Shown here in pieces: positions 1 to 64,000 of a stretch of 64,000 nt of DNA. Where the stretch lies: the NCBI RefSeq assembly GCF_900636535.1, contig NZ_LR134289.1:4985501-5049500 (forward strand), read 5' to 3'. The stretch is from Chryseobacterium gleum (GTDB taxonomy: Bacteria > Bacteroidota > Bacteroidia > Flavobacteriales > Weeksellaceae). The notes below the pieces were generated by a model. That model saw nothing but the letters and a program-made list of their open reading frames with translations. It was not told the DNA's origin and searched no databases. The translations under genes and the position numbers were made by a program. Numbering within the stretch: the first letter of the stretch is position 1; every line of letters begins with the position of its first letter.

Positions 1-915
1 GAATTTAAACTTATGACCGAGAATGGTGAAATTATTACCTGTTCCCGGGAAGAAAATTCAGACAGATTCTGGTCAACCATTGGTGGGATGGGACTTACGG
101 GAATTATTCTTACCGCAAAATTTAAACTTAAAAATATAGAATCTGCTTATATCCGTCAGGAAAGCATAAAAGCAGACAACCTGGATGAAATATTCAGACT
201 GTTTGACGAAAGTGAAAACTGGACCTATACCGTTGCATGGATTGACTGTCTTCAGAAAGGAAAAAATATTGGCAGAAGTATCCTGATGAGAGGAGAGCAT
301 GCTTTCCAGCATGAACTTCCACAGAACTTTTCAAAAACTCCTTTGAGGCTGAAGAAGAAATTTTCTCCTACAGTTCCGTTTTATTTTCCGGGGTTTGTAT
401 TGAATGCGCTTACTGTAAAAATTTTCAACTGGCTGTATTATAAAAAGCAATCTAAAAAAGAAGTAAAAAACTTCATCGATTACGAGACATTTTTCTACCC
501 TTTGGATGCAATCAATGACTGGAATAAAATCTATGGAAAATCCGGTTTTATCCAGTATCAGATGGTAATCCCTAAAGAAACAGGAAAAGAGGGAATGAAA
601 AGAATCCTTGAAACAATTGCTAAAAGTGGAAACGGATCTTTCTTAGCTGTGTTAAAACTTTTTGGGAAAAATAATCCACAGGCTTACAACTCATTCCCTG
701 TAGAAGGGTATACATTGGCGCTGGATTTTAAAGTCAATTCAAAGTTGAAAAAGCTGGTAGATCAGCTGGATGCTATTGTTCAGGAGTTCGGAGGAAGGAT
801 TTACCTTACCAAAGACAGTATGAGCAGATCATCGCTAACAAGTTACCTCAAAAATATTCAAAACCCTAAATTTGTGTCATTACAGCACAAAAGAATCATA
901 AATAATAACTCATAA
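1..915 (+). CDS. DprE1-like FAD-dependent oxidase, 5' partial
   Basis: The reading frame is open to the first base of the window, so the gene starts upstream; an ATG at 13 is internal. The 304 visible residues match the C-terminal part of decaprenylphosphoryl-ribose 2'-oxidase-like flavoproteins: a REEN...FW..IGGMGLTG segment from the end of the FAD domain, then a substrate-binding domain ending in G-G-R-I-Y-L-T-K-D-S. In the family this enzyme oxidises a polyprenyl-phosphate-linked pentose at C2, and a partner reductase completes the epimerisation. Its stop overlaps the start of the SDR gene by one base, which supports that pairing. Family sure; substrate in this organism is inferred. Confidence 0.85.
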   Translation, partial: EFKLMTENGEIITCSREENSDRFWSTIGGMGLTGIILTAKFKLKNIESAYIRQESIKADNLDEIFRLFDESENWTYTVAWIDCLQKGKNIGRSILMRGEHAFQHELPQNFSKTPLRLKKKFSPTVPFYFPGFVLNALTVKIFNWLYYKKQSKKEVKNFIDYETFFYPLDAINDWNKIYGKSGFIQYQMVIPKETGKEGMKRILETIAKSGNGSFLAVLKLFGKNNPQAYNSFPVEGYTLALDFKVNSKLKKLVDQLDAIVQEFGGRIYLTKDSMSRSSLTSYLKNIQNPKFVSLQHKRIINNNS

Positions 916-1640
916 TGATAGTTCTGGGAAGTACATCCGAAGTGGCACAGGCTTTTGTGGAAAAAGCACTTCAGGAAGGAGAAAAGTTTGAAAAAATTTA
1001 TCTTTTTACCTCAAATAAAGAAACTACAGAGCGTTTTGCAAGACATATTGATGTAAAGTTTCTGCAGCAGGCAGAAGTCATTGATCTGGATCTGACAAAA
1101 GAAATTGATTACAACAGATTCGATCATATCAATTCAAATGTATTATTTTGTGCCGTAGGATATTTAGGGGAAGGAACAGAAGAAGGATTGTATGATAACA
1201 GGAATACAGAACGTATCATTGAAATCAATTATTCAAAACTGATTCCTGTAATGAATTATTTTGCCCATAAATTTGAAAGCAGAAGATCAGGAACAATCAT
1301 TGGCCTTTCATCAGTAGCTGGTGATAGAGGGAGGCAGAGCAACTTTATCTATGGGAGTGCAAAAGCTGCCTTCACCGCTTATCTGAGTGGTTTGAGAAAT
1401 TATCTTTTTGATAAAAAAGTTCATGTGCTTACAATAAAGCCCGGGTTTATGGCAACCAAGATGACAGAAGGTCTGCCTTTGAATCCTAAATTGACAGCGA
1501 CGCCAAAACAGGCAGCTGCCTGTATTTATAAAGCCTTCAAAAAGGAGAAAAATGTGGCATATGTTTTGCCGGTTTGGAGTATTATTATGATGATTATCAG
1601 GAATATCCCTGAGTTTATATTCAAAAAATTAAAGCTTTAA
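915..1640 (+). CDS. SDR-family reductase, DprE2-like
   Basis: A 241-residue short-chain dehydrogenase. The N-terminal GSTSEVA nucleotide-binding loop, the LSSVAG serine segment near residue 135 and YGSAK (YxxxK catalytic pair) near 147-151 are all present. It lacks the usual TGxxxGxG form and has the G-S-T-S-E variant seen in DprE2-type enzymes. It overlaps the oxidase stop codon by one base, so the two are probably translationally coupled. Predicted role: NAD(P)H-dependent reduction of the keto intermediate made by the oxidase, giving a polyprenyl-phosphoryl-arabinose-like sugar donor. The C-terminus is hydrophobic and basic, which could sit on the membrane. Confidence 0.85.
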   Translation: MIVLGSTSEVAQAFVEKALQEGEKFEKIYLFTSNKETTERFARHIDVKFLQQAEVIDLDLTKEIDYNRFDHINSNVLFCAVGYLGEGTEEGLYDNRNTERIIEINYSKLIPVMNYFAHKFESRRSGTIIGLSSVAGDRGRQSNFIYGSAKAAFTAYLSGLRNYLFDKKVHVLTIKPGFMATKMTEGLPLNPKLTATPKQAAACIYKAFKKEKNVAYVLPVWSIIMMIIRNIPEFIFKKLKL

Positions 1641-1642
1641 AA

Positions 1643-2230
1643 ATGAAAAAATTGTATTGTTTTGATTTTGACGGAACCCTGACGTATAAAGATACAATGT
1701 TTATGTACCTTAAATTCTACGATTCTACAAAATACCGTATACAATTTTTGAGACATGTACCGCTCTTTATCCTGCTAAAGCTGAAACTGGCTGAAACTGA
1801 AAAAGTGAAGAAAAGTTTTATCGGCTCTATTTTAAAAGGACAAAGCCAGGAAAAAATTGAACAGAAGTCTAAGCAGTTTTTTGAACAGCATTATCCTAAA
1901 ATCGTAAGGGAGAATGCATTAGACTTTATAAAAAATATCGATAGGAATAATACACAGAGTTTATTGGTAACCGCTTCATTGGATATCTGGGTAAAACCTT
2001 TTGCCGAAGAACTTAAAATGGAGCTGGTTTCTACGCGGGCAGAGTTTAAGAACGGGGTTTTCACAGGAAATTTTGTAGGGAAAAACTGTAATGGGAAAGA
2101 AAAACTGATAAGAATTAAAGAGGAAATCAACGATTCAAAGTACGATAAAATTATTGCATTTGGAGATACTTCCGGAGATCGGCCAATGTTGAAATGGGCA
2201 AATGAAGGACATTACCAATTTTTTCATTAA
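1643..2230 (+). CDS. HAD-IB family phosphatase
   Basis: A 195-residue HAD hydrolase with all motifs: DFDGT at residues 8-12 (nucleophile and acid/base Asp), VTAS near 111 (motif II), a Lys near 150 and GDTSGDRPML (motif III/IV) near the C-terminus. It resembles SerB/HAD-IB enzymes, which often have a cap between motifs I and II. It starts two bases after the SDR stop in the same operon. In DprE clusters a phosphatase of this type is thought to dephosphorylate the phosphoribosyl-lipid made by a UbiA-type transferase. That role is inferred from context; the transferase would lie upstream, outside the window. Confidence 0.8.
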   Translation: MKKLYCFDFDGTLTYKDTMFMYLKFYDSTKYRIQFLRHVPLFILLKLKLAETEKVKKSFIGSILKGQSQEKIEQKSKQFFEQHYPKIVRENALDFIKNIDRNNTQSLLVTASLDIWVKPFAEELKMELVSTRAEFKNGVFTGNFVGKNCNGKEKLIRIKEEINDSKYDKIIAFGDTSGDRPMLKWANEGHYQFFH

Positions 2231-2253
2231 TTTTGGGAGATAAAATTGTAAAA

Positions 2254-2724
2254 ATGAAAAGTCTGTCAATTGCATGTGCTGTAATCTTCATGAGCTGTGC
2301 AGCTACATCCTCGCAAAAGAATGCTGATAGTCAGCATGACGCAGAACTTATTGTATCCCAGTCACAGGGAGGTGCAGCACAGGCAGGTTTTAGAATTATT
2401 AAGGAAGAAACAGATTTTCGTAATACAATCAAAGGAAGCTTTGGCATTATAGGCCCGGAAGGAGATGGATCTTACATCAAATACCCGCAATTTCCTAAAA
2501 ATAAAAAAGTTGTTCTATACAATCTGGGAACTTTCAGATCAGGAAGTCATACTATTGATGAGATCAAAAGTGTGTCTGTAAAAAATAAAATTTTATATGT
2601 GGAAGTTCCGGCCGGAGCACCATCCGGTGGAATGGAAATTCAGGTGATTTCCAACCCTTGGTTTATTTTCACTGTTCCTTCAGATTATCAGTTTAACTCC
2701 GTAGAATTAAAATATTCAAAATAA
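2254..2724 (+). CDS. Lipoprotein with PrcB-C-like domain
   Basis: The open frame reaches back to a TTG at 2233, but the ATG at 2254 is the better start. A GGGAG lies upstream, and from there the protein begins with a short basic/hydrophobic signal and a lipobox-like F-M-S-C at about residue 16. The mature 130-residue part ends in a beta-rich segment (VVLYNLGTFRSGSHTI... YVEVPAGAPSGG... NPWFIFTVP) resembling the C-terminal domain of PrcB, a protease-complex partner from Treponema. Predicted to be anchored in the envelope. Partner unknown. Fits the end of the operon by spacing only. Confidence 0.6.
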   Translation: MKSLSIACAVIFMSCAATSSQKNADSQHDAELIVSQSQGGAAQAGFRIIKEETDFRNTIKGSFGIIGPEGDGSYIKYPQFPKNKKVVLYNLGTFRSGSHTIDEIKSVSVKNKILYVEVPAGAPSGGMEIQVISNPWFIFTVPSDYQFNSVELKYSK

Positions 2725-2726
2725 TA

Positions 2727-3902
2727 ATGGATAAAGTATATTTAGATAATGCCGCAACCACTCCGCTTGCAGAAGAAGTTATAGATGCAATGGTTGGCAC
2801 TATGAAGATGAATTTCGGAAACCCGTCTTCAACGCACAGCTTTGGACAGGAAGCAAAAATCCTTATTGAAAATGTAAGAAGACAGGTTGCAGACTATCTT
2901 CATGTAACTCCGGCTGAAATCATTTTCACTTCCTGTGGAACCGAATCCAACAATATGATCATCAAATCCTCGGTAGAACACCTTGGGGTAGAAAGAATAA
3001 TCAGCTCTCCTCTGGAACACAAATGTGTTTCTGAAAGTATTCTGGATATGAAAAGCAGAAAAGGAGTAGAAGTAAACTATATCCGTCCGAATGAAAAAGG
3101 AGATATTGATCTTGCTAAATTAGAAGAGCTTTTAAAAGCATCAGATAAAAAAACACTGGTAAGCTTAATGCATGCCAACAATGAAATCGGAAATATCATT
3201 AATCTTAAACAAGTTGCCCAACTGTGCAAAGAGTATAATGCGCTTTTCCACTCGGATACCGTGCAGACAATGGCCCATATGAACCTTGATTTCTCTGATA
3301 TCCCTGTAGACTTTGCTTCCTGTAGTGCCCATAAGTTTCACGGACCAAAAGGTGCCGGATTTGCATTTATCAGAAAGGCAACAGGATTAAAAGGAATTAT
3401 CACCGGAGGACCCCAGGAAAGAAGTCTTAGAGCAGGGACTGAAAATGTTTGCGGTATCGTAGGGCTGGGGAAAGCATTGGAGCTTTCTCTGAATCATATG
3501 GAGGAATATACCCGCCATATGCAGGATATCAAAGATTATGCAATTGAAAGGCTTTCCACAGAAATTGAAGGAATAAAGTTCAATGGAAGAAGCGCTGAAA
3601 AGGAAAATAGTCTTTATACGGTTTTAAGTGCATTACTGCCTTATAAAAATCCATTGATAGGACTTCAGCTGGATATGAAAGGAATTGCAATTTCTCAGGG
3701 AAGTGCATGCTCGTCAGGAGCGTCAAAACCTTCAATGGTAATGATGATGGTGCTTTCTGAAGACGAAATGGATCACTGTACGCCATTGCGTATCTCTTTC
3801 AGCCATATGACGACCAAATCGGATATTGATGCATTAGTCAATGCACTGAAAGAAATTTCAAAAGATTACACTATAGAAAAAACTAATGTTGAGCATAGAT
3901 AG
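2727..3902 (+). CDS. Cysteine desulfurase, NifS/IscS family
   Basis: A 391-residue PLP enzyme that removes sulfur from cysteine for Fe-S cluster and thiolation pathways. Seen directly: the DNAATTPL start, the GTESNN segment, H-S-D-T-V-Q, the PLP lysine in SAHKFHGPKG (Lys203) and the catalytic cysteine in GSACSSG (Cys328). The long loop around the cysteine is of the IscS/NifS kind rather than the SufS kind. It starts two bases after the lipoprotein stop, and the thioredoxin gene follows; no scaffold gene (IscU, NifU) is adjacent. General desulfurase function is safe; its sulfur acceptor is not shown. Confidence 0.92.
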   Translation: MDKVYLDNAATTPLAEEVIDAMVGTMKMNFGNPSSTHSFGQEAKILIENVRRQVADYLHVTPAEIIFTSCGTESNNMIIKSSVEHLGVERIISSPLEHKCVSESILDMKSRKGVEVNYIRPNEKGDIDLAKLEELLKASDKKTLVSLMHANNEIGNIINLKQVAQLCKEYNALFHSDTVQTMAHMNLDFSDIPVDFASCSAHKFHGPKGAGFAFIRKATGLKGIITGGPQERSLRAGTENVCGIVGLGKALELSLNHMEEYTRHMQDIKDYAIERLSTEIEGIKFNGRSAEKENSLYTVLSALLPYKNPLIGLQLDMKGIAISQGSACSSGASKPSMVMMMVLSEDEMDHCTPLRISFSHMTTKSDIDALVNALKEISKDYTIEKTNVEHR

Positions 3903-3985
3903 TCTTGTGCTCTAAAAATCGTAATTTTGAACATCCGATAAGAGGATTAAAAGAAAATAATATTAATAAAATAAAAGAAACAAAA

Positions 3986-4303
3986 ATGGCTTTAGAAATT
4001 ACAGACAGCTCATTTCAGGATACGGTTTTAAAATCAGACAAACCGGTATTAGTAGACTTCTGGGCAGTATGGTGTGGACCTTGCAGAACTTTAGGACCAA
4101 TCATCGAAGAAGTAGCATCAGATTTTGAAGGTAAAGCAGTAGTTGGGAAAGTAGATGTGGATAACAACCAGGAAATCTCTATGCAGTATGGTATCAGAAA
4201 TATTCCTACAGTTCTTATCTTTAAAAACGGAGAAGTAGTAGATAAATTAGTAGGTGTAGCTCCAAAAGAAGTAATCGCTGAAAAATTAAGCGCTCACTTA
4301 TAA
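3986..4303 (+). CDS. trxA: Thioredoxin
   Basis: A 105-residue thioredoxin with the redox motif W-C-G-P-C near residues 29-33, the buried Asp (VDFWA) and the cis-Pro in RNIPT. The frame extends 27 codons further up to a TTG, but that stretch has no thioredoxin similarity, and the ATG at 3986 gives the normal family length. Cytoplasmic disulfide reductant for ribonucleotide reductase, methionine sulfoxide reductase and others. A strong terminator directly follows, closing the chromosomal block. Confidence 0.95.
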   Translation: MALEITDSSFQDTVLKSDKPVLVDFWAVWCGPCRTLGPIIEEVASDFEGKAVVGKVDVDNNQEISMQYGIRNIPTVLIFKNGEVVDKLVGVAPKEVIAEKLSAHL

Positions 4304-4326
4304 AAAAAATAAGTTTGATAATGAAT

Positions 4327-4353
4327 GCCTTCCAGTGTTGGAAGGCTTTTTTT
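4327..4353 (+). terminator. Intrinsic terminator after trxA
   Basis: Perfect 8-bp stem GCCTTCCA / TGGAAGGC with a GTGT loop, followed at once by a run of seven T. It starts 24 bases after the thioredoxin stop and ahead of the tRNA promoter. Confidence 0.92.
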
Positions 4354-4363
4354 CTAAAATAAT

Positions 4364-4393
4364 TTGCAGATAACAAAAAAAGGTGTAATTTTG
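4364..4393 (+). promoter_or_regulatory. Promoter of the tRNA-Asp cluster
   Basis: TTG at 4364-4366, a 19-base gap and TAATTTTG at 4386-4393. This matches the Bacteroidetes housekeeping consensus TTG-N(17-23)-TAnnTTTG and lies about 36 bases before the first tRNA. Confidence 0.7.
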
Positions 4394-4428
4394 CAACCAC
4401 GAAAAAGAAACGAAGTTCTTTAAAAAAT

Positions 4429-4502
4429 GATCCGGTAGTTCAGCTGGTTAGAATGCCGCCCTGTCACGGCGGAGGTCGCGGGTTCGAGTCCCGTCCGGAT
4501 CG
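4429..4502 (+). tRNA. tRNA-Asp (GTC), copy 1
   Basis: A 74-base cloverleaf: acceptor GATCCGG pairs with CCGGATC, anticodon stem CCGCC/GGCGG around a GTC anticodon (CTGTCAC loop), T-loop TTCGAGT, discriminator G. The CCA end is not encoded. First of three identical copies about 106 bases apart. Confidence 0.97.
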
Positions 4503-4534
4503 CAGAAAGTTTTCTCAATTTACTTTAAAAAATT

Positions 4535-4608
4535 GATCCGGTAGTTCAGCTGGTTAGAATGCCGCCCTGTCACGGCGGAGGTCGCGGGTTCGAGTCCCGT
4601 CCGGATCG
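4535..4608 (+). tRNA. tRNA-Asp (GTC), copy 2
   Basis: Identical to the first copy over all 74 bases. The 32-base spacer before it (CAGAAAGTTTTCTCAATT...) is nearly the same as the spacer before copy 3, so the array arose by tandem duplication and is likely processed from one transcript. Confidence 0.97.
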
Positions 4609-4641
4609 CAGAAGTTTTCTCAATTTCTTTTTTAAAAAATT

Positions 4642-4715
4642 GATCCGGTAGTTCAGCTGGTTAGAATGCCGCCCTGTCACGGCGGAGGTCGCGGGTTCGA
4701 GTCCCGTCCGGATCG
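4642..4715 (+). tRNA. tRNA-Asp (GTC), copy 3, likely attachment site
   Basis: Identical to copies 1 and 2. Its downstream flank differs from the inter-tRNA spacers and leads to a tyrosine integrase at 4963, so the 3' half of this copy is the probable integration target (attL side). The matching right end is not found in the window. Confidence 0.96.
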
Positions 4716-4740
4716 CAACTACAATATCAAAGTAGTGCAA

Positions 4741-4773
4741 AAAGCTTTAAAACATATGTTTTAAAGCTTTTTT
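4741..4773 (+). terminator. Intrinsic terminator after the tRNA array
   Basis: A 13-bp perfect stem AAAGCTTTAAAAC / GTTTTAAAGCTTT with an ATAT loop followed by TTT. The arms are AT-rich and A-rich on the 5' side, so it could work on both strands. It ends the tRNA transcript 25 bases past copy 3. Confidence 0.85.
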
Positions 4774-4827
4774 CGTTTTATGTCTATTCAAAGAAAGTTA
4801 AAAAAGCACAATTTGAAAGTGACCTAT

Positions 4828-4865
4828 TCAGTGACCTGTTAAAATAGGTTTAAAAAGGTCACTGA
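4828..4865. repeat. Inverted repeat before the integrase
   Basis: TCAGTGACCT at 4828-4837 and AGGTCACTGA at 4856-4865 form a perfect 10-bp inverted repeat with an 18-base spacer. A partial extra copy (AGTGACCT) lies at 4819-4826. Further right, GTTCAG occurs twice and TTCAG/CTGAA form a small inverted pair (about 4892-4915). Position between attachment site and integrase suggests arm-type integrase or excisionase binding sites; this is inference. Confidence 0.55.
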
Positions 4866-4962
4866 AAATTCAACAAACCCTGTTCAGTAGCTAGTTCAGG
4901 AACTGAATATCTTGTGATAAGTTTTTGCTAAGATTAATTTTAAATCTCAAACCCTTTACGAA

Positions 4963-6186
4963 ATGAACAAGACATTCAATTTACTTTTCTATGTAAAAAA
5001 AGCTAAAATCAATTCTTTAGGAGAGTCTCCTATTTACTTACGAATTACAATTGATGGCAAGATATCCGAGATAAGCACAAAACGTACAGTAAAGGCTTCA
5101 AAATGGAATTCTGCAATGCAGAAGGTTAGTGGCTCTTCTGAAGAATTTAGATCACTTAATTTTTATTTGAAAACTTTTGAGCAGAAAGTTTATGATGCCT
5201 ATCACGAATTAATCAGAGATAAGGAAACAGTAACTTGTGAGACTCTTAAAAATAAGTTAGTTGGTAAAGGTAAATTGACCAGAATGCTCATTCCTATTTT
5301 TCAGGATCATAATGATCGAATGGAGAAACTGATTGAAAAAGAATTTGCACAAGGAACATTGACACGTTATAAAACATGTCTCAAACATACAAAAGATTTC
5401 TTGAAATGGAAATATAGTATTACCGACATTGAAATTAAAAAGATTGATTATGCTTTTCTAAATGATTTTGAATTTTTTTTAAGAACCGAGAGATCCTGCA
5501 ACAATAATTCTGCTGTTAAGTATATTAAGAATTTTGGTAAGATTGTTCGTATTTGTCTTGCGAATGGATGGATAGAGCGAGACCCTTTTATGAACTATCA
5601 TTCTAAGTTTAATGAAGTGACGAGAATGTTTCTTAATGAACAGGAAATTGAAGTGCTTTTTACCAAAGATTTTACAAATGAGAGATTGTCTTTGGTTAGA
5701 GATATTTTTCTGTTCAGCTGTTTCACCGGACTGGCGTACATTGATACCCAAAAACTAACATATCAAAATATCAATTTAGGTCTTGATGGCTCTCAATGGA
5801 TTTATACCAAACGTCAGAAAACTAAAACTACTTCTAATATTCCCATACTTTCTCAAACAGAGAAAATTATTAAAAAATACAAAAATCATCCGGCTTGCCT
5901 TAATAGTGGAAAACTTCTGCCTATTCTTAGTAATCAAAAGATGAATGCCTATTTGAAAGAAATTGCAGATCTGTGTGGTATCAATAAGGAATTAACTTAC
6001 CATATTGCACGCCACACTTTTGCAACAACCGTTACTTTATCTAACGGGGTCTCTATTGAAAGTGTAAGTAAAATGCTAGGTCATAAAAGTATTAAAACTA
6101 CGCAGCATTATGCGAAGATATTAGATAGCAAAGTTAGTGAGGACATGATGTTACTTAAACAAAAATATCTTGACAAAAGAATGTAA
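4963..6186 (+). CDS. Tyrosine-recombinase integrase, CTnDOT type
   Basis: A 407-residue integrase of the Bacteroidetes type. Residues 1-90 form an arm-DNA-binding domain (FYVKKAKINSLGESPIYLRITIDGK), about 105-210 the SAM-like core-binding domain, the rest the catalytic domain. Catalytic residues seen: a Lys in the TKRQKTK strand, H347-x-x-R350 (HIAR), H374 (LGH) and the nucleophile Y383. The first Arg of the usual set is replaced: the TGL(R) position is Ala258, as in IntDOT-like enzymes, which also lack it. Placed 247 bases after tRNA-Asp and reading away from it, it should integrate and excise the element at the tRNA 3' end. Confidence 0.93.
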   Translation: MNKTFNLLFYVKKAKINSLGESPIYLRITIDGKISEISTKRTVKASKWNSAMQKVSGSSEEFRSLNFYLKTFEQKVYDAYHELIRDKETVTCETLKNKLVGKGKLTRMLIPIFQDHNDRMEKLIEKEFAQGTLTRYKTCLKHTKDFLKWKYSITDIEIKKIDYAFLNDFEFFLRTERSCNNNSAVKYIKNFGKIVRICLANGWIERDPFMNYHSKFNEVTRMFLNEQEIEVLFTKDFTNERLSLVRDIFLFSCFTGLAYIDTQKLTYQNINLGLDGSQWIYTKRQKTKTTSNIPILSQTEKIIKKYKNHPACLNSGKLLPILSNQKMNAYLKEIADLCGINKELTYHIARHTFATTVTLSNGVSIESVSKMLGHKSIKTTQHYAKILDSKVSEDMMLLKQKYLDKRM

Positions 6187-6901
6187 AAAGATTTCTGAGA
6201 TAATTAAATTATCAGACAAAGATAGTTGTATAGAGGATCTATATTCGAAGTTGATATGCCTTGTAAAGTAATGATACAGTTTTTTTAAAAAGATATTGAA
6301 ATTTGTCTGTTAAGATTTCAAAAATGTCTTGAAGAAGACAAAACTTAAGTTCGACATCCTAAAAAAGCTGCTAGTCATCTTTTGTTAATAATCTTCATAT
6401 ATTTTTTATTTATATATCTTTCGATTTCCAAGAGAGATCGTAAGATTTGAATTTAGCAAAAAACATCCTAATATTTTTCCTGTAGGGAGTTGTGTGAGGT
6501 TAGCGGAGTATTTTTTATTGAAAAAGAAATCCAGCTTAATGATCAGAAAGAAAAACATTTTTTTCCAGAGATATCCTGTATTTATAAGTAAAGTTGTGAG
6601 AGATATAGCATCCTTCTTAGTGTCTAATAATTAGAAACAAAAGGAATGAGAGCTTCACATTCATTTATCACTGGATTTATGCGAGAAGATTGTCTTTAAA
6701 AGTTGTAAAGAAAAAATTTTAGAAAATTATTAATAATGTGTATGATTTTGTCTCAAAGATGGTAACAAGTTCAAAATATAATTTTATAAAAAATAGAAGT
6801 TATATCCTGATACCTTTTTTAAATATAATTTGTAAAAAGCTATTAAATCTTTTTGTATTTCAAATTTAATATCGTAATATTGCGATATTAAATAATTAAG
6901 T
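6187..6901. other. AT-rich gap with no recognised gene
   Basis: About 715 bases between the integrase and arsR, very rich in A and T, without a convincing frame on either strand, tRNA-like fold or strong hairpin. Its right end (from about 6850) is the arsR promoter and operator. Could be decayed sequence at the element end. Confidence 0.5.
6853..6891 (+). promoter_or_regulatory. arsR promoter with ArsR operator
   Basis: Inverted repeat TTAATATCG (6866-6874), spacer TAATATTG, CGATATTAA (6883-6891). The spacer is also the best -7 element (TAnnTTTG with one mismatch), with TTG at 6853-6855 nineteen bases upstream, so a repressor bound here would cover the -7 box. A related site lies at 7251. 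Confidence 0.65.
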
Positions 6902-7231
6902 ATGGGGCTTACAAAATCAGATATGTTTTCAGATGAACAAAATAAATTAGCTTCTTTGTTTAAAGTTTTTGGACATCCTGCAAGGGTAGCTATACTTCAA
7001 TATATTATCAATCAAAAATCCTGCATTTGCAATGATTTGGTGGATAAATTAGGTTTGGCGCAAGCGACAATCTCGCAGCATTTAAAAGAGTTGAAATATA
7101 TGGGTATTATACAGGGTACAATAGATGGAAAATCAGTTTGTTATTGTATAGAAGAAAAGAAATGGAAAGAGATACAAGAGTATTTCAATCAATTCTTTGA
7201 ACAGGAAGTAAAAGTAAATCAATGCTGTTAA
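6902..7231 (+). CDS. arsR: ArsR-family repressor
   Basis: A 109-residue winged-helix metalloregulator (FKVFGHPARVAILQYI... LVDKLGLAQATISQHLKEL...GIIQG). A C-x-C pair (SCIC) lies in the helix ahead of the recognition helix, where ArsR proteins bind As(III) or Sb(III). A further Cys-Cys closes the protein and another Cys is in the wing strand (VCYC). It should repress its own promoter and the operon at 7350 by binding the AATATCG-type palindromes, and release on arsenite. First gene of the arsenic block. Confidence 0.92.
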   Translation: MGLTKSDMFSDEQNKLASLFKVFGHPARVAILQYIINQKSCICNDLVDKLGLAQATISQHLKELKYMGIIQGTIDGKSVCYCIEEKKWKEIQEYFNQFFEQEVKVNQCC

Positions 7232-7250
7232 AGGCATTTTTTTACATTCC

Positions 7251-7292
7251 TTAATATCGTTATATTGCAATATTATGTATCGATTAAATTTG
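7251..7292 (+). promoter_or_regulatory. Second ArsR operator and consensus promoter
   Basis: TTAATATCG (7251-7259), spacer TTATATTG, CAATATTAT (7268-7276): the same palindrome type as before arsR, less perfect. The TTG in its spacer (7265-7267) lies 17 bases before TAAATTTG (7285-7292), a full Bacteroidetes promoter. Here the repressor would cover the -33 element. It drives the DUF6428-to-ACR3 genes. Confidence 0.7.
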
Positions 7293-7349
7293 TATATCAA
7301 AAATAGAATTCCAAAGTATAGAAAAATATCATAATAAAATAGAAGATTT

Positions 7350-7823
7350 ATGAAACTATCAGACATCAAAGAAATCTTACCAACATTAGATAATGTTGAA
7401 TTTCAATTAGAGAACGGAATATTTGTACCAGAACACTTTCACGTTACAGAAGTGGGTGTAATTACAAAGAATTTCATCGATTGTGGTGGAACAATCAGAA
7501 ATGAAAAAGTGGTCAACTTTCAATTATGGAATGCAGATGATTACGAGCATAGATTAAAGCCGACCAAACTATTAAACATCATCAAGTTATCTGAAGAAAA
7601 ATTGGGAATGGAAGATGCTGAGATAGAAGTAGAATATCAAAGCGGAACAATTGGCAAGTACGATTTGGAGTTTAACGGGAAAACATTTGTACTAAAAAAT
7701 AAAACGACTGCGTGTTTGGCTCAGGATGCTTGTGGCATTCCTTCAGAGAAACAAAAGAAAAATTTGACTGAATTATCTGTAAACAATTCAAACGCTTGTA
7801 CGCCAGGAGGTGGTTGTTGTTAA
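7350..7823 (+). CDS. DUF6428-family protein of ars operons
   Basis: A 157-residue soluble protein that I recognise as the DUF6428 type commonly placed after arsR in Bacteroidetes. The N-terminus (MKLSDIKEILPTLDNVEFQLENG) and the phrase FVPEHFHVTEVG are typical. Cysteines sit in IDCGG, ACLAQDAC and a C-terminal ACTPGGGCC tail, so thiol binding of As(III) is plausible, for example as a chaperone. No enzyme motif is visible. Function unproven. Confidence 0.75.
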   Translation: MKLSDIKEILPTLDNVEFQLENGIFVPEHFHVTEVGVITKNFIDCGGTIRNEKVVNFQLWNADDYEHRLKPTKLLNIIKLSEEKLGMEDAEIEVEYQSGTIGKYDLEFNGKTFVLKNKTTACLAQDACGIPSEKQKKNLTELSVNNSNACTPGGGCC

Positions 7824-7869
7824 TATCTTAATAAGTAAAACAAAATTCAAAACATAAAAATCAATAAAA

Positions 7870-8643
7870 ATGAAAATTGCATTATTCAGCGACATTCACG
7901 CCAATCTACCTGCCTTAGAAGCATTCTTTGAAGATGTAGAAAAAAGAAACCCCGACAGTATTTATTGCTTAGGCGATTTGGTAGGTTATAATATTTGGGC
8001 AAATGAAGTTGTAAACGAAATCCGTAAAAGGAAAATACCAACCATTGCAGGAAATTATGATTTTGGCATCGGGCGTATGAGCAACGATTGTGGATGTGCG
8101 TACAAAACAGACGGGGAAAAAGATAATGGGAAAATCTCTATTTCATTTACCAACTCTATTATGAAAGATGAAGAAAGAGCCTATTTGCGTACACTTCCTG
8201 CACATATCAAAGTAGAATTTCAATTGAATGAAGATAAGCTCAATTTATTATTAGTACACGGAAGTCCAAGAAAAATAAATGAATATTTATTTGAGGATAG
8301 AGAAGAAAAAAGTATGCTCAGAATTATGGAACAGGCGGACGCGGACATTTTGTGTTTCGGGCATACACACAAGCCATACCACCGTATTTTAAATTCTGGT
8401 ATTGACGGAAAAAATCATTTCAGACACGCCATCAATATTGGTTCGGTAGGTAAACCTAAAGATAATGATGTAAGAGGTGGCTACGTGATGCTTACAATCA
8501 ATGAAGATAGTTCAGTACTAGATAAAGATAGTATCAGTGTAGAATTTATACGCTTTGATTATGATATTGAAAAATCAGCAAAAGCAGTTGAAGAAAGCCC
8601 ACTACCAAACGAATACGCAGAAAATTTAAGAAGAGGTTATTAA
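7870..8643 (+). CDS. Calcineurin-like metallophosphoesterase
   Basis: A 257-residue metallophosphoesterase: SDIHANL (residues 7-13), GDLVGY, GNYD in place of the usual GNHD, LLLVHGSP and GHTHKPY supply the two-metal ligands. It is of the YfcE/MJ0936-like single-domain kind. An insert with NDCGCAYK near residue 75-82 adds two close cysteines. It follows DUF6428 by 46 bases and belongs to the arsenic operon by position. Substrate unknown; a role in clearing an arsenylated or phosphorylated metabolite is speculation. Confidence 0.82.
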   Translation: MKIALFSDIHANLPALEAFFEDVEKRNPDSIYCLGDLVGYNIWANEVVNEIRKRKIPTIAGNYDFGIGRMSNDCGCAYKTDGEKDNGKISISFTNSIMKDEERAYLRTLPAHIKVEFQLNEDKLNLLLVHGSPRKINEYLFEDREEKSMLRIMEQADADILCFGHTHKPYHRILNSGIDGKNHFRHAINIGSVGKPKDNDVRGGYVMLTINEDSSVLDKDSISVEFIRFDYDIEKSAKAVEESPLPNEYAENLRRGY

Positions 8644-8662
8644 TCCTAAAAATGATAAAAAG

Positions 8663-9037
8663 GAACTTCCAAACGATATAAAGTATTCAAAAGAACATAC
8701 TTGAATTAAAGTACAAGAGAATATTGGTACAATAGGCATCACAGAATTTGCACAAAGTGAATTGGGCGAAATTGTAAATGCAGACTTACCGAATGTTGGA
8801 TATAATTTTCAGCAGGATGAAGTATTCGGCTCTGTTGAAGCGGTTAAAACGGTCAGGGATTTATTTATGCCCGTATCGGGTAAAATCATTGAAACAATCG
8901 ACCTACTATTGAAAGCACCTACACTTATCAATGACAACCCATATAAAGATGGTTGGTTGATAAAAATTGAAATCAAAGACCTTACAGAATTAGAAAACTT
9001 ATTGACAGCAAACCAATATAAAGAACTTACAAATTAG
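8663..9037 (+). pseudogene. Broken glycine-cleavage H protein (gcvH)
   Basis: The frame reads ELPNDIKYSKEHT, then a TGA at 8699-8701 where GcvH has the conserved HEW tryptophan, then IKVQENIGTIGITEFAQSELG and on to the end. There is no start codon in frame upstream. A shorter frame from a TTG at 8762 (91 residues) would lack the first strands of the lipoyl domain. The lipoylation site S-V-E-A-V-K is intact. I judge it inactivated: Trp codon to stop and loss of the start. It lies between the phosphoesterase and ACR3, so it moved with the arsenic genes. Confidence 0.75.
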
Positions 9038-9044
9038 CAACGCT

Positions 9045-10088
9045 ATGCAACCAAAACTAAAATTTCTTGACCGTTACCTTACCTTATGGATATTCCTTGC
9101 AATGGCAGTTGGTATAGGATTGGGACATTTCTTTCCGGGTATTTCAAAAATTACGGATGCTCTTTCAGCCGGCACCACAAACATTCCTTTGGCAATAGGT
9201 CTGATACTGATGATGTACCCACCATTGGCAAAAGTAGATTACTCATTATTGCCCCAAGCATTTAAGGATAAAAAAGTAATCGGCATATCGTTGTTTCTGA
9301 ATTGGATTATCGGTACTTTGCTGATGTTCGGATTAGCCGTTTTGTTTCTACGAAATGAACCCGATTATATGACAGGCTTGATACTGATAGGTTTGGCAAG
9401 ATGTATCGCAATGGTAATCGTATGGAGTGATTTAGCTAAAGCAAACAGAGAATATACAGCTATGTTAGTGGCATTAAATAGTATCTTCCAGATGCTTTCT
9501 TATAGCTTCTTAGTTTGGTTATTTATTAATGTGTTACCGAGTAAATTAGGATTGGCAAATTTCAATGTAAGTGTATCAATGAAAGATGTTACAATAAGCG
9601 TATTGATATATTTAGGCATTCCATTCTTAGCGGGTTTTATAAGCCGTTATGCATTGGTAAAATCAAAAGGGATAGAATGGTATAACAGGGAATTTGTACC
9701 CAAAATATCGCCCATTACATTATATGCTTTACTGTTTACCATAGTATTAATGTTCAGCTTGAAAGGCGATAAAATATTAGAGTTACCAATGGATGTAATA
9801 AAAGTAGCCATACCACTAATTATCTATTTTATACTAATGTTCTTCGTTAGTTTCTTTATCAATAAAGCCTTAAAAATTCCTTACGACAAAAACGCATCCA
9901 TCGCATTTACAGCCACAGGAAACAATTTTGAATTGGCTATAGCAGTAGCAATATCTATTTTCGGTATCTATTCCCCACAAGCATTTGTGGGAGTTATTGG
10001 ACCGTTGGTAGAAGTTCCCGTCTTGATACTATTGGTAAAGGTAAGTTTGTGGTTAAACGTGAGAGATAGTAAAAAAAAAATGAGTTAA
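9045..10088 (+). CDS. acr3: ACR3-family arsenite efflux permease
   Basis: A 347-residue, ten-helix inner-membrane transporter that exports arsenite using the proton gradient. It has the family marks: [10 protein letters not shown] after the second helix, the essential cysteine in [12 protein letters not shown] (fourth helix), N-x-x-x-Q in the fifth, and the [14 protein letters not shown] helix with its conserved Glu. It is the functional core of this operon. No arsenate reductase is present in the block, so resistance would cover As(III) unless a chromosomal ArsC helps. Confidence 0.95.
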
Positions 10089-10117
10089 ATTTGAATAGTA
10101 CAAAAAATTAAAGAGAT

Positions 10118-10741
10118 ATGTCATTATCTGATAGAAAAAATCATTGGGAAAAAATATACAATACCAAAGCTTTGGAAGAAGTAAGCTGGTATCAGCCTAC
10201 ACCCGAAACGTCATTAGCATTTATTAAAGAATTCAATGTATCAAAAACGGCCAAAATAATTGATATTGGCGGAGGAGATAGTTTTTTTGTTGATCACTTG
10301 CTTGACTTGGGTTATCAGGACATTACAGTTTTAGACATATCAGAGACAGCACTTAGTAAAGCTAAGCAACGACTTGGCGAAAAGTCAAACCGTGTAAAAT
10401 GGATAGTTGAAGATGCCAGTACATTTAAACCCACAGAACAATATGATTTTTGGCACGACAGGGCTGCTTTTCATTTTTTGACAGAGGATAATGAAATTGA
10501 AAGCTACATCGATACGGTTAAACAGAACATTAAACCAACAGGAATTTTGGTAATCGGGAGCTTTTCAGAACAAGGTCCGATAAAATGTAGTGGTATTGAA
10601 ATCAAACAGTATTCTGAAAGTTCATTGGAAAGTCGCTTTAAGGAACATTTCAATAAAATAGAATGCTTTACCGTAGACCACAGAACACCTTTTAATACCA
10701 ATCAGAACTTTGTGTTTTGCAGTTTTAGAAGAAAAAGATGA
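10118..10741 (+). CDS. Class I SAM-dependent methyltransferase
   Basis: A 207-residue Rossmann methyltransferase. AdoMet motif I is IIDIGGGDSFF (near residue 48), the acidic end of strand 2 is VLDIS, and motif IV is YDFWHDRAAFHFL. The N-terminal DRKNHWEKIYN...VSWYQ is shared with small methyltransferases found near metal or tellurite genes. It is not a typical ArsM: the spaced cysteines for As(III) are absent (only two Cys, late in the chain). Last gene of the arsenic run, 29 bases after ACR3. Substrate unknown. Confidence 0.8.
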   Translation: MSLSDRKNHWEKIYNTKALEEVSWYQPTPETSLAFIKEFNVSKTAKIIDIGGGDSFFVDHLLDLGYQDITVLDISETALSKAKQRLGEKSNRVKWIVEDASTFKPTEQYDFWHDRAAFHFLTEDNEIESYIDTVKQNIKPTGILVIGSFSEQGPIKCSGIEIKQYSESSLESRFKEHFNKIECFTVDHRTPFNTNQNFVFCSFRRKR

Positions 10742-11002
10742 GTTGGAATAAAAATATCGATAAAAAAATGAAATGGCAGATCTTATCAAAGTTTCACCAT
10801 TCATTTTAGTTTGTTGATGTAGTAGACAGACAGCTTCACAGTATCATTAGTCAAAAATAAAACAGATGAAAAATCTACATTTGATTGTCGTTTGTTAATA
10901 GTTGCGAAATTTAAAAAGTTTATTAATAATAAGTTTTTGTTTTTCAAGAATTTTTATTTTAAAAGTTTTTAGAATATTTAGTTAAACTTTGAAAAATATA
11001 TT

Positions 11003-11010
11003 TATATTTG
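11003..11010 (+). promoter_or_regulatory. Promoter -7 element before the small Cys protein
   Basis: TATATTTG fits TAnnTTTG and ends only four bases before the GTG start at 11015. No TTG sits at the expected distance. The transcript would be nearly leaderless if this is the promoter. Confidence 0.45.
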
Positions 11011-11014
11011 TAAA

Positions 11015-11344
11015 GTGAGATTAGTTAAGTTCTTTTTAATTATTTATTTCATGGTGCTTGCCGTAGTGCCTTGTAATGATATCCATGCGCAGTCTCCAAA
11101 TAATTCTAAAGATTCTTACAGTACTATCAGCAATTCTGAAGATTCTCATTCTAAAGACAAAGGAGATATTTGTTCTCCATTATGTACTTGTAACTGTTGT
11201 CAGATAACAGTAGCTTCTTTTAAAAGTGAACCTCTTCCACTTCAAAAAAAGGTCACTGAATATTTTTCAAAAAAGATTCATTTTCAGAAAAATGACTTTG
11301 CGTATTTGGTATACGACCAAATTTGGCAACCCCCCAAGATTTAG
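11015..11344 (+). CDS. Small secreted Cys protein, DUF6660-like
   Basis: A 109-residue protein starting at GTG. It has a signal peptide (MRLVKFFLIIYFMVLAVVPC...HAQ), a Ser/Asp-rich linker, a cysteine knot-like cluster C-S-P-L-C-T-C-N-C-C and a C-terminal I-W-Q-P-P-K-I. I recognise this layout from short proteins placed ahead of metal-efflux operons in Bacteroidetes (DUF6660). Probably periplasmic, binding Cu, Zn or similar through the cysteines. A second protein of this type starts the copper operon at 30444. Confidence 0.7.
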   Translation: MRLVKFFLIIYFMVLAVVPCNDIHAQSPNNSKDSYSTISNSEDSHSKDKGDICSPLCTCNCCQITVASFKSEPLPLQKKVTEYFSKKIHFQKNDFAYLVYDQIWQPPKI

Positions 11345-11358
11345 TTTTTATTGATTCA

Positions 11359-11468
11359 ATGAAAGGTGCGTGTCTTTCATCAATTTGTCATGGATACTTT
11401 GCAATATGATTGCATTGTAATCCTGTTCATCTTTGTATTTCGTTTTAGGTTCATCACAATTGATGAAC
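11359..11468 (+). promoter_or_regulatory. Hairpins in the RND leader
   Basis: Between the small protein and the pump start lie TGAAAG-GTGCGTGT-CTTTCA (11359-11378) and GTTCATCA-CAAT-TGATGAAC (11449-11468, perfect 8-bp stem). A copy of GTTCATC also lies at 11424. Neither is followed by a T run. They may tune expression of the pump; no known riboswitch is recognised. Confidence 0.4.
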
Positions 11469-11500
11469 ACATTTCGAATTTCAATAAAAACTTAAATTCA

Positions 11501-14500
11501 ATGTTAGATAATATCATAAGATTTAGCATCAAAAATAAAATCATCATAGGCTTGATGACTTTGATGTTAGTCATTTGGGGTGCTTGGAGCGCCACAAAAT
11601 TACCTATTGATGCCGTACCGGACATCACCAACAATCAGGTACAGATTATTACAGTTTGCCCGACGCTTGCAGGACAGGAAGTGGAGCAACTCGTTACTTT
11701 TCCAATCGAGCAAAGTATTGCCAATGTCCCAAATATTGAAGAAACAAGAAGTATTTCAAGGTTTGGGCTATCAGTTATTACCGTTGTTTTCAAAGAAGAT
11801 GTAGACGTTTATTTTGCCCGTCAGTTAATCAGCGAACAATTAAAAAGAGCTGCCGAAGAAATTCCGAAAGGTGTGGGAACACCTGAAATGGCTCCTGTAA
11901 GTACAGGTTTGGGCGAAGTCTATCAATATATTCTTCACCCTAAAAAAGGCAGTGAGAAAAAATACAGCAGTAAGGAGCTAAGAACAATGCAGGACTGGAT
12001 TGTCCGCAGACAGCTTAACGGAACTCCTGGTGTTGCGGAAATTAACAGCTTTGGAGGAGAGTTGAAACAGTATGAAGTTGCAGTAAATCCAAACCGTCTA
12101 AAAGCAATGGGAGTAAGTATTACAGATATATTTACTGCTTTAGAGAAAAACAATCAAAACACCGGAGGTGCTTATATTGATAAAAAGCCGAATGCCTATT
12201 TTATTCGTGGAATCGGAATCGTTACTTCGATTGAAGATGTAAAAAATATAGCTGTCAAAAATGAAACGGGTAGTGTTCCGATTTTCATTAAAGATGTAGC
12301 CAATGTTGGCTTAGGCCACGCAGTCCGTTATGGAGCTTTGACTTATAATGGCGAAGTAGATGCAGTGGGAGGTGTAATTATGATGCTGAAAGGCGCCAAT
12401 AGTAATGAAGTCGTTCAAAGAGTTAAAGAAAAAATTCCTACCATTCAGAAATCGCTTCCGGCAGATGTTGTGATTGAGCCATTTTTGGACAGAACAGATC
12501 TGGTAGGAAGAGCAATCAGTACTGTAGAAAAAAACCTGATTGAAGGAGCATTGATCGTAATCTTTGTCTTGGTTATTTTCCTTGGAAATTTAAGAGCTGG
12601 TTTGATTGTAGCTTCAGCAATTCCCCTTTCATTGCTATTTGCTTTAGGAATGATGAATGTTTTTGGGGTAAGCGCCAACCTGATGAGTTTAGGAGCTATT
12701 GATTTTGGTTTGATTGTAGATGGTGCAGTGATTATTGTCGAAGCCACCCTTCATCATCTTGGAATGAGAAAAAGTATGAAGGTAATGACTCAAAATGAAA
12801 TGGATGAAGAGGTTTTCCTTTCTGCGTCAAAGATTAGAAGCAGTGCTGCATTCGGAGAGATCATTATTTTAATCGTTTATATTCCGATTCTAACTTTAGT
12901 GGGTGTTGAAGGTAAAATGTTCACACCAATGGCTAAGACAGTAGGGTTTGCAATTCTAGGAGCTTTGATTTTGTCACTGACTTACATTCCTATGATGAGT
13001 GCCTTGATCTTATCAAAAAAACCTTCTCATAAAGAGACTTTCTCAGATAAGATGATGAACAGACTCCAAAAAATCTATCAGCCTCTTTTGGAAAAAGCTT
13101 TGAAAATTAAATATTGGCTGGTGGGAGTAACAGTTGCCATATTTGCCGTTGCAGTTCTGATTTTTGGTAGAATGGGAGGAGAATTTATTCCTCAATTACA
13201 GGAAGGAGATTTTGCTTTTCACTGTATTTTACCACAGGGAAGTTCTTTAAGTCAAAGTATAGAAACTTCAATGCAGGCTTCAAGAATTATCAAGCAATTC
13301 GATGAGGTAAAAATGGTTGTCGGAAAAACAGGAGCTGCAGAAGTCCCTACTGATCCTATGCCGCCGGAAGCCACGGATATGATTGTCGTACTAAAACCAC
13401 AGGATGAATGGAAAACCAAGAAATCCTATGAACAATTAGCCGACGAAATTTCTGAAAAACTGGAAACCATTCCAGGAGTTTTCTTTGAAAAAAACCAGCC
13501 GATCCAAATGCGTTTTAATGAACTAATGACCGGTATCAGACAGGACGTTGCGGTGAAGATATTTGGTGAGAATTTAGATTCATTGGCAATTTATGCAGAT
13601 AAAACAGCAAAAGTTATTCAATTGGTTCAGGGAGCAACTTCCCCACAAATAGAACGTGTTAGTGGGCTACCGCAGATTAATGTGGAATATGACAGAACAA
13701 GAATGGCCAATTATGGACTGAATATTCAGGATGTTAACAGTGCTGTAAGTACTGCATTTGCAGGACAGGCAGCAGGGCAGGTTTTCGAAAATGAAAGAAG
13801 ATTCGATCTTGTTGTCCGTTTAGACAGTCTGAACAGAACTAATATCGATGATGTAAATAACCTGATGATCTCCACCAATTCCGGAGTGCAGGTTCCTCTT
13901 TCACAGGTGGCAAATGTCAGTTATAAATTAGGTCCCGCACAAATCAGTCGTGAGGCAGGAAAAAGAAGAATTGTTATCGGTTTCAATGTCAAAGGCAGAG
14001 ATGTTGAAAGCGTTGTGGAAGATATTCAGAAAAAGCTGGATCAACAGGTTAAACTTCCGTCGGGATATTATTTCACCTATGGTGGTCAGTTTGAAAATCT
14101 AAAGGCGGCGAGCGCAAGGTTGATGATTGCTGTTCCTGTGTCGTTGCTACTGATCTTTATGCTTTTATATTTTACATTTCACTCTTTTAAACAGGCTGCG
14201 CTAATTTTTACAGCCATTCCAATGAGTGCTATTGGTGGTGTTTTCGCTTTAATATTAAGAGATATGCCATTCAGTATCAGTGCAGGAATTGGATTTATTG
14301 CTTTATTTGGAGTTGCGGTTTTGAACGGAATTGTTTTGATAGGCACTTTCAACCAACTGGAAAAAGAAGGCGAAACCGATATTCTAAAGCGCGTATTGGT
14401 AGGTGCCAAAACGAGGTTGAGACCCGTTTTGATGACAGCGACGGTGGCTTCATTAGGATTTTTGCCAATGGCAATTTCTACGGGAGCAGGAGCAGAAGTT

Positions 14501-15865
14501 CAGAAACCACTGGCAACAGTTGTTATTGGAGGTTTGGTAACAGCTACATTCCTGACATTATTTGTATTGCCTATGCTTTATATTATTTTTAATACAAAAA
14601 TCAACATAAAGAAAATAGGTAATAAATCAGTTGCAACACTTGTGATATTAGGATTCTTATTTTTAGGTCAGACTTTTAAAGCACAGCAGGGTAATCCGTT
14701 GAGTCTTGAGGAGGCTACCAAGATGGCGCTAACCAACAATAACCTGATGAAGTCAAAAGATCTGGATATTAAGGCCACGGAAGCATTATTGCCTACCGCC
14801 AAAGAACTTCCTAAAATGAATGCAGATATGCAATTGGGACAGTATAACTCGAAAAAGTTTGATCAAATGTTTTCCATTTCTCAGACAATTCCATTTCCCA
14901 GCTTATTTAAAGCCAAAAAAGACCTTATTAACGAGCAGGTGAAAGGTAAACAAATAAGTAAAGAGGTGTCTGCAAATGAACTCGCTAAACAGGTTAGAAC
15001 ATATTATTATCAGATTGAGTACTTGCAGTACAATCAGACAAAACTTCAAAACCTGGACAGCTTATATACCGATTTTATTAGAATTGCAACAGTTAGGTTT
15101 AAAGCGGGAGATGTTAAAAAAATTGAAATTAATACCGCTGAAACGCAGAAAGGAGAAATTAATCTGTTACTCAAACAAAATTGGGTGTATTTGATTAATG
15201 CTTACAAAAACCTAAAGGCACTTTTAAATACTTCTGAGGATTTTACCATATTATATGATGAGAATTATCATCCTCTGAAAGCGGATTATGTTCTGGACAG
15301 TACTGTTGTTGCAAGACATCCTACGGTAAGGGCTTTTTATCAGGATATGGAGATTGCTGAGAAAAACAAAAAGGTTGAAAAGTCCCTAGGTTTACCGGAT
15401 TTCACAATAGGTTATACAAATCAGTCACTGATTGGTTTTCAGACTGTAAATGGAATGGATCAATATTTTAACGGTGGAAACAGATTTCATTCTGCAACAA
15501 TTGGAGTTTCTATTCCATTAACTTTTGGTGCAACCAAGGCGAGAATTCGTTCACTGGATTATCAAAAGCAAATGGCGGAGTCCAATGCGAAGTTTCAGCA
15601 AAAACAATTGGAAGCACAGCTTGAAAATGCTTTGAACCAATATCAGCAAAATATAAAACAGTATGATTACTATGTCAATCTGGCTATTCCAAATGCTGAG
15701 AAGATTACAAAAGCAGGGCAGTTGGGATATAAAACAGGGGAAATATCATATGTGGAATATCTTTTTGCTTTGCAGACTTCTACCAATATTCAGTTGAAAT
15801 ATCTGCAATCCATTCAGCAGGTCAATGAATCTGTCATTATCATTAATTCAATAATCAATCAATAA
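11501..15865 (+). CDS. CusA/CzcA-type RND metal pump fused to TolC-like factor
   Basis: The frame opens at 11366, but the protein proper starts at the ATG at 11501 (MLDNIIRFSIKNKIIIGL), giving 1454 residues. Residues 1 to about 1035 are a heavy-metal RND pump: LPIDAVPDITNNQVQI, twelve membrane helices, DFGLIVDGAVIIVE in the fourth helix, GAEVQKPLATVVIGG near the end. A hydrophobic stretch ending in F-K-A-Q then precedes a TolC-like outer-membrane-factor domain (NPLSLEEATKMALTNNN... to the end). This fusion occurs in Bacteroidetes. With the adaptor at 15937 it forms a complete tripartite exporter. Which metal is not readable. Confidence 0.92.
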   Translation: MLDNIIRFSIKNKIIIGLMTLMLVIWGAWSATKLPIDAVPDITNNQVQIITVCPTLAGQEVEQLVTFPIEQSIANVPNIEETRSISRFGLSVITVVFKEDVDVYFARQLISEQLKRAAEEIPKGVGTPEMAPVSTGLGEVYQYILHPKKGSEKKYSSKELRTMQDWIVRRQLNGTPGVAEINSFGGELKQYEVAVNPNRLKAMGVSITDIFTALEKNNQNTGGAYIDKKPNAYFIRGIGIVTSIEDVKNIAVKNETGSVPIFIKDVANVGLGHAVRYGALTYNGEVDAVGGVIMMLKGANSNEVVQRVKEKIPTIQKSLPADVVIEPFLDRTDLVGRAISTVEKNLIEGALIVIFVLVIFLGNLRAGLIVASAIPLSLLFALGMMNVFGVSANLMSLGAIDFGLIVDGAVIIVEATLHHLGMRKSMKVMTQNEMDEEVFLSASKIRSSAAFGEIIILIVYIPILTLVGVEGKMFTPMAKTVGFAILGALILSLTYIPMMSALILSKKPSHKETFSDKMMNRLQKIYQPLLEKALKIKYWLVGVTVAIFAVAVLIFGRMGGEFIPQLQEGDFAFHCILPQGSSLSQSIETSMQASRIIKQFDEVKMVVGKTGAAEVPTDPMPPEATDMIVVLKPQDEWKTKKSYEQLADEISEKLETIPGVFFEKNQPIQMRFNELMTGIRQDVAVKIFGENLDSLAIYADKTAKVIQLVQGATSPQIERVSGLPQINVEYDRTRMANYGLNIQDVNSAVSTAFAGQAAGQVFENERRFDLVVRLDSLNRTNIDDVNNLMISTNSGVQVPLSQVANVSYKLGPAQISREAGKRRIVIGFNVKGRDVESVVEDIQKKLDQQVKLPSGYYFTYGGQFENLKAASARLMIAVPVSLLLIFMLLYFTFHSFKQAALIFTAIPMSAIGGVFALILRDMPFSISAGIGFIALFGVAVLNGIVLIGTFNQLEKEGETDILKRVLVGAKTRLRPVLMTATVASLGFLPMAISTGAGAEVQKPLATVVIGGLVTATFLTLFVLPMLYIIFNTKINIKKIGNKSVATLVILGFLFLGQTFKAQQGNPLSLEEATKMALTNNNLMKSKDLDIKATEALLPTAKELPKMNADMQLGQYNSKKFDQMFSISQTIPFPSLFKAKKDLINEQVKGKQISKEVSANELAKQVRTYYYQIEYLQYNQTKLQNLDSLYTDFIRIATVRFKAGDVKKIEINTAETQKGEINLLLKQNWVYLINAYKNLKALLNTSEDFTILYDENYHPLKADYVLDSTVVARHPTVRAFYQDMEIAEKNKKVEKSLGLPDFTIGYTNQSLIGFQTVNGMDQYFNGGNRFHSATIGVSIPLTFGATKARIRSLDYQKQMAESNAKFQQKQLEAQLENALNQYQQNIKQYDYYVNLAIPNAEKITKAGQLGYKTGEISYVEYLFALQTSTNIQLKYLQSIQQVNESVIIINSIINQ

Positions 15866-15874
15866 AATGAAATG

Positions 15875-15907
15875 CCTGTAATGCTATTAATTAATCAGTA
15901 TTACAGG
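15875..15907 (+). promoter_or_regulatory. Intergenic hairpin between pump and adaptor
   Basis: CCTGTAATGCT and AGTATTACAGG form an 11-bp stem with one G-T pair and an 11-base loop. No T run follows, so it is more likely an mRNA stability or attenuation element than a terminator. Confidence 0.45.
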
Positions 15908-15936
15908 TACTTCATCTGACAAATAAATTTATAAAG

Positions 15937-17256
15937 ATGAAAATCAAATATAGTATTGTATCTCTAGCTTTAATTTCACTTTTTGCTGTTAGTTGCGGAA
16001 AGAAAGATACAGCGGAAGCAACAACAGAAAAACCCAAAACAGAACAAGCTGAAGAGGGTGCTCACGAAGAAGGACCGAAAACTATTGCTGAACTTACAGA
16101 AGAACAAATGAAATCTGTAGGAGTCTTACTGGGACAAGTTGAAATGAAAGACCTAACGTCAACCATAAAAGCCAACGGATTGTTGAGGGTTCCTAATGAT
16201 AAAAAAGCTACAGTGACCTCTTTATATGGAGGTGTTATTAAGACCATTAATTTTCAGATTGGTGATTATGTAAGAAAAGGGCAGGTGTTGGCAAGCATCA
16301 GTAATCCAGAATACATTCAGCTGCAGGAGCAATATTTAACCGTAAACAGTCGAATATCTTTTGCAGAGCAGGAATTCAGAAGGCAGAAAGAGCTATTTGA
16401 CAATGATGCAGGAGCCAAAAAGAATCTACAGAGTTCTGATGCCGAACTGAAGAGTCTGAGAACACAAAGAGCATCTTTACAGAGACAACTTCAGCTGATG
16501 GGAATAAGCCCAGGAAAGGTTAATAACAGGAATCTACGTTCAGGATTGGTCATTACTGCTCCTATAAGTGGTATTATAAGTAATATCAATGCGCAGATAG
16601 GAAGTTATGTGGATGTTTCGTCTCCAGTTTTGGAAATGATTGATAACAGTTCGATTCATTTGGATCTTCAAGTTTTCGAAAGAGACCTTCCTAAAATGAA
16701 AGTAGGTCAAAATGTACAGTTTAAGCTGACCAATAACCCTGAAATGCTTTATAATGCAAAAGTTTATAGTATTGGTTCTTCTTTTGAAAATGAAAGCAAG
16801 ACCATTTCTGTTCATGCCAATGTTACAGGAAATAAAGTGGGGTTGATCGACGGAATGAATATCACAGGTGTAATTAATCTTGAGAGTGCGACAACGCCTG
16901 CAGTTCCCGATGAGGCAATTGTAGAGGCTGACGGTAAGTTCTATGTATTTGTACAGACAGACAAAAAAGCTGAGGAGCATGAAGCTCTAGAGAAGGCAGA
17001 TGATGATCATGGACATGGACATGATGAAGGAGAAGCTGAACACGGTCACAAAAATGAACAGGAAGCTGGAAATCACGCGAAAGAACAGGGGAAGAAAATG
17101 AATTTTGAAAAAGTTGAAGTGGCGAAAGGTTCATCAGAAATGGGCTATACCGCTATTACTCCTGTTACTGAAATTCCAAAAGATGCAAAGATTGTCGTTA
17201 AAGGAGCTTTCTTCGTGAATGCTAAACTATCGAACGCTGGAGATCATGGGCATTAG
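15937..17256 (+). CDS. RND periplasmic adaptor (CusB/CzcB type), His-rich
   Basis: A 439-residue membrane-fusion lipoprotein: signal ending in lipobox A-V-S-C (Cys20), an acidic linker, a barrel-sandwich hybrid split around an alpha-helical hairpin (LQEQYLTVNSRISFAEQEFRRQ... LRTQRASLQRQLQLMG), then beta-barrel and membrane-proximal domains. A His/Asp/Glu-rich insert at about residues 345-380 (DDDHGHGHDEG, EHGH) splits the last domain and the C-terminus ends GDHGH; both can bind Zn, Co, Ni or Cu. It links the inner-membrane pump to the outer-membrane factor. Confidence 0.92.
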   Translation: MKIKYSIVSLALISLFAVSCGKKDTAEATTEKPKTEQAEEGAHEEGPKTIAELTEEQMKSVGVLLGQVEMKDLTSTIKANGLLRVPNDKKATVTSLYGGVIKTINFQIGDYVRKGQVLASISNPEYIQLQEQYLTVNSRISFAEQEFRRQKELFDNDAGAKKNLQSSDAELKSLRTQRASLQRQLQLMGISPGKVNNRNLRSGLVITAPISGIISNINAQIGSYVDVSSPVLEMIDNSSIHLDLQVFERDLPKMKVGQNVQFKLTNNPEMLYNAKVYSIGSSFENESKTISVHANVTGNKVGLIDGMNITGVINLESATTPAVPDEAIVEADGKFYVFVQTDKKAEEHEALEKADDDHGHGHDEGEAEHGHKNEQEAGNHAKEQGKKMNFEKVEVAKGSSEMGYTAITPVTEIPKDAKIVVKGAFFVNAKLSNAGDHGH

Positions 17257-17310
17257 TAAACTCAAAGAGTGAAATTAACCTTAAGGTGTTTCACTCTTAT
17301 TTAAAAATTA

Positions 17311-18057
17311 ATGATTATGGCCTTAAAACAAGAACTTGAAAAACAAGGTAACTGGCTGTTCAGATACAGAAGTTTTTTACCGCTTATCATTCTTTTCATT
17401 GGTTTAGCAGTTTTTATTGAGACCAACTGGAACAGAAGTAGCTCTGAATGTAATGTTTATTATGAATTGTTTTGCCTCCTTATAAGTATTTTCGGATTAA
17501 GCATAAGAATTTACACAGTTGGTTTTACTCCAAAAAATACATCAGGCAGAAACACAAAAGCGGGTCAGGTGGCTGATGAATTAAATACAACAGGAATTTA
17601 CAGTATTGTCAGAAATCCACTGTATCTCGGAAATTTCTTTATGTGGCTTGGTGTAGCTCTGTTTACTGAAAACATATGGTTTATAGTTTCATTCATCCTT
17701 TTTTATTGGATCTATTATGAAAGAATCATATTTGCTGAGGAGCAGTTTCTTGAAAGAAAATTTGGGGATTATTATATCAGGTGGACTGAAAGAGTACCTC
17801 CGTTTATACCTAATTTTTCATTGTTCAAAAGTAATCAGCTGAGGTTCAGTATCAGAAAAGTTTTGCTTAAAGAAAAAAACGGACTTTTTGCCATCTTTCT
17901 GATTTTTACTGTATTTGATCTTACGGCAGAAGTTATGAATAACCACCTTCATTTCAATAATGTTTTTATTACAGGTTGCATAGTGACTATGCTGTTATAT
18001 GTGGTCTTGAAAATAATAAAAAGAAATAAAGGGTTTTCCCTCGAAATTAAAAGGTAG
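17311..18057 (+). CDS. ICMT/PEMT-like membrane methyltransferase
   Basis: A 248-residue membrane protein with about six helices. The isoprenylcysteine/phospholipid methyltransferase signature is clear: TTGIYSIVRNPLYLGNFFMWLG, then EEQFLERKFGDYYIRWTERVPPFIP. The ATG at 17317 is an equally good start (two codons later). Proteins of this class methylate lipids or lipid-linked groups with AdoMet; in some bacteria they act on lipid A phosphate. Here it lies between the efflux adaptor and a bestrophin, so an envelope-lipid change linked to metal stress is a reasonable guess. Confidence 0.75.
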   Translation: MIMALKQELEKQGNWLFRYRSFLPLIILFIGLAVFIETNWNRSSSECNVYYELFCLLISIFGLSIRIYTVGFTPKNTSGRNTKAGQVADELNTTGIYSIVRNPLYLGNFFMWLGVALFTENIWFIVSFILFYWIYYERIIFAEEQFLERKFGDYYIRWTERVPPFIPNFSLFKSNQLRFSIRKVLLKEKNGLFAIFLIFTVFDLTAEVMNNHLHFNNVFITGCIVTMLLYVVLKIIKRNKGFSLEIKR

Positions 18058-18088
18058 AAAACATATAAATATTAAATACAAAAAAACT

Positions 18089-18967
18089 ATGTTACTCAAC
18101 AAAAGAATTTCAATAGGATATTTTGTCCGTCAGATTAAGTACCAGATCATATTGATTGTATTTTTTGCTTTTCTTATAGGTTTTTTGGATGATATATCTT
18201 TATTTAAAAAAATATCTATTCCATTAAGCATCCCCGCTTTGCTGGGAACGGCAGTGTCATTACTTCTGGCATTCAGAACAGCACAGTCATATGAAAGATG
18301 GTGGGAGGCAAGAACCGTATGGGGAGCTATAGTCAATGACTCAAGATCTTTTATAAGATTAGTAAGACAGTTTGTTCCTGAACTACCTGAGGAGAGCAGG
18401 GTATTTACAGAAAGACAGATCGTGTGGGTGTATGCATTAGGTGAAGCGTTGAGAAAACAGGTATTTTCAGATAAAGTGAAGAATTATCTGCAGTCCCATA
18501 ATATTACAGGAACAAATATTCCTAATGCAATTTTGGATAAGCATTCTGAACATATTAGAAAAATTGCTGCAGAAGGTCGTATTTCAGATTTTAAAGAAGT
18601 TCAGTTAAATGAGGTTCTTATGAGATTATGTGACAGCATGGGAAAATGCGAGCGTTTGAAAAATACAGTATTTCCAAGAGCTTACAGTATCCTGCTTCAT
18701 ACATTGATTTATGTTTTTGCTTTTTTACTGCCTTTTGGTTTGGAAGATTCTCAGTTGACTGTTGAAATAGCGACTACTATCATTGTCCCTATTATATTTA
18801 TTACGATAGAGAAAACAGCTATTATCATGCAGGATCCTTTTGAGAATACTCCTGTTGATACGCCAATGACAGCTTTGGCTCACACGATTGAAATTAACCT
18901 TCTTCAAATGATTGGTGAGAAAAATATTCCCGCTAAAAGACAGAATGATTCCTATTTTGAAATGTAG
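18089..18967 (+). CDS. Bestrophin-family ion channel
   Basis: A 292-residue bestrophin/UPF0187 protein. The motif FRTAQSYERWWEARTVWGAIVNDSR near residues 62-85 is diagnostic, with hydrophobic helices before it and around residues 195-230. Bacterial members are pentameric channels; some conduct cations, others anions. In metal islands these genes often sit beside exporters. The link to metal tolerance is inference from position, 31 bases after the methyltransferase. Confidence 0.88.
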   Translation: MLLNKRISIGYFVRQIKYQIILIVFFAFLIGFLDDISLFKKISIPLSIPALLGTAVSLLLAFRTAQSYERWWEARTVWGAIVNDSRSFIRLVRQFVPELPEESRVFTERQIVWVYALGEALRKQVFSDKVKNYLQSHNITGTNIPNAILDKHSEHIRKIAAEGRISDFKEVQLNEVLMRLCDSMGKCERLKNTVFPRAYSILLHTLIYVFAFLLPFGLEDSQLTVEIATTIIVPIIFITIEKTAIIMQDPFENTPVDTPMTALAHTIEINLLQMIGEKNIPAKRQNDSYFEM

Positions 18968-18995
18968 TTTAAATACATGATAACATCTTGAAATT

Positions 18996-19889
18996 ATGAA
19001 TAATGATAATAAAAATCTTTCAGCCTCATCAAAGCACAAAAAGAATCTATTGATTGTACTTTGCTTAAGTGGTACATATATGATTGCAGAAGTAATAGGA
19101 GGTATTACAACAAAGAGTCTTGCGTTGTTAGCTGATGCAGCGCACATGTTGACAGATGTGGTAGGGCTATTTTTAGCATTCGTTGCTATCAAGATAGGTG
19201 AAAGAAAAGCAACTTCTCAGAAAACTTTTGGTTACTATAGAACAGAGATATTGGCTGCCGTTATTAATGCAGTTGTTTTATTAGGTATTTCTCTATATGT
19301 TTTGTTTGAAGCATATCAGAGATTTAGTAGTCCTCCAGAGGTACAAAGTACTCCTATGTTGATTGTAGCTGGGATTGGTTTAGTGGTAAATATCATTGGG
19401 ATCATAATTATCCGTAAAGATTCTTCTGAGAGTCTAAATATGAAGGGCGCTTATTTTGAAGTTCTTTCAGATGGATTAACATCAATAGGAGTAATGATTG
19501 CAGGAATAATAATGTTAACAACAGGTTGGTATTATGCTGATCCATTAATTTCTGCTGCAATAGGTCTTTTAATATTTCCAAGGACTTGGAAACTTTTGAA
19601 AGAGGCTATAAATGTCCTCTTAGAAGGTACACCAAAAGATGTCAACATAGAAGATTTACGGAAATCTCTTGAATCCATAAATGGAGTCAAAAAATTACAT
19701 GACCTGCATGTTTGGTCTCTTACTTCAGGTGTAAATGCAATGAGTTCACATGTCATTGCTGACCGTAGTGAGGATATGAATATTCTACTAAAAACACTTA
19801 CAGAAATAGCTACTACTGATTTTAAAATTTCTCATACTACTTTTCAAATTGAAACAGAAGGACACAAAGAAAGCGAAGCACATCTTTAA
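18996..19889 (+). CDS. CDF-family Zn/Co/Cd exporter (CzcD-like)
   Basis: A 297-residue cation diffusion facilitator with six helices and a cytoplasmic C-terminal domain. Metal-site residues are seen in ADAAHMLTD (second helix, H-x-x-x-D) and VLSDGLTSIG (fifth helix). The typical His-rich loop is short here, replaced by SSPPEVQ and KDSSES segments. The C-terminal LHDLHVWSLTSG matches the CzcD dimer domain. It moves divalent cations from cytoplasm to periplasm in exchange for protons, feeding the RND pump. Confidence 0.92.
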   Translation: MNNDNKNLSASSKHKKNLLIVLCLSGTYMIAEVIGGITTKSLALLADAAHMLTDVVGLFLAFVAIKIGERKATSQKTFGYYRTEILAAVINAVVLLGISLYVLFEAYQRFSSPPEVQSTPMLIVAGIGLVVNIIGIIIIRKDSSESLNMKGAYFEVLSDGLTSIGVMIAGIIMLTTGWYYADPLISAAIGLLIFPRTWKLLKEAINVLLEGTPKDVNIEDLRKSLESINGVKKLHDLHVWSLTSGVNAMSSHVIADRSEDMNILLKTLTEIATTDFKISHTTFQIETEGHKESEAHL

Positions 19890-19924
19890 AGATTTAAAAT
19901 ACTAATAATCAAAAATACTGGAAT

Positions 19925-20056
19925 ATGGAAAACAGATTTGATGTAATAATTGTTGGCTCTGACCTACGGATTATGAATCACTTCGGGAAGCTTGCTTGGC
20001 GGTTCATGGGATCGCTATCCACATTTAACTTTAAAATAAATCTATTCTCGGTATGA
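19925..20056 (+). pseudogene. Flavoprotein 5' stub fused to foreign sequence
   Basis: A 43-codon frame begins MENRFDVIIVG, the first strand and turn of an FAD/NAD(P)-binding oxidoreductase (thioredoxin-reductase-like), then runs into SDLRIMNHFGKLAWRF, unrelated to such enzymes. It ends in a TGA that overlaps the ATG of the next gene. I read it as the remnant of a deletion that removed almost all of a flavoprotein gene. It may still serve as a coupled leader for the downstream gene. Confidence 0.55.
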
Positions 20057-22029
20057 AACCTAAAAGTCTTTTTAAGAGCAGCTATGCATTGCTTACCAGA
20101 TTTTTTCTATTATTTATCATAATGTCTTTTTTACTAAGGCTGGGATTTGTATTGTCCTCATTTCAAAAGGCTGAGTTTTCTGCAGTATCTTTTATTAGAG
20201 TATTTTTATTAGGACTTATATATGACATAGGGGTAGGTTTGTTTTTCATATTTCCATATAGCCTTTATTTGTTGATTTTGCCCCAACGATTGGTAGATTC
20301 TAGATTAAATAAAATCATTACCTACTTTTCTTTTTCTCTTGGTATATTGATTCTGTTTTTTTCCTTTTTTGCTGAAATAACTTTTTGGCAGGAATTTGAA
20401 AGCCGGTTTAATTTTATCGCTGTAGACTATCTTATTTACACTTACGAAGTAATTAATAATATCAATGAATCTTATCCCCTGCCCATATTAATTGCAGTGA
20501 TGATTATTCTCACATTTTTTGTAATTTTTTTCTGTATCCGAAAAAAATATTTTTTTGATACTTTCAAAGGCACTACCATATTTTTGTCAAGGCTGAAAAT
20601 AACGGTTGGAATTTTTGCAGCAACTCTTGTTTATGCTTTCTTAGTCGAAAACAATTTTGCGGATTTGAGTACCAACCGCTATCAAAATGAATTGTCAAAA
20701 TCAGGAATCTATTCATTCTTTTCTGCTTATAATAATAATGAAATCAATTACGATCATTTTTATCAACTTATGGATAATAAGGATGCTTTTAAGATTATTA
20801 AAAATGATTTGAAAGACAGCAGTTCAATATTTCTGCAGAACAGTTTCTCAATCGAAAGAAAAATTAAACCTACCACAGCAACTATACAAAGACCTAATGT
20901 AATTATGATTACAATGGAAAGTTTCAGTGCAGATTTCATGAAAACTTTTGGAAATAATCAGGATATAACTCCGGTATTGGATTCGCTTGCAAAAGAAAGT
21001 GTTTTATTTACAAATATGTATGCTACAGGTACGAGGACGGTTCGAGGAATGGAAGCTCTCTCTCTCGCAATACCACCTACACCAGGTAATAGTATCGTCA
21101 GACGAAAAAATAATGACCAGCTGACAACAATAGGGTCAATTTTCAGTGAGCAGGGTTATGATACAAGTTTTTTTTACGGAGGGGACGGATATTTTGATAA
21201 TATGAACAAGTATTTTGGGAATAACGGATATAACATTATTGATAGAAACAGAAATGCATTTGCAAGGGAAAACTATCTTGCGCCAAGAACTTCAATCGAT
21301 GATAGAAATATTACTTTCGAAAACGCATGGGGGATATGTGACGAGGATCTTTACAATGAGGTAATCAGAAAATCAGATCAGCAATATAAAAGTGGCAAAC
21401 CCTTCTACGACTTTGTTATGACTACGTCAAATCACCGACCGTTCACCTATCCGGATGGTAAAATTGATATTCCCTCTGGTTCAGGAAGAGAAGGAGCAGT
21501 TAAATATACAGATTATGCAATAGGAGCATTTCTGAAAAAGATAAAAAATAAGCCATGGTATAAAAATACTGTTATTGTTATTGTTGCAGACCACTGTGCT
21601 AGCAGCGCCGGGAAAAATGAAATTGATATATCAAAATACCACATTCCCGCGATGATTGTAAATCTTCAGGACAAGCAGTCTTTGAAAATCGATAAAATGT
21701 GTTCTCAAATTGATTTGTATCCTACTTTATTTAACTTTTTAGGATGGAAATATACAAGCAATCTGTATGGGAAAAATGTAATTAGCGACAACTATATTCC
21801 CAGAATATTTGTGGGAACTTACCAAAAACTTGCCTATATGGAGAATGATGATCTCGTCATCCTTTCACCCCAACAAAAAGTTGAGACTTTTAAATATATA
21901 CAAGGAAAAAACGATCAGATTGCTGTATTACCTAAGCCGGAAATAATAAGAAGGGCAATTGCCAATTATCAAACAGCCTATTACCTTTATAAAAATAATG
22001 GTTTGAAGCAGAATAAAAAAAATAATTGA
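20053..22029 (+). CDS. LTA-synthase-like phosphoglycerol/phosphoethanolamine transferase
   Basis: A 658-residue membrane enzyme: five helices in residues 1-200, then a sulfatase-fold periplasmic domain. Metal and nucleophile sites are visible: VIMITMESFSADF (Glu ligand), TGTRTVRG (catalytic Thr), FFYGGDGYFDNM, TTSNHRPFTYP and VADHCASS (D-H ligands). Enzymes of this family move phosphoglycerol or phosphoethanolamine from phospholipid onto glycans or lipid A. Gram-negative Bacteroidetes have no lipoteichoic acid, so lipid A or an outer glycan is the likely acceptor. The start overlaps the stub frame by four bases. Confidence 0.85.
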   Translation: MKPKSLFKSSYALLTRFFLLFIIMSFLLRLGFVLSSFQKAEFSAVSFIRVFLLGLIYDIGVGLFFIFPYSLYLLILPQRLVDSRLNKIITYFSFSLGILILFFSFFAEITFWQEFESRFNFIAVDYLIYTYEVINNINESYPLPILIAVMIILTFFVIFFCIRKKYFFDTFKGTTIFLSRLKITVGIFAATLVYAFLVENNFADLSTNRYQNELSKSGIYSFFSAYNNNEINYDHFYQLMDNKDAFKIIKNDLKDSSSIFLQNSFSIERKIKPTTATIQRPNVIMITMESFSADFMKTFGNNQDITPVLDSLAKESVLFTNMYATGTRTVRGMEALSLAIPPTPGNSIVRRKNNDQLTTIGSIFSEQGYDTSFFYGGDGYFDNMNKYFGNNGYNIIDRNRNAFARENYLAPRTSIDDRNITFENAWGICDEDLYNEVIRKSDQQYKSGKPFYDFVMTTSNHRPFTYPDGKIDIPSGSGREGAVKYTDYAIGAFLKKIKNKPWYKNTVIVIVADHCASSAGKNEIDISKYHIPAMIVNLQDKQSLKIDKMCSQIDLYPTLFNFLGWKYTSNLYGKNVISDNYIPRIFVGTYQKLAYMENDDLVILSPQQKVETFKYIQGKNDQIAVLPKPEIIRRAIANYQTAYYLYKNNGLKQNKKNN

Positions 22030-22030
22030 T

Positions 22031-22507
22031 ATGAATATGGATCTCCGCTTTGAGTTAATTATTGCAGCTAAACTCTTTTTGTCAATAGTATTAGGTTGTA
22101 TTATAGGTTTTGAGAGGGAAACATCCCATAAAGATGCGGGAATCAGAACTTTTGGTGCAATTACCTTGGCTTCGTGTCTGTTTGTTGCAATTGCATCTCA
22201 CCTTACAGATGATAAATCTGCTATTGCACGAATGCTCGCTGCGATAGCAACGGGACTCGGCTTTATCGGCGCAGGTTTGAGCTTTAAGGATAAAAGCAAC
22301 AGTCTTATGGGGCTGACAACATCATCTGCCTTATGGGCTACGGCGGCAGTCGGCTCTGCAGTTGCTCTCAATATGTATGTACTGGCTATATTTTCTACCG
22401 TTTTAATTTACATATTATTATCTCTTAATAAATTCACATGGTTTAGAAAGATAATAAAAAGTAATATTTCAAACAAAAGTAAGCATGATGAAGGAAACGA
22501 CGTTTAG
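22031..22507 (+). CDS. MgtC/SapB-family membrane protein
   Basis: A 158-residue protein with four helices. The MgtC signature is clear: LGCIIGFERETSHKDAGIRTFGAITLASCLF, then GLGFIGAGLSFKD and GLTTSSALWATAAVG. It lacks the C-terminal ACT-like domain of MgtC proper, as SapB-type members do. MgtC proteins modulate the F1Fo ATPase and magnesium or phosphate homeostasis. It starts one base after the transferase stop and is followed by the metal ATPase. Confidence 0.9.
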   Translation: MNMDLRFELIIAAKLFLSIVLGCIIGFERETSHKDAGIRTFGAITLASCLFVAIASHLTDDKSAIARMLAAIATGLGFIGAGLSFKDKSNSLMGLTTSSALWATAAVGSAVALNMYVLAIFSTVLIYILLSLNKFTWFRKIIKSNISNKSKHDEGNDV

Positions 22508-22550
22508 CTTACTTTAAGATTTAAAAATGTAAACATTTAATCAAAATATT

Positions 22551-24590
22551 ATGGAACACATTCACAAGTATGACGCAGAGGGCAAACAGCTATGCTGCTC
22601 TGCACAAGAGGAAAAGATTGATAAAAAGGCTGATAATCTCCTGGAAAAATCGAAACATACAGCGAACGACGGGCATGATCATGATCATAACGATGAAGAC
22701 GGGCACGACCACGGAAGCACGGATAAGACTATTTTTCAAATGTTTTTACCATCAGTAATATCACTGGTGCTTCTATTAACGGGAATAGTATTTGATAATT
22801 ACGTGAAAATTGAATGGTTTAATGGATGGATTAGGACAATATGGTATGTGGCTGCTTATGCTCCTGTTGGCCTTCCTGTTATAAAAGAAGCTATTGAAAG
22901 TATCGTAAAAGGTGATGTCTTTTCGGAATTTTTACTGATGACCATTGCTACTGTCGGCGCATTTATTATCGCAGAATATCCTGAAGGTGTTGCTGTAATG
23001 TTGTTCTATGCTGTAGGAGAGACCTTTCAAACTCTCGCAGTTACAAGGGCTAAGAGTAATATTAAAGCTTTACTTGACCAGCGCCCAGATGAGGTTACAA
23101 TTTTGGAGAATAATATTCCTAAAACTATAAAAGCTGCACAAGCTAAAATAGGAGAGATTATTCAATTGAAACCTGGTGAAAAATTAGCGTTGGACGGTGA
23201 ATTGCTAAGTGATTCGGCATCCTTTAACACCGCTGCTTTAACAGGCGAAAGTAAACCAGATACGAAAAGCAAAGGGGAGTCAGTTTTAGCAGGAATGATC
23301 AATCTGACGAGCGTCGCACAAGTAAAAATCACTACTGCTTACGAAGATAGTAAATTAAGTAAGATTTTGGAATTGGTACAGAATGCCACATCACAAAAAG
23401 CACCTACAGAACTTTTTATCAGAAAATTTGCTCGTATATATACACCTATAGTCGTCTTATTGGCAATTTTAATCTGCGTTGTACCATATTTCATTGTTGA
23501 TGATTATGTATTTAGAGATTGGTTGTATCGTGCGCTGGTATTTTTAGTGATCTCATGCCCTTGTGCATTGGTAATATCGATTCCTTTAGGATATTTCGGA
23601 GGGATTGGTGCCGCAAGCAGAAATGGGATTTTATTTAAAGGAAGTAATTTTCTCGATAAAATTGCTGAGATACAAAACGTTGTAATGGACAAAACCGGAA
23701 CAATGACTGAAGGTGTTTTTAAAGTTCAGGAAGTTAAAATTCTGCCAGGTTTTGACCAGGACGAAATTCTTAAGCTGGTAAATGCACTGGAGAGTAAGTC
23801 AACGCATCCTGTCGCAACCGCTATTCATGAGTATGTTGGAGAAATTGATAGTTCTATCAATCTTGAGAATACGGAAGAAATTGCAGGTCACGGTCTTATA
23901 GCGACTGTGAACGGAAAAGATTTGTTGGTAGGTAATTTTAAGCTAATGGATAAATTCAATATTAAATATGATATTGACCCTTCCACAATTGTTTATACTA
24001 TCATCGCAATAGCATATGAAGGAAAATTTGCTGGCCTTATTACTATTGCAGACAGCATAAAAGAAGATGCAGGGATTACAATCAAAAAACTTCATAATCT
24101 TAATGTTAAGGTGACCATGCTCAGTGGGGATAAGAGTAGTGTGGTTAAATATGTTGCGCATAAGATAGGAATTGATAATGCTTTTGGAGATTTACTTCCG
24201 GAAGACAAAGTCAATAAAGTTAAAGAGATTAAAGCAAGAAAAGAGAGCGTTGCATTTGTTGGTGACGGGGTAAATGATGCACCAGTGGTTGCATTGAGTG
24301 ACGTAGGAATTGCTATGGGTGGATTAGGAAGTGATGCGACTATTGAAACAGCCGATGTCGTAATTCAGGATGATAAACCGTCAAAAATTCCTATTGCAAT
24401 TAATATTGGCAAACAGACAAAAAAGATAGTTTGGCAGAATATCATCCTAGCATTTGTAGTGAAAGCAATTGTACTTGTTCTGGGAGCCGGAGGGCTGGCA
24501 ACGATGTGGGAAGCTGTTTTTGCTGATGTAGGAGTTTCACTTATTGCTATTCTGAATGCCGTAAGAATTCAGAAAATGAAATTTGAATAA
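22551..24590 (+). CDS. Zn/Cd/Pb-exporting P1B-type ATPase (ZntA/CadA type)
   Basis: A 679-residue heavy-metal ATPase. Seen: the transport motif S-C-P-C-A-L (Cys336, Cys338), phosphorylated Asp380 in DKTGTMTEG, the nucleotide-binding STHPVATAIHEY, the TGES loop and GDGVNDAPVVALSDVGIAMG. The N-terminus has no ferredoxin-like HMA domain; instead it has a CC pair (KQLCCSA) and a His/Asp stretch (DGHDHDHNDEDGHDHG). The ending GVSLIAILNAVRI and CPC suit Zn(II), Cd(II) and Pb(II). It pumps metal from cytoplasm to periplasm for the RND exporter. Confidence 0.94.
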   Translation: MEHIHKYDAEGKQLCCSAQEEKIDKKADNLLEKSKHTANDGHDHDHNDEDGHDHGSTDKTIFQMFLPSVISLVLLLTGIVFDNYVKIEWFNGWIRTIWYVAAYAPVGLPVIKEAIESIVKGDVFSEFLLMTIATVGAFIIAEYPEGVAVMLFYAVGETFQTLAVTRAKSNIKALLDQRPDEVTILENNIPKTIKAAQAKIGEIIQLKPGEKLALDGELLSDSASFNTAALTGESKPDTKSKGESVLAGMINLTSVAQVKITTAYEDSKLSKILELVQNATSQKAPTELFIRKFARIYTPIVVLLAILICVVPYFIVDDYVFRDWLYRALVFLVISCPCALVISIPLGYFGGIGAASRNGILFKGSNFLDKIAEIQNVVMDKTGTMTEGVFKVQEVKILPGFDQDEILKLVNALESKSTHPVATAIHEYVGEIDSSINLENTEEIAGHGLIATVNGKDLLVGNFKLMDKFNIKYDIDPSTIVYTIIAIAYEGKFAGLITIADSIKEDAGITIKKLHNLNVKVTMLSGDKSSVVKYVAHKIGIDNAFGDLLPEDKVNKVKEIKARKESVAFVGDGVNDAPVVALSDVGIAMGGLGSDATIETADVVIQDDKPSKIPIAINIGKQTKKIVWQNIILAFVVKAIVLVLGAGGLATMWEAVFADVGVSLIAILNAVRIQKMKFE

Positions 24591-24700
24591 TTACTTTTCA
24601 GATTTTTTTAAATACTGTAATTCAATAAATAAAATGAAGTTTTTAAACCAGCCTCCAATATCTAACTAATCTTTAAATCAATATAATTCTATTGTTTTTA

Positions 24701-24719
24701 TTCCGATTTTATATCGGAA
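24701..24719. promoter_or_regulatory. Palindrome upstream of the PAP2 gene
   Basis: TTCCGAT-TTTAT-ATCGGAA, a perfect 7-bp inverted repeat with a 5-base centre, 45 bases before the PAP2 start. Could be a regulator site or a weak hairpin; no T run follows. Confidence 0.4.
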
Positions 24720-24763
24720 CAGCAATAACTATGTTCAGAAATAATTACAGAAATTAAATCAAA

Positions 24764-25573
24764 ATGCATATTCCCATGACAAATTTATTCAAAAAATATA
24801 TGCTCATAATATTGATGCAGATTTGTTGTTTAGCCTCAGCACAAGACAGTCTGAAGTTAAATACTGTAGATTACTATGATTCTTTAGAGGTATCTGATCT
24901 GAAACATCATCAATTAAGTTACAAGAAATTAATTATCCCGGCAAGCTTGATTACAGCCGGAGCCATCAGTTTTGCTGTTCCTCAGATGAAAGAAATAGAT
25001 CGTGATGTTAGGGGAGAAGTGAACGAACATAATTTGTCCAATTCAAAACTGGATAATTATACACAGTACGTCCCTGCTGCAATGGTGTATGCCTTGAATT
25101 TAGCAGGGATGAAGGGTAAACATAATTTTAAAGAAAGAACAATTATTTTTGCAACCAGCCAGGCTTTGACAGCGGCTATTGTACTTCCAAGTAAGAAATT
25201 AATCGGAGAAGAGCGACCTGATAAATCCAATAATATGTCGTTTCCTTCGGGACATGCTGCTGTTGCCTTTTCGACTGCCCACTTTTTATTCCGTGAATAT
25301 AAGGACACCAATTACTGGCTTGGAATATCGGGATATTCATTTGCGGTTTTTACAAGTGTATACCGGGTAATCAATAACAAACATTGGGTAACTGATGTAT
25401 TTGCAGGTGCTGGAGTTGGGATATTGTCAACAGAACTAGCTTATTGGTTATATCCCAAAATCAATTCTTTGTTTAACATCAGCAAGGGTAAGTCTGCTTC
25501 GATGATTTCGCCATTTTATCAAAAATTTGATAAAACGAATATGATGGGGCTAAACTATCAATTGTCCTTTTAA
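24764..25573 (+). CDS. PAP2-family membrane phosphatase
   Basis: A 269-residue type-2 phosphatidic acid phosphatase-like protein. A signal peptide or first helix ends CLASAQ; the ATG at 24776 is an alternative start. The three motifs are present: KLIGEERPDKS, SFPSGHAAVAFS and YRVINNKHWVTDVFAGAG. The N-terminal layout (ISFAVPQMKEIDRDVRGEVNEH) matches Bacteroidetes PAP2 proteins linked to lipid A 1-phosphatase or undecaprenyl-pyrophosphate phosphatase. Likely active on the periplasmic side of the membrane. With the LTA-like transferase and ICMT-like enzyme it makes three envelope-lipid genes in one metal island. Confidence 0.88.
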   Translation: MHIPMTNLFKKYMLIILMQICCLASAQDSLKLNTVDYYDSLEVSDLKHHQLSYKKLIIPASLITAGAISFAVPQMKEIDRDVRGEVNEHNLSNSKLDNYTQYVPAAMVYALNLAGMKGKHNFKERTIIFATSQALTAAIVLPSKKLIGEERPDKSNNMSFPSGHAAVAFSTAHFLFREYKDTNYWLGISGYSFAVFTSVYRVINNKHWVTDVFAGAGVGILSTELAYWLYPKINSLFNISKGKSASMISPFYQKFDKTNMMGLNYQLSF

Positions 25574-25583
25574 AAGTAATATA

Positions 25584-25778
25584 ATGAGTTTTAAAAGGAC
25601 ATTAAAAAGAAAAGCAATACGTAATAGTAAACATAGGGTTTCCTCAAAGGATATCTTTTATCTGATATGTTGTGCCCTTTTTTTTCTTTTGCTAATAATA
25701 CATCAGACTTATAAATTTAGTGTTAAGTATACAAAAATTCATCCCAGACCATCTAACCATCAAACACACTCTAAATAG
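25584..25778 (+). CDS. Small single-helix membrane protein
   Basis: Not recognised. A 64-residue basic protein (KRTLKRKAIRNSKHR) with one strong helix (DIFYLICCALFFLLLIIH) and a basic tail, predicted to be membrane-anchored with both ends positive. It starts ten bases after the PAP2 stop, which supports a real co-transcribed gene. The small size leaves doubt. Confidence 0.45.
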   Translation: MSFKRTLKRKAIRNSKHRVSSKDIFYLICCALFFLLLIIHQTYKFSVKYTKIHPRPSNHQTHSK

Positions 25779-25892
25779 TTAAAATACAATGTATCATTTT
25801 CTGAATAATACTTAAGTATTCTCCAAACAATATTTTCCAAACAAAAATTCATTCAAACAACTTTTATTAACCTTTTATTTTTTAACATTAGC

Positions 25893-26972
25893 ATGAAAAA
25901 ATTATTACTAAATCTTTTGACGGGCTTTGTATTTTGTACAATCTCTGCACAAGCACCAACGAATTATTATGACGGAACAGCAGGTCTTTCTGGAGCAACC
26001 CTAAAATCAAAACTTAAAACAATAATTACCAATGGGCACCAAGACAAAGGGTATGCAGGATTATTAAATGCATTTCAAACTACAGACCGAGATTATTTTT
26101 ATGAAAACGACGGAACTGTAATGGATATGTATTCAGAAAATCCACTTGGATCAGATCCATACAACTATAACCACGGTTCTAACCAGTGTGGTAATTACAG
26201 CAGTGAAGGAGATTGTTATAACAGGGAGCACGTAGTACCACAAAGCTTATTTAATCAAAACTTACCAATGAGATCTGATGTCCATTTTGTGACACCAACT
26301 GATGGCAAAGTAAACGGAATGCGATCAAATTACCCATTTGGAAAAGTAGGAACGGTTTCTTTTACTTCATTAAATGGCTCAAAATTAGGAAGTTCGGCTT
26401 CCGCAGGCTACGCAGGTACTGTTTTTGAACCAATAGATGAATTTAAGGGAGATATTGCAAGAATGATTTTATATTTTGTAACAAGATATGAAACACAACT
26501 TTCTGGTTTCAGCAATGGAAACATTTTAGGCTCTGTGGCATTTCCAGGTCTTCAAACTTGGGAACTCAAACAATTACTTGCGTGGAATGATGGAGATCCA
26601 GTCTCAGCTTTTGAAATAGCACGAAATAATGCAGCTTTCACATATCAGGGAAATAGGAATCCATATATAGACCGCCCTGAATTTGTTGCGCTGATTTGGG
26701 GAGCTTATATGGGTGTAGATGATGTTTCATCAATATCTAAAAATCTAACCATTGTTCCAAATCCAGTTAGAGGAAATGTCTTAAGAGTAACTGGCGAAAA
26801 AGATTTGAAAAAATTTAAAATTGCATTAATTATTAATTCTGCTGGACAAAATGTTCAAACAATTGAAAAACCATTTGAGAATGGGAATACAGTTAATTTG
26901 AAAAATCTACCAAAAGGAGTTTATTTTCTTAAATTAGATAATAGCAATACAAAATTTATTATAGAAGATTAA
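25893..26972 (+). CDS. Secreted endonuclease I with T9SS sorting domain
   Basis: A 359-residue nuclease. A signal peptide ends TISAQ. The EndA/NucM-type catalytic region is marked by CYNREHVVPQSLF (catalytic His) and VHFVTPTDGKVNGMRSNYPFG. About 75 C-terminal residues (TIVPNPVRGNVLRV... NLPKGVYFLKL... KFIIED) form a type A type IX secretion sorting domain, so the enzyme is sent across the outer membrane. It degrades extracellular DNA, perhaps for nutrients. No operon partner; an AT-rich gap lies on both sides. Confidence 0.92.
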   Translation: MKKLLLNLLTGFVFCTISAQAPTNYYDGTAGLSGATLKSKLKTIITNGHQDKGYAGLLNAFQTTDRDYFYENDGTVMDMYSENPLGSDPYNYNHGSNQCGNYSSEGDCYNREHVVPQSLFNQNLPMRSDVHFVTPTDGKVNGMRSNYPFGKVGTVSFTSLNGSKLGSSASAGYAGTVFEPIDEFKGDIARMILYFVTRYETQLSGFSNGNILGSVAFPGLQTWELKQLLAWNDGDPVSAFEIARNNAAFTYQGNRNPYIDRPEFVALIWGAYMGVDDVSSISKNLTIVPNPVRGNVLRVTGEKDLKKFKIALIINSAGQNVQTIEKPFENGNTVNLKNLPKGVYFLKLDNSNTKFIIED

Positions 26973-27320
26973 AAAAGCAAAAGGAAGTGTCCTAAAAGTC
27001 AGATAAACCTTCTGAGAATCAAATATTCATATACTCCTCCTGTATTGGGGCACAAATAAAACCAGCAAAAATTGAGGCTGTCCAAACTTTTCGGACAGCC
27101 TCTTTGCTTTTTTAATCTAGTAATTAATTGTATGCGTCGCCAAAAAAAGTTTGGACAGAATTATACCTCCGTTTCTTACACTATAAAAATCTTCTATTAC
27201 GATTACTCTGAGTAGAACTCTTTTAAAATTTTTGGAATATGACTCTGTGTTAAATAAGATAAAAGTTCAAAAACCGAAATCCAGATTAAATATCACAGTA
27301 AAATTAGATTAATATAAACA
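26973..27320. other. Gap with terminator and possible insertion remnant
   Basis: No gene seen. It contains the GAGGCTGTCC hairpin at 27074 and two more short related words: GTCCTAAAAG near 26988 and AAGTTTGGACAG near 27149. Such CTGTCCAAACTTTTCGGACAG words are common at transposon edges and terminators, so a lost insertion sequence is possible. Confidence 0.4.
27074..27112 (+). terminator. Hairpin terminator
   Basis: GAGGCTGTCC (27074-27083) and GGACAGCCTC (27093-27102) form a perfect 10-bp stem with a 9-base loop, followed by TTTGCTTTTTT. It lies about 100 bases after the endonuclease stop. Confidence 0.75.
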
Positions 27321-27356
27321 AATTGTTAGATTAGTCTAACAATTTATTTATATTTG
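27321..27356 (+). promoter_or_regulatory. Palindromic operator and promoter of the dihaem operon
   Basis: AATTGTTAGA-TTAG-TCTAACAATT is a perfect 10-bp inverted repeat (27321-27344). The TTG at 27323-27325 lies 23 bases before TATATTTG (27349-27356), so the palindrome covers the -33 region. The core GTTAG...CTAAC resembles DtxR/IdeR/MntR-type boxes, suggesting iron or manganese control; that is inference. Confidence 0.7.
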
Positions 27357-27370
27357 TAAAAAAAATAATC

Positions 27371-28573
27371 GTGAGTAAAAGATATTTATCTGTTTTTGTA
27401 CTTTGCTATCTTGTTTTTATTATCGTGCAGGCTTGTGATAACCTTCATCCGGAAGCAATAGACGAAGGTGAATTACTAGATGGTCCAATTGAGGGTTTGT
27501 CTTATGCTGAAAACCAGCAATTTTTAAAAGGAGATATAGCTTTTAATGATGAAATTTTCACAGTTGAAAAAGGGCTTGGGCCTACATTTGTAGCAACAAG
27601 TTGCGGCAGTTGTCATGCCGGTGACGGAAAGGGCACACCTTTTTCTACGCTGACTCGTTTTGGGCAGGTTGACGAAACAGGTAATTTATTTTTACATTTA
27701 GGTGGTCCCCAATTACAGAATAGAGCGATACCGGGTTTTACTCCGGAGACAATTCCTTTCGGAGCGACATTTTCCAAATTTACTCCGCCTGCAAATACAG
27801 GATTGGGTTTTATTGAATTGGTATCCGATACAGATATCTTGGCAATGGCTGATCCTTTTGATGCAGATAATGATGGGATTTCAGGAGTTCCAAATTACAT
27901 AGTGCTTCCAGGGTATCAAGCGCCATTCCCCTTTGCTATCCCAAAAGAAGGAAAGTATATTGGACGATTTGGTAAAAAAGCATCCACATACAGCTTACTT
28001 CAACAGACTGTTAATGCCTATAATCAAGATATGGGCATTGCTTCAACATTTAATCCTCAAGATGTTTATTCAGGAATGAACATTGACCCAGAGGTCTCTG
28101 ACAAAACCATTGCAGATGTCGTATTTTATCTGCGTACATTAAAAACGCCGATTCAACGAGATCCAGAAAACAATAGTGTTAAGCAGGGGCAGGCTCTATT
28201 TACCCAAATAAGTTGCATTAAATGCCATGTCCCGGAATTAAAAACTTCATCATCTTCAATTTCAGCATTATCAAATAAAAAGTTTTACCCATACACAGAT
28301 CTATTGCTTCATGATATGGGCAATGCTTTGGATGATGGATATACAGAAGGATCTGCAAAGACCTATGAATGGCGTACTCCTGCATTGTGGGGACTGGGTT
28401 TATCACCAAAATCACAAGGGGGGCAATATTTCTTAATGCATGATGGTAGAGCAAAAAGTATAGAGGAAGCTATACAACTGCATGGTGGAGAAGCTACAAA
28501 TAGCAAAAATAAATACATGCAGTTATTATCTCAGGAGAAAGAAGCTATTATTAAATTTTTAAAATCATTATAA
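27371..28573 (+). CDS. Dihaem cytochrome c oxidoreductase-like protein (DUF1111/DHOR)
   Basis: A 400-residue lipoprotein-like exported protein starting at GTG (signal with FIIVQAC lipobox-like end). Two c-type haem sites are visible: C-G-S-C-H near residue 78 and C-I-K-C-H near residue 281, with later conserved segments YPYTDLLLHDMG and EWRTPALWGLG. This matches the DHOR family (often called thiol oxidoreductase), which resembles dihaem peroxidases and is found with imelysin-type iron-uptake genes. Here it heads a three-gene operon with a Rieske protein and a porin. Confidence 0.85.
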   Translation: MSKRYLSVFVLCYLVFIIVQACDNLHPEAIDEGELLDGPIEGLSYAENQQFLKGDIAFNDEIFTVEKGLGPTFVATSCGSCHAGDGKGTPFSTLTRFGQVDETGNLFLHLGGPQLQNRAIPGFTPETIPFGATFSKFTPPANTGLGFIELVSDTDILAMADPFDADNDGISGVPNYIVLPGYQAPFPFAIPKEGKYIGRFGKKASTYSLLQQTVNAYNQDMGIASTFNPQDVYSGMNIDPEVSDKTIADVVFYLRTLKTPIQRDPENNSVKQGQALFTQISCIKCHVPELKTSSSSISALSNKKFYPYTDLLLHDMGNALDDGYTEGSAKTYEWRTPALWGLGLSPKSQGGQYFLMHDGRAKSIEEAIQLHGGEATNSKNKYMQLLSQEKEAIIKFLKSL

Positions 28574-28575
28574 AA

Positions 28576-29022
28576 GTGGACAGACTTGAATTTATAAAAA
28601 AATGTGGTTTTGCCTGTTTGGGGCTTACTGCACTTCCTATCGTTCTTTCAGGGTGTATAAGCAATAAAATAGTTGCTGGAACAATTGAAGAAGATTACAT
28701 TATATTGCCTTTGGTAGATTTTGTGGAAGCAAAATATCCAGATAAAAAACGTTCTTATGTCATCATTCAAAATGATATCCTGAAATATCCTATCTGCGTA
28801 TTTCGTTTTTCAGAAACCGAATATGAGGCACTATGGATGCAATGTAGCCATCAGGGAAGCCAATTACAAGTGTTTGGAGACAAGCTCCAATGTCCTGCAC
28901 ACGGTAGCGAATTTACCAATAAAGGGCATGTACAAAATGGCCCTGCTGATAGGGCACTAAGAAAATTTCCGGTGTACATAGAATTCGATTTTTTGAAAAT
29001 TTCTTTAAAGAAACCCGTATGA
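28576..29022 (+). CDS. Rieske [2Fe-2S] lipoprotein
   Basis: A 148-residue protein starting at GTG two bases after the dihaem gene. The N-terminus has a signal and lipobox (PIVLSGC). Rieske ligands are C-S-H-Q-G near residue 96 and C-P-A-H-G-S-E-F near 114. It should carry electrons in the periplasm or envelope, probably to or from the dihaem protein. The small size excludes a dioxygenase. The frame overlaps the porin start by four bases. Confidence 0.85.
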   Translation: MDRLEFIKKCGFACLGLTALPIVLSGCISNKIVAGTIEEDYIILPLVDFVEAKYPDKKRSYVIIQNDILKYPICVFRFSETEYEALWMQCSHQGSQLQVFGDKLQCPAHGSEFTNKGHVQNGPADRALRKFPVYIEFDFLKISLKKPV

Positions 29023-30239
29023 AAAAAATCCTCTACCTTACTGTATTTTTAATATTTCAAACAACCATAGCACAGGTCGATACTGAGCTATTAAAAAGAA
29101 TTCCTGCAGACAGCGCCCAATCTTTAAATATGGATGCTGTCTACACACGCCCTTTCTTAGGCCTAGGAAAAGTACCTGTCTCTATCGGAGGCTATGCAGA
29201 AGTCAACTGGCAGCACATCAGTACCGACGGCGTATCAGAAGGACATCAATTTCAATTACGAAGAACGACACTTTTCGTATCTTCTTCAATTTCGTCCAAA
29301 ATAAAATTTCTTAGTGAACTAGAATGGGAAGAAGGTGGTAAAGAGATTAATATTGAATTTGCTGCCATTGATGTGGAGCTCAATCCCCTGCTTAATTTGC
29401 GAGGAGGAATTATCATGAATCCAATTGGGGCTTTCAACCAAAATCATGATGGTCCGAAATGGGAATTTACTGATCGTCCTATATCAGCAACACAAATGTT
29501 GCCTGCAACATTTAGCAACGCCGGCTTTGGGTTATATGGAAAAATGTATAAAGCAGATTGGATGATTGGCTATGAAGCCTATCTTTCCGGAAATTTTGAT
29601 AATTCAATTATTGATAATAGTCAGAACAAAACTTATTTGCCCGCTGCCAAAAGTAATCCGGAACGTTTTGAAGAAATCAACAGTGGCATCCCTCTTTTAA
29701 CCGCCAAAATTGCTACAAGACATAAAAAAGCAGGAGAGATTGGAGTTTCTTATATGGGAGGTATTTATAATAAATTTCAGGATGATGGTCTCCAGATCGA
29801 TGATAAAAGAAGTGTAAGGGTATTTGCATTGGATTATAATAATACACTTCCAAATTTGGGAACTTTTATTACTGCGGAATGGGCATGGGTAAAAGTAGAT
29901 GTTCCTGAAACTTATACACAGCAATATGGGGATAGACAATATGGAGGATTTATTGATATTGTGCAACCCGTAGTTAAAAGAAAAATTCTAAGTTGGGAAA
30001 AAGCTGTTGTTAATGTTGCTTGCCGTTTTGAATATATAGATTGGAATGTAGGCCACTTTAGAGAAAATAACAGCAAAATTGGAGATGACCTATGGAGTGT
30101 AATGCCTGCAATTAGTTTAAGACCAAATGCACAGACTGTTTTTAGAATTAATTACAGATTTCAGAAACAAAAAGATGTTTTTGCAAATCCTTCATCAACC
30201 ACGACAGGCTTCAGTTTCGGAATTTCTACCTATTTTTAA
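29019..30239 (+). CDS. Outer-membrane porin, phosphate-selective-porin-like
   Basis: A 406-residue beta-barrel protein: signal peptide ending TTIAQ, many alternating strands (FQLRRTTLFVSSSISSKIKFLSELEWEEG...) and a C-terminal aromatic (YF). The middle MNPIGAFNQNHDGPKWEFTDRPIS matches Bacteroidetes porins of the OprO/P-like type. ATGA overlap with the Rieske gene shows coupling. Possible job: letting a substrate or iron complex reach the redox proteins. Cargo unknown. Confidence 0.78.
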   Translation: MKKILYLTVFLIFQTTIAQVDTELLKRIPADSAQSLNMDAVYTRPFLGLGKVPVSIGGYAEVNWQHISTDGVSEGHQFQLRRTTLFVSSSISSKIKFLSELEWEEGGKEINIEFAAIDVELNPLLNLRGGIIMNPIGAFNQNHDGPKWEFTDRPISATQMLPATFSNAGFGLYGKMYKADWMIGYEAYLSGNFDNSIIDNSQNKTYLPAAKSNPERFEEINSGIPLLTAKIATRHKKAGEIGVSYMGGIYNKFQDDGLQIDDKRSVRVFALDYNNTLPNLGTFITAEWAWVKVDVPETYTQQYGDRQYGGFIDIVQPVVKRKILSWEKAVVNVACRFEYIDWNVGHFRENNSKIGDDLWSVMPAISLRPNAQTVFRINYRFQKQKDVFANPSSTTTGFSFGISTYF

Positions 30240-30433
30240 TTTTTGGGAGATATTTTTTACGCAAAAATATCTTATATATAAAAGATAAAATGAAATAATA
30301 GGTGAGGAATTTAAGTATGAGAGTTTCAATTTTTTATTGGATAATTTAAATTTTTAATCAAGAGCATTGGGTGAAATTTTACTAAGAAGTTGAAATATAT
30401 ATAGCTAAGCTGTTGAAAATATATTTTTATTTG

Positions 30434-30441
30434 TAAATTTG
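30434..30441 (+). promoter_or_regulatory. Promoter -7 element of the copper operon
   Basis: TAAATTTG fits TAnnTTTG and ends three bases before the ATG at 30444. As with the gene at 11015, this would make a nearly leaderless mRNA, or the true start codon lies further in. Confidence 0.4.
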
Positions 30442-30443
30442 TT

Positions 30444-30836
30444 ATGTTGAAAAATTTAAGAATATATACGAGTGTGATAACACTATTTTGTTTGGGTTTC
30501 TTTTTGATACCCTTTCAAAGCTATGCCTGTTCCAAAAAATCAACAAGCACTGAAAAAAAATCCTGCTCAAAAGAAAAATCTGAAAAATTGCACTACAAAG
30601 ACAGTTGCAAGTACAAGTCAGATAAAAAATGTGACGATGGTAACAACTGCGATGGCAATTGTAAACACAGCTCTTGCAGATGCAGTACTACTTCATCTTT
30701 TGTCAGCTTACTAATACCATTTGATTTAAATATAACAGACCCTTTTGCTGAAAACAAAAAGCAAAAATTCGGGTTTGAACAAGTCAACTATTCTTTAGGT
30801 TACTCATCCATTTGGCAACCACCTAAAATAGGCTAA
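30444..30836 (+). CDS. Small secreted Cys/Lys-rich protein, DUF6660-like
   Basis: A 130-residue protein with a signal peptide (LFCLGFFLIPFQSYAC) and many Lys, Ser and Cys residues in the middle (CKYKSDKKCDDGNNCDGNCKHSSCRC), then a hydrophobic stretch and I-W-Q-P-P-K-I-G at the end. The C-terminal tag and position at the head of a metal operon repeat the gene at 11015, although the Cys region differs. Probably a periplasmic metal-binding protein, likely for copper judging by the genes behind it. Confidence 0.65.
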   Translation: MLKNLRIYTSVITLFCLGFFLIPFQSYACSKKSTSTEKKSCSKEKSEKLHYKDSCKYKSDKKCDDGNNCDGNCKHSSCRCSTTSSFVSLLIPFDLNITDPFAENKKQKFGFEQVNYSLGYSSIWQPPKIG

Positions 30837-30931
30837 AACGGAGGCTTTACAGCCAAAGTTATGTCTTGTCGAAAACCAAATCCGGTTTTCGCACCCCTTT
30901 TGTATTTCTTATTAAATTAAAAATTTTCAAA

Positions 30932-31810
30932 ATGAAATCATTATCAAAAATAATGGTGGTAATCGCCGTATTACTATCATCAATAAACAGTTTCGCACAA
31001 CTCAAGAATGCGAAAACAGAAACCGTGAAAATTTACGGCAATTGCGGTATGTGTAAAGCCACTATCGAAAAAGCAGGCAATGTGAATAAGGTAGCCAGTG
31101 TAGAATGGAATGAAGACACAAAAATAGCTAAACTCACTTATGACAGCGGTAAGACCAATCAGGATGAAATATTGAAACGTATTGCTTTGGCAGGCTATGA
31201 CAGCGAAAAGTTTTTAGCTCCGGATGATGTGTATGCTAAACTTTCAGGATGTTGTCAATACAGCAGGGAATTAAAACCGGTCGCAAAATCTAATGATGCA
31301 GGTATGGATATGAAAAACGAACACGCAAATCATAACGAAATGGCAACAACAAAAACTGCCGATGCCCAAAATGCACCACAATTGAAAACTATTTTTGATA
31401 ATTATTTTTCAGTGAAAGATGCTTTGGTAAAAACTGATGCAGGCAATTCATCCACAAAAGCTGCCGAATTGGTGAAAGCCATCAAAGCGATAGAAATGGT
31501 AAAACTTTCTACCGAAGAGCATACCGTTTGGATGAAAGTAATGAAAGACTTGACTTCAAATACCGAAAAGATTGCTGCTTCTAAAAATGTTGCACAACAA
31601 AAGGAAGCATTCGCTTTGCTTTCTAAGAATATGTATGAGTTGGCTAAGGCATCAAAGCAGGAGATCCCTGTATATTATCAGCATTGCCCGATGTATAATA
31701 ACGGGAAAGGAGCAAATTGGCTGAGCAAGGAAGAAGCGATTAAGAATCCATATTATGGCTCTAAAATGCTTACCTGTGGCAGCGTACAAGAAATCATAAA
31801 CAACAAATAA
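30932..31810 (+). CDS. Periplasmic HMA plus DUF3347 copper-binding protein
   Basis: A 293-residue exported protein. The frame opens at 30866 but the ATG at 30932 starts a clear signal peptide (MKSLSKIMVVIAVLLSSINSFAQ). Next comes a heavy-metal-associated domain (VKIYGNCGMCKATIEKAGN, ligands C-G-M-C), a Met/His linker (GMDMKNEHANHNEMA), and a DUF3347 helical domain ending YYQHCPMYNNGKGANWLSKE...NPYYGSKMLTCG. The His, Cys and Met of that tail are likely Cu ligands. DUF3347 proteins occur with CusB-like genes. Confidence 0.88.
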   Translation: MKSLSKIMVVIAVLLSSINSFAQLKNAKTETVKIYGNCGMCKATIEKAGNVNKVASVEWNEDTKIAKLTYDSGKTNQDEILKRIALAGYDSEKFLAPDDVYAKLSGCCQYSRELKPVAKSNDAGMDMKNEHANHNEMATTKTADAQNAPQLKTIFDNYFSVKDALVKTDAGNSSTKAAELVKAIKAIEMVKLSTEEHTVWMKVMKDLTSNTEKIAASKNVAQQKEAFALLSKNMYELAKASKQEIPVYYQHCPMYNNGKGANWLSKEEAIKNPYYGSKMLTCGSVQEIINNK

Positions 31811-31820
31811 CCACGGAATT

Positions 31821-32342
31821 ATGGAAGGTATTGAAAACAAACACGAAATGCAACCTAGTATTAAAAATGAAGTACATAGTGTTAAACATTCTTTGGCAAT
31901 GTACAAACGCTTTGCAATTATGGCGGTTGTTATGTTCGCAGCAATGTATTTTATAATGTATGCAATGATTGATGGATTAAACAATCTTATACCCAACATT
32001 AATAATTTATATATGACTTTGCTAATGGTTTCTGCAATGTTGATAATAGAATTATGGATAATGAAGGGTATGTACGAAAACACGAAAATCAATTGGAGTA
32101 TTATCATACTTTCAGCTGCAATAGGTATCTTTTCATGGTTTGGTATTCGGAAGCAGTTATTTGTTGGTGATAATGAATTTGTAAAAGGTATGATCCCACA
32201 CCATGCAGCGGCAGTATTAATGTCTGAAAAAGCAAACCTTACTGACCCCGAACTGATACAGTTGCAAAAAGACATACTCAAAACCCAAGCAGAAGAAATC
32301 GAATTTATGAAGCGAAAGCTTAAAGAATTTGAAAATAAATAA
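31821..32342 (+). CDS. DUF305 membrane protein
   Basis: A 173-residue protein with three helices followed by a short DUF305 domain: FVKGMIPHHAAAVLMSEKANLTDPELIQLQKDILKTQAEEIEFMK. The M-I-P-H-H and later Met residues are the family's probable copper site. The domain faces outward after the last helix. It lies 10 bases after the HMA protein in the copper operon. Function within the family is not settled; copper binding is likely. Confidence 0.85.
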   Translation: MEGIENKHEMQPSIKNEVHSVKHSLAMYKRFAIMAVVMFAAMYFIMYAMIDGLNNLIPNINNLYMTLLMVSAMLIIELWIMKGMYENTKINWSIIILSAAIGIFSWFGIRKQLFVGDNEFVKGMIPHHAAAVLMSEKANLTDPELIQLQKDILKTQAEEIEFMKRKLKEFENK

Positions 32343-32378
32343 CAAAAAAATTACACATTATTATTTAAAATCATTAAA

Positions 32379-33041
32379 ATGAAAAATTTAATATTCTCCA
32401 TCATAGGAACGGCTACAATTGCAGTTGCCACAATTTCGTGCAACGAGTCATCAAATAAAAATACGGAAACAAAAGCTAATGATACTAGTATTAATTCCGA
32501 AAATCTACCAGTTGAAACACAAACGCTAAGCGATACAGCAAGTACAACTGCATCAATTGACACGATGACGGAAAAAGTTGAAAAACAAGATGTAAAAGAC
32601 AAGGTTCAAAACTTCTCTATAGCGCCCATAATAAAAGATTATTTGGCATTAAAAAATGCACTTGTAGGAGATAATGATAAAGCAGCAGCCAATGCAGGTA
32701 AGCAATTATTGGTAACATTTAATCAGATAAATATGAAAGCCATTCCTGCCGACAAGTACAAAAAATATATGGACATTGCTGACGATGCCAAAGAACATGC
32801 CGAACATATTGGTGCCAATGCCGGAAAAATAGGTCACCAACGAGAGCATTTGGCATTAATGAGTAAAGATATTTCAGACCTTATCACATTGTTTGGCTCT
32901 ACTCAAAAATTGTATCAAGACTTCTGCCCAATGTATAATGATGGTAAAGGAGCTGTTTGGATTAGCGAAGCAAAGGTAATTAAAAATCCTTATTACGGTA
33001 GCCAAATGCTTACCTGCGGTTCTGTGAAAAAGGAATTCTAA
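32379..33041 (+). CDS. DUF3347 lipoprotein
   Basis: A 220-residue lipoprotein (lipobox A-T-I-S-C) with a Thr/Ser/Asp-rich linker and a DUF3347 domain: IIKDYLALKNALVGDNDKAAANAGKQLL... DFCPMYNDGKGAVWISEAKVIKNPYYGSQMLTCGSV. The ending is almost the same as in the HMA protein two genes before, so the two are probably functional relatives of different location, one free and one anchored. Confidence 0.87.
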   Translation: MKNLIFSIIGTATIAVATISCNESSNKNTETKANDTSINSENLPVETQTLSDTASTTASIDTMTEKVEKQDVKDKVQNFSIAPIIKDYLALKNALVGDNDKAAANAGKQLLVTFNQINMKAIPADKYKKYMDIADDAKEHAEHIGANAGKIGHQREHLALMSKDISDLITLFGSTQKLYQDFCPMYNDGKGAVWISEAKVIKNPYYGSQMLTCGSVKKEF

Positions 33042-33042
33042 A

Positions 33043-33513
33043 ATGAAAAAAGTATTAAAGATAATTTTGCCTATAGTGCTGTTTATTTTTATTGCTATAC
33101 AGTTTTACCAGCCTGCCCTCAATGTAAACAAGGGGCAGGTTTACGAAACAGATTTTGAAAAAGTTTATGACGTTCCATTAAATGTCCAAAGCATTTTACA
33201 AAATGCATGTTACGATTGCCACAGTAACAACACAAGAAATATTTGGTATTCGGATATTCAACCTATGGCATTGTTTATGAAAAGGCATATTGGTAGAGGA
33301 AAAGAAAAATTAAACTTTAGTGAATTTGGCAATTTAGGTAGGCGAAGGCAAATAAGTAAATTGGAAGGAATAGCAAACCAAATTAAAAACGATGAAATGC
33401 CGTTAGCTTCTTATAAAATATTGCATAGCAATGCAAAGCTTTCACGGGGGCAAAAAAAAATCGTCATAGATTGGATTAGCAAGACAGCCGATAGCCTTTC
33501 GACCATAAATTAA
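33043..33513 (+). CDS. Haem-binding-domain membrane protein
   Basis: A 156-residue protein with an N-terminal helix (IILPIVLFIFIAIQF) and the haem-binding domain (PF14376 type): VQSILQNACYDCHSNNTRNIWYSDIQPMALFMKRHIGRGKEKLNFSEF. C-Y-D-C-H is a c-type haem site. It starts one base after the DUF3347 stop. Probably a periplasmic-facing electron carrier, which could serve the multicopper oxidase behind it. Confidence 0.87.
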   Translation: MKKVLKIILPIVLFIFIAIQFYQPALNVNKGQVYETDFEKVYDVPLNVQSILQNACYDCHSNNTRNIWYSDIQPMALFMKRHIGRGKEKLNFSEFGNLGRRRQISKLEGIANQIKNDEMPLASYKILHSNAKLSRGQKKIVIDWISKTADSLSTIN

Positions 33514-33594
33514 AAACAATGCGTAAAATATAAAGCAGAAAACCACGCAATGTTGCCATAAATGCAATTTTTTTAAAATCAATAAAAATAATCA

Positions 33595-36132
33595 ATGAAA
33601 AAGATAACACTAATATTATTCATCCTTTCTGCATTTTCCTGTTTACAAGCACAAGATATGAAAGCTATGGATATGAGTAAAGAAAAGTTTCAGCAAATAA
33701 CTTATACTTGCTCAATGCATCCCGAAATACATGCCACGAAACCAGGTAACTGCCCAAAGTGTGGTATGAAATTAATAAAAGAAAAGGCTAAAACGGTAAA
33801 ACAGTCATCAAACAAAGAGAACGTTGGAATGCCGAATCTCACAAAGGAGCAGCCAAAAAAGGTAGACAAAATGCAGAATATGTCGATGCCTATTGAAATG
33901 CCTCGAACTCTAAAAAGAAGGGTAGAAGCCACTGCACCAAAAACTGTTCGCTACGATTTATTTGTTAAAGATACCCTTGTAAACTATGCAGGTAAAGAAA
34001 AAAGAGCCATCTCCGTAAATGGTCAAATTCCAATGCCTACATTAACATTTACTGAAGGCGATACAGCCGAAATTGTAGTACATAACCAATTAAAAGAAAG
34101 CACATCATTGCATTGGCACGGTGTGTTCTTACCCAATAAGGAAGATGGCGTGCCTTGGCTTACTCAAAAGCCCATTAAGGCAGGTACAACTTATACTTAT
34201 CGTTTCCCAATTATCCAACACGGTACACATTGGTATCATTCACATTCGGGCTTGCAAGAGCAGATTGGGATGTACGGAAGTTTTATAATGAAAAAGCGTG
34301 ATGATGATACAACCTTTAGAGAAGGAATAGATGATTTGCCAACTGTGCCCATCATTTTAAGCGAATGGACAAATTTAAATCCCAATAACATTAATAGAAT
34401 GCTGCATAATGCCAACGATTGGGCGGCTATAAAAAAAGGAGCAACACAATCTTATGCGGAAGCTATTAGAGAAGGACATTTTAAAACAAAATTAACCAAT
34501 GAATGGAAACGTATGTTGGCAATGGACGTAAGCGATGTCTATTATGATAAGATATTAATCAACGGTAATCCTACTACCGATTTAAAAACCGTTGATGGAA
34601 AAGCACTAAAAGCCGGAGATAAAGTAAGACTAAGGGTATCAAACGGCGGGGCTTCATCCTATTTTTGGTTACGATATGCAGGAGGTAAAATTACAGTAGT
34701 CGCCAATGATGGAAACGATGTAGAGCCTCTGGAGGTTGATAGATTAATCATTGCAGTTTCCGAAACTTATGATATTGTAGTAACCATTCCTGATGACGGC
34801 GTTGCCTATGAGTTTTCGGCCACTACCGAAGACCGCACACAATCAGCAAGTTATTTTGTGGGTAATGGTATCAAACAATTAATATCACCGCTTCCAAGAT
34901 TGAAATATTTTGAAGGGATGAAGATGATGAACGATATGATGAAGATGAATGGTGATTTAGATGATATGGGAATGAAAATGAGCCTGAATCAAATGGATAT
35001 GAATGTTGTGATGTATCCTGAAATTACGGGATTGTCAGGGAAAAAACCAGACCATAGCAAGCACGAGAGTATGAATATGGATAACGACCCCAACCGTTAC
35101 AATGCAAATGCTTTAGGAGAAATCAAAACCCTGAATTATGCAATGCTACAATCGCCCTATAATACAGAACTTCCCAAAGATGCTCCGGTAAAGGAATTAA
35201 AATTTACACTTACCGGAAATATGAACCGCTATGTGTGGAGTATGGATAATAAAATTCTTTCAGAAGTTGATAAAATACCTGTCAAAAAGGGTGAAATTCT
35301 ACGTATTACCATTTATAATAATTCTATGATGCGACATCCTATGCACTTACACGGGTTCGATTTCAGAGTGATTAACGGTAAAGGCGAAAAATCTCCACTG
35401 AAAAATGTGTTGGATATTATGCCGATGGAAACAGATACCATTGAGTTTTTAGCGAATGAAGAAGGAGATTGGTTTTTTCACTGTCATATCCTTTATCATA
35501 TGATGTCCGGAATGAACAGAGTTTTTGCAGTGGACGATTATCAAAATCCTAATTTACCTGACAAAGAGAAGGCATATAATATGTTGCAGCGAGAGAGTAA
35601 TATGCCTCATTTTATGGCACAGAATGATTTTGCAACCAATGGAAATGATGGTGACGCAATGCTTCAGAACGCAAGATGGAGTTTAGGTACAGAATGGCGT
35701 CTAGGTTATAATGATATGCACGGTTATGAAGTAGAAACACACTTAGGTAGATACATTGGTAAAATGCAATGGTTTATGCCATTCATCGGTTATGATTGGC
35801 GTTACCGAAAAATGGGTATGGATGAGCACGAAACAAATTTATTTGGACAGAAAAATGAAAAAGATACACGCAGAGCTTTTAGTCTAGGTTTTATGTACAC
35901 TTTGCCAATGTTGGTTAATTTTCAGGCAGAAGTCTATCACGATGGCATTGTACGTCTGTCATTAATGCGTGAAGATATTCCGATTTCAAAAAGATTAAGA
36001 GCAGGCTTTATGGTAAACACTGATATGGAATATATGGCAGAACTTAGATACATCATTACCAAAAACATTGGTATCCGTACACATTATGATAGTGATATGG
36101 GTTTTGGTGTAGGAATGGCATTTACATACTAA
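33595..36132 (+). CDS. Multicopper oxidase with HMBD head and CopB-like tail
   Basis: An 845-residue exported protein in three parts. After the signal, residues 33-62 form a heavy-metal-binding domain (YTCSMHPEIHATKPGNCPKCGMKLI). About 110-660 is a CopA-type multicopper oxidase with all four copper motifs: LHWHGVFLPN, THWYHSHSG, HPMHLHGF and FFHCHILYHMMSGM, and a Met-rich stretch (MKMMNDMMKMNGDLDDMGMKM). The last 170 residues (WSLGTEWRLGYNDMHGYEVETHLGRYIG... AFTY) look like the barrel of CopB. It should oxidise Cu(I) in the periplasm or at the outer membrane. Confidence 0.9.
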   Translation: MKKITLILFILSAFSCLQAQDMKAMDMSKEKFQQITYTCSMHPEIHATKPGNCPKCGMKLIKEKAKTVKQSSNKENVGMPNLTKEQPKKVDKMQNMSMPIEMPRTLKRRVEATAPKTVRYDLFVKDTLVNYAGKEKRAISVNGQIPMPTLTFTEGDTAEIVVHNQLKESTSLHWHGVFLPNKEDGVPWLTQKPIKAGTTYTYRFPIIQHGTHWYHSHSGLQEQIGMYGSFIMKKRDDDTTFREGIDDLPTVPIILSEWTNLNPNNINRMLHNANDWAAIKKGATQSYAEAIREGHFKTKLTNEWKRMLAMDVSDVYYDKILINGNPTTDLKTVDGKALKAGDKVRLRVSNGGASSYFWLRYAGGKITVVANDGNDVEPLEVDRLIIAVSETYDIVVTIPDDGVAYEFSATTEDRTQSASYFVGNGIKQLISPLPRLKYFEGMKMMNDMMKMNGDLDDMGMKMSLNQMDMNVVMYPEITGLSGKKPDHSKHESMNMDNDPNRYNANALGEIKTLNYAMLQSPYNTELPKDAPVKELKFTLTGNMNRYVWSMDNKILSEVDKIPVKKGEILRITIYNNSMMRHPMHLHGFDFRVINGKGEKSPLKNVLDIMPMETDTIEFLANEEGDWFFHCHILYHMMSGMNRVFAVDDYQNPNLPDKEKAYNMLQRESNMPHFMAQNDFATNGNDGDAMLQNARWSLGTEWRLGYNDMHGYEVETHLGRYIGKMQWFMPFIGYDWRYRKMGMDEHETNLFGQKNEKDTRRAFSLGFMYTLPMLVNFQAEVYHDGIVRLSLMREDIPISKRLRAGFMVNTDMEYMAELRYIITKNIGIRTHYDSDMGFGVGMAFTY

Positions 36133-36652
36133 ATAGCAGCTGGAAAAATGAACTATTAAAAATGTTTACAATAACAGAACCTTAATTATACTAATTCAAA
36201 CAATGCATAGTTATTTTCAGAACAAATAACAGTTTCAGAAAACCGCTGATCTGTGTGCATTGTTTGATTTAAAAAAAAATCAATGTTTCGGAACTAAATG
36301 AGTTGATTTCATAGTTAAATATTGCAAAATTAGAAACAGAATTATCGAGATTGATAGCTGAAGACTGTTTCTTAGCTTGAGTAAAAGAGATGTAGGTTGT
36401 ATATAAGTAATCTAGGTATAGATATAAAAACAAAAAGATGTATTAGTGTTTTGATATCATTACTTTGTGATGTTTTTATTAAGATATCTGAAAAATTGTT
36501 GGTCTTTTAGGACAAGATATTTTTTTTTTTATACAAATATCTAAATTTTTACAATCAAAGCGACCTTGTTTTTTGCATAGAATGCAAAGAAACTTCTTAA
36601 CTCGTTTTTTAAAATATAATAAGATTTCAAATTAACTGCAAAGCTAATTCGA
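36133..36652. other. Gene-free gap with a nested inverted repeat
   Basis: About 520 bases between convergent genes. TCAAACAATGCA (36196-36207) and TGCATTGTTTGA (36256-36267) form a perfect 12-bp inverted repeat; within it GTTATTT and AAATAAC form a second stem. Beyond it I see only AT-rich sequence. Confidence 0.6.
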
Positions 36653-37616
36653 TTATCTTCTTATAATGTAAGGAATAATTTTGATATAAATCAGTTCAAA
36701 GAGAATTTCTACAATGGTCTGAGTTACAATTACCACTCCAACTAATTGATTATCGGGGGAAGGAAGAGAAAGTGCTAGAGGTAAAACAACTAATGAATTT
36801 CTCGTACTTGTCGAAAAAGCTATTGCCCTTGTTCCATAAAGATTTACCTTAAATATTTTGGATGATAGCATACCAATAAATGGCGCACATATGGCAAATG
36901 CAATATAAATAGGGATAACAGTTAAAATCGGTTCAGGATTATTGTAAAGTGATGAAATTTGAGACGCAGTAACAACAAAAAATGTCAACGCCATAAATGG
37001 AACTGGCAACCAGCTCGAAAAGTCCATTATTGTATTTCCTATTTTATTGTTAGCTTTTGAAGCTGTCTGCGTTAAAACTGATAATATAAAAGGTATAATT
37101 ATCAAGTAAATAAAAGATTTAACAAAAGGAGTAATTTGGATTATGTTGATTACTTCTCTTCCCAAGAAAATCCATAGAAATAAGGGTAACAACAACATCT
37201 GAATGATAAATAATAAGGGTGTTGAAGCTAGGACAGATTGAGAATCACCTTTTCCTAAGAACGTAAATACAATTACATAATCTATACAAGGTGTCAAAAG
37301 AACTAAAAGAACGCCAACACTAATTACAATTGTTACAGGAAATATATTTATTAAAACCCAAACAAGTAATGGTATCAGTACGAAATTTCCAAGTAAAAGA
37401 GCTTTAAAAAAAGACGGATTTTGAAATGTTTTTTTTAGTTTCAAAAATGGTATCTGACAAAACATACTATAAAGCAAAATTCCAATAACTGGTTCAATTG
37501 TATAGTGTCTCAAGAATTTTGCTATTACCCCAATTCAGTCCAATAATAGCACTTATTAAAAGTGTGGCTATATATATACCAATTTGTCTTTTTTCGAGTA
37601 TTTCTTTAGTAATCAT
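36653..37616 (-). pseudogene. Frameshifted arsenite-permease-like (ACR3/BASS) gene
   Basis: The long frame (36653-37513, 286 residues) lacks a normal start. It begins mid-helix and shows KALLLGNFVLIPLLVWVLI, LTPCIDYVIVF and STSTRNSLVVLPLAL, like the arsenic-resistance branch of bile-acid symporter-type carriers. Upstream in another frame, ATG at 37616 encodes MITKEILEKRQIGIYIATLL...NWGNSKI, the family's N-terminus. The two frames join at about 37514 if one base is dropped. So the gene carries a one-base insertion, or this is a sequencing slip. If repaired it would encode about 320 residues. Confidence 0.72.
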
Positions 37617-38194
37617 TAGTTATAGCAAATTTTTTTAGATTGAATACTAAAATTCAATTCTGTTTTAATACCGTCAACAACTTTAGTTTTTAATTAAGTT
37701 TTACCTTTTCATCCATTGACAGGTATTGCAAAAGTATAAAAATCAAAGCATTCTATTCAGTTTAATAACTTTGTATGTTCCAAGGAATTTATATGCAAAA
37801 ACTTTTTTTAGTTCTCTCCTCTCAATAATCTTATTAGAAAATATACACGTTTTAAATTAAGATTTATCCAATTTAGTAGGGTAGGTAAAATAACATCAAA
37901 TTAACTTCGGTTTTGAATAATTGTAATTTTCTTTAGTAGATAAAATTGACAAAATGGAATTCTTAGAGATTTTTTTTAATCTTTTGTGCTAAATATACTT
38001 TCGATAGGAATATGACTCGTATTTGCCAGCTCAAAAATGTTTCCAGTTTTAAGTTCATCGATTATTTTCATATATTAAGATAATTATTGTTTTTTATTCA
38101 ATTAAATTTAAAAATTGCTTCAGGTTTGCTAATACATATAAATAATTCATTCATTTTTTTTAGCCTTCCATAAACTCGAAACTCTCATTAAGAT
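37617..38194. other. AT-rich gap, only a doubtful 31-codon frame
   Basis: No gene of normal size. On the minus strand 37976-38071 encodes 31 residues (MKIIDELKTGNIFELANTSH...), which looks like a fragment and has no neighbour to support it. The rest is AT-rich without strong hairpins. Confidence 0.35.
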
Positions 38195-38452
38195 TCAATT
38201 ATCTAATTCTGAATAATATTCTTTAAAATCAAAAACTATGTCAAATAGCTCCTTAGGATGAATACGTAAACCAGTTGCTATTTCAATAAAAGTGCTTAAT
38301 TGACAATCTATCTTATCATTTGACACATCACTAATTCGCGCCGCGGTAATATTGCACTTGGCCGCAATTTTAGAATAAGGCATATCACCTTTAATTTCTT
38401 TAATTCTTTCAGCGACTAATTTCTTGATTTCGTTAGTCTTAAATTCACTCAT
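38195..38452 (-). CDS. XRE-family HTH regulator
   Basis: An 85-residue Cro/CI-type helix-turn-helix protein: VAERIKEIKGDMPYSKIAAKCNITAARISDVSNDKIDCQLSTFIEIATGLRIHPKELFD. The helix-turn-helix is at about residues 25-48. It reads left, away from a 38-bp perfect palindrome 35 bases upstream of its start and from the divergent promoter at 38531. It is likely to repress its own gene and the rightward transcript. The size is that of phage- or island-type repressors. Confidence 0.85.
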   Translation of the reverse strand: MSEFKTNEIKKLVAERIKEIKGDMPYSKIAAKCNITAARISDVSNDKIDCQLSTFIEIATGLRIHPKELFDIVFDFKEYYSELDN

Positions 38453-38487
38453 AATTGCACTGTTTATTGCAATTTCACATTTATTAC

Positions 38488-38525
38488 AATATTTATCATT
38501 ACCGAATTCGGTAATGATAAATATT
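38488..38525. promoter_or_regulatory. 38-bp perfect palindrome, likely XRE operator
   Basis: AATATTTATCATTACCGAA at 38488-38506 is followed directly by its exact reverse complement to 38525, with no mismatch and no spacer. It lies between the XRE gene and a rightward TATATTTG promoter element six bases further on. Confidence 0.85.
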
Positions 38526-38530
38526 TTTAT

Positions 38531-38538
38531 TATATTTG
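38531..38538 (+). promoter_or_regulatory. Rightward promoter -7 element
   Basis: TATATTTG fits TAnnTTTG. The -33 region would fall inside the 38-bp palindrome, so repression there is plausible. The transcript would begin near 38545 and run into the folded stretch. Confidence 0.5.
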
Positions 38539-38607
38539 GAACAAATTACTTATTAAAGTAATTTTGCGATACTTCAAAGAATTATAGAAGCTATTGCTTA
38601 GAACCTC

Positions 38608-38728
38608 GTACTAGAAAATCGCCAATTTTCAAAACAAATGCAACGAGACCATAAGTAAAGTAGCTCACGCTTCGGCGTGGGCTCACTTACGGAGTTTGTT
38701 GCAAGGTGTTTGGCGATACCTCTAGTAC
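38608..38728 (+). ncRNA. Strongly folded element, RNA or DNA, unknown class
   Basis: Five nested stems pair in order: GTACTAGA 38608-38615 with 38721-38728; ATCGCCAA 38618-38625 with 38710-38717; TGCAAC 38639-38644 with 38698-38703; CCATAAGT 38649-38656 with 38685-38692 (one mismatch); GCTCACGC 38663-38670 with 38675-38682 (one G-T pair) around a TTCG tetraloop. It is richer in G and C than the surroundings and lies 70 bases after a promoter-like TATATTTG. No open frame fits it. I do not recognise the class; strand is inferred from that promoter. Confidence 0.55.
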
Positions 38729-38736
38729 AAGCGATG

Positions 38737-39116
38737 ATGTAGTGAGTCCACGCTGTTTTTAATTCCAATGCTGTTCGTTCACTCTACATTACAATCTAAG
38801 CCCTGCTTACAAAATAGTATCATGCACGATACAATAGGAGGGTACAACCTATTGAGGCAATAAAATGCCAACTTGGGACACAGATTTCATTCATATTAAA
38901 TTCTTTCCGGTGCCTTGCGGTCACTGCTTGCAGAACCTCACCAGTCCTTTTTCATACCAAAGGGCATTAGGAAAGTCTTTACATTATCCACATGAATCAA
39001 CAATAGCAAAATTAAAATCAGAAGAAAAAAGAAAAAGCCCCTTCCCATACAGTTTGGAGACCTAAGGGAAAGAGCTGAAATCAGTTATTAATTAAATTAA
39101 AAACCTTTACAAATCT
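38737..39116 (+). other. Further structured leader up to the SusC gene
   Basis: ATGTAGTGA (38737-38745) can pair with TCAC-TC-TACAT (to 38788) with a two-base bulge. CAATAGG (38832-38838) pairs with CCTATTG (38848-38854). A 66-codon frame at 38865 crosses this stretch but has no signal peptide or family likeness and I do not accept it. The stretch may be the 5' leader of the SusC gene or a separate RNA. Confidence 0.4.
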
Positions 39117-42100
39117 ATGAAAAAATCCTATTACAATATAGGAGGTATTTTCTTTGGCCTTATGCTGACAACAGTAAGTATCAATACACAGGCTCAAACA
39201 CGCACCATTTCCGGTACCGTAACTTCGTCAGACAAACCACTTTCGGGAGTTGTCATTTCTCAGGAAGGAAGCGACCAAGTAACCATTACCGGCAATAACG
39301 GAACCTACCGAATGGAGGTTAATACAGAAAATCCCATCCTATTGTTCAGACATCCTGATTATGCAGAAGTAAAAATTACAGCAAATAATCAGACCGTCGT
39401 AAATGTCAGCTTAGAACAGAAAGTAAAGGGAATCGAAGAAGTTATTCTCAACGCAGGCTACTACAAGGTTAGAGACAGAGAAAGAACCGGTAGTATCGCC
39501 AAAGTTTCAGCAAAAGATATAGAGAATCAGCCAGTCACCAATGTTCTTTCAGCGGCGCAGGGTAGAATGGCAGGGGTTAACATTACTCAAAGCACAGGAG
39601 TTGCAGGTGGCGGTTATGATGTACAGATCAGAGGAAGAAACAGTCTCAGAACCCTATCCAATAGTCCTGTGGACGGAAATCAGCCTCTATATGTTTTAGA
39701 CGGAGTGCCTATGGCCACATCAGTTACCTCAACATTTTCTGCACAGATCTTACCATTCAGAAATATCAACCCGTTGAATAGCATAAGTCCCAATGACATT
39801 GAAAGCCTGGAAATCTTAAAAGACGCTGATGCCACTGCTATTTATGGAAGCAGGGGAGCTAATGGTGTGATCTTAATTACAACTAAAAAAGGAATTAAGA
39901 ATAAATCCAGTATCACGGTTAATTCAAGTCTGGCTTTCAGCAGTGTAGCATCAAGGATGAAAATGATGAATACCGCAGAATACATCCAGATGAGAAAATC
40001 TGCATTTGCCAATGACAATATTTTAATGTTGCCGGCTACGGCTTACGATATCAATGGTGCATGGGATCAATCCCGCTCTACCGATTGGCAGAAAGAATTA
40101 ACAGGTAAAACAGCAACAACGTCGAATACCAATGTGGGACTATCGGGAGGCTCAGACGGATGGACTTACCGGATCAATGTTACCCATAATGAACAGACAA
40201 CGGTTTACCCAGCTGATTATCAGTATAAGAATAATGTTTTATCAATGGGATTTACCCACAGATCGAAAGATAAAAAGCTGAATATTGCTCTTGCAAATAA
40301 TTTTTCGCAGCAGTTCAATAATGTCATTAATGAAGATATGACCAATATCGGTTTGTCTTTGAGCCCCAATGCTCCTACGCTTTATAATGTTGATGGCTCA
40401 TTGAATTGGCAAAATAACACCTTTACCAATCCCATAGCATCAACATTAGCTACTTATCAAAACGATACCAAGCAGATCAGCAACAGTTTAAATGTGTCTT
40501 ATCAGCTTTTTCCAAACATTAATTTTAACATTAATTCAGGATTCAATTATCAGAATTTTGAAGAATTTAACCTGCGACCTCATACAAGGTATAATCCTGC
40601 CTTTAACTTTACGAGTTCAAATGGGTCAAGTACCTTCACGAGTTCATTTTCCTCATTTTCATATAACGTGGAACCACAGATTACCGGGGACTTTGTGTTG
40701 GGAAGAAATAAAGTCAGTGTTCTACTGGGAGCTACTGTTAATTCTTTGGAGTCAAAACAGTCTTCTATTCAGGGTTCAGGATTTGAAAGCAATGCATTAA
40801 TGATGAATATTAATGCAGCAAAAACAAAAATATTCTCGGATATTATTTCCACAGATTATAAATATATTGCAGCCTTCGGAAGAATAAACTATCAATTTGA
40901 CAGTAAGTATATTGTTAATCTTACCGCAAGAAGAGATGGTTCCAGCAGATTTGGACCCAATAATAGATTCGCCAACTTTGGAGCCATAGGAGCAGCCTGG
41001 TTATTTTCCAAAGAGAACTTTTTGGCAGACAGAAAATGGTTAAGTTTTGGGAAACTGAGAGGCAGTTACGGTATTGCAGGAAGTGATAATATTGGTGATG
41101 CTCAATTCAGAGACACCTATTCAGTAGCTTCATCAAGTATTTATAATGGAGTAGTAGGGCTTGTACCCACCAGGCTGTTCAATGGTAACTTTAGCTGGGA
41201 AAAAACAAAAAAGCTGGAATTTGCCCTTGAAACTTCATTTTTTTCTGATGCTATTGGAATGAATATCTCCTGGTTTAGAAACAGATCAGATAATCAACTC
41301 GTTGGACTTCCATTGCCGGCTACTACGGGCTTTACATCCGTTCAGGCTAACTTAGCGGCAACTGTTGAGAACAAAGGTTGGGAGTTTGAATTCAGAGCTA
41401 CACCCATTAAAACCAACAATTTTACTTGGGAATCCAATTTCAATCTTACGATCCCCGAAAATCGTCTTCTAGCATTTCCTAATCTGGAAGGATCCACTTT
41501 TTCCAATCAGTATGTAGTAGGTTACAGCACATCTATTGTAAAACTGTACAATTTTACGGGCGTTAATCCACTAACGGGACTTTACTCATTTACAGATGTT
41601 AACGGAGACGGTAAAATCTCAGCCCCTGATGACAATAAAAGTATTGAAGATCTTTCAGTGAAATTTTATGGAGGGTTGTCTAACAGATTACGATATAAAA
41701 ATTGGGATTTGTCCTTCTTATTCCAGTTTACAAAGCAGAGAAATTATAACTACCACAGCTATATGTCAGTTCCCGGAACGATGAATAATCAACCGCAGGT
41801 GGTTTCTGATGTATGGTCTGTGAATAATCCAAACGGTTATTACATGCCGTACACCACTGGTGTAAATGCAACAAAAAATGCTGCGCATACCAATTTTATG
41901 AGAAGTACAGCAGCTGTTGGCGATGCATCATTGATAAGGTTAAAAAATATCCAGCTTAATTACAGGCTGCCCCTTCAAAATTCTGTTATCTCTGAAGTGA
42001 TGATTTATGTTCAGGGTCAAAATGTGATTATATGGACAAACTATTTCGGTCTTGATCCAGAGTTTGTTGCCACAGGATATTTACCACCCTTAAGAACATG

Positions 42101-42128
42101 GTCCATAGGAACTCAGATTAATTTTTAA
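39117..42128 (+). CDS. SusC/RagA-type TonB-dependent outer-membrane transporter
   Basis: A 1003-residue receptor: signal peptide ending NTQAQ, a carboxypeptidase-like domain (RTISGTVTSSDKPLSGVVISQEGS), plug domain (ENQPVTNVLSAAQGRMAGVNITQ... YVLDGVPM... EILKDADATAIYGSRGANGVILITTKKG) and a 22-strand barrel ending INF. It takes up its ligand with energy from TonB and ExbBD; the SusD lid follows ten bases later. With the S9 peptidase and no glycan enzymes nearby, peptides are a likelier cargo than sugars, as in RagAB. Cargo inferred. Confidence 0.94.
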   Translation: MKKSYYNIGGIFFGLMLTTVSINTQAQTRTISGTVTSSDKPLSGVVISQEGSDQVTITGNNGTYRMEVNTENPILLFRHPDYAEVKITANNQTVVNVSLEQKVKGIEEVILNAGYYKVRDRERTGSIAKVSAKDIENQPVTNVLSAAQGRMAGVNITQSTGVAGGGYDVQIRGRNSLRTLSNSPVDGNQPLYVLDGVPMATSVTSTFSAQILPFRNINPLNSISPNDIESLEILKDADATAIYGSRGANGVILITTKKGIKNKSSITVNSSLAFSSVASRMKMMNTAEYIQMRKSAFANDNILMLPATAYDINGAWDQSRSTDWQKELTGKTATTSNTNVGLSGGSDGWTYRINVTHNEQTTVYPADYQYKNNVLSMGFTHRSKDKKLNIALANNFSQQFNNVINEDMTNIGLSLSPNAPTLYNVDGSLNWQNNTFTNPIASTLATYQNDTKQISNSLNVSYQLFPNINFNINSGFNYQNFEEFNLRPHTRYNPAFNFTSSNGSSTFTSSFSSFSYNVEPQITGDFVLGRNKVSVLLGATVNSLESKQSSIQGSGFESNALMMNINAAKTKIFSDIISTDYKYIAAFGRINYQFDSKYIVNLTARRDGSSRFGPNNRFANFGAIGAAWLFSKENFLADRKWLSFGKLRGSYGIAGSDNIGDAQFRDTYSVASSSIYNGVVGLVPTRLFNGNFSWEKTKKLEFALETSFFSDAIGMNISWFRNRSDNQLVGLPLPATTGFTSVQANLAATVENKGWEFEFRATPIKTNNFTWESNFNLTIPENRLLAFPNLEGSTFSNQYVVGYSTSIVKLYNFTGVNPLTGLYSFTDVNGDGKISAPDDNKSIEDLSVKFYGGLSNRLRYKNWDLSFLFQFTKQRNYNYHSYMSVPGTMNNQPQVVSDVWSVNNPNGYYMPYTTGVNATKNAAHTNFMRSTAAVGDASLIRLKNIQLNYRLPLQNSVISEVMIYVQGQNVIIWTNYFGLDPEFVATGYLPPLRTWSIGTQINF

Positions 42129-42138
42129 AATTAAAAAA

Positions 42139-43527
42139 ATGAAAAATAATATATTCAATACATTGAAAAGTGTTTCAATAAGCTTAGTCCTGTTGGGATC
42201 GATATCATGTGAACAGTTTATCAATACAGAACTTCCCTATAATCAAATTGGAAACACGGAAGTGTTTGCAGATGTCTCATCAGCCAATGCCGCCCTTGCA
42301 GGACTGTACGCCGAACTTTGGAGCAGCTCGATGATTTCAGGAGATGCGACAGGTGGAGCTGCTATTCTTGGAACGTATACGGATGATCTCAACTGTTATT
42401 CCCCATACGTTCAGAATGGTCTTGTTGATATTTACAACAATGTACAGATTCCAAGCAATACGATTATCTACAATTTTTGGTCGAGAGCATATAAACACAT
42501 TTATTATGCAAACTCAATTATTAAAGGTGTAAGGGAATCAACCTCTATTTCACAGGCAAACAAAGATCGATTAATTGGAGAAGCTACGGTTATACGCTCG
42601 ATTTTATATTTCAACTTGTCACAGATTTTTGATGACATTCCGTATACCGATACAACGGATTATGTTTACAACAGTCAATTAAAAAAGATGTCGAAGAGCC
42701 AACTTATGTCATATCTTGAAAATGATCTGAAAGGCAGCATTAGTATTCTGAATGACCAATATGCTAATCAGGAAAGAATCTACATCAATAAAAAAACGGC
42801 GGAGCTATTACTGGCAAAAGTTTTAATGATGGATGACAAATGGAGTGAAGCAGAAATTCTGTTATCCCAGATTATTCAATCACCGCTTTACACTTGGGAA
42901 TCTGATTTAAGTAAGGTTTTTATTAAAACAGGAAAGCACATTTTGTGGCAGTTAAAGCCGGCGAACTCAACGGATGCGACAAAAGAATTTATCATGTTCA
43001 ATTTTACAACAAGTCTGCCAACATCTTTTTCGCTGTCAGATGCTTTAGTCAATTCTTTTGAAACAGGAGATTTAAGAAAGCAGGCTTGGATAATTTCTAC
43101 AGTAATCAATCAGAAAACCTATTTCCGTCCATTGAAGTATAAGAATCCTGTCAATGCCAATTCGACCGAAGACTCCGTCATCTTTAGAATTGAGGAAGTG
43201 TACCTTTTATATGCTGAATGCATGGCTCAACAGAATAAACTATCTGAAGCTAAAGCAGCTGTTGACAAAATCAGACAGCGAGCAGGACTTAGTCCTTTAC
43301 CTTTTGGTCTTTCAAAAGATGGGCTCATTGATAAAATGATGGAAGAATCAAGACATGAGTTTTTTGCAGAAATGGGTCATCGATTCTATGATCTAAAAAG
43401 ATTTAAAAAATTAACCTTGCTTCCTCTAACAAAACCCAGCTGGAAAACTTTTCACAGTGCTTTTCCTATTCCGGAAAAAGAACTGGTCATTAATCCAAAT
43501 CTTAATCCACAAAATTTCGGGTACTGA
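42139..43527 (+). CDS. SusD/RagB-type surface lipoprotein
   Basis: A 462-residue lipoprotein (lipobox G-S-I-S-C at about residue 24) of the SusD/RagB family: N-terminal QFINTELPYNQI, TPR-like helices (KTAELLLAKVLMMDDKWSEAEILLSQII) and the C-terminal RIEEVYLLYAECMAQQNKLSEAKAAVDKIRQRAGL...ESRHEFFAEMGHRFYDLKRF. It is the hinged lid of the SusC barrel. Its stop TGA overlaps the peptidase ATG by one base, linking all three in one transcript. Confidence 0.94.
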   Translation: MKNNIFNTLKSVSISLVLLGSISCEQFINTELPYNQIGNTEVFADVSSANAALAGLYAELWSSSMISGDATGGAAILGTYTDDLNCYSPYVQNGLVDIYNNVQIPSNTIIYNFWSRAYKHIYYANSIIKGVRESTSISQANKDRLIGEATVIRSILYFNLSQIFDDIPYTDTTDYVYNSQLKKMSKSQLMSYLENDLKGSISILNDQYANQERIYINKKTAELLLAKVLMMDDKWSEAEILLSQIIQSPLYTWESDLSKVFIKTGKHILWQLKPANSTDATKEFIMFNFTTSLPTSFSLSDALVNSFETGDLRKQAWIISTVINQKTYFRPLKYKNPVNANSTEDSVIFRIEEVYLLYAECMAQQNKLSEAKAAVDKIRQRAGLSPLPFGLSKDGLIDKMMEESRHEFFAEMGHRFYDLKRFKKLTLLPLTKPSWKTFHSAFPIPEKELVINPNLNPQNFGY

Positions 43528-45962
43528 TGAAAACTTTTTTAATATTCGTATTGTTTTTCTTAATCCAGCAAGTATTTTCTCAGGAGAAAAGTGAAATGGC
43601 ATCGAGAGAAAAATATGATAACTATGACATTAATCTGAAAGATACTTCATTAGACGGCAAGTGGCTGGCATTTTATAAAGTGTATGATGACAACAGTGAT
43701 ACTCTTGTGATCGTAAATCGGAACAATCCCGACAAGCAATATCAGAAAGTAAAAGTACAAGATCACAAGTGGAGTAACGACCGACTAGTGCTGAAGTATA
43801 ATGACCATACAGAAGTTTTTGATTATAATAAAAATAAACAATGGGAATTACCTGCATGTAAAAGCTTTGGAATGATTCCTAAAGATCATTTATTGGCACT
43901 ATACAGTTCTGACACAGTTAAGGTCTATGATTTGAAAAATGAACAGTTACTGGATAAGATAGGATTAGTTTCTAACGTTTTTTTTCATGATGATACAATT
44001 TGTATGCAAGTTAAAAATGGAACTGAGTATGACCTAGTTGACTTAAAAAATAATGGCATCGTATCTTTGTACAAAACACCTAATACTATATTTAGTGTAA
44101 AGTTTCTCAGAAATCATTCTTTACTAATTTTTGAAAAAAAAGATGGAAACATTCAAGACATTGTATATTATAATGGGTTTTCAAAAAAAACATTCAAGTT
44201 TGCGCAAGTACTAAAGCCTCAATTTAATTCTGCTACCGGATACCAAAGAAATGATGGAAGCATAATAATCACTACGGAAAAGACAAAGGTCAAAAGACAA
44301 TCTTCTGATCCTGAAGTTTGGTTAACATCAGATAACAATCTTATACAGAAATTTAAAAATACTGTACCAGGTCAATTTCTTTGGCAACCAGAAGAAAAAA
44401 AGATTCTTAAGTTGGGAACTAAGAACCTAGAGAGAGTCGTAGATATCAATAATGACAACTATTTTTTGACGTTCAGCTTTTCCCAAATGCAGGATTATAC
44501 GACAAAACAGGTTTCATCAAAAGTTTACAGATTTGATCAAAGAAACGAAGAATTTAAATATGTTGATACGATAAAAGAAATCGCTTTTTATTCGCCGGGT
44601 GGTCAGTATATAATTTATAAAAAAAATAAATTTTGGAAACTATTAAATATTAATACGTTACAGTATACAGAGATTAAAGATAACTCTTTTGCCAATGTCT
44701 ATTTTACAAAAAATAACAAGATCATATTTGACGGATCGGAGGGACTTTGGGAATACGATATAAAAACAGATCATCTTAAACTCAGTTACAGAGATGAACC
44801 GGGAATTTACAAGATTCTTACCTATGACTATTCAGGCAATTTTCTAAATTATCTTTTAGAAATCAATTTTCGTAGTCGAGGGCTTAATGAGAATAGTTTT
44901 ATGTTTGAAGTTTATGATCCATCTACGTTAGTGAAATCATTTTATGAGAAAACCAATACAAAATATTTACCTCTGATTAAAACTACCACTTCAAAACTGG
45001 TTTATCAGAAAACTGATATTTCAAAAAACAGTTACGTTTTTACAGAAGAAAACTATAATCTGCCTAAGCAATTGATCACTTTGAGCAGGTCAGAAAAAAA
45101 GAAGGTAGTTTATCAGTCAAATAGAGGGGATAAAGCACAAGCAGATTTTCGAATAGAAACCATTCATTATCAAAACAGTGAGCATGCTAATCTTAAAGGG
45201 ACATTGCATTATCCTCTCAATTATATTCCATCTAAACGCTATCCATTGATCGTCCATGTGTATGAGATACAAAGTGACAAACGCAATGAATACCCGGTAT
45301 TCTTGGAACAAAATATAACTGAAGGCTTTGATATCCGATCTCTTTTGGAACAAGGATATTTCGTTTATATGCCTGACATTGTTTTTGATAAACGGGGAAC
45401 AGGCATATCGGCACTGGACTGCGTGAATAAATCTCTTGATGCAATAAGTGGTTACAATTCAATAGATTTTGATAAGATAGGGATGATTGGTCATTCGCAC
45501 GGAGGTTACATCACCAATTTTGTTGCAACCCATTCAAATCGATTTGCAACCTACATAGCAGGTTCAGGATATAGTGATATTGTTCGCTCCTATTTTTCAA
45601 TGAGTTTTCATTATATGAGTCCGCTTTATTGGCAGTATGAAAACGGACAATTTAATTTAAAAACTTCTTTTTTGGAAGATAAGGAACTTTATTTCCGCAA
45701 TAATCCAGTTTATTATGTGGAAAATGTTTCAAGACCCATCTTGTTATGGACAGGAAAAAAAGATCTGAATGTTGAGTGGGGGCAATCGATGGAATTTTAT
45801 ATCGGGCTTAAGCGAAATAAAAAAGAGGCTACATTGCTCATATATCCAGAGGAAGGACATTATATAGCTTCCAGGTCGAGTTCGAAGGATCTTTTTCAAA
45901 AAACGATGGAATGGTTAGGACACCATTTGAAAGGAGAAGAAAAACCAGCATGGACAGAATAA
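43527..45962 (+). CDS. S9-family prolyl oligopeptidase-like enzyme
   Basis: An 811-residue exported serine peptidase: signal ending QQVFSQ, a beta-propeller-like region to about residue 550 and an alpha/beta-hydrolase domain. Catalytic triad: Ser657 in G-H-S-H-G-G, Asp746 in TGKKDLN and His778 in EEGHYI. The propeller limits substrates to short peptides. Coupled by TGATG to the SusD gene, it would trim peptides before or after transport. In the same locus a small Cys-rich secreted protein is encoded, a possible substrate. Confidence 0.9.
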   Translation: MKTFLIFVLFFLIQQVFSQEKSEMASREKYDNYDINLKDTSLDGKWLAFYKVYDDNSDTLVIVNRNNPDKQYQKVKVQDHKWSNDRLVLKYNDHTEVFDYNKNKQWELPACKSFGMIPKDHLLALYSSDTVKVYDLKNEQLLDKIGLVSNVFFHDDTICMQVKNGTEYDLVDLKNNGIVSLYKTPNTIFSVKFLRNHSLLIFEKKDGNIQDIVYYNGFSKKTFKFAQVLKPQFNSATGYQRNDGSIIITTEKTKVKRQSSDPEVWLTSDNNLIQKFKNTVPGQFLWQPEEKKILKLGTKNLERVVDINNDNYFLTFSFSQMQDYTTKQVSSKVYRFDQRNEEFKYVDTIKEIAFYSPGGQYIIYKKNKFWKLLNINTLQYTEIKDNSFANVYFTKNNKIIFDGSEGLWEYDIKTDHLKLSYRDEPGIYKILTYDYSGNFLNYLLEINFRSRGLNENSFMFEVYDPSTLVKSFYEKTNTKYLPLIKTTTSKLVYQKTDISKNSYVFTEENYNLPKQLITLSRSEKKKVVYQSNRGDKAQADFRIETIHYQNSEHANLKGTLHYPLNYIPSKRYPLIVHVYEIQSDKRNEYPVFLEQNITEGFDIRSLLEQGYFVYMPDIVFDKRGTGISALDCVNKSLDAISGYNSIDFDKIGMIGHSHGGYITNFVATHSNRFATYIAGSGYSDIVRSYFSMSFHYMSPLYWQYENGQFNLKTSFLEDKELYFRNNPVYYVENVSRPILLWTGKKDLNVEWGQSMEFYIGLKRNKKEATLLIYPEEGHYIASRSSSKDLFQKTMEWLGHHLKGEEKPAWTE

Positions 45963-45968
45963 AAATAA

Positions 45969-45999
45969 GAAGGATGCCGAAAGGCATCCTTCACTTTTT
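45969..45999. terminator. Two-way intrinsic terminator
   Basis: GAAGGATGCC and GGCATCCTTC form a perfect 10-bp stem with a GAAA tetraloop. ACTTTTT follows on the plus side and TTATTTTT on the minus side, so it ends both the peptidase and the DUF6520 transcripts. Confidence 0.9.
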
Positions 46000-46276
46000 A
46001 ATTTCTATATAATGTCTGTCCGCATTCCGTATCGCTGAGATATGACTGCATTACTTTTGGTGAACCGTTGACCAATTCGGTGCAAACTGTACCACCAATG
46101 ACATCACAGTCAATTTCTCCAAATGGAATACATTTCTCAGCTGGAGCAGCTGGGTCAAAATGATAAGCAAAAATACTTGCTTTCTTCTCTGTTTTTGCTT
46201 TGTTTGTAGCAAAAGCACTTCCGACACCAAACACTAAGATGGCTACGGGAATCATGATTGTTTTAAGATTTCTCAT
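45998..46276 (-). CDS. DUF6520-type small secreted Cys protein
   Basis: A 92-residue protein: signal peptide (MRNLKTIMIPVAILVFGVGSAFA), a basic linker and a mature part of about 70 residues with four cysteines, C-I-P-F-G-E-I-D-C, T-V-C and T-E-C-G. I recognise the layout from the DUF6520/NVEALA-like small exported proteins of Bacteroidetes. Even cysteine number suggests two disulfides. A MauE/DoxX-type protein, which can support disulfide formation, is encoded just upstream in the same direction. Role unknown; signal peptide or small effector are possibilities. Confidence 0.7.
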   Translation of the reverse strand: MRNLKTIMIPVAILVFGVGSAFATNKAKTEKKASIFAYHFDPAAPAEKCIPFGEIDCDVIGGTVCTELVNGSPKVMQSYLSDTECGQTLYRN

Positions 46277-46322
46277 AATAATTGTATTAAGATGTGCCTA
46301 CGATTAAAACAGGTTTTCGGCT

Positions 46323-47807
46323 TTACCTGTGAAATTGCTCAAGTATCGGTTGCGCAAAATGATATTTGACAATTTCATTTCCAATGAGGATATATAAGTA
46401 CTCACCAGCGATAAACATGTCCTTTACTTTCTCACCATGGCGATTGGGTACCAGAAAGCTCCCGGAATAATATTGCTGATTAATCTTATAAAGGTCAATA
46501 ATGCTCGACTTATTCCACTGCATGGTTCCATCATGGACAGCTTTGGAATTTGAATTGACAAACAATAAATTATTGGTGACAAAAGCATTTTTTACACTTT
46601 GCTGAAGGGGATTCTTAATTTTCGTTGAACCGTCAGGAAGTTTTACGGTTTCGGTTTTCTGCTCTTTTTGAAAACCAATCATTTTTAATCTGTTACTATT
46701 TCTACTTTTTGCATGATCAAAAGCAACAAACTCATTTTTGTAGTAATATAAATACACTGACATTTTTGTCTGCAGGTCAGAAAGTAAAAGACCATCATTG
46801 TCAATATATCCTGCTTCATCAGTTCCCAGAAGATCATATTCCAATTTAACAATGTTGTTTTGATAATAACCCAATACGAAATTTTTGAATTTTGAGCTTT
46901 GTGATCTAAATAAATAGTTTTCTTCCGAAAGAACATTTAACTGATCAAAAAACATCTCATTTTCAGTCACTTTATGTAACGGGTCATTATTTGAAATCGT
47001 TCCCTTAAAAATCACTGGAACAGTGCCGTCATAGATATAATAAAAGGGAGCTTTCCATGCTATTTTCAGACTTTTAAATTGATATGATTTAGTTTCTAAA
47101 GGTATTCGATACTTTGAGAAACCGCTCAGATCTTTTTTTACAACAGTAATATTTAAAGGTGCGGTTGTGTTGCCGAGGTAAAGATTATGAGAATCATCTC
47201 CCATAAAATAAAAAGAATTATAATCAATATTGAGATGAGTTTCTTCTTCTACTGCATGCGGTATGTATCTTCTTGTGAAATTATTATTTTTTCTTATTTG
47301 TTTTTCAGACTGAAGATATAAAAGGCTAACAGACAGTGAGCTGATGAAGATTACCACTACAGGTCTTGAAATAAACTTAATTGCCTTCTGACCTTGGTGT
47401 CTTTCAGCCAGTACAATGGCAAAACCTGCAATAATTACACATATCCCATTAAAGATTAAATGGGATTTCCATCCCATATTTTCCAAAATTCCACCACAGG
47501 AGCACGGAACAAACTCACTATACTCGAGAATTAGGTAAATATACATCGTAAAAGCAGACATCAGTCCAAGCGAAAAGTATAAGCCTAAAATTCTTTTTGC
47601 AGGAATCATTAGAAAAAACACCGCTATAAATTCTATAACTATTGTAAAATAGGATATGCTTCCAGCATAGACGCTAAGCAGAGGAGACTGGGCAATCTGT
47701 GACTGAAAGTTTTCAAAATCCAGTACTTTACTCACACTTGCATAAATAAAAAGGATGGCAAAAAAATACGAAACAGCAGTAATACAATAAATTTGAAAAT
47801 TTTTCAT
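46323..47807 (-). CDS. MauE/DoxX-type membrane protein with large extra domain
   Basis: A 494-residue protein. Residues 1-145 are a MauE/DoxX-like four-helix unit (ILFIYASVSKVLDFENFQSQI... FVPCSCGGILENMGWKSHL), with the paired cysteines C-S-C-G-G of redox-active members. A fifth helix (VVVIFISSLSVSLLYLQ) at about 155-172 leads to a soluble part of about 320 residues rich in beta strands, probably a propeller-like periplasmic domain. MauE helps disulfide formation in methylamine dehydrogenase; the fused domain is unfamiliar to me. It may oxidise the small Cys proteins encoded on both sides. Confidence 0.75.
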   Translation of the reverse strand: MKNFQIYCITAVSYFFAILFIYASVSKVLDFENFQSQIAQSPLLSVYAGSISYFTIVIEFIAVFFLMIPAKRILGLYFSLGLMSAFTMYIYLILEYSEFVPCSCGGILENMGWKSHLIFNGICVIIAGFAIVLAERHQGQKAIKFISRPVVVIFISSLSVSLLYLQSEKQIRKNNNFTRRYIPHAVEEETHLNIDYNSFYFMGDDSHNLYLGNTTAPLNITVVKKDLSGFSKYRIPLETKSYQFKSLKIAWKAPFYYIYDGTVPVIFKGTISNNDPLHKVTENEMFFDQLNVLSEENYLFRSQSSKFKNFVLGYYQNNIVKLEYDLLGTDEAGYIDNDGLLLSDLQTKMSVYLYYYKNEFVAFDHAKSRNSNRLKMIGFQKEQKTETVKLPDGSTKIKNPLQQSVKNAFVTNNLLFVNSNSKAVHDGTMQWNKSSIIDLYKINQQYYSGSFLVPNRHGEKVKDMFIAGEYLYILIGNEIVKYHFAQPILEQFHR

Positions 47808-47825
47808 GATATATAGTTTTTTTGA

Positions 47826-48032
47826 TTACTGTTCAGTCAAAAGTTTCCATCGAACTTTATGACCGCAATAATCCGGCATAAGCTCGCCTTTAAAAAGGGC
47901 AATGGTTGTTTTAAAATTCCCCATACTTTCCCAAATGCCACTCGCCGGACATGGTAAGCCTGTTGCAATTGATATATAGGTATGAGGAATCATAGGTTGT
48001 AAATTGATTAATTGCTTGGCTTTATTCTCCAA
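47826..48032 (-). CDS. Small protein in overlapping frame, CP-x-SG-x-W motif
   Basis: A 68-codon frame opening with a TTG at 48032; the ATG at 47993 is another start. It reads IATGLPCPASGIWESMG...IALFKGELMPDYCGHKVRWKL. The C-P-x-S-G-x-W then K-G-E-x-M-P pattern recurs in small Bacteroidetes exported proteins. It has no signal of its own. It overlaps the lipoprotein frame by 25 bases in the -1 frame, so it may be the second half of a single frameshifted gene. Confidence 0.5.
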   Translation of the reverse strand: MENKAKQLINLQPMIPHTYISIATGLPCPASGIWESMGNFKTTIALFKGELMPDYCGHKVRWKLLTEQ

Positions 48033-48229
48033 TTATCTCCATCTCTTACTGGGGGATCAGGATCTATTATTTGTTGTACTGTTTTTGCAGAATCATATCT
48101 CATCTGTAGATTAGTTTTTATTTCAAATTTTTCATTATTAGTTGAGATGATATCTTCATCTCTCTGGACACAGCTTTGAGATAAAACTGATCCAATCATT
48201 ATGCTCAAAAATGGGATAAACTTTTTCAT
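48008..48229 (-). CDS. Small lipoprotein, possibly 5' half of a split gene
   Basis: A 73-residue protein with a signal and lipobox-like S-Q-S-C (MKKFIPFLSIMIGSVLSQSC), then a charged mature part ending DPDPPVRDGDNWRIKPSN. It is the first gene of the leftward group after the palindromic region. A one-base slip back near 48020 would extend it into the overlapping frame and give a lipoprotein of about 135 residues. Both readings are possible; not a known family to me. Confidence 0.5.
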   Translation of the reverse strand: MKKFIPFLSIMIGSVLSQSCVQRDEDIISTNNEKFEIKTNLQMRYDSAKTVQQIIDPDPPVRDGDNWRIKPSN

Positions 48230-48252
48230 TTTATAAATTTTTGTTGATTATC

Positions 48253-48262
48253 CCGACGTCGG
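48253..48262. promoter_or_regulatory. GACGTC-centred short palindrome
   Basis: CCGACGTCGG, a perfect 10-bp palindrome 24 bases before the start of the leftward lipoprotein. It shares its GACGTC centre with the larger palindrome at 48323. Confidence 0.4.
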
Positions 48263-48322
48263 ATTATGTAGAATTCTGAAGCCAAAGTTATCTGGCAAGT
48301 GCCTAGAAAAAAACTACATTAC

Positions 48323-48366
48323 GGTACTATTTTAAAATAGTGACGTCACTATTTTAGAATAGTACC
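48323..48366. promoter_or_regulatory. 44-bp composite palindrome
   Basis: Two 16-bp palindrome-like halves, ACTATTTTAAAATAGT and ACTATTTTAGAATAGT, flank a central GACGTC. The whole 44 bp is itself palindromic with one mismatched pair (48332/48357). It lies between the divergent small-protein genes and the TPR/AraC regulator. Confidence 0.75.
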
Positions 48367-48470
48367 ATGTGATTTTTAATGATAATGTATTATTAATCAG
48401 ACTTATGTACGTTTTGCGTTTAAAATGCTTGTAAACTGCTAAAATAGATAGTGTTTATAGGCAAATTGCG

Positions 48471-48478
48471 TAATTTTG
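48471..48478 (+). promoter_or_regulatory. Promoter -7 element of the TPR/AraC regulator
   Basis: TAATTTTG fits TAnnTTTG and ends 26 bases before the ATG at 48505. I see no clear TTG at the proper distance. Confidence 0.45.
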
Positions 48479-48504
48479 GAATGGTGAGGCTCTAATAATA
48501 GCAT

Positions 48505-50205
48505 ATGAAAAAGTTAAATTACTTTCTCGTCTTCATTTTTGCATTTTCTCAACACATATTTTCACAGCAAAAAAAAGAGAGAACCTTCTGGGAAATCAGA
48601 AAAAATTATCAAAAAATGACCATTGACGACATTCGCGCAATGCCATACGTTAAGGACTATATTCAAAAATCTAAGAGACAGAATAACTTGCCAAAACTCA
48701 TCCAAGGATATAGGGACGGTAGGCAATTTGATTTTGCTAACAAAATGAAATATGCCGACAGCGCGTTGGCGGCAAGTATTAAATATAAAAACAACGATGA
48801 TATTAGCAAAGATTACTTAAGCAAAGGAATCATTTATTACTTCTATCAAAAAAAATATAAACTGGCTTTGAATGAATATTTAATGGCATATAAATATTCA
48901 AAGGATTCAAAAGATGAGTACCATTATTATAAAGTTTTATATCATCTTGGAATAGTTAAAGAACATTTAGGTTATTATGACGAGGCTTTAGAACATTTTT
49001 CAAATTGCGCAGAGTTCTACAGCACCAAAATGAACAGTAAAATGCACGAGAATATACTTTTCAACTATAAAAAAGCTTATTATAACTCACTGCATCAGAT
49101 GACAATAGTAAACCGATATCTGAAAAATTTTTTGAAAAGCGACAGTTTAATCGATCTCGGATATCATCTGACAAGAAATGATGGTGATTTTCTTATTGAA
49201 AATAGTTACTTTCTTAAGTGTAGGGGAATTTCAAAATTTCATAAAAAGGATTATTCGGGAGCAAAATTAGATTTAGAGCAGGCACTTCCGATATTGTTGC
49301 AAAGAAATGATTTTGCATGGACCTCGGTAATTTATTATTATCTTGGAAAGATATCAGAAGTAAGAAACCAGTTACCCAATGCTATAAAATATTATGGCGC
49401 AATCGATTCAATATTCGAAAAACAACAATTTATATTTCCTGAGATTTACAGGGGTTACAATTATCTAATTAGCTATTATAAGGATAAGGATCTTAATAAG
49501 CAGCTTTATTACACAAATCAGCTTTTAAAAGCTGACAGTTTGGTTACAAAAGATTATCCTTATTTATCAAATAAGTTGCATAAGGATTACGACCGAAATA
49601 CTCTAATACAAGAAAAAGAAAATATTGAGACAACTGGACGAAATAATATGTTGTTTGCAAATATTCTTATTGTAACGGGATCACTTGCATTTACAATTCT
49701 TTCCTACAAATATATAAAAGACCAAAAAATAAAAAAGCAGTATGATTTACTTCAAAAGAGAATTGCTGAAGGTAACAATGTGCTTTTGGACAAAAAAGTA
49801 GATGAAGCAGATGATAATTTGTTAAAAAAGAGTTTACTCACTCCTGAATTGTCCCATGAAATTAGAATAAAGTTGGACAAGTTTGAGAAGGAACTCCAAT
49901 TTACCAAGCGTTTAACTCAAAATAGCTTAGCCGCTAAACTCAATACTAATTCACGATATTTATCGGCTTATATTAATGAGAATAAAGGTGTAAATTTTAA
50001 TAAGTATATTGCTGGATTACGGATTAATTATATTACAACTTTATTAAACAGTAATAATAAATACTTAAATTTTACAATAGAGGCTTTAGCAGAGGAGTGC
50101 GGTATTGTGGCTAGACAAAACTTTTCAAAGCTTTTCTTCGAGATTAATGGGATTCGTCCAGCGGATTACATAAAAAAGCGAAAACAAGAGCTCGGTTTAA
50201 GTTGA
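48505..50205 (+). CDS. TPR sensor with AraC-type HTH
   Basis: A 566-residue one-protein sensor: signal peptide (FLVFIFAFSQHIFSQ), TPR repeats over about residues 90-340 (DEYHYYKVLYHLGIVKEHLGYYDEALEHFSNC), one membrane helix (LFANILIVTGSLAFTILSY, near 385) and a cytoplasmic AraC-type DNA-binding domain (LAAKLNTNSRYLSAYINENKGVNFNKYIAGLRINY... LAEECGIVARQNFSKLFFEINGIRPADYIKKR). Periplasmic TPRs should bind a peptide or protein signal. In Bacteroidetes such proteins often control nearby small-peptide or SusC loci. Probable targets: both small secreted proteins. Confidence 0.88.
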   Translation: MKKLNYFLVFIFAFSQHIFSQQKKERTFWEIRKNYQKMTIDDIRAMPYVKDYIQKSKRQNNLPKLIQGYRDGRQFDFANKMKYADSALAASIKYKNNDDISKDYLSKGIIYYFYQKKYKLALNEYLMAYKYSKDSKDEYHYYKVLYHLGIVKEHLGYYDEALEHFSNCAEFYSTKMNSKMHENILFNYKKAYYNSLHQMTIVNRYLKNFLKSDSLIDLGYHLTRNDGDFLIENSYFLKCRGISKFHKKDYSGAKLDLEQALPILLQRNDFAWTSVIYYYLGKISEVRNQLPNAIKYYGAIDSIFEKQQFIFPEIYRGYNYLISYYKDKDLNKQLYYTNQLLKADSLVTKDYPYLSNKLHKDYDRNTLIQEKENIETTGRNNMLFANILIVTGSLAFTILSYKYIKDQKIKKQYDLLQKRIAEGNNVLLDKKVDEADDNLLKKSLLTPELSHEIRIKLDKFEKELQFTKRLTQNSLAAKLNTNSRYLSAYINENKGVNFNKYIAGLRINYITTLLNSNNKYLNFTIEALAEECGIVARQNFSKLFFEINGIRPADYIKKRKQELGLS

Positions 50206-50251
50206 AAATGGCTCCAGTAAACGTTTTTTTGTAAATTTCTAGAAAAAGGAC

Positions 50252-51094
50252 ATGGTAACAAATACTATTTTTAGAGAAATTACTCAATTACATGATGAGT
50301 TAGAATCAGAGATTAATAAAGTTTATAAAGAAGATAATGATGTTGTCAAACTCGCTGAAAAATCTTTGATTCTCATTGATAACGCTGTGCGAAAAGTTAA
50401 AGGAATGATTTCATCCCATCATTTTGATACAATTGCTCAAGAAATACATTTTTTCAAGAAAATAAAACCGCAGTTTATTTCAAAATTTATTTATCATTCA
50501 ACAATCCTTGATATTGAATCTCATAAGCCTAATGCAGGCATTAAAATTATTAAAGAATATTATGAAGCTGAGCAAGAAAAGTTAAAAAATTTTTATACTG
50601 AACAATCCGAATTTTACAGTTATTATCGTCGTGATGCCACCTATTTGGATCACAAGATATTTGTGAGGAATTCTTATGATTTAAAAATGAAGCTATCTTT
50701 TGGCTTTTACAATTTCGATACAAGTTTTACAACATCTCACGATCATCTAGTAGCAAGATTTATTGCCAATCAGCTATTTGATGAATATTTGAAAGAGTCA
50801 ATAGCAAATTTAAGTGAAAACCGCAGCAATAAAATTTTATCACCACTAGTATGGTCTGCATCGAAAGTGAGTCTAACTGAATTACTATTTGCCTTACATC
50901 TAAGTAATTGTTTTAATTCGGGTCACACCGAACTATCGGAAATTTTTAGATGGGCAGAGAAATCATTTGATATTAGTTTAGGTAACTATCATAAAACTTT
51001 AGGTGAAATAAGACTAAGAAAAAATGATCGGTCAAAATTTCTGAATTTACTCCGACAAAATCTTAATCAGTATCTGGATGATTTAGATATCTAA
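50252..51094 (+). CDS. rteC: RteC-domain regulator
   Basis: A 280-residue protein of the RteC family, known from Bacteroides conjugative transposons where RteC switches on excision genes. The N-terminal helices (REITQLHDELESEINKVYKED), the YYRRDATYLDHKIFVR segment and the C-terminal winged-helix part (LTELLFALHLSNCFNSGHTELSEIFRWAEKSFDISLGNYHKTLGEIRLRK) fit. It marks the backbone of the mobile element. It likely acts on the excisionase-type gene just downstream. Confidence 0.88.
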   Translation: MVTNTIFREITQLHDELESEINKVYKEDNDVVKLAEKSLILIDNAVRKVKGMISSHHFDTIAQEIHFFKKIKPQFISKFIYHSTILDIESHKPNAGIKIIKEYYEAEQEKLKNFYTEQSEFYSYYRRDATYLDHKIFVRNSYDLKMKLSFGFYNFDTSFTTSHDHLVARFIANQLFDEYLKESIANLSENRSNKILSPLVWSASKVSLTELLFALHLSNCFNSGHTELSEIFRWAEKSFDISLGNYHKTLGEIRLRKNDRSKFLNLLRQNLNQYLDDLDI

Positions 51095-51097
51095 GTA

Positions 51098-51130
51098 ATT
51101 TTTCGGTAGTACGACAAACTACCGAAAAAT
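51098..51130. repeat. CGGTAGT inverted repeat, copy 1
   Basis: ATTTTTCGGTAGT (51098-51110) and ACTACCGAAAAAT (51118-51130), perfect 13-bp arms with a 7-base spacer, directly after rteC. Matches the second copy in the CTTTCGGTAGT-like core. Confidence 0.75.
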
Positions 51131-51253
51131 ACCCTAACACAAATAATCAGAGAATTTGTAAATATTTTTGGGAAAATATCCGCTTAATTACGGAAGTTAT
51201 ATGTTATACACCTATTGCTTGGAAAGTTTGAACAACTTTTTTATATAAAAAAA

Positions 51254-51287
51254 ATCTTTCGGTAGTACCGAGAAACTACCGAAAGAT
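51254..51287. repeat. CGGTAGT inverted repeat, copy 2
   Basis: ATCTTTCGGTAGT (51254-51266) and ACTACCGAAAGAT (51275-51287), perfect 13-bp arms with an 8-base spacer, 47 bases before the excisionase-like gene. The outer bases differ from copy 1 but change in both arms, so the pairing is kept. Confidence 0.75.
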
Positions 51288-51334
51288 ATTTTGCGTGATT
51301 TTGAAATTTTGTCAAATAAAACAATTTTAAAACT

Positions 51335-51598
51335 ATGGCAATATCCATTATCACCAAAGAAGACCTTCAGCAGTTTAAAGTTGAATTGCTGGAAGCTATC
51401 AAAGAACTATTACAAGGTAATACTACAGAACAAAAGTTGTGGCTTCGCACCTCTGAGGTCAAGAAGATGCTTAATATTTCTTCAGGCACATTACAGAACT
51501 TAAGAATTAATGGAACACTATCTTACAGTAAGGTAGGAGGGACATTATACTACAATTACAAGGATATTGAGAAACTACTGAAAGATTTCAAACATTAA
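51335..51598 (+). CDS. Excisionase-type HTH protein
   Basis: An 87-residue protein with an N-terminal helix (KEDLQQFKVELLEAIKELLQ) and a MerR/excisionase-like HTH_17 domain: LRTSEVKKMLNISSGTLQNLRINGTLSYSKVGGTLYYNYKDIEKLL. Proteins of this form sit next to rteC in Bacteroidetes elements and bend DNA for excision or regulate transfer. A CGGTAGT inverted repeat lies just ahead. Confidence 0.85.
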   Translation: MAISIITKEDLQQFKVELLEAIKELLQGNTTEQKLWLRTSEVKKMLNISSGTLQNLRINGTLSYSKVGGTLYYNYKDIEKLLKDFKH

Positions 51599-51613
51599 TT
51601 GGTAGTAATAATT

Positions 51614-52168
51614 ATGGAGAAATCTAAAAATATCATCAGTTTCTTAGGCTCTTTTATTCAGGATAGCCGGATGTATCCTTCACATCTCAGCTTATATGTT
51701 TCAATTTTCCAATTGTGGAGTTCAACCAAATTTCAAAATCCCTTTCGTGTTTGTCGCGAAGAGTTAATGAAGCTAAGTAAAATTAAATCTTTTGCAACCT
51801 ACCATAAATGTATTAGGGAGATACATAATGCAGGATTTATTAATTATTCGCCGAGCTATAATTCTTACGAAGGAAGCTCGATTGAAATTATTGATTTTGA
51901 AAGTGTAGATAAGAACAAAAATGAATTAAGCTTGGAAGAAAAAGCCTTGCAAGAGGAAATATTTAATTTTTCTGTACCAGCGCTATATGAGATTGAAATG
52001 TATTTCAATGAGCGGGATATAGTATCTGAAGAAGCGTGTCAATTTTATTCATTGTATCAATCTAAGGATTGGAGTTTGACAAATGATAAACCAATGAAAT
52101 GCTGGAAATCAGCTGCAAGAAATTGGATTTCGAAAATGAAAAACAGCAATCAAAACCAGAACCTATGA
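51614..52168 (+). CDS. Winged-helix-like regulatory protein
   Basis: The frame opens at TTG 51599, but ATG 51614 gives the natural start. A 184-residue protein: SLYVSIFQLWSSTKFQNPFRVCREELMKLSKIKSFATYHKCIREIHNAGFINYSPSYNSYEGS reads as a winged-helix replication or regulator domain of the kind found in phage- and plasmid-type proteins. The C-terminal half (LPALYEIEMYFNERDIVSEEACQFYSLYQSKDW) resembles DnaD-like tails. Its stop overlaps the next start by four bases. Function unproven. Confidence 0.6.
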   Translation: MEKSKNIISFLGSFIQDSRMYPSHLSLYVSIFQLWSSTKFQNPFRVCREELMKLSKIKSFATYHKCIREIHNAGFINYSPSYNSYEGSSIEIIDFESVDKNKNELSLEEKALQEEIFNFSVPALYEIEMYFNERDIVSEEACQFYSLYQSKDWSLTNDKPMKCWKSAARNWISKMKNSNQNQNL

Positions 52169-52416
52169 AAGAAATAAATCTTAAAACTCCAATGTGGAAA
52201 TTAACTGTTGGAGAGTTTTTAGAAATTTCAAAAGACTTCATATTTCAACAAAAATACGAATATGGATTAAAGGGATTGGCAAAAATTCTGGGATGTTCCA
52301 TTTCAAAAGCTTCTGAAATAAAATCATCTGGAATATTGGATGAAGCCATTATCCAAAAGGGTAATATAATCATTATTGACATTGAGAAAGCTTTGGAGCT
52401 TTTCGCCCAGAAGTAA
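52165..52416 (+). CDS. DUF3853-type HTH protein
   Basis: An 83-residue protein from ATG 52165, overlapping the previous stop (ATGA). TPMWKLTVGEFLEISKDFIFQQ...YGLKGLAKILGCSISKASEIKSSGILDEAIIQKGNIIIIDIEKALELFAQK matches DUF3853, an HTH protein common in Bacteroidetes elements. An extra 22 codons upstream in the frame belong to the overlapping neighbour. Probably a DNA-binding factor for element control. Confidence 0.8.
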   Translation: MKEINLKTPMWKLTVGEFLEISKDFIFQQKYEYGLKGLAKILGCSISKASEIKSSGILDEAIIQKGNIIIIDIEKALELFAQK

Positions 52417-52417
52417 T

Positions 52418-53053
52418 ATGTATTACCTTGAATTAATACAACGATTTTGGGATTTTAATAAGATTGTCAAAATAAGTCCTACTGAGATTGCTTTGTATTT
52501 GTACTTGCTTAAAATTGGTTATGAAAAAGACCGCTATGATTTTAAAATCTCTGATGTGGAATTAGCAAGAGAGTTGGGTCTGACGAGAGTTACCATAAAA
52601 GCGTCAAAAGATAAGCTCAAAAATAGAGGACTAATACAATTTCAGACCAGCAATGGGCTTCCTTGCTACTATCGTTTACTTTTAGATTATTCTTTTGAGA
52701 TTAAACCGGAAAAAGAAGGTATAAAAAAAGATTCTGATACGGAAAACTTACAAAAAAGAGCAATTCTAGAAATCCCTCAAATCATTGACAACTTAGCCAA
52801 TGAAAGTACCATCATCCCTTCTTGGGAAGAATTTATCAGTTATGCAAAGACGTTGCAAAGCTATGATTCGCCAATGGATTTTTCCATTGAAAAAAAATAT
52901 AAAATCTGGGTTGATAAAGGATGGAAAAATGCATTTAATCGTCCAATCAGTAATTGGAAAGCAACACTAAAAAGTACACTGCCCTATATGAATAATTCAA
53001 GTGAAGATAATCCAATTTCATTAAAAGATATTCCAAATATAAAGCGCCCCTAA
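52418..53053 (+). CDS. HTH protein with DnaD-like tail
   Basis: A 211-residue protein starting one base after the previous stop. The first half is a winged-helix domain (ISPTEIALYLYLLKIGYEKDRYDFKISDVELARELGLTRVTIKASKDKLKNRGLIQF). The second half (SWEEFISYAKTLQSYDSPMDFSIEKKYKIWVDKGWKNAFNRPISNWKATLKSTLPYM) is a tail often seen in replication-linked proteins of this group. It is a structural relative of the protein at 51614. Role unproven. Confidence 0.6.
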   Translation: MYYLELIQRFWDFNKIVKISPTEIALYLYLLKIGYEKDRYDFKISDVELARELGLTRVTIKASKDKLKNRGLIQFQTSNGLPCYYRLLLDYSFEIKPEKEGIKKDSDTENLQKRAILEIPQIIDNLANESTIIPSWEEFISYAKTLQSYDSPMDFSIEKKYKIWVDKGWKNAFNRPISNWKATLKSTLPYMNNSSEDNPISLKDIPNIKRP

Positions 53054-53092
53054 CTCAGAATTAAAAATCATTAAATCAAATTTCAAAAAGTA

Positions 53093-53314
53093 ATGGGTAA
53101 AAAAGAAATTACAATATCCGATTTAAAACTTGGACAAAAGGTTATTATTAATGGTATGCTTGCAGAATATAAAGGCATCCAAAAAGTACGAATTCTCAAT
53201 TTGGGTAAGGCTGACAAAAGAGTTTTTAAAGCAGAAGGAGTTAATATTTTTAAATATTACAGCTTAGCTGATGGCTCGAAAACGCTTAAAAGTGAAAAAA
53301 TTAAATTGATTTAG
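53093..53314 (+). CDS. Small beta-rich hypothetical protein
   Basis: Not recognised. A 73-residue protein (MGKKEITISDLKLGQKVIINGMLAEYKGIQKVRI...KYYSLADGSKTLKSEKIKLI) with strand-rich, SH3-like spacing and basic ends. Good spacing to its neighbours supports a real gene. It lies between the HTH protein and the replication initiator. Confidence 0.55.
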   Translation: MGKKEITISDLKLGQKVIINGMLAEYKGIQKVRILNLGKADKRVFKAEGVNIFKYYSLADGSKTLKSEKIKLI

Positions 53315-53373
53315 TCCTTCCAAGCAATTTGAAATATAATTAGATTAAATCTTACAATATCTTAAACAATAGA

Positions 53374-54471
53374 ATGGCTAATCCAGATAAGGATTTTCGA
53401 TTAATCCGTAACAAATTTGAAGTTAAGAATGAATTCAGTCAGGAAAGAATAAGAATAGGAAATCGTTTTGTAGATGACTTTATTTTCGATGACAACGAGG
53501 CTGCAGATATTCCAATTAATGCTTTGCGTGTTATTTTCAATATTATTTCTATAATCAGTAATGAACAATTTCGTCCGCAAGACCGACCTAAACAATTATC
53601 GCTTTTTGATGAAGAGTTTGAGACGGACAACAATATTTTTGCGTCCATTAGAATCAGAAACAGTAAAATTTCACCAAGTGGTTCAACACAACAAGTCGTT
53701 GATGCATATGAGTTTCTTGCACGATTCAAAATGGGTTGGTATAAATCTTTGAACTCAAAAGGAAAAGAAATTAAAACTTTCGGTGGATTGATTTCTACAC
53801 CCAGTTATGACAAACGTGGTTATACTACATTTTTAGTCAGCAGTTATTGGCTTAAGAAACTGTTGGTCATTCCTGAATACAACTACATTTTATATAATTT
53901 GGTCTACAACGTAAGAAACAACAAACATATTATTTTCGCCATCTGGCTTTCAAAAATACCTGAAAGTGGAACAGTTCTAAAGTTATCGACTTTGAACAAA
54001 AAATTTGGACTTAACTATAAAACAGCCAATGATTTCTGTTTTAAGTTTCTAAAGCTTGCAAGAATTAGCTTGGATATACACAATAGTTTATCTTTCAACT
54101 ACCAATACAAAGGGGATTCTATCTTTATATTTCCTTACAAAGCTAAAATTACTTCAGATGTTTTGATGTCCGAAGACTTACAAAAAACACCTGAAATCAC
54201 TAAAAGGTTAAGCTATTTCCGGAAAAGATTTGGCTTACAGGAAAATGAAATGAAACAATTCTTTCATCAATACAGAAATATTCCCCAGACCCGAATATTG
54301 ATAGAAAAAGCTTTTAAAAGATTCATCAAAATCTGCAGATTGAAAAAAATACAGTCTGTCATATTTCAAGGGATAGCTTTTTTACAAGAAATTCAGAAGC
54401 TGGTTATACAAATATATCAGGAGAGTAGAACCGGAAAATTAATTCCAAATGGTTACCCGATAATATTGTGA
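53374..54471 (+). CDS. Replication initiator-like protein
   Basis: A 365-residue protein resembling Bacteroidetes plasmid-type Rep proteins with two winged-helix regions: INALRVIFNIISII..., then KKLLVIPEYNYILYNLVYNVRNNKHIIFAIWLSKIPESGTVLKLSTLNKKFGLNYKTANDFCFKFLKLARISL. The main argument is the row of seven iteron copies that starts two bases after its stop, the layout of a Rep-iteron origin. It would let the element replicate when excised. Family assignment is from pattern and context. Confidence 0.72.
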   Translation: MANPDKDFRLIRNKFEVKNEFSQERIRIGNRFVDDFIFDDNEAADIPINALRVIFNIISIISNEQFRPQDRPKQLSLFDEEFETDNNIFASIRIRNSKISPSGSTQQVVDAYEFLARFKMGWYKSLNSKGKEIKTFGGLISTPSYDKRGYTTFLVSSYWLKKLLVIPEYNYILYNLVYNVRNNKHIIFAIWLSKIPESGTVLKLSTLNKKFGLNYKTANDFCFKFLKLARISLDIHNSLSFNYQYKGDSIFIFPYKAKITSDVLMSEDLQKTPEITKRLSYFRKRFGLQENEMKQFFHQYRNIPQTRILIEKAFKRFIKICRLKKIQSVIFQGIAFLQEIQKLVIQIYQESRTGKLIPNGYPIIL

Positions 54472-54472
54472 A

Positions 54473-54760
54473 TTCGGAATTGCGCTCATTCGGATTTCGG
54501 AATTGCGGTAGCTGGAGTTAAAGAAATCTTAAAAAATGATAGCTTCAGTCATTGTTTTCGGAATTGCGCTCATTTCATTTTTTCTAATAGAGTTAAAATT
54601 ATTGGTTATCATTAAAATCGCGAATAATTGAGAGAATCTATAAACAATTAAAAAAGGCATTTCGGAATTGCACTCATTCCAAAATCTGGTTTTTTTCGGA
54701 TTTGTGCTCATTTCAGTTTCGGAATTGCACTTATTTTAAATTCGGAATTGCACTCATTCG
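54473..54760. repeat. Iteron array, probable replication origin
   Basis: Consensus TTCGGAATTGCRCTCATTY in seven copies: 54473, 54496 (partial), 54557, 54661, 54695 (two changes), 54718 and 54741. All face the same way. The last four are 23-34 bases apart, near two or three helical turns. They start right after the Rep-like gene and end 130 bases before the primase gene, so they are the likely oriV. Confidence 0.85.
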
Positions 54761-54889
54761 AAAAATAATGGAAATCCTTTGTGGTAATACGATATGGCGA
54801 TTTACTAAAAGTATATTAAAAGTAGATAAAAGTTTTTTTTTATCTAAAAGGAAAATGAAGATGAAAAATTTGCTTTAAAAAGAAAAAAA

Positions 54890-55723
54890 ATGAATTGCGA
54901 AGAAATTAAACAAAAAATAGGAATCAGAACTGTTCTGGAATCGTTCAACTTATTTCCGTCCAAAGAAAACCGAAGAACGGCTTTTTACTTTGCAATTGAC
55001 AGAGAGGAGAGGACACCCAGTTTATCTGTTGATTTTGTGAAAAATAGAGCATTTGATTTCGGGACTGGCAAAAGCTATGATGTGATTTCAATTGTGCAGC
55101 AAATTAATCAATGTTCTGTTTCTGATGCTTTGAAATACTTGGCAAGGTTTGGCTTTTCTGTCCAGAATGATATTCAGAAAGTTGATTCTAATCAAGAATT
55201 GGAATACGAAATCTTAAAAACGAGTGAAATTAGGCACTTTGCATTAGTTCAGTATTTAACATCACGAAGAGTTTATGAGCAAAAGGATTTGGTCAGAGAG
55301 ATTCATTACAAAATGAATGGAAAAAAGTATTTTGGAATAGGCTTTTTAAATGACTCTGGTGGTTTCGAAATACGAAACAAATATTCTAAAATCTGTTTGA
55401 GTAAGAAAGATGTTACATTAATAAAAACTCAAAATAATAACTTTGATGAAATTGCAATCTTTGAAGGCTTTTTCGATTACCTTACTTACAGAAATATGGA
55501 AAAAGAACAAAGCTCAGATTATCTGATTCTCAATTCTACATCAATGCTTTTTAAAGTTGAAAACGAATTGAAGAAGTATAATAAAATCTCACTGTTTTTA
55601 GATAATGACTCCAATGGAAAATCTGTCAAGTCTAAAATTGAAAAACGATACAAAAATGTAGAAGACTGTTCCGTGATTTATGAGTCGTATAATGATTTGA
55701 ACGAGTGGTACTGCAACATTTAG
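54890..55723 (+). CDS. Primase-like Toprim protein
   Basis: A 277-residue protein. The N-terminus resembles the CHC2/DnaG-type head (IGIRTVLESFNLFPSKENRRTAFYFAIDREERTPSLSVDFVKNRAFDFGTGKSYDVISIVQQINQCSVSDAL) but the zinc-binding Cys/His residues are absent. A Toprim domain follows with its Glu in AIFEGFFDYLTY and the D-x-D in LFLDNDSNGK. It matches the mobile-element primases of Bacteroidetes. Placed next to the iterons, it likely primes element replication or transferred strands. Confidence 0.8.
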   Translation: MNCEEIKQKIGIRTVLESFNLFPSKENRRTAFYFAIDREERTPSLSVDFVKNRAFDFGTGKSYDVISIVQQINQCSVSDALKYLARFGFSVQNDIQKVDSNQELEYEILKTSEIRHFALVQYLTSRRVYEQKDLVREIHYKMNGKKYFGIGFLNDSGGFEIRNKYSKICLSKKDVTLIKTQNNNFDEIAIFEGFFDYLTYRNMEKEQSSDYLILNSTSMLFKVENELKKYNKISLFLDNDSNGKSVKSKIEKRYKNVEDCSVIYESYNDLNEWYCNI

Positions 55724-55778
55724 AGGGTGTTTTTTATTTAAATATTACGAGAAAAAATGATGGAGAAATAAAATTATT

Positions 55779-56330
55779 TCAAATATTACTGAAAATGAAT
55801 TCGCATCTTTTGTCGATATTTTCCTTAGGAACTTCAATAACTTTATAACCAAATTTTGTATAAGTCTGTTTCATTAAATCAAAAGTATATACTGCCTCTT
55901 TCCAAGTTTGTTTTCTTTCATTATCTGTTTCGTAGATGTCTAACCAAGGTGGCAGGATAAATACTTTTTGATTATATGGATTTGAGCGTACAACAGCCAC
56001 TATCTCATCGGATACAGGAATATTCTCCATTTCCATATAACAGATTGCACCCAAAATTCCTCTATCAAAGAAAACTGTTTTATCCAAAACTTCGCTTGTT
56101 ACTTTTTGATAAGTTTTTAAAGAAGCCTCAAACATCAACTCCGCATATAAAATTTTATTCTTCCACGGCAGTCCTTCACCATTAATCTGCATCTGTTGTT
56201 TAATAATTTGGCGGGCATCTTCAGGAATGACACGTTTTCCCTTAATTTCAAGTGCATTTAGTAAAGTTGTCTTTCCAGCTCCAGGTCCGCCGGTAATAAC
56301 AAATAGATGTTGGGATTTATTTTTGAGCAT
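55779..56330 (-). CDS. P-loop ATPase, NadR/Ttd14-like
   Basis: A 183-residue AAA_28-type protein: Walker A GGPGAGKTT (residues 14-22), then RVIPEDARQIIKQQM, VFFDRGILGAICYM and PPWLDIYETDNERKQTWKEA. It resembles small kinase-like ATPases (NadR C-terminus, Ttd14). Encoded on the minus strand, convergent with the primase. A cytosolic nucleotide- or cofactor-phosphorylating role is possible. It seems to be a cargo gene. Confidence 0.82.
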   Translation of the reverse strand: MLKNKSQHLFVITGGPGAGKTTLLNALEIKGKRVIPEDARQIIKQQMQINGEGLPWKNKILYAELMFEASLKTYQKVTSEVLDKTVFFDRGILGAICYMEMENIPVSDEIVAVVRSNPYNQKVFILPPWLDIYETDNERKQTWKEAVYTFDLMKQTYTKFGYKVIEVPKENIDKRCEFIFSNI

Positions 56331-56356
56331 AGATTTTTATTTTGGTATTCAAAAAC

Positions 56357-56389
56357 AAATCCCAACTGAAAAGCTGGGATTTATTTTTT
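56357..56389. terminator. Hairpin terminator after the histone-like gene
   Basis: AAATCCCA (56357-56364) and TGGGATTT (56375-56382), perfect 8-bp stem, 10-base loop. GTTTTTG follows on the minus strand and ATTTTTTA on the plus strand. It lies between the histone-like gene and the ATPase gene. Confidence 0.7.
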
Positions 56390-56397
56390 ATCAATTA

Positions 56398-56574
56398 TTA
56401 TTTCTTAGATTCTTCAACAGAGATTTTTCTAAAGTCTTTAAATAATTTACTTAGTTCCAAAGCAGATTTTCTTGCTCTAGTTCCAGCTGCTTTGTTTCCT
56501 TTTTCAACTTGTTGGTTTGCTTCTGTAGTGAACGCCTCAAATTCTGCGTTGATTTTTTCGATAAGTTCTTTCAT
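56398..56574 (-). CDS. Histone H1-like protein (short)
   Basis: A 58-residue frame: MKELIEKINAEFEAFTTEAN, then QQVEKGNKAAGTRARKSA, then LELSKLFKDFRKISVEESKK. This matches the short Bacteroidetes histone H1-like family (Hc1 type), basic and helical, with the KGNKAAGTRARK stretch. It should bind DNA and help compact the nucleoid or the element. On plasmids and elements such proteins may lower host burden. Upstream lies a 650-base non-coding stretch and downstream a hairpin terminator. Confidence 0.85.
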   Translation of the reverse strand: MKELIEKINAEFEAFTTEANQQVEKGNKAAGTRARKSALELSKLFKDFRKISVEESKK

Positions 56575-56836
56575 AATGTATGTTTATATATTTAATAAGA
56601 CCGCAAATATAAATTTTTATTCCTTTTTATAAGCACTTTTAAGCCTATTTGCAAATTTTTTATAGAATGATAAATCATCAAACTATTTGAATTTCATTTT
56701 ACAAAAGTCAGAATGTGAAAAACGATTTTTTTCTAATGGATTTTCCTTTGTTTTTCGTTGACAAAAACTTCATTGAACCAATTCATAACTGTGGTTTGTG
56801 CTTTTTACTATTGCAAATGTAGGATAGCATCATTCA

Positions 56837-56937
56837 CTCAAAAAAATCTTTTTGGGTTTCTACAAAAATTCTTTCCACTTCATTCCAATAATTTTTCCAG
56901 ACACTCCTAAATCCTTCGGACAAAAAGATTTCAAGCC
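56837..56937. repeat. Dispersed repeat R1, copy A
   Basis: About 100 bases nearly the same as 62790-62890. The ends AAATCTTTTTG and CAAAAAGATTT are inverted repeats of each other. Constant core: ATAATTTTTCCAGACACTCC. Sits upstream of ssb. Confidence 0.8.
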
Positions 56938-56981
56938 CGATTCACCACTGTAATCCATTACGGGAAGTGAATCGGGTTTTG
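56936..56981 (+). terminator. Nested hairpin, terminator-like
   Basis: A 10-bp perfect stem (CCCGATTCAC/GTGAATCGGG) enclosing a second stem (GTAAT/ATTAC), followed by TTTTGTG. The T run is short, so efficiency is uncertain. Confidence 0.5.
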
Positions 56982-57238
56982 TGTGCCTGATGCTTTCCTA
57001 TAATCATAGGCAAAGAAAAAGCCGGAACCTCAGTTATACTAATCAATTCAACTCAAGACGCTCTTTGACATCAACGAAAAAACAAATAGAAAAACAACAA
57101 AATATACTGTTTTTCAAAACTTAAATATAAAAAAGAGAGCCGAGTGTCCTCGATACCAAATCAAATCACTCAAGATTTTAATCATTAATAAAATAAATAA
57201 TTATCAACGAAATCATTAACAAAATAAATCGAAACATT

Positions 57239-57637
57239 ATGAACACAATTATCGGTAGAGTTACCAAAAACGCAGAAATCAACATCTTAAAAAACGACAA
57301 GCAAGTTGTGAATTTTTCAATAGCCATCAATGACAGCTACAAAAATAGACAAGGAGAAAAGGTGGAGCAGACCACTTATTATAATTGCGCATATTGGCAA
57401 AGTCCTAATGTCGCAAAATCTTTAACTAAGGGAACTTTGGTTGAACTATCAGGCAGAACGAGTTCAAATGCGTGGATAGGTAAGGATGGAGAGATAAGGT
57501 CTGGATTAAACTTCCATACTTCAAATATAAAGTTTCACGGAGGAGGAAAACGAGAAGATGTACAAAACTTTGTGACAGAAAAAGCGCAAGACAAAAAAAC
57601 ATTTGCGGAAGATACAGACGACGATCTACCATTCTAA
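57239..57637 (+). CDS. ssb: Single-stranded DNA-binding protein
   Basis: A 132-residue SSB with an OB fold (MNTIIGRVTKNAEINILKNDKQVVNFSIAINDSYKNRQGEKVEQTTYYNCAYW... GTLVELSGR) and the acidic tail ending D-D-D-L-P-F, which recruits partner enzymes. Shorter than chromosomal SSBs, as typical for mobile elements. It opens the operon of PRTRC genes and supports single-stranded DNA during replication or transfer. Confidence 0.94.
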   Translation: MNTIIGRVTKNAEINILKNDKQVVNFSIAINDSYKNRQGEKVEQTTYYNCAYWQSPNVAKSLTKGTLVELSGRTSSNAWIGKDGEIRSGLNFHTSNIKFHGGGKREDVQNFVTEKAQDKKTFAEDTDDDLPF

Positions 57638-57649
57638 TTAGTGAAATTT

Positions 57650-57859
57650 ATGGAAGCACAATTTAATTTTCAGATAAAGCAGAAAAAAGACAAACGAGGA
57701 TGGGAAGACATAGAAGTTTATTATCTCACCGAATGTGACAGAACTACAGCAGTACGATATGCAAGAAAGATTTCCAAGATCTTTAAATCAGAAATCCGAT
57801 TAACACAAGGGGCAGAACCTCTTAAAGTAAGTGGAACTTATATCTACGAAACCAATTAA
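57650..57859 (+). CDS. Small hypothetical protein after ssb
   Basis: A 69-residue protein from ATG 57650; a GTG three codons upstream is a possible start. MEAQFNFQIKQKKDKRGWEDIEVYYLTECDRTTAVRYARKISKIFKSEIRLTQ suggests a small alpha/beta fold. Not recognised. It lies 12 bases after ssb in the same direction. Confidence 0.65.
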   Translation: MEAQFNFQIKQKKDKRGWEDIEVYYLTECDRTTAVRYARKISKIFKSEIRLTQGAEPLKVSGTYIYETN

Positions 57860-57875
57860 CAAGAAAAATTAGAAA

Positions 57876-58307
57876 ATGAAAAAATCAATCAAACCAACCG
57901 AATATTTTTTAATAAAAGCAAAGAGCGAATGGGACGACTGTGATTTTGCAATTATACATATCACCGAAGAATGGAAAAAAATCCAAAAGAAAAGATTGGA
58001 AGTTGTGAAAATTGTGAAAAATGATTCTGATTTGAAATGGCTCAACTATGAAGATGTCAAAGTTGAGTTTTTCAAATTCTCTAAAGAAAACTACCCTCAA
58101 ATTGAAGAATGGCTTTCAGAAAAAAATCAATTTTTCGTCGAATTGGAAAAAGATGATTTGAAACAACTTTTACAACCCGAACACGATTTGCACAACCGTC
58201 AAATGCAAGTTTTTAAGAGCGGAAATGCCATCTACAACGCATTCGGAAAACACACAAGCGAAGAATTTTTTACAGAAGAATTTTCATTGGAGGAATTCAC
58301 AAAATAA
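57876..58307 (+). CDS. Hypothetical protein of the ssb-PRTRC operon
   Basis: A 143-residue acidic protein (IKPTEYFLIKAKSEWDDCDFAIIHITEEWKKIQKKRLEVVKIVKND... FSLEEFTK) without a signal peptide or motif I recognise. Short spacing on both sides places it in the ssb-PRTRC operon. Similar acidic proteins occur in elements of this kind, but I cannot name a function. Confidence 0.65.
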   Translation: MKKSIKPTEYFLIKAKSEWDDCDFAIIHITEEWKKIQKKRLEVVKIVKNDSDLKWLNYEDVKVEFFKFSKENYPQIEEWLSEKNQFFVELEKDDLKQLLQPEHDLHNRQMQVFKSGNAIYNAFGKHTSEEFFTEEFSLEEFTK

Positions 58308-58340
58308 TTTATAGATTCAAAATTTCACATCATAAGAATT

Positions 58341-58892
58341 ATGCAGACCAATTTTTTCAGACATATAGCAAAAATGGACTTAACAGGAGATTTGCAAATC
58401 ACACTTCGTCCAACGACTGAAAATTGCTTTGTTCTTTCCATACTGCTCAGTAATGAGCAGTGTGGAGACGAAGCAAGGAAATTGATTCCACCTCTCAATC
58501 TTCGTGGTACAGCAGAGGAACTCGATAACGGTTTTTTTGAACAAATAACGACACCATTGCAAACCGCTTCTGGATTGATGGTGGATATGGAAGCTTTTAT
58601 GAAGCAACTTGAAGAAGTTAAAAAGAAATCGGCAATGGAAAAGGAAAAGACGGACAAGGAAAAAAAGGAAAAAGATACCAAAGAAAAAAAGTATAAAGAA
58701 GCATTGCAAAAAGCCGAAGAACTTGAAAAAGAGGGAAAATATAAAGATGCTTGGACAGCACTTCCAAAAGCATCAGATTATCCCGACTTCGCCGAAGTTA
58801 TCCGCGGTAAACAAGACGAGTACTCCAAATTTCTTGCCCCCAATCTTTTTACTGAAAGCAATGACAACAATGTACCAACTGAAACTACCTAA
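58341..58892 (+). CDS. PRTRC system protein E
   Basis: A 183-residue protein. The first 80 residues (MDLTGDLQITLRPTTENCFVLSILLSNEQCGDEARKLIPPLNLRGTAEELDNGFFEQITTPLQTASGLMVDMEAFMKQ) match PRTRC protein E. A charged coiled-coil (EEVKKKSAMEKEKTDKEKK...) follows, then a short C-terminal part. PRTRC is a cassette of ParB- and ThiF-related genes in plasmids and elements; its function is unknown. Confidence 0.82.
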   Translation: MQTNFFRHIAKMDLTGDLQITLRPTTENCFVLSILLSNEQCGDEARKLIPPLNLRGTAEELDNGFFEQITTPLQTASGLMVDMEAFMKQLEEVKKKSAMEKEKTDKEKKEKDTKEKKYKEALQKAEELEKEGKYKDAWTALPKASDYPDFAEVIRGKQDEYSKFLAPNLFTESNDNNVPTETT

Positions 58893-58909
58893 CCTTAAAA
58901 ATCTTAAAA

Positions 58910-59128
58910 ATGTTACTTGCAACACTATTAGAACGAGTTTTTGTTTTGAAACACAATGGACACGAAATAAAACTTACAGACCCCGAACCTAAATGGAGTG
59001 TAGAAGCTGTGATGAATTTTTACGCTAATACTTACCCAATATTAACCACTGCAAAAGTTTCAGCACCGCAGATTAAAGATGATACTATACAGTACAAATT
59101 TGAAAGTGTAATGGGGACTAAGGGATAG
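58910..59128 (+). CDS. PRTRC system protein C
   Basis: A 72-residue protein (RVFVLKHNGHEIKLTDPEPKWSVEAVMNFYANTYPILTTAKVSAPQIKDDTIQYKFESVMGTKG). This matches PRTRC protein C, a small ubiquitin-like protein in form, with the TYPILTTAKVSAP segment and a C-terminal Gly two residues from the end (T-K-G). Next to an E1-like ThiF protein, a ubiquitin-like carrier role is a fair guess. Starts 17 bases after protein E. Confidence 0.85.
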   Translation: MLLATLLERVFVLKHNGHEIKLTDPEPKWSVEAVMNFYANTYPILTTAKVSAPQIKDDTIQYKFESVMGTKG

Positions 59129-59205
59129 ATAAATATTGCGACTTGTTAAGAGCAAATAACTTTAAATCCAGTCCTCATTTTTCAGCAACCAACAACAAAA
59201 TAAAA

Positions 59206-60372
59206 ATGAATGCAACAAAAAATCATATCGGGAAAAATCAAGTTACCGGAAGAAAGACAACAAGAAGAGTTACATCAACAATTGGGCAGGTTCGCTCATT
59301 GGCTTCAAAAACCAAAGACCTTGAACGAAATTCGGAAAGACAAACAGAAGTCTGTACCAATAGCAATGCTTCCAATGGTTTTCTGAAATGTAAGTTTCTA
59401 CCAAAACAAGAAGAAGTTTCACATTTTCAAGGTAGCAAGAAAATACTTAACACAGAAAGGGACTTTTATAAGTCCCTTTCTAAATTTTCCAAACAGTATG
59501 GAGTAGAGCCAATGCAAACAAAAGACTTTGGTTTTCCATATAATTTGGCTTTGGCAATGTGGGATATAAAAACGAAAATGAAACAGGCTAATGCGGATTG
59601 GAATCAATTCAAACTCATACGAACTAACAAAAAGTTTCATTTTGCAAAAGAAGAACAGTTCTGCACTAATACATCACTTTATTTTATTCCCGTTGTACCA
59701 CTTTTTAAAATGCTTCACGACAAAATGTGTAAAAAGAATGCTCAACTTTTACTTTCGGTTTTTAGTTACCTTTATCATATTGCCAACGTTCCATATTATA
59801 GACAACAAGCTAGTTATCTGTATTGGATATACGAAATGCACGAAGGATGGATGGAGGAGGATGAAGCAGGAGAGGATTCACATCATTATTGCAGAGAGTT
59901 TGAAATGTCAAAGAATATAGGAGACAAAATAGAACGAAAAATTTTTAATATTAAAAATTTGGATTTTTTTGAACAGCGTTTGAAGTGTTTTAAAATCCAA
60001 AATGAATTTGACATCATTTGCCACAAAGTTGCTTCCGAAGCTTTTGCTCTTTATTCAGAATATCCAAATACAACAATTTTCAGAAATAAACCATCATCTG
60101 AAGAAAACCCGCACGATGACGATTATTCCAATAAAGCTATATCAATGGATATGTACATTTCATTTGTAGCTAACACCAAAGGCTGTTTGTACAATAATAT
60201 TGAAGATAGCATTAATGCGGAGTTCAATGAATACGGAAGCATTGAAGAGCCAACTATTTACTTACCTATTAATGGAACAGAAATTCCAAAAGCGGATTTT
60301 GATTTTGAATATCGTTTATTCGCTTTAATGGAAAAATTACATCAAGTATTAACCTGTAAAAAATTAGAATGA
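59206..60372 (+). CDS. PRTRC-linked protein, possibly protein F
   Basis: A 388-residue protein from ATG 59206; the frame opens 21 codons earlier at a TTG with no support. The first 90 residues are basic (GKNQVTGRKTTRRVTSTIGQVRSLASKTKDLERN). The rest is a helical globular part (YGVEPMQTKDFGFPYNLALAMWDIKTKMKQANADW... YLPINGTEIPKADFDFEYRLFALMEKLHQVL). It lies between C and B and overlaps the start of B by four bases, the place of PRTRC F in other cassettes. I cannot confirm F from motifs. Confidence 0.6.
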   Translation: MNATKNHIGKNQVTGRKTTRRVTSTIGQVRSLASKTKDLERNSERQTEVCTNSNASNGFLKCKFLPKQEEVSHFQGSKKILNTERDFYKSLSKFSKQYGVEPMQTKDFGFPYNLALAMWDIKTKMKQANADWNQFKLIRTNKKFHFAKEEQFCTNTSLYFIPVVPLFKMLHDKMCKKNAQLLLSVFSYLYHIANVPYYRQQASYLYWIYEMHEGWMEEDEAGEDSHHYCREFEMSKNIGDKIERKIFNIKNLDFFEQRLKCFKIQNEFDIICHKVASEAFALYSEYPNTTIFRNKPSSEENPHDDDYSNKAISMDMYISFVANTKGCLYNNIEDSINAEFNEYGSIEEPTIYLPINGTEIPKADFDFEYRLFALMEKLHQVLTCKKLE

Positions 60373-61091
60373 ATAATGTAATTGACACCAACAAATATTT
60401 CGGAATACTGTACGAACCAAAATCTGCATTGGTTTTTTACGAATCTTTAGATAAAAATGAAATGTACGTTGAACATTTTGATATGGACAGAAATGGAAAT
60501 CCAGTCAATGCACATCCGTTAACTGTTAATGAAGCAAAAGCGTTAGCAAAATCATTAGTCATTGATGAAGAAATCGAGAAAGCCTTTTTAAAATCTAAAG
60601 GAATCTTAGCCAATAACATTTTGCATATTAACCCAAGCCAAAAAGGTTCAGTGATTTGGTACACCAAAGCACAAGAACGACAAATGTATTTTGTGAAAAA
60701 TCTGGAAATACCCAGCGGAAAAGCAAAAGTTCCTGCAATGCTATGGATTGCGGATACAGAAACTCTTTCTGTTTTTGCATTATCAAACGATAAAAGACCA
60801 ACAGAAAAAACACCATTGCATTATGCTCCATTTTTCAACGTCTATAATGACGGTGATGTTTGTATGGGAACTGTAGATATAAAAATTAAAAACTCAGCTT
60901 CGGTCGAAGAATTTATAGAACAATGGGAGAACTACTTTTTCAATTCTTATTTCAGCCATTTGGTAGGTAATCATAATCCTATTGATGGGAACTTAGTCAA
61001 CCTTTGGAAAAAATTGCTTGAATCAAATGAAGCTTTTCCTGTCAAAATGTTAAAGAAAAACAATAAAACCCTCAAAAATTTATTACGATGA
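60369..61091 (+). CDS. PRTRC system protein B
   Basis: A 240-residue protein recognised as PRTRC B: SVIWYTKAQERQMYF... KVPAMLWIADTETLSVFALSNDKRPTEKTPLHYAPFFNVYNDGDVCMGTVDI is characteristic. It lacks a signal peptide. Four-base overlaps on both sides show strict coupling with the preceding gene and ThiF. The family may resemble an E2- or JAB-linked partner of ThiF, but this is not established. Confidence 0.88.
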   Translation: MNNVIDTNKYFGILYEPKSALVFYESLDKNEMYVEHFDMDRNGNPVNAHPLTVNEAKALAKSLVIDEEIEKAFLKSKGILANNILHINPSQKGSVIWYTKAQERQMYFVKNLEIPSGKAKVPAMLWIADTETLSVFALSNDKRPTEKTPLHYAPFFNVYNDGDVCMGTVDIKIKNSASVEEFIEQWENYFFNSYFSHLVGNHNPIDGNLVNLWKKLLESNEAFPVKMLKKNNKTLKNLLR

Positions 61092-61891
61092 TTGCAACAA
61101 AAATAATGGTTCATTTTGCAGACAATTCTTTGCTTAGTCCGACCAACCCAATTTCATTAAACCTAATTGGAGGAGGAGGGACAGGTTCTAAAGTTTTAAC
61201 AGCTTTAATGGAAATGAACCACAGTCTTATTGAATTAGGACACGCAGGATTACAGGTTCGTCTTTGGGATGATGATATTGTCACAAATGCCAATATAGGC
61301 AGACAACGGTTTGCAGAATGTGAAAGAGGATTGTATAAATCCGTTGCGTTAATCAACCGCATCAATCGATGGGCAGGAACCAATTGGAAAGCCGAAACAC
61401 AAAAGTTTGAAAAAGATAGCTTCGGCAGATTTTCAGAAGATGCTAAAGCAACGATTACAATGACCTGCGTAGATAATGTACAGGCAAGGTTTGGTGTTGC
61501 AGAAATTTTAAAAGAGAGAGATGATTATAAAAGTTTCAGCAATCAACCTAAATATTGGATTGATTTTGGGAATGGTAAACATACGGGGCAAGTCTTGTTA
61601 TCTACTGTTGGAAGCTTAGCACAACCAAAATCCGATAAATATGAAACAAGAAGTAATCTTCCATTTATTACTGAGGAATTCGGAGAACTTCTAAAACAAT
61701 CCGAGACTGAGGACGATACGCCAAGTTGCAGTCTGGCAGAAGCTTTAGCAAGACAAGATTTGTTTATCAATTCAACTTTGGCTCAAATGGGATGTTCGCT
61801 TTTGTGGAATTTGTTCTGTGATGGATTAACTGAGAACAGAGGTTTTTTTCTTAATCTAAAGAACTTCCATTCTCAAGCGATTAAATTGTAG
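61088..61891 (+). CDS. PRTRC ThiF-family E1-like protein
   Basis: A 267-residue E1/ThiF-type adenylyltransferase: nucleotide loop LIGGGGTGSKVLTALMEMNH (near residues 27-46), WDDDIVTNANIGRQRF (acid and Arg positions) and TMTCVDNVQARFGVAEIL. A cysteine in TPSCSLAEALARQD may be the thioester site, and a late Cys (QMGCS) is also present. ThiF enzymes adenylate the C-terminal glycine of ubiquitin-like proteins; the small PRTRC C protein is a candidate partner. Confidence 0.9.
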   Translation: MIATKIMVHFADNSLLSPTNPISLNLIGGGGTGSKVLTALMEMNHSLIELGHAGLQVRLWDDDIVTNANIGRQRFAECERGLYKSVALINRINRWAGTNWKAETQKFEKDSFGRFSEDAKATITMTCVDNVQARFGVAEILKERDDYKSFSNQPKYWIDFGNGKHTGQVLLSTVGSLAQPKSDKYETRSNLPFITEEFGELLKQSETEDDTPSCSLAEALARQDLFINSTLAQMGCSLLWNLFCDGLTENRGFFLNLKNFHSQAIKL

Positions 61892-61919
61892 ATTTTGCTG
61901 TCCGATGAAAGTCGGGCGG

Positions 61920-61960
61920 CAAAAATGCAATTCCTTCCTGAGGTCGGAAACGCATTTTTG
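61920..61960. repeat. Dispersed repeat R2, copy 1
   Basis: 41 bases bounded by CAAAAATGC and GCATTTTTG (9-bp inverted repeat), with GGTCGGAAAC inside. 38 of 41 bases match the copy at 63951-63991. Lies 29 bases after the thiF stop. Confidence 0.8.
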
Positions 61961-62095
61961 CAAAATAAGGAGCAACCCTATTTCAAAAAAATTGCCTTGT
62001 TTTGGCTTTAGATATTTTTGAAAAAAGGATGCGGAGTATTTTATTTTTTTGAATTATTAAAATCAAGTAGATTCAAAAAATCTTGTTCAGTCATC

Positions 62096-62635
62096 TTAGT
62101 TCCAAACAACTTTTAAATCTTTAAATTCTAAGTTTGATTTCGTTTTCTCAAATGTATTTCTTTCAGGCTGTGAGGTCGTTTTGAATTTAAATATTTTGAT
62201 AAACAATGGCTCACCTTGTATATCTTTAAATGAAAAATTTAGTCTGAAAGGAACATTTTTGGCCAATTCAGGAAATGGTTTGCTGGATTTATACAAGTCA
62301 ATTTTGTGTTCATTACCTTCGATATCCACAATACTAATATCTTCGATTGTCATTTTTTTATTCTCATCCTTGGACATAATAAGGAAACTTATTTCAATGT
62401 TTTTCCCAGCTTTATTACCTGTAACTTTTGTGATTCTATAAGAAGAATTTTCTGTTTCTGTTTCAAGAATTGGCTTATTGATTTCAAGCACTTTTTTTAG
62501 ATAATCGTTTTCAGAAGTCAAAACTTTATTGGTTGATTGCAAAGCTTCGTTTTCTTTTTTTAGAGCTTCACAGTTCGTTTGGCTAAATCCTGATATTCCG
62601 ATTAAAAGTAGTGATAATATAATTAGTTTTTTCAT
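62096..62635 (-). CDS. Secreted coiled-coil hypothetical protein
   Basis: A 179-residue protein on the minus strand: signal peptide (MKKLIILSLLLIGISGFSQ), a coiled-coil of heptads (TNCEALKKENEALQSTNKVLTSENDYLKKVLEIN) and a beta-rich C-terminal domain (SYRITKVTGNKAGKNIEISFLIMSKDENKKMTIEDISIVDIEGNEHKI). Typical of Bacteroidetes exported proteins of unknown role. It stands alone between operons in the opposite direction. Not recognised as a named family. Confidence 0.7.
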   Translation of the reverse strand: MKKLIILSLLLIGISGFSQTNCEALKKENEALQSTNKVLTSENDYLKKVLEINKPILETETENSSYRITKVTGNKAGKNIEISFLIMSKDENKKMTIEDISIVDIEGNEHKIDLYKSSKPFPELAKNVPFRLNFSFKDIQGEPLFIKIFKFKTTSQPERNTFEKTKSNLEFKDLKVVWN

Positions 62636-63047
62636 AAACCCTCTTTAATAATGTGTTTGTTGGATATTCAAATATACAATTATTGATTTTTATTTCTTGT
62701 TTTACAATCGAAAAAGGGTTCTAATTCTTATGCTTTTTTTCTGACTACATAGGTTGTTTTCAGTTTGCAAAAGTATAAATCCTTTTCTGCTCAAAAAATC
62801 TTTTTGGGTTTCTAAAAAATTCTTTCCACATCGCTTCAATAATTTTTCCAGACACTCCTAAAATCCTTCGGGCAAAAAGATTTCGAAGCCTTCATTTCAT
62901 TTTTCCATTCCGGTTTTGGCTGAAACTGGATTTCTATCGTCAAAAAGCAATGAAAAACAACTCCATAATCAGAAAAAATTAAAACACAGCAATCTGTGAC
63001 TTTTCCGAAAAATAAAACAAAATACAAACATTTTTAAAATTTCAATT
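62636..63047. other. Non-coding stretch with repeat R1 copy B
   Basis: No gene accepted. A 63-codon minus frame (62836-63027) overlaps the repeat and has a cysteine-rich, unlikely composition. It holds R1 copy B at 62790-62890; the last 60 bases are the leader of the gene at 63048. Confidence 0.6.
62790..62890. repeat. Dispersed repeat R1, copy B
   Basis: Matches copy A over about 100 bases with a few substitutions and one-base shifts in A runs. AAATCTTTTTG and CAAAAAGATTT again close the element. It lies upstream of the DUF6876-like gene. Confidence 0.8.
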
Positions 63048-63449
63048 ATGAAAAATCCAAACATTTCAGCCAATGATTTTTATGACAGTTTTATGGGAAC
63101 AGAATCTTATTACTCCTACATAGGAAAATTGTTATTAACAGATGGTGTCATAACTATAGCTCGGGAAGAATCTTGCTTTTGGTTTCTTGACTGCATTGCA
63201 TCCTACCAATATTCAGAAAAATTTCAAAAAGAAGAATTCCAAGTCTGGAAAATCGAAAGAATTGAAGCGAATAGATTCAACCTTTCTGCGACTGACGGAA
63301 ATGATAATGTTCTGGCTACACAAGATATTGAGTTTTCTGATTTCTTCTTTAATGAGTTTACAATCTGGAAAGAAGATAATGTTTTACTCCTACCAGTGAA
63401 CATTAATCAAAAAGAACCTCACGATGTACAGGCAATCGTATTTTTTTAA
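63048..63449 (+). CDS. DUF6876-like protein
   Basis: A 133-residue cytosolic protein (FYDSFMGTESYYSYIGKLLLTDGVITIAREESCFWFLDCIASYQYSEKFQKEEFQVWKIERIEANRFNLSATDGNDNVLATQDIEFSDFFFNEFTIWKEDNVLLLPV). This pattern matches DUF6876, found in Bacteroidetes mobile elements. No catalytic motif is visible. It ends 16 bases before the start of the next gene. Confidence 0.72.
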   Translation: MKNPNISANDFYDSFMGTESYYSYIGKLLLTDGVITIAREESCFWFLDCIASYQYSEKFQKEEFQVWKIERIEANRFNLSATDGNDNVLATQDIEFSDFFFNEFTIWKEDNVLLLPVNINQKEPHDVQAIVFF

Positions 63450-63465
63450 ATTAAAAATATTTAAA

Positions 63466-63888
63466 ATGGGAACTTACTCGATAATATATTTGAAAAAACC
63501 AGAAAAAGCGATAGAGGTAAATGAACTTCTCAAAGAACAATATAATCTAAAGTATGAAACTTACAATGGGATAGATTATGGTCTATTCTTTTCGCAAGAG
63601 ATGTTTAATGAGGACTTACGATTTATGAATGAAGATGAGGAAGGTATAACTAATTTACCACATTTTAAACGTCCTATTTCCAAAGAAACTTACTATTCTC
63701 TTCTTTTTGGTTTAGGAAATTGTTTTGGAGATATAGGAACTGTCTGCATTAAAATCTCAAGTATTTCCGACAAAGACATAGATACTATTGCGGCACTTCA
63801 AAAATTTTCAAAAACTCCGGAGTTTAAAAAGTTGATTAATTTCAGAAAATCTAAAAATCTTCAACGATTATTGCAGACTAAAATGTAA
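63466..63888 (+). CDS. Hypothetical mobile-element protein
   Basis: A 140-residue protein from ATG 63466. The frame runs 14 codons further up, but that piece overlaps the previous gene. It reads MGTYSIIYLKKPEKAIEVNE at the start, then LPHFKRPISKETYYSLLFGLGNCFGDIGTVCIKISSIS. No family recognised. Tightly placed after the DUF6876-like gene; ends before a strong terminator. Confidence 0.65.
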   Translation: MGTYSIIYLKKPEKAIEVNELLKEQYNLKYETYNGIDYGLFFSQEMFNEDLRFMNEDEEGITNLPHFKRPISKETYYSLLFGLGNCFGDIGTVCIKISSISDKDIDTIAALQKFSKTPEFKKLINFRKSKNLQRLLQTKM

Positions 63889-63901
63889 TTAGTTATAATA
63901 A

Positions 63902-63938
63902 AGCCAATTGGGATAAATTCCAATTGGCTCTTTTTTTT
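63902..63938 (+). terminator. Intrinsic terminator
   Basis: AGCCAATTGG and CCAATTGGCT form a perfect 10-bp stem with an 8-base loop, followed by C and eight T. It starts 13 bases after the stop at 63888. Confidence 0.92.
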
Positions 63939-63950
63939 GTAAAAAGTTGT

Positions 63951-63991
63951 CAAAAATGCAATTGCTCCCTGTGGTCGGAAACGCATTTTTG
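63951..63991. repeat. Dispersed repeat R2, copy 2
   Basis: Same 41-base element as at 61920, three changes. It lies 12 bases after the terminator and close to the window end. Confidence 0.8.
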
Positions 63992-64000
63992 AGACGTCTG

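Follow-up and report, generated by a model that had tools for sequence, protein, structure and literature searches.

What is the function of the strongly folded, non-coding element that lies upstream of a susC-like operon in the 64,000-nucleotide stretch of Chryseobacterium gleum DNA analysed here (the window)? A preliminary description of the sequence had offered, among other candidates, a regulatory RNA, a long leader of the SusC gene and a DNA hairpin used in transfer. The operon begins with a susC-like gene for a TonB-dependent receptor of 1003 aa (39117..42128, plus strand; Pfam Plug and TonB beta-barrel above cut-off), followed by a susD-like gene (42139..43527, plus strand; SusD_RagB above cut-off) and, in the same direction, a prolyl-oligopeptidase-type gene (43527..45962, plus strand; Peptidase_S9 above cut-off). 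Past the 3′ end of the operon, a DUF6520 small-protein gene lies on the opposite strand (45998-46276, minus strand), and elsewhere in the window three tRNA-Asp genes with an identical anticodon stand in tandem (4429-4716). On the other side of the element is a divergent gene for an XRE-type regulator of 85 aa (38195..38452, minus strand), which itself gives only sub-threshold HTH matches (HTH_26, E 0.012); clear HTH_3 matches were obtained for the genes in the equivalent position beside loci L006, L007 and L008. A 48-nt palindrome and possible operator (38483..38530; 24-nt arms, 92% complementary) directly abuts a TAnnTTTG-type −7 box, TATATTTG (38531..38538, plus strand), the same box that had been noted upstream of the element before. 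We place the start of a proposed leader RNA from this box, and its body by folding and covariation, at 38545..38760 on the plus strand, ending with a U-tract.

The nested stems claimed for this region are present. After a 5′ hairpin (38566..38597, plus strand; helix 1 of the conserved fold, with 99.0% of cells paired) the leader contains a long hairpin of 121 nt (38608..38728, plus strand), placed by folding and covariation and proposed here as an antiterminator-like state, with the two perfect 8-bp stems already described (38608-38615/38721-38728 and 38618-38625/38710-38717), a TTCG loop at 38671-38674 and additional hairpins on its 3′ side, as had also been seen. The segment 38595-38745 folds at −52.7 kcal/mol (z −4.9), and none of 200 shuffles matched the real fold. 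For the window copy alone, the reverse complement folds better still (z −6.8); across 88 copies, the plus strand is the better folder in 79. The earlier remark that the element is GC-richer than its surroundings holds for the long hairpin against the upstream sequence (0.446 versus 0.294) and fails for the entire leader, which equals its downstream flank (0.394 versus 0.396). We also noticed by eye a putative long-range pairing around the element (GCTTAG..CTAAGC), and the SusC leaders share another conserved stretch with small hairpins after the U-tract, at about 38792-38880 in the window.

The element is not confined to this locus. Its own genome holds five close copies by blastn and eight in total with the covariance model, the three added ones being distant. 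A covariance model built from 27 sequences (R1) matched at least 152 of the 173 genomes of the host genus, at least 165 of 246 genomes of the family (18 of 33 genera) and at least 63 of 296 genomes of the order, Flavobacteriaceae among them; these leader counts are lower bounds because the RNA searches used strict filters and scored few candidates per genome, and the loci examined below are mostly their top-ranked matches. The three distant copies (L199, L200 and L201) have pairs of HTH genes upstream and a small ORF of 128, 129 or 172 aa downstream, and the one such ORF that was scanned gave a very weak receiver-domain match. We take these ORFs and HTH pairs to be parts of integrative elements.

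Comparison of the copies strongly backs the long hairpin through paired changes. Among 84 distinct sequences, which still include one spurious second match in L178 (excluded from the promoter, strand-bias, T/C-definition and fold-energy counts), 98.6% of cells in the long fold are paired, and changes on both sides of a pair number 347, against 80.2 ± 10.2 in shuffled and at most 45 in slid controls. G-U pairs are common (466 of 4,738 cells), which together with the better folding of the plus strand points to RNA, and to that strand. Compensatory changes so far above the controls, in an element with homologues in most genomes of the genus, make it more than a chance structure. The preliminary description would have been refuted by a lack of homologues and compensating changes, or by a clear match to a known class; homologues and compensating changes were found, and Rfam returned nothing above the gathering score, only weak sub-threshold matches. 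The plasmid and phage collections likewise gave no match to the element, and no description of a leader of this kind was found in the literature searched, which consisted largely of papers outside subscription.

The promoter recurs with the fold. A TAnnTTTG box stands upstream of 84 of the 85 copies counted (the three distant copies left out), at an identical distance in 77, and this motif is given as the vegetative −7 consensus of Flavobacterium psychrophilum in the sections available of PMC9723704. Other copies carry inverted repeats of their own before the box, mostly weaker than the palindrome of the window, with a mean score of 8.1 versus 5.5 for shuffled sequence and scores of at least 10 in 21 of 85 copies. 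An earlier pass, in which 62 of 80 loci could be parsed and 18 failed a strict pattern, found a short divergent ORF upstream in 59 of the 62, with 58 of these 59 forming one blastp cluster. In Flavobacteriaceae such an ORF precedes the element in 18 of 20 loci; of three of these ORFs that were scanned, two gave HTH matches below the cut-offs and one had no match. We infer from this arrangement that the XRE protein may control the leader promoter.

The long hairpin contains a strand that has a second possible partner. This strand (T; GGCGTGGGCTCACTTA, 38674..38689, plus strand), which begins GGCGTGGGCTC, has complements in two places, one being the 5′ arm of the hairpin's terminal stem and the other a strand further downstream (C; 38740..38755, plus strand), after which a U-tract follows directly in the sequence (38756..38760, plus strand). 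Pairing of T with C, which is backed by covariation, would make C the 3′ arm of an intrinsic terminator. Taken from the start of T, the window RNA has a folding energy of −41.8 kcal/mol (z −6.2), and three sister copies give z values of −3.9, −6.9 and −5.1. Across copies the T:C fold is 96.1% paired with 25 both-side changes, against 6.2 ± 2.1 in shuffled and at most 10 in slid controls; on weaker measures, 18 of 500 shuffles reach the count of pairs with both-side changes and 39 of 500 the number of pair types. In all seven T classes the element's own C fits its T better than does the C of elements with another T, and the complementarity also looks kept in the distant copies. No more than 4 nt separate the T:C stem from the U-tract in 92 of 93 copies (of 96, the three distant ones omitted) and in 18 of 20 Flavobacteriaceae loci. 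Because strand C was defined by requiring a U-run in 105 rows, the U-run in those rows is not an independent count; L028, which has no readable T, was omitted from the T/C rows. The terminal stem, in which T pairs upstream, is 98.3% paired with zero both-side changes; covariation is seen in the outer stems of that hairpin.

Transcription attenuators are built in this way, around a single strand that can take either of two mutually exclusive partners and that, with the downstream one, forms a stem running up to a U-tract. On its sequence the leader thus looks like a two-state attenuator before susC, and we infer that transcripts from the leader promoter can probably stop at the U-tract. The long hairpin is about 6 kcal/mol more stable than the terminator state, and some further factor may therefore be required to reach the stop state. 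The preliminary description had seen neither the terminator fold, nor the other copies of the element, nor the link to an RNA-guided sigma system presented below.

The genes behind the element fit its reading as a regulatory RNA and as a long leader, both of which had been proposed. TonB-receptor/SusD genes follow four of the five close copies, among them the window copy, and these four SusC loci lie at genome positions 5024045, 5251878, 2315691 and 1515276; in one of them (L009) a 176-aa gene sits between the leader and the receptor gene. In the downstream stretches fetched for 88 element loci, we found a SusC relative in 46 and a member of the 176-aa family in 43, with both in 8, so that one or the other is present in 81 of 88, and the promoter and XRE-type neighbour recur with them. 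In 19 of the 20 Flavobacteriaceae loci the downstream gene is SusC. The 176-aa family (e.g. L009:3681-4211) has no Pfam match and no meaningful match in the PDB, and a comparison of three members with PADLOC and PHROGs gave one weak match in each collection, both for the same member; it has 240 homologues, and among the 120 listed the named ones are 'hypothetical protein'. The seven loci with neither gene are the three distant copies, L118, L148, L184 and the fifth close copy of the own genome (L008), which precedes a sigma factor gene and a Cas12f-like gene.

This last copy leads to a second system. The Cas12f-like protein matches PDB entry 9n9c, 'Nuclease-deactivated Cas12f', over its full length (E 1e-158), and a sigma factor gene lies just before the dCas12f gene both in the own genome and in the twentieth Flavobacteriaceae locus (L294), where sigma and dCas12f stand behind the element in place of SusC. 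Behind the dCas12f gene is a separate conserved RNA that ends ATACAAC, or nearly so, and then continues with GGCGTGGG, a stretch shared by 29 of the 30 dCas12f loci examined in the genus and, genus g21 aside, by 9 of 10 loci taken from the family's other genera (L015 yielded no guide in this survey). We regard this RNA as guide-like, with the GGCGTGGG stretch as the guide, because of its place and of what is known of Cas12f biology. The dCas12f genes of six loci from other genera (L215, L217, L221, L222, L223 and L230) are followed by guides unlike T. The exact guide ATACAACGGCGTGGG also occurs in genome G077 (e.g. G077:C1:4786069), which has no dCas12f match, and away from the listed dCas12f genes elsewhere (e.g. 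G110:C5:9488), as possible orphan guide RNAs.

The guide of the own genome matches the switching strand of the leaders. Its pattern GGCGTGGGCTCNNTTA, with 14 fixed letters, agrees with T of the window at 14 of 14 and has five exact matches in the genome, namely the guide itself and T of four SusC leaders; the sole match with one mismatch is T of the sigma-dCas12f leader, and six others have two mismatches. With up to two mismatches this gives 12 matches, against 7 for the reversed control. Within the genus, the leader precedes the sigma gene in 22 of 30 dCas12f loci, 15 of which contain GGCGTGGGCTC. The same relation is seen in a flavobacteriaceal genome (G391; L294 and L303) whose dCas12f is 64% identical, where the guide GCGTGGGCTCTCTTATT matches T of both known leaders of that genome, one before SusC and one before sigma-dCas12f, at 16 of 17 letters. 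According to a preprint on dCas12f with sigma-E, transcription reportedly starts at a set distance from the target, beside a 5′-G. A G precedes GCGTGGG in both G391 leaders, and in T of the own genome the G lies inside GGCG if the presumed guide start is right. Four leaders with GGCGTGAGTTC (L127, L128, L132 and L143) belong to genomes whose first guide is GGGTTC, and since they are possibly close relatives we do not count them as guide/target covariation within the genus. In genus g21, 4 of 10 guides resemble parts of T (L214, L216, L219 and L220) and the others do not; in the genomes carrying three of these T-like guides (L214, L216 and L220), no target besides the guides themselves was found at up to two mismatches. 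The g21 pattern GGCTYACTTATCGTTC, at up to two mismatches, hits only the guides in G284 and G258; G281 and G214 have two places apiece, all with two mismatches, and T of leader L237 is one of the two in G281.

Taking these observations together, we lean modestly towards a two-state attenuator leader of the susC operon, beyond whose strand T a sigma-dCas12f complex would start RNA. RNA made from the leader promoter, which the XRE protein may hold in check, would be able to stop at the U-tract, with T pairing either upstream in the long hairpin or downstream with C, where together with the U-tract it would form an intrinsic terminator. Where present, sigma-dCas12f would bind T in the DNA, recruit polymerase and start RNA downstream of T, and as an RNA begun there lacks the 5′ arm of the terminator, the terminator could not form and transcription would read into susC, which begins 443 nt past the start of T. 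More tentatively, this arrangement may act as an RNA-guided bypass, in which a widespread family of bistable leaders holds transporter operons down through premature termination and the dCas12f-guided sigma factor uses their switching strand as an address, turning on a set of operons at once and perhaps its own operon too.

A rather unlikely alternative is that the leader, as an attenuator or riboswitch, answers to a ligand or protein of its own and that dCas12f later took its most invariant strand as an address, possibly with repression by a roadblock as the effect. The leader is far commoner than dCas12f, as this alternative would have it: of the 173 genomes searched in the genus, 44 gave a dCas12f match, in some only as split or stop-containing copies, while the leader occurs in at least 42 of these 44 and in at least 110 of the 129 others. 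A switch present so much more widely than dCas12f must have another input. T is moreover conserved equally with and without dCas12f (33 of 45 versus 32 of 41 rows, the one spurious L178 match still among them), so the guide does not explain its conservation; what preserves T seems to be its two pairings, with the guide making use of a strand that is invariant independently of it. The place of T, inside the transcribed part at about 128 nt past the −7 box (median of 84 copies), would also suit a roadblock. The sigma factor gene that adjoins dCas12f both here and in L294 speaks instead for initiation.

We consider it quite improbable that the guide acts on RNA, pairing with C of the nascent leader and blocking the terminator, as an antitermination in trans. 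C is complementary to the guide just as to T, as such pairing would need; the match of the G391 guide to T in DNA is gapless, however, whereas the folds predicted for pairing with C contain bulges. Cas12f guides, furthermore, act on DNA. Still less credence goes to the short terminated leader as a trans-acting small RNA, with susC as an ordinary downstream gene: a folded core conserved across many copies would suit it, and the constancy of the downstream genes, both over the 88 loci and in Flavobacteriaceae, speaks against it. The DNA hairpin for recombination or transfer of the preliminary description retains very little weight, and what favours it are the three distant copies with their presumed integrative-element neighbours; frequent G-U pairs, better folding of the plus strand in 79 of 88 copies, a promoter at a fixed distance and the U-tract all oppose it. 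Least probable of all, and rejected here, is that the element is itself the guide RNA of dCas12f, an idea favoured by the one copy directly before sigma-dCas12f and contradicted by the separate guide-ended RNA behind dCas12f and by the many genomes that have the element without a dCas12f match; comparison of the 11-mers shared within each locus brought up no convincing guide in the element.

The favoured reading, an attenuator leader bypassed by sigma-dCas12f, can be compared with systems already known. Leaders that act through an intrinsic terminator are familiar both as transcription attenuators, for example those of Bacillus trp and vmlR, and as riboswitch expression platforms. The present leader is like them in having one strand with two exclusive pairings, the downstream one at a U-tract, before the regulated gene. 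It departs from them in the long nested hairpin that supplies the 5′ partner, in having neither a known ligand nor a known leader peptide, and in that an RNA-guided sigma system carries a match to the shared strand. To our knowledge, the TldR proteins work without a sigma partner. These TnpB-like nuclease-dead repressors (PMC13418256, in the part available) share with the present system a nuclease-dead relative of TnpB/Cas12 as an RNA-guided transcription factor, and differ from it in that they repress (same source and part). The nuclease-dead Cas12f with sigma-E of PDB 9n9c resembles the present system in its full-length dCas12f, the sigma gene before it and the guide-like RNA behind it. What sets the present system apart is a single guide that fits a leader element repeated at several transporter loci and also before its own operon, and a target strand that doubles as the switching strand of the proposed attenuator. 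Conserved structured 5′ elements without an Rfam match have been described in Flavobacteriaceae (PMC9723704, in the part available), and our element is like them in kind. The leaders treated in section 19 of that work, as available, precede other genes (pheA, hisG, ftsY, acsA, alaS and rimP), and a SusC leader of this kind is not described in that section.

SusC-type loci are principal routes of nutrient entry in Bacteroidota. The element described here, an RNA family that is described neither in Rfam nor in the literature searched, would place a testable switch before many such loci, and a specific sequence match ties this leader family to RNA-guided sigma factors. Two questions are thereby made testable, namely what purpose the natural dCas12f guides serve in these bacteria and to which signal the leader responds in genomes lacking dCas12f.
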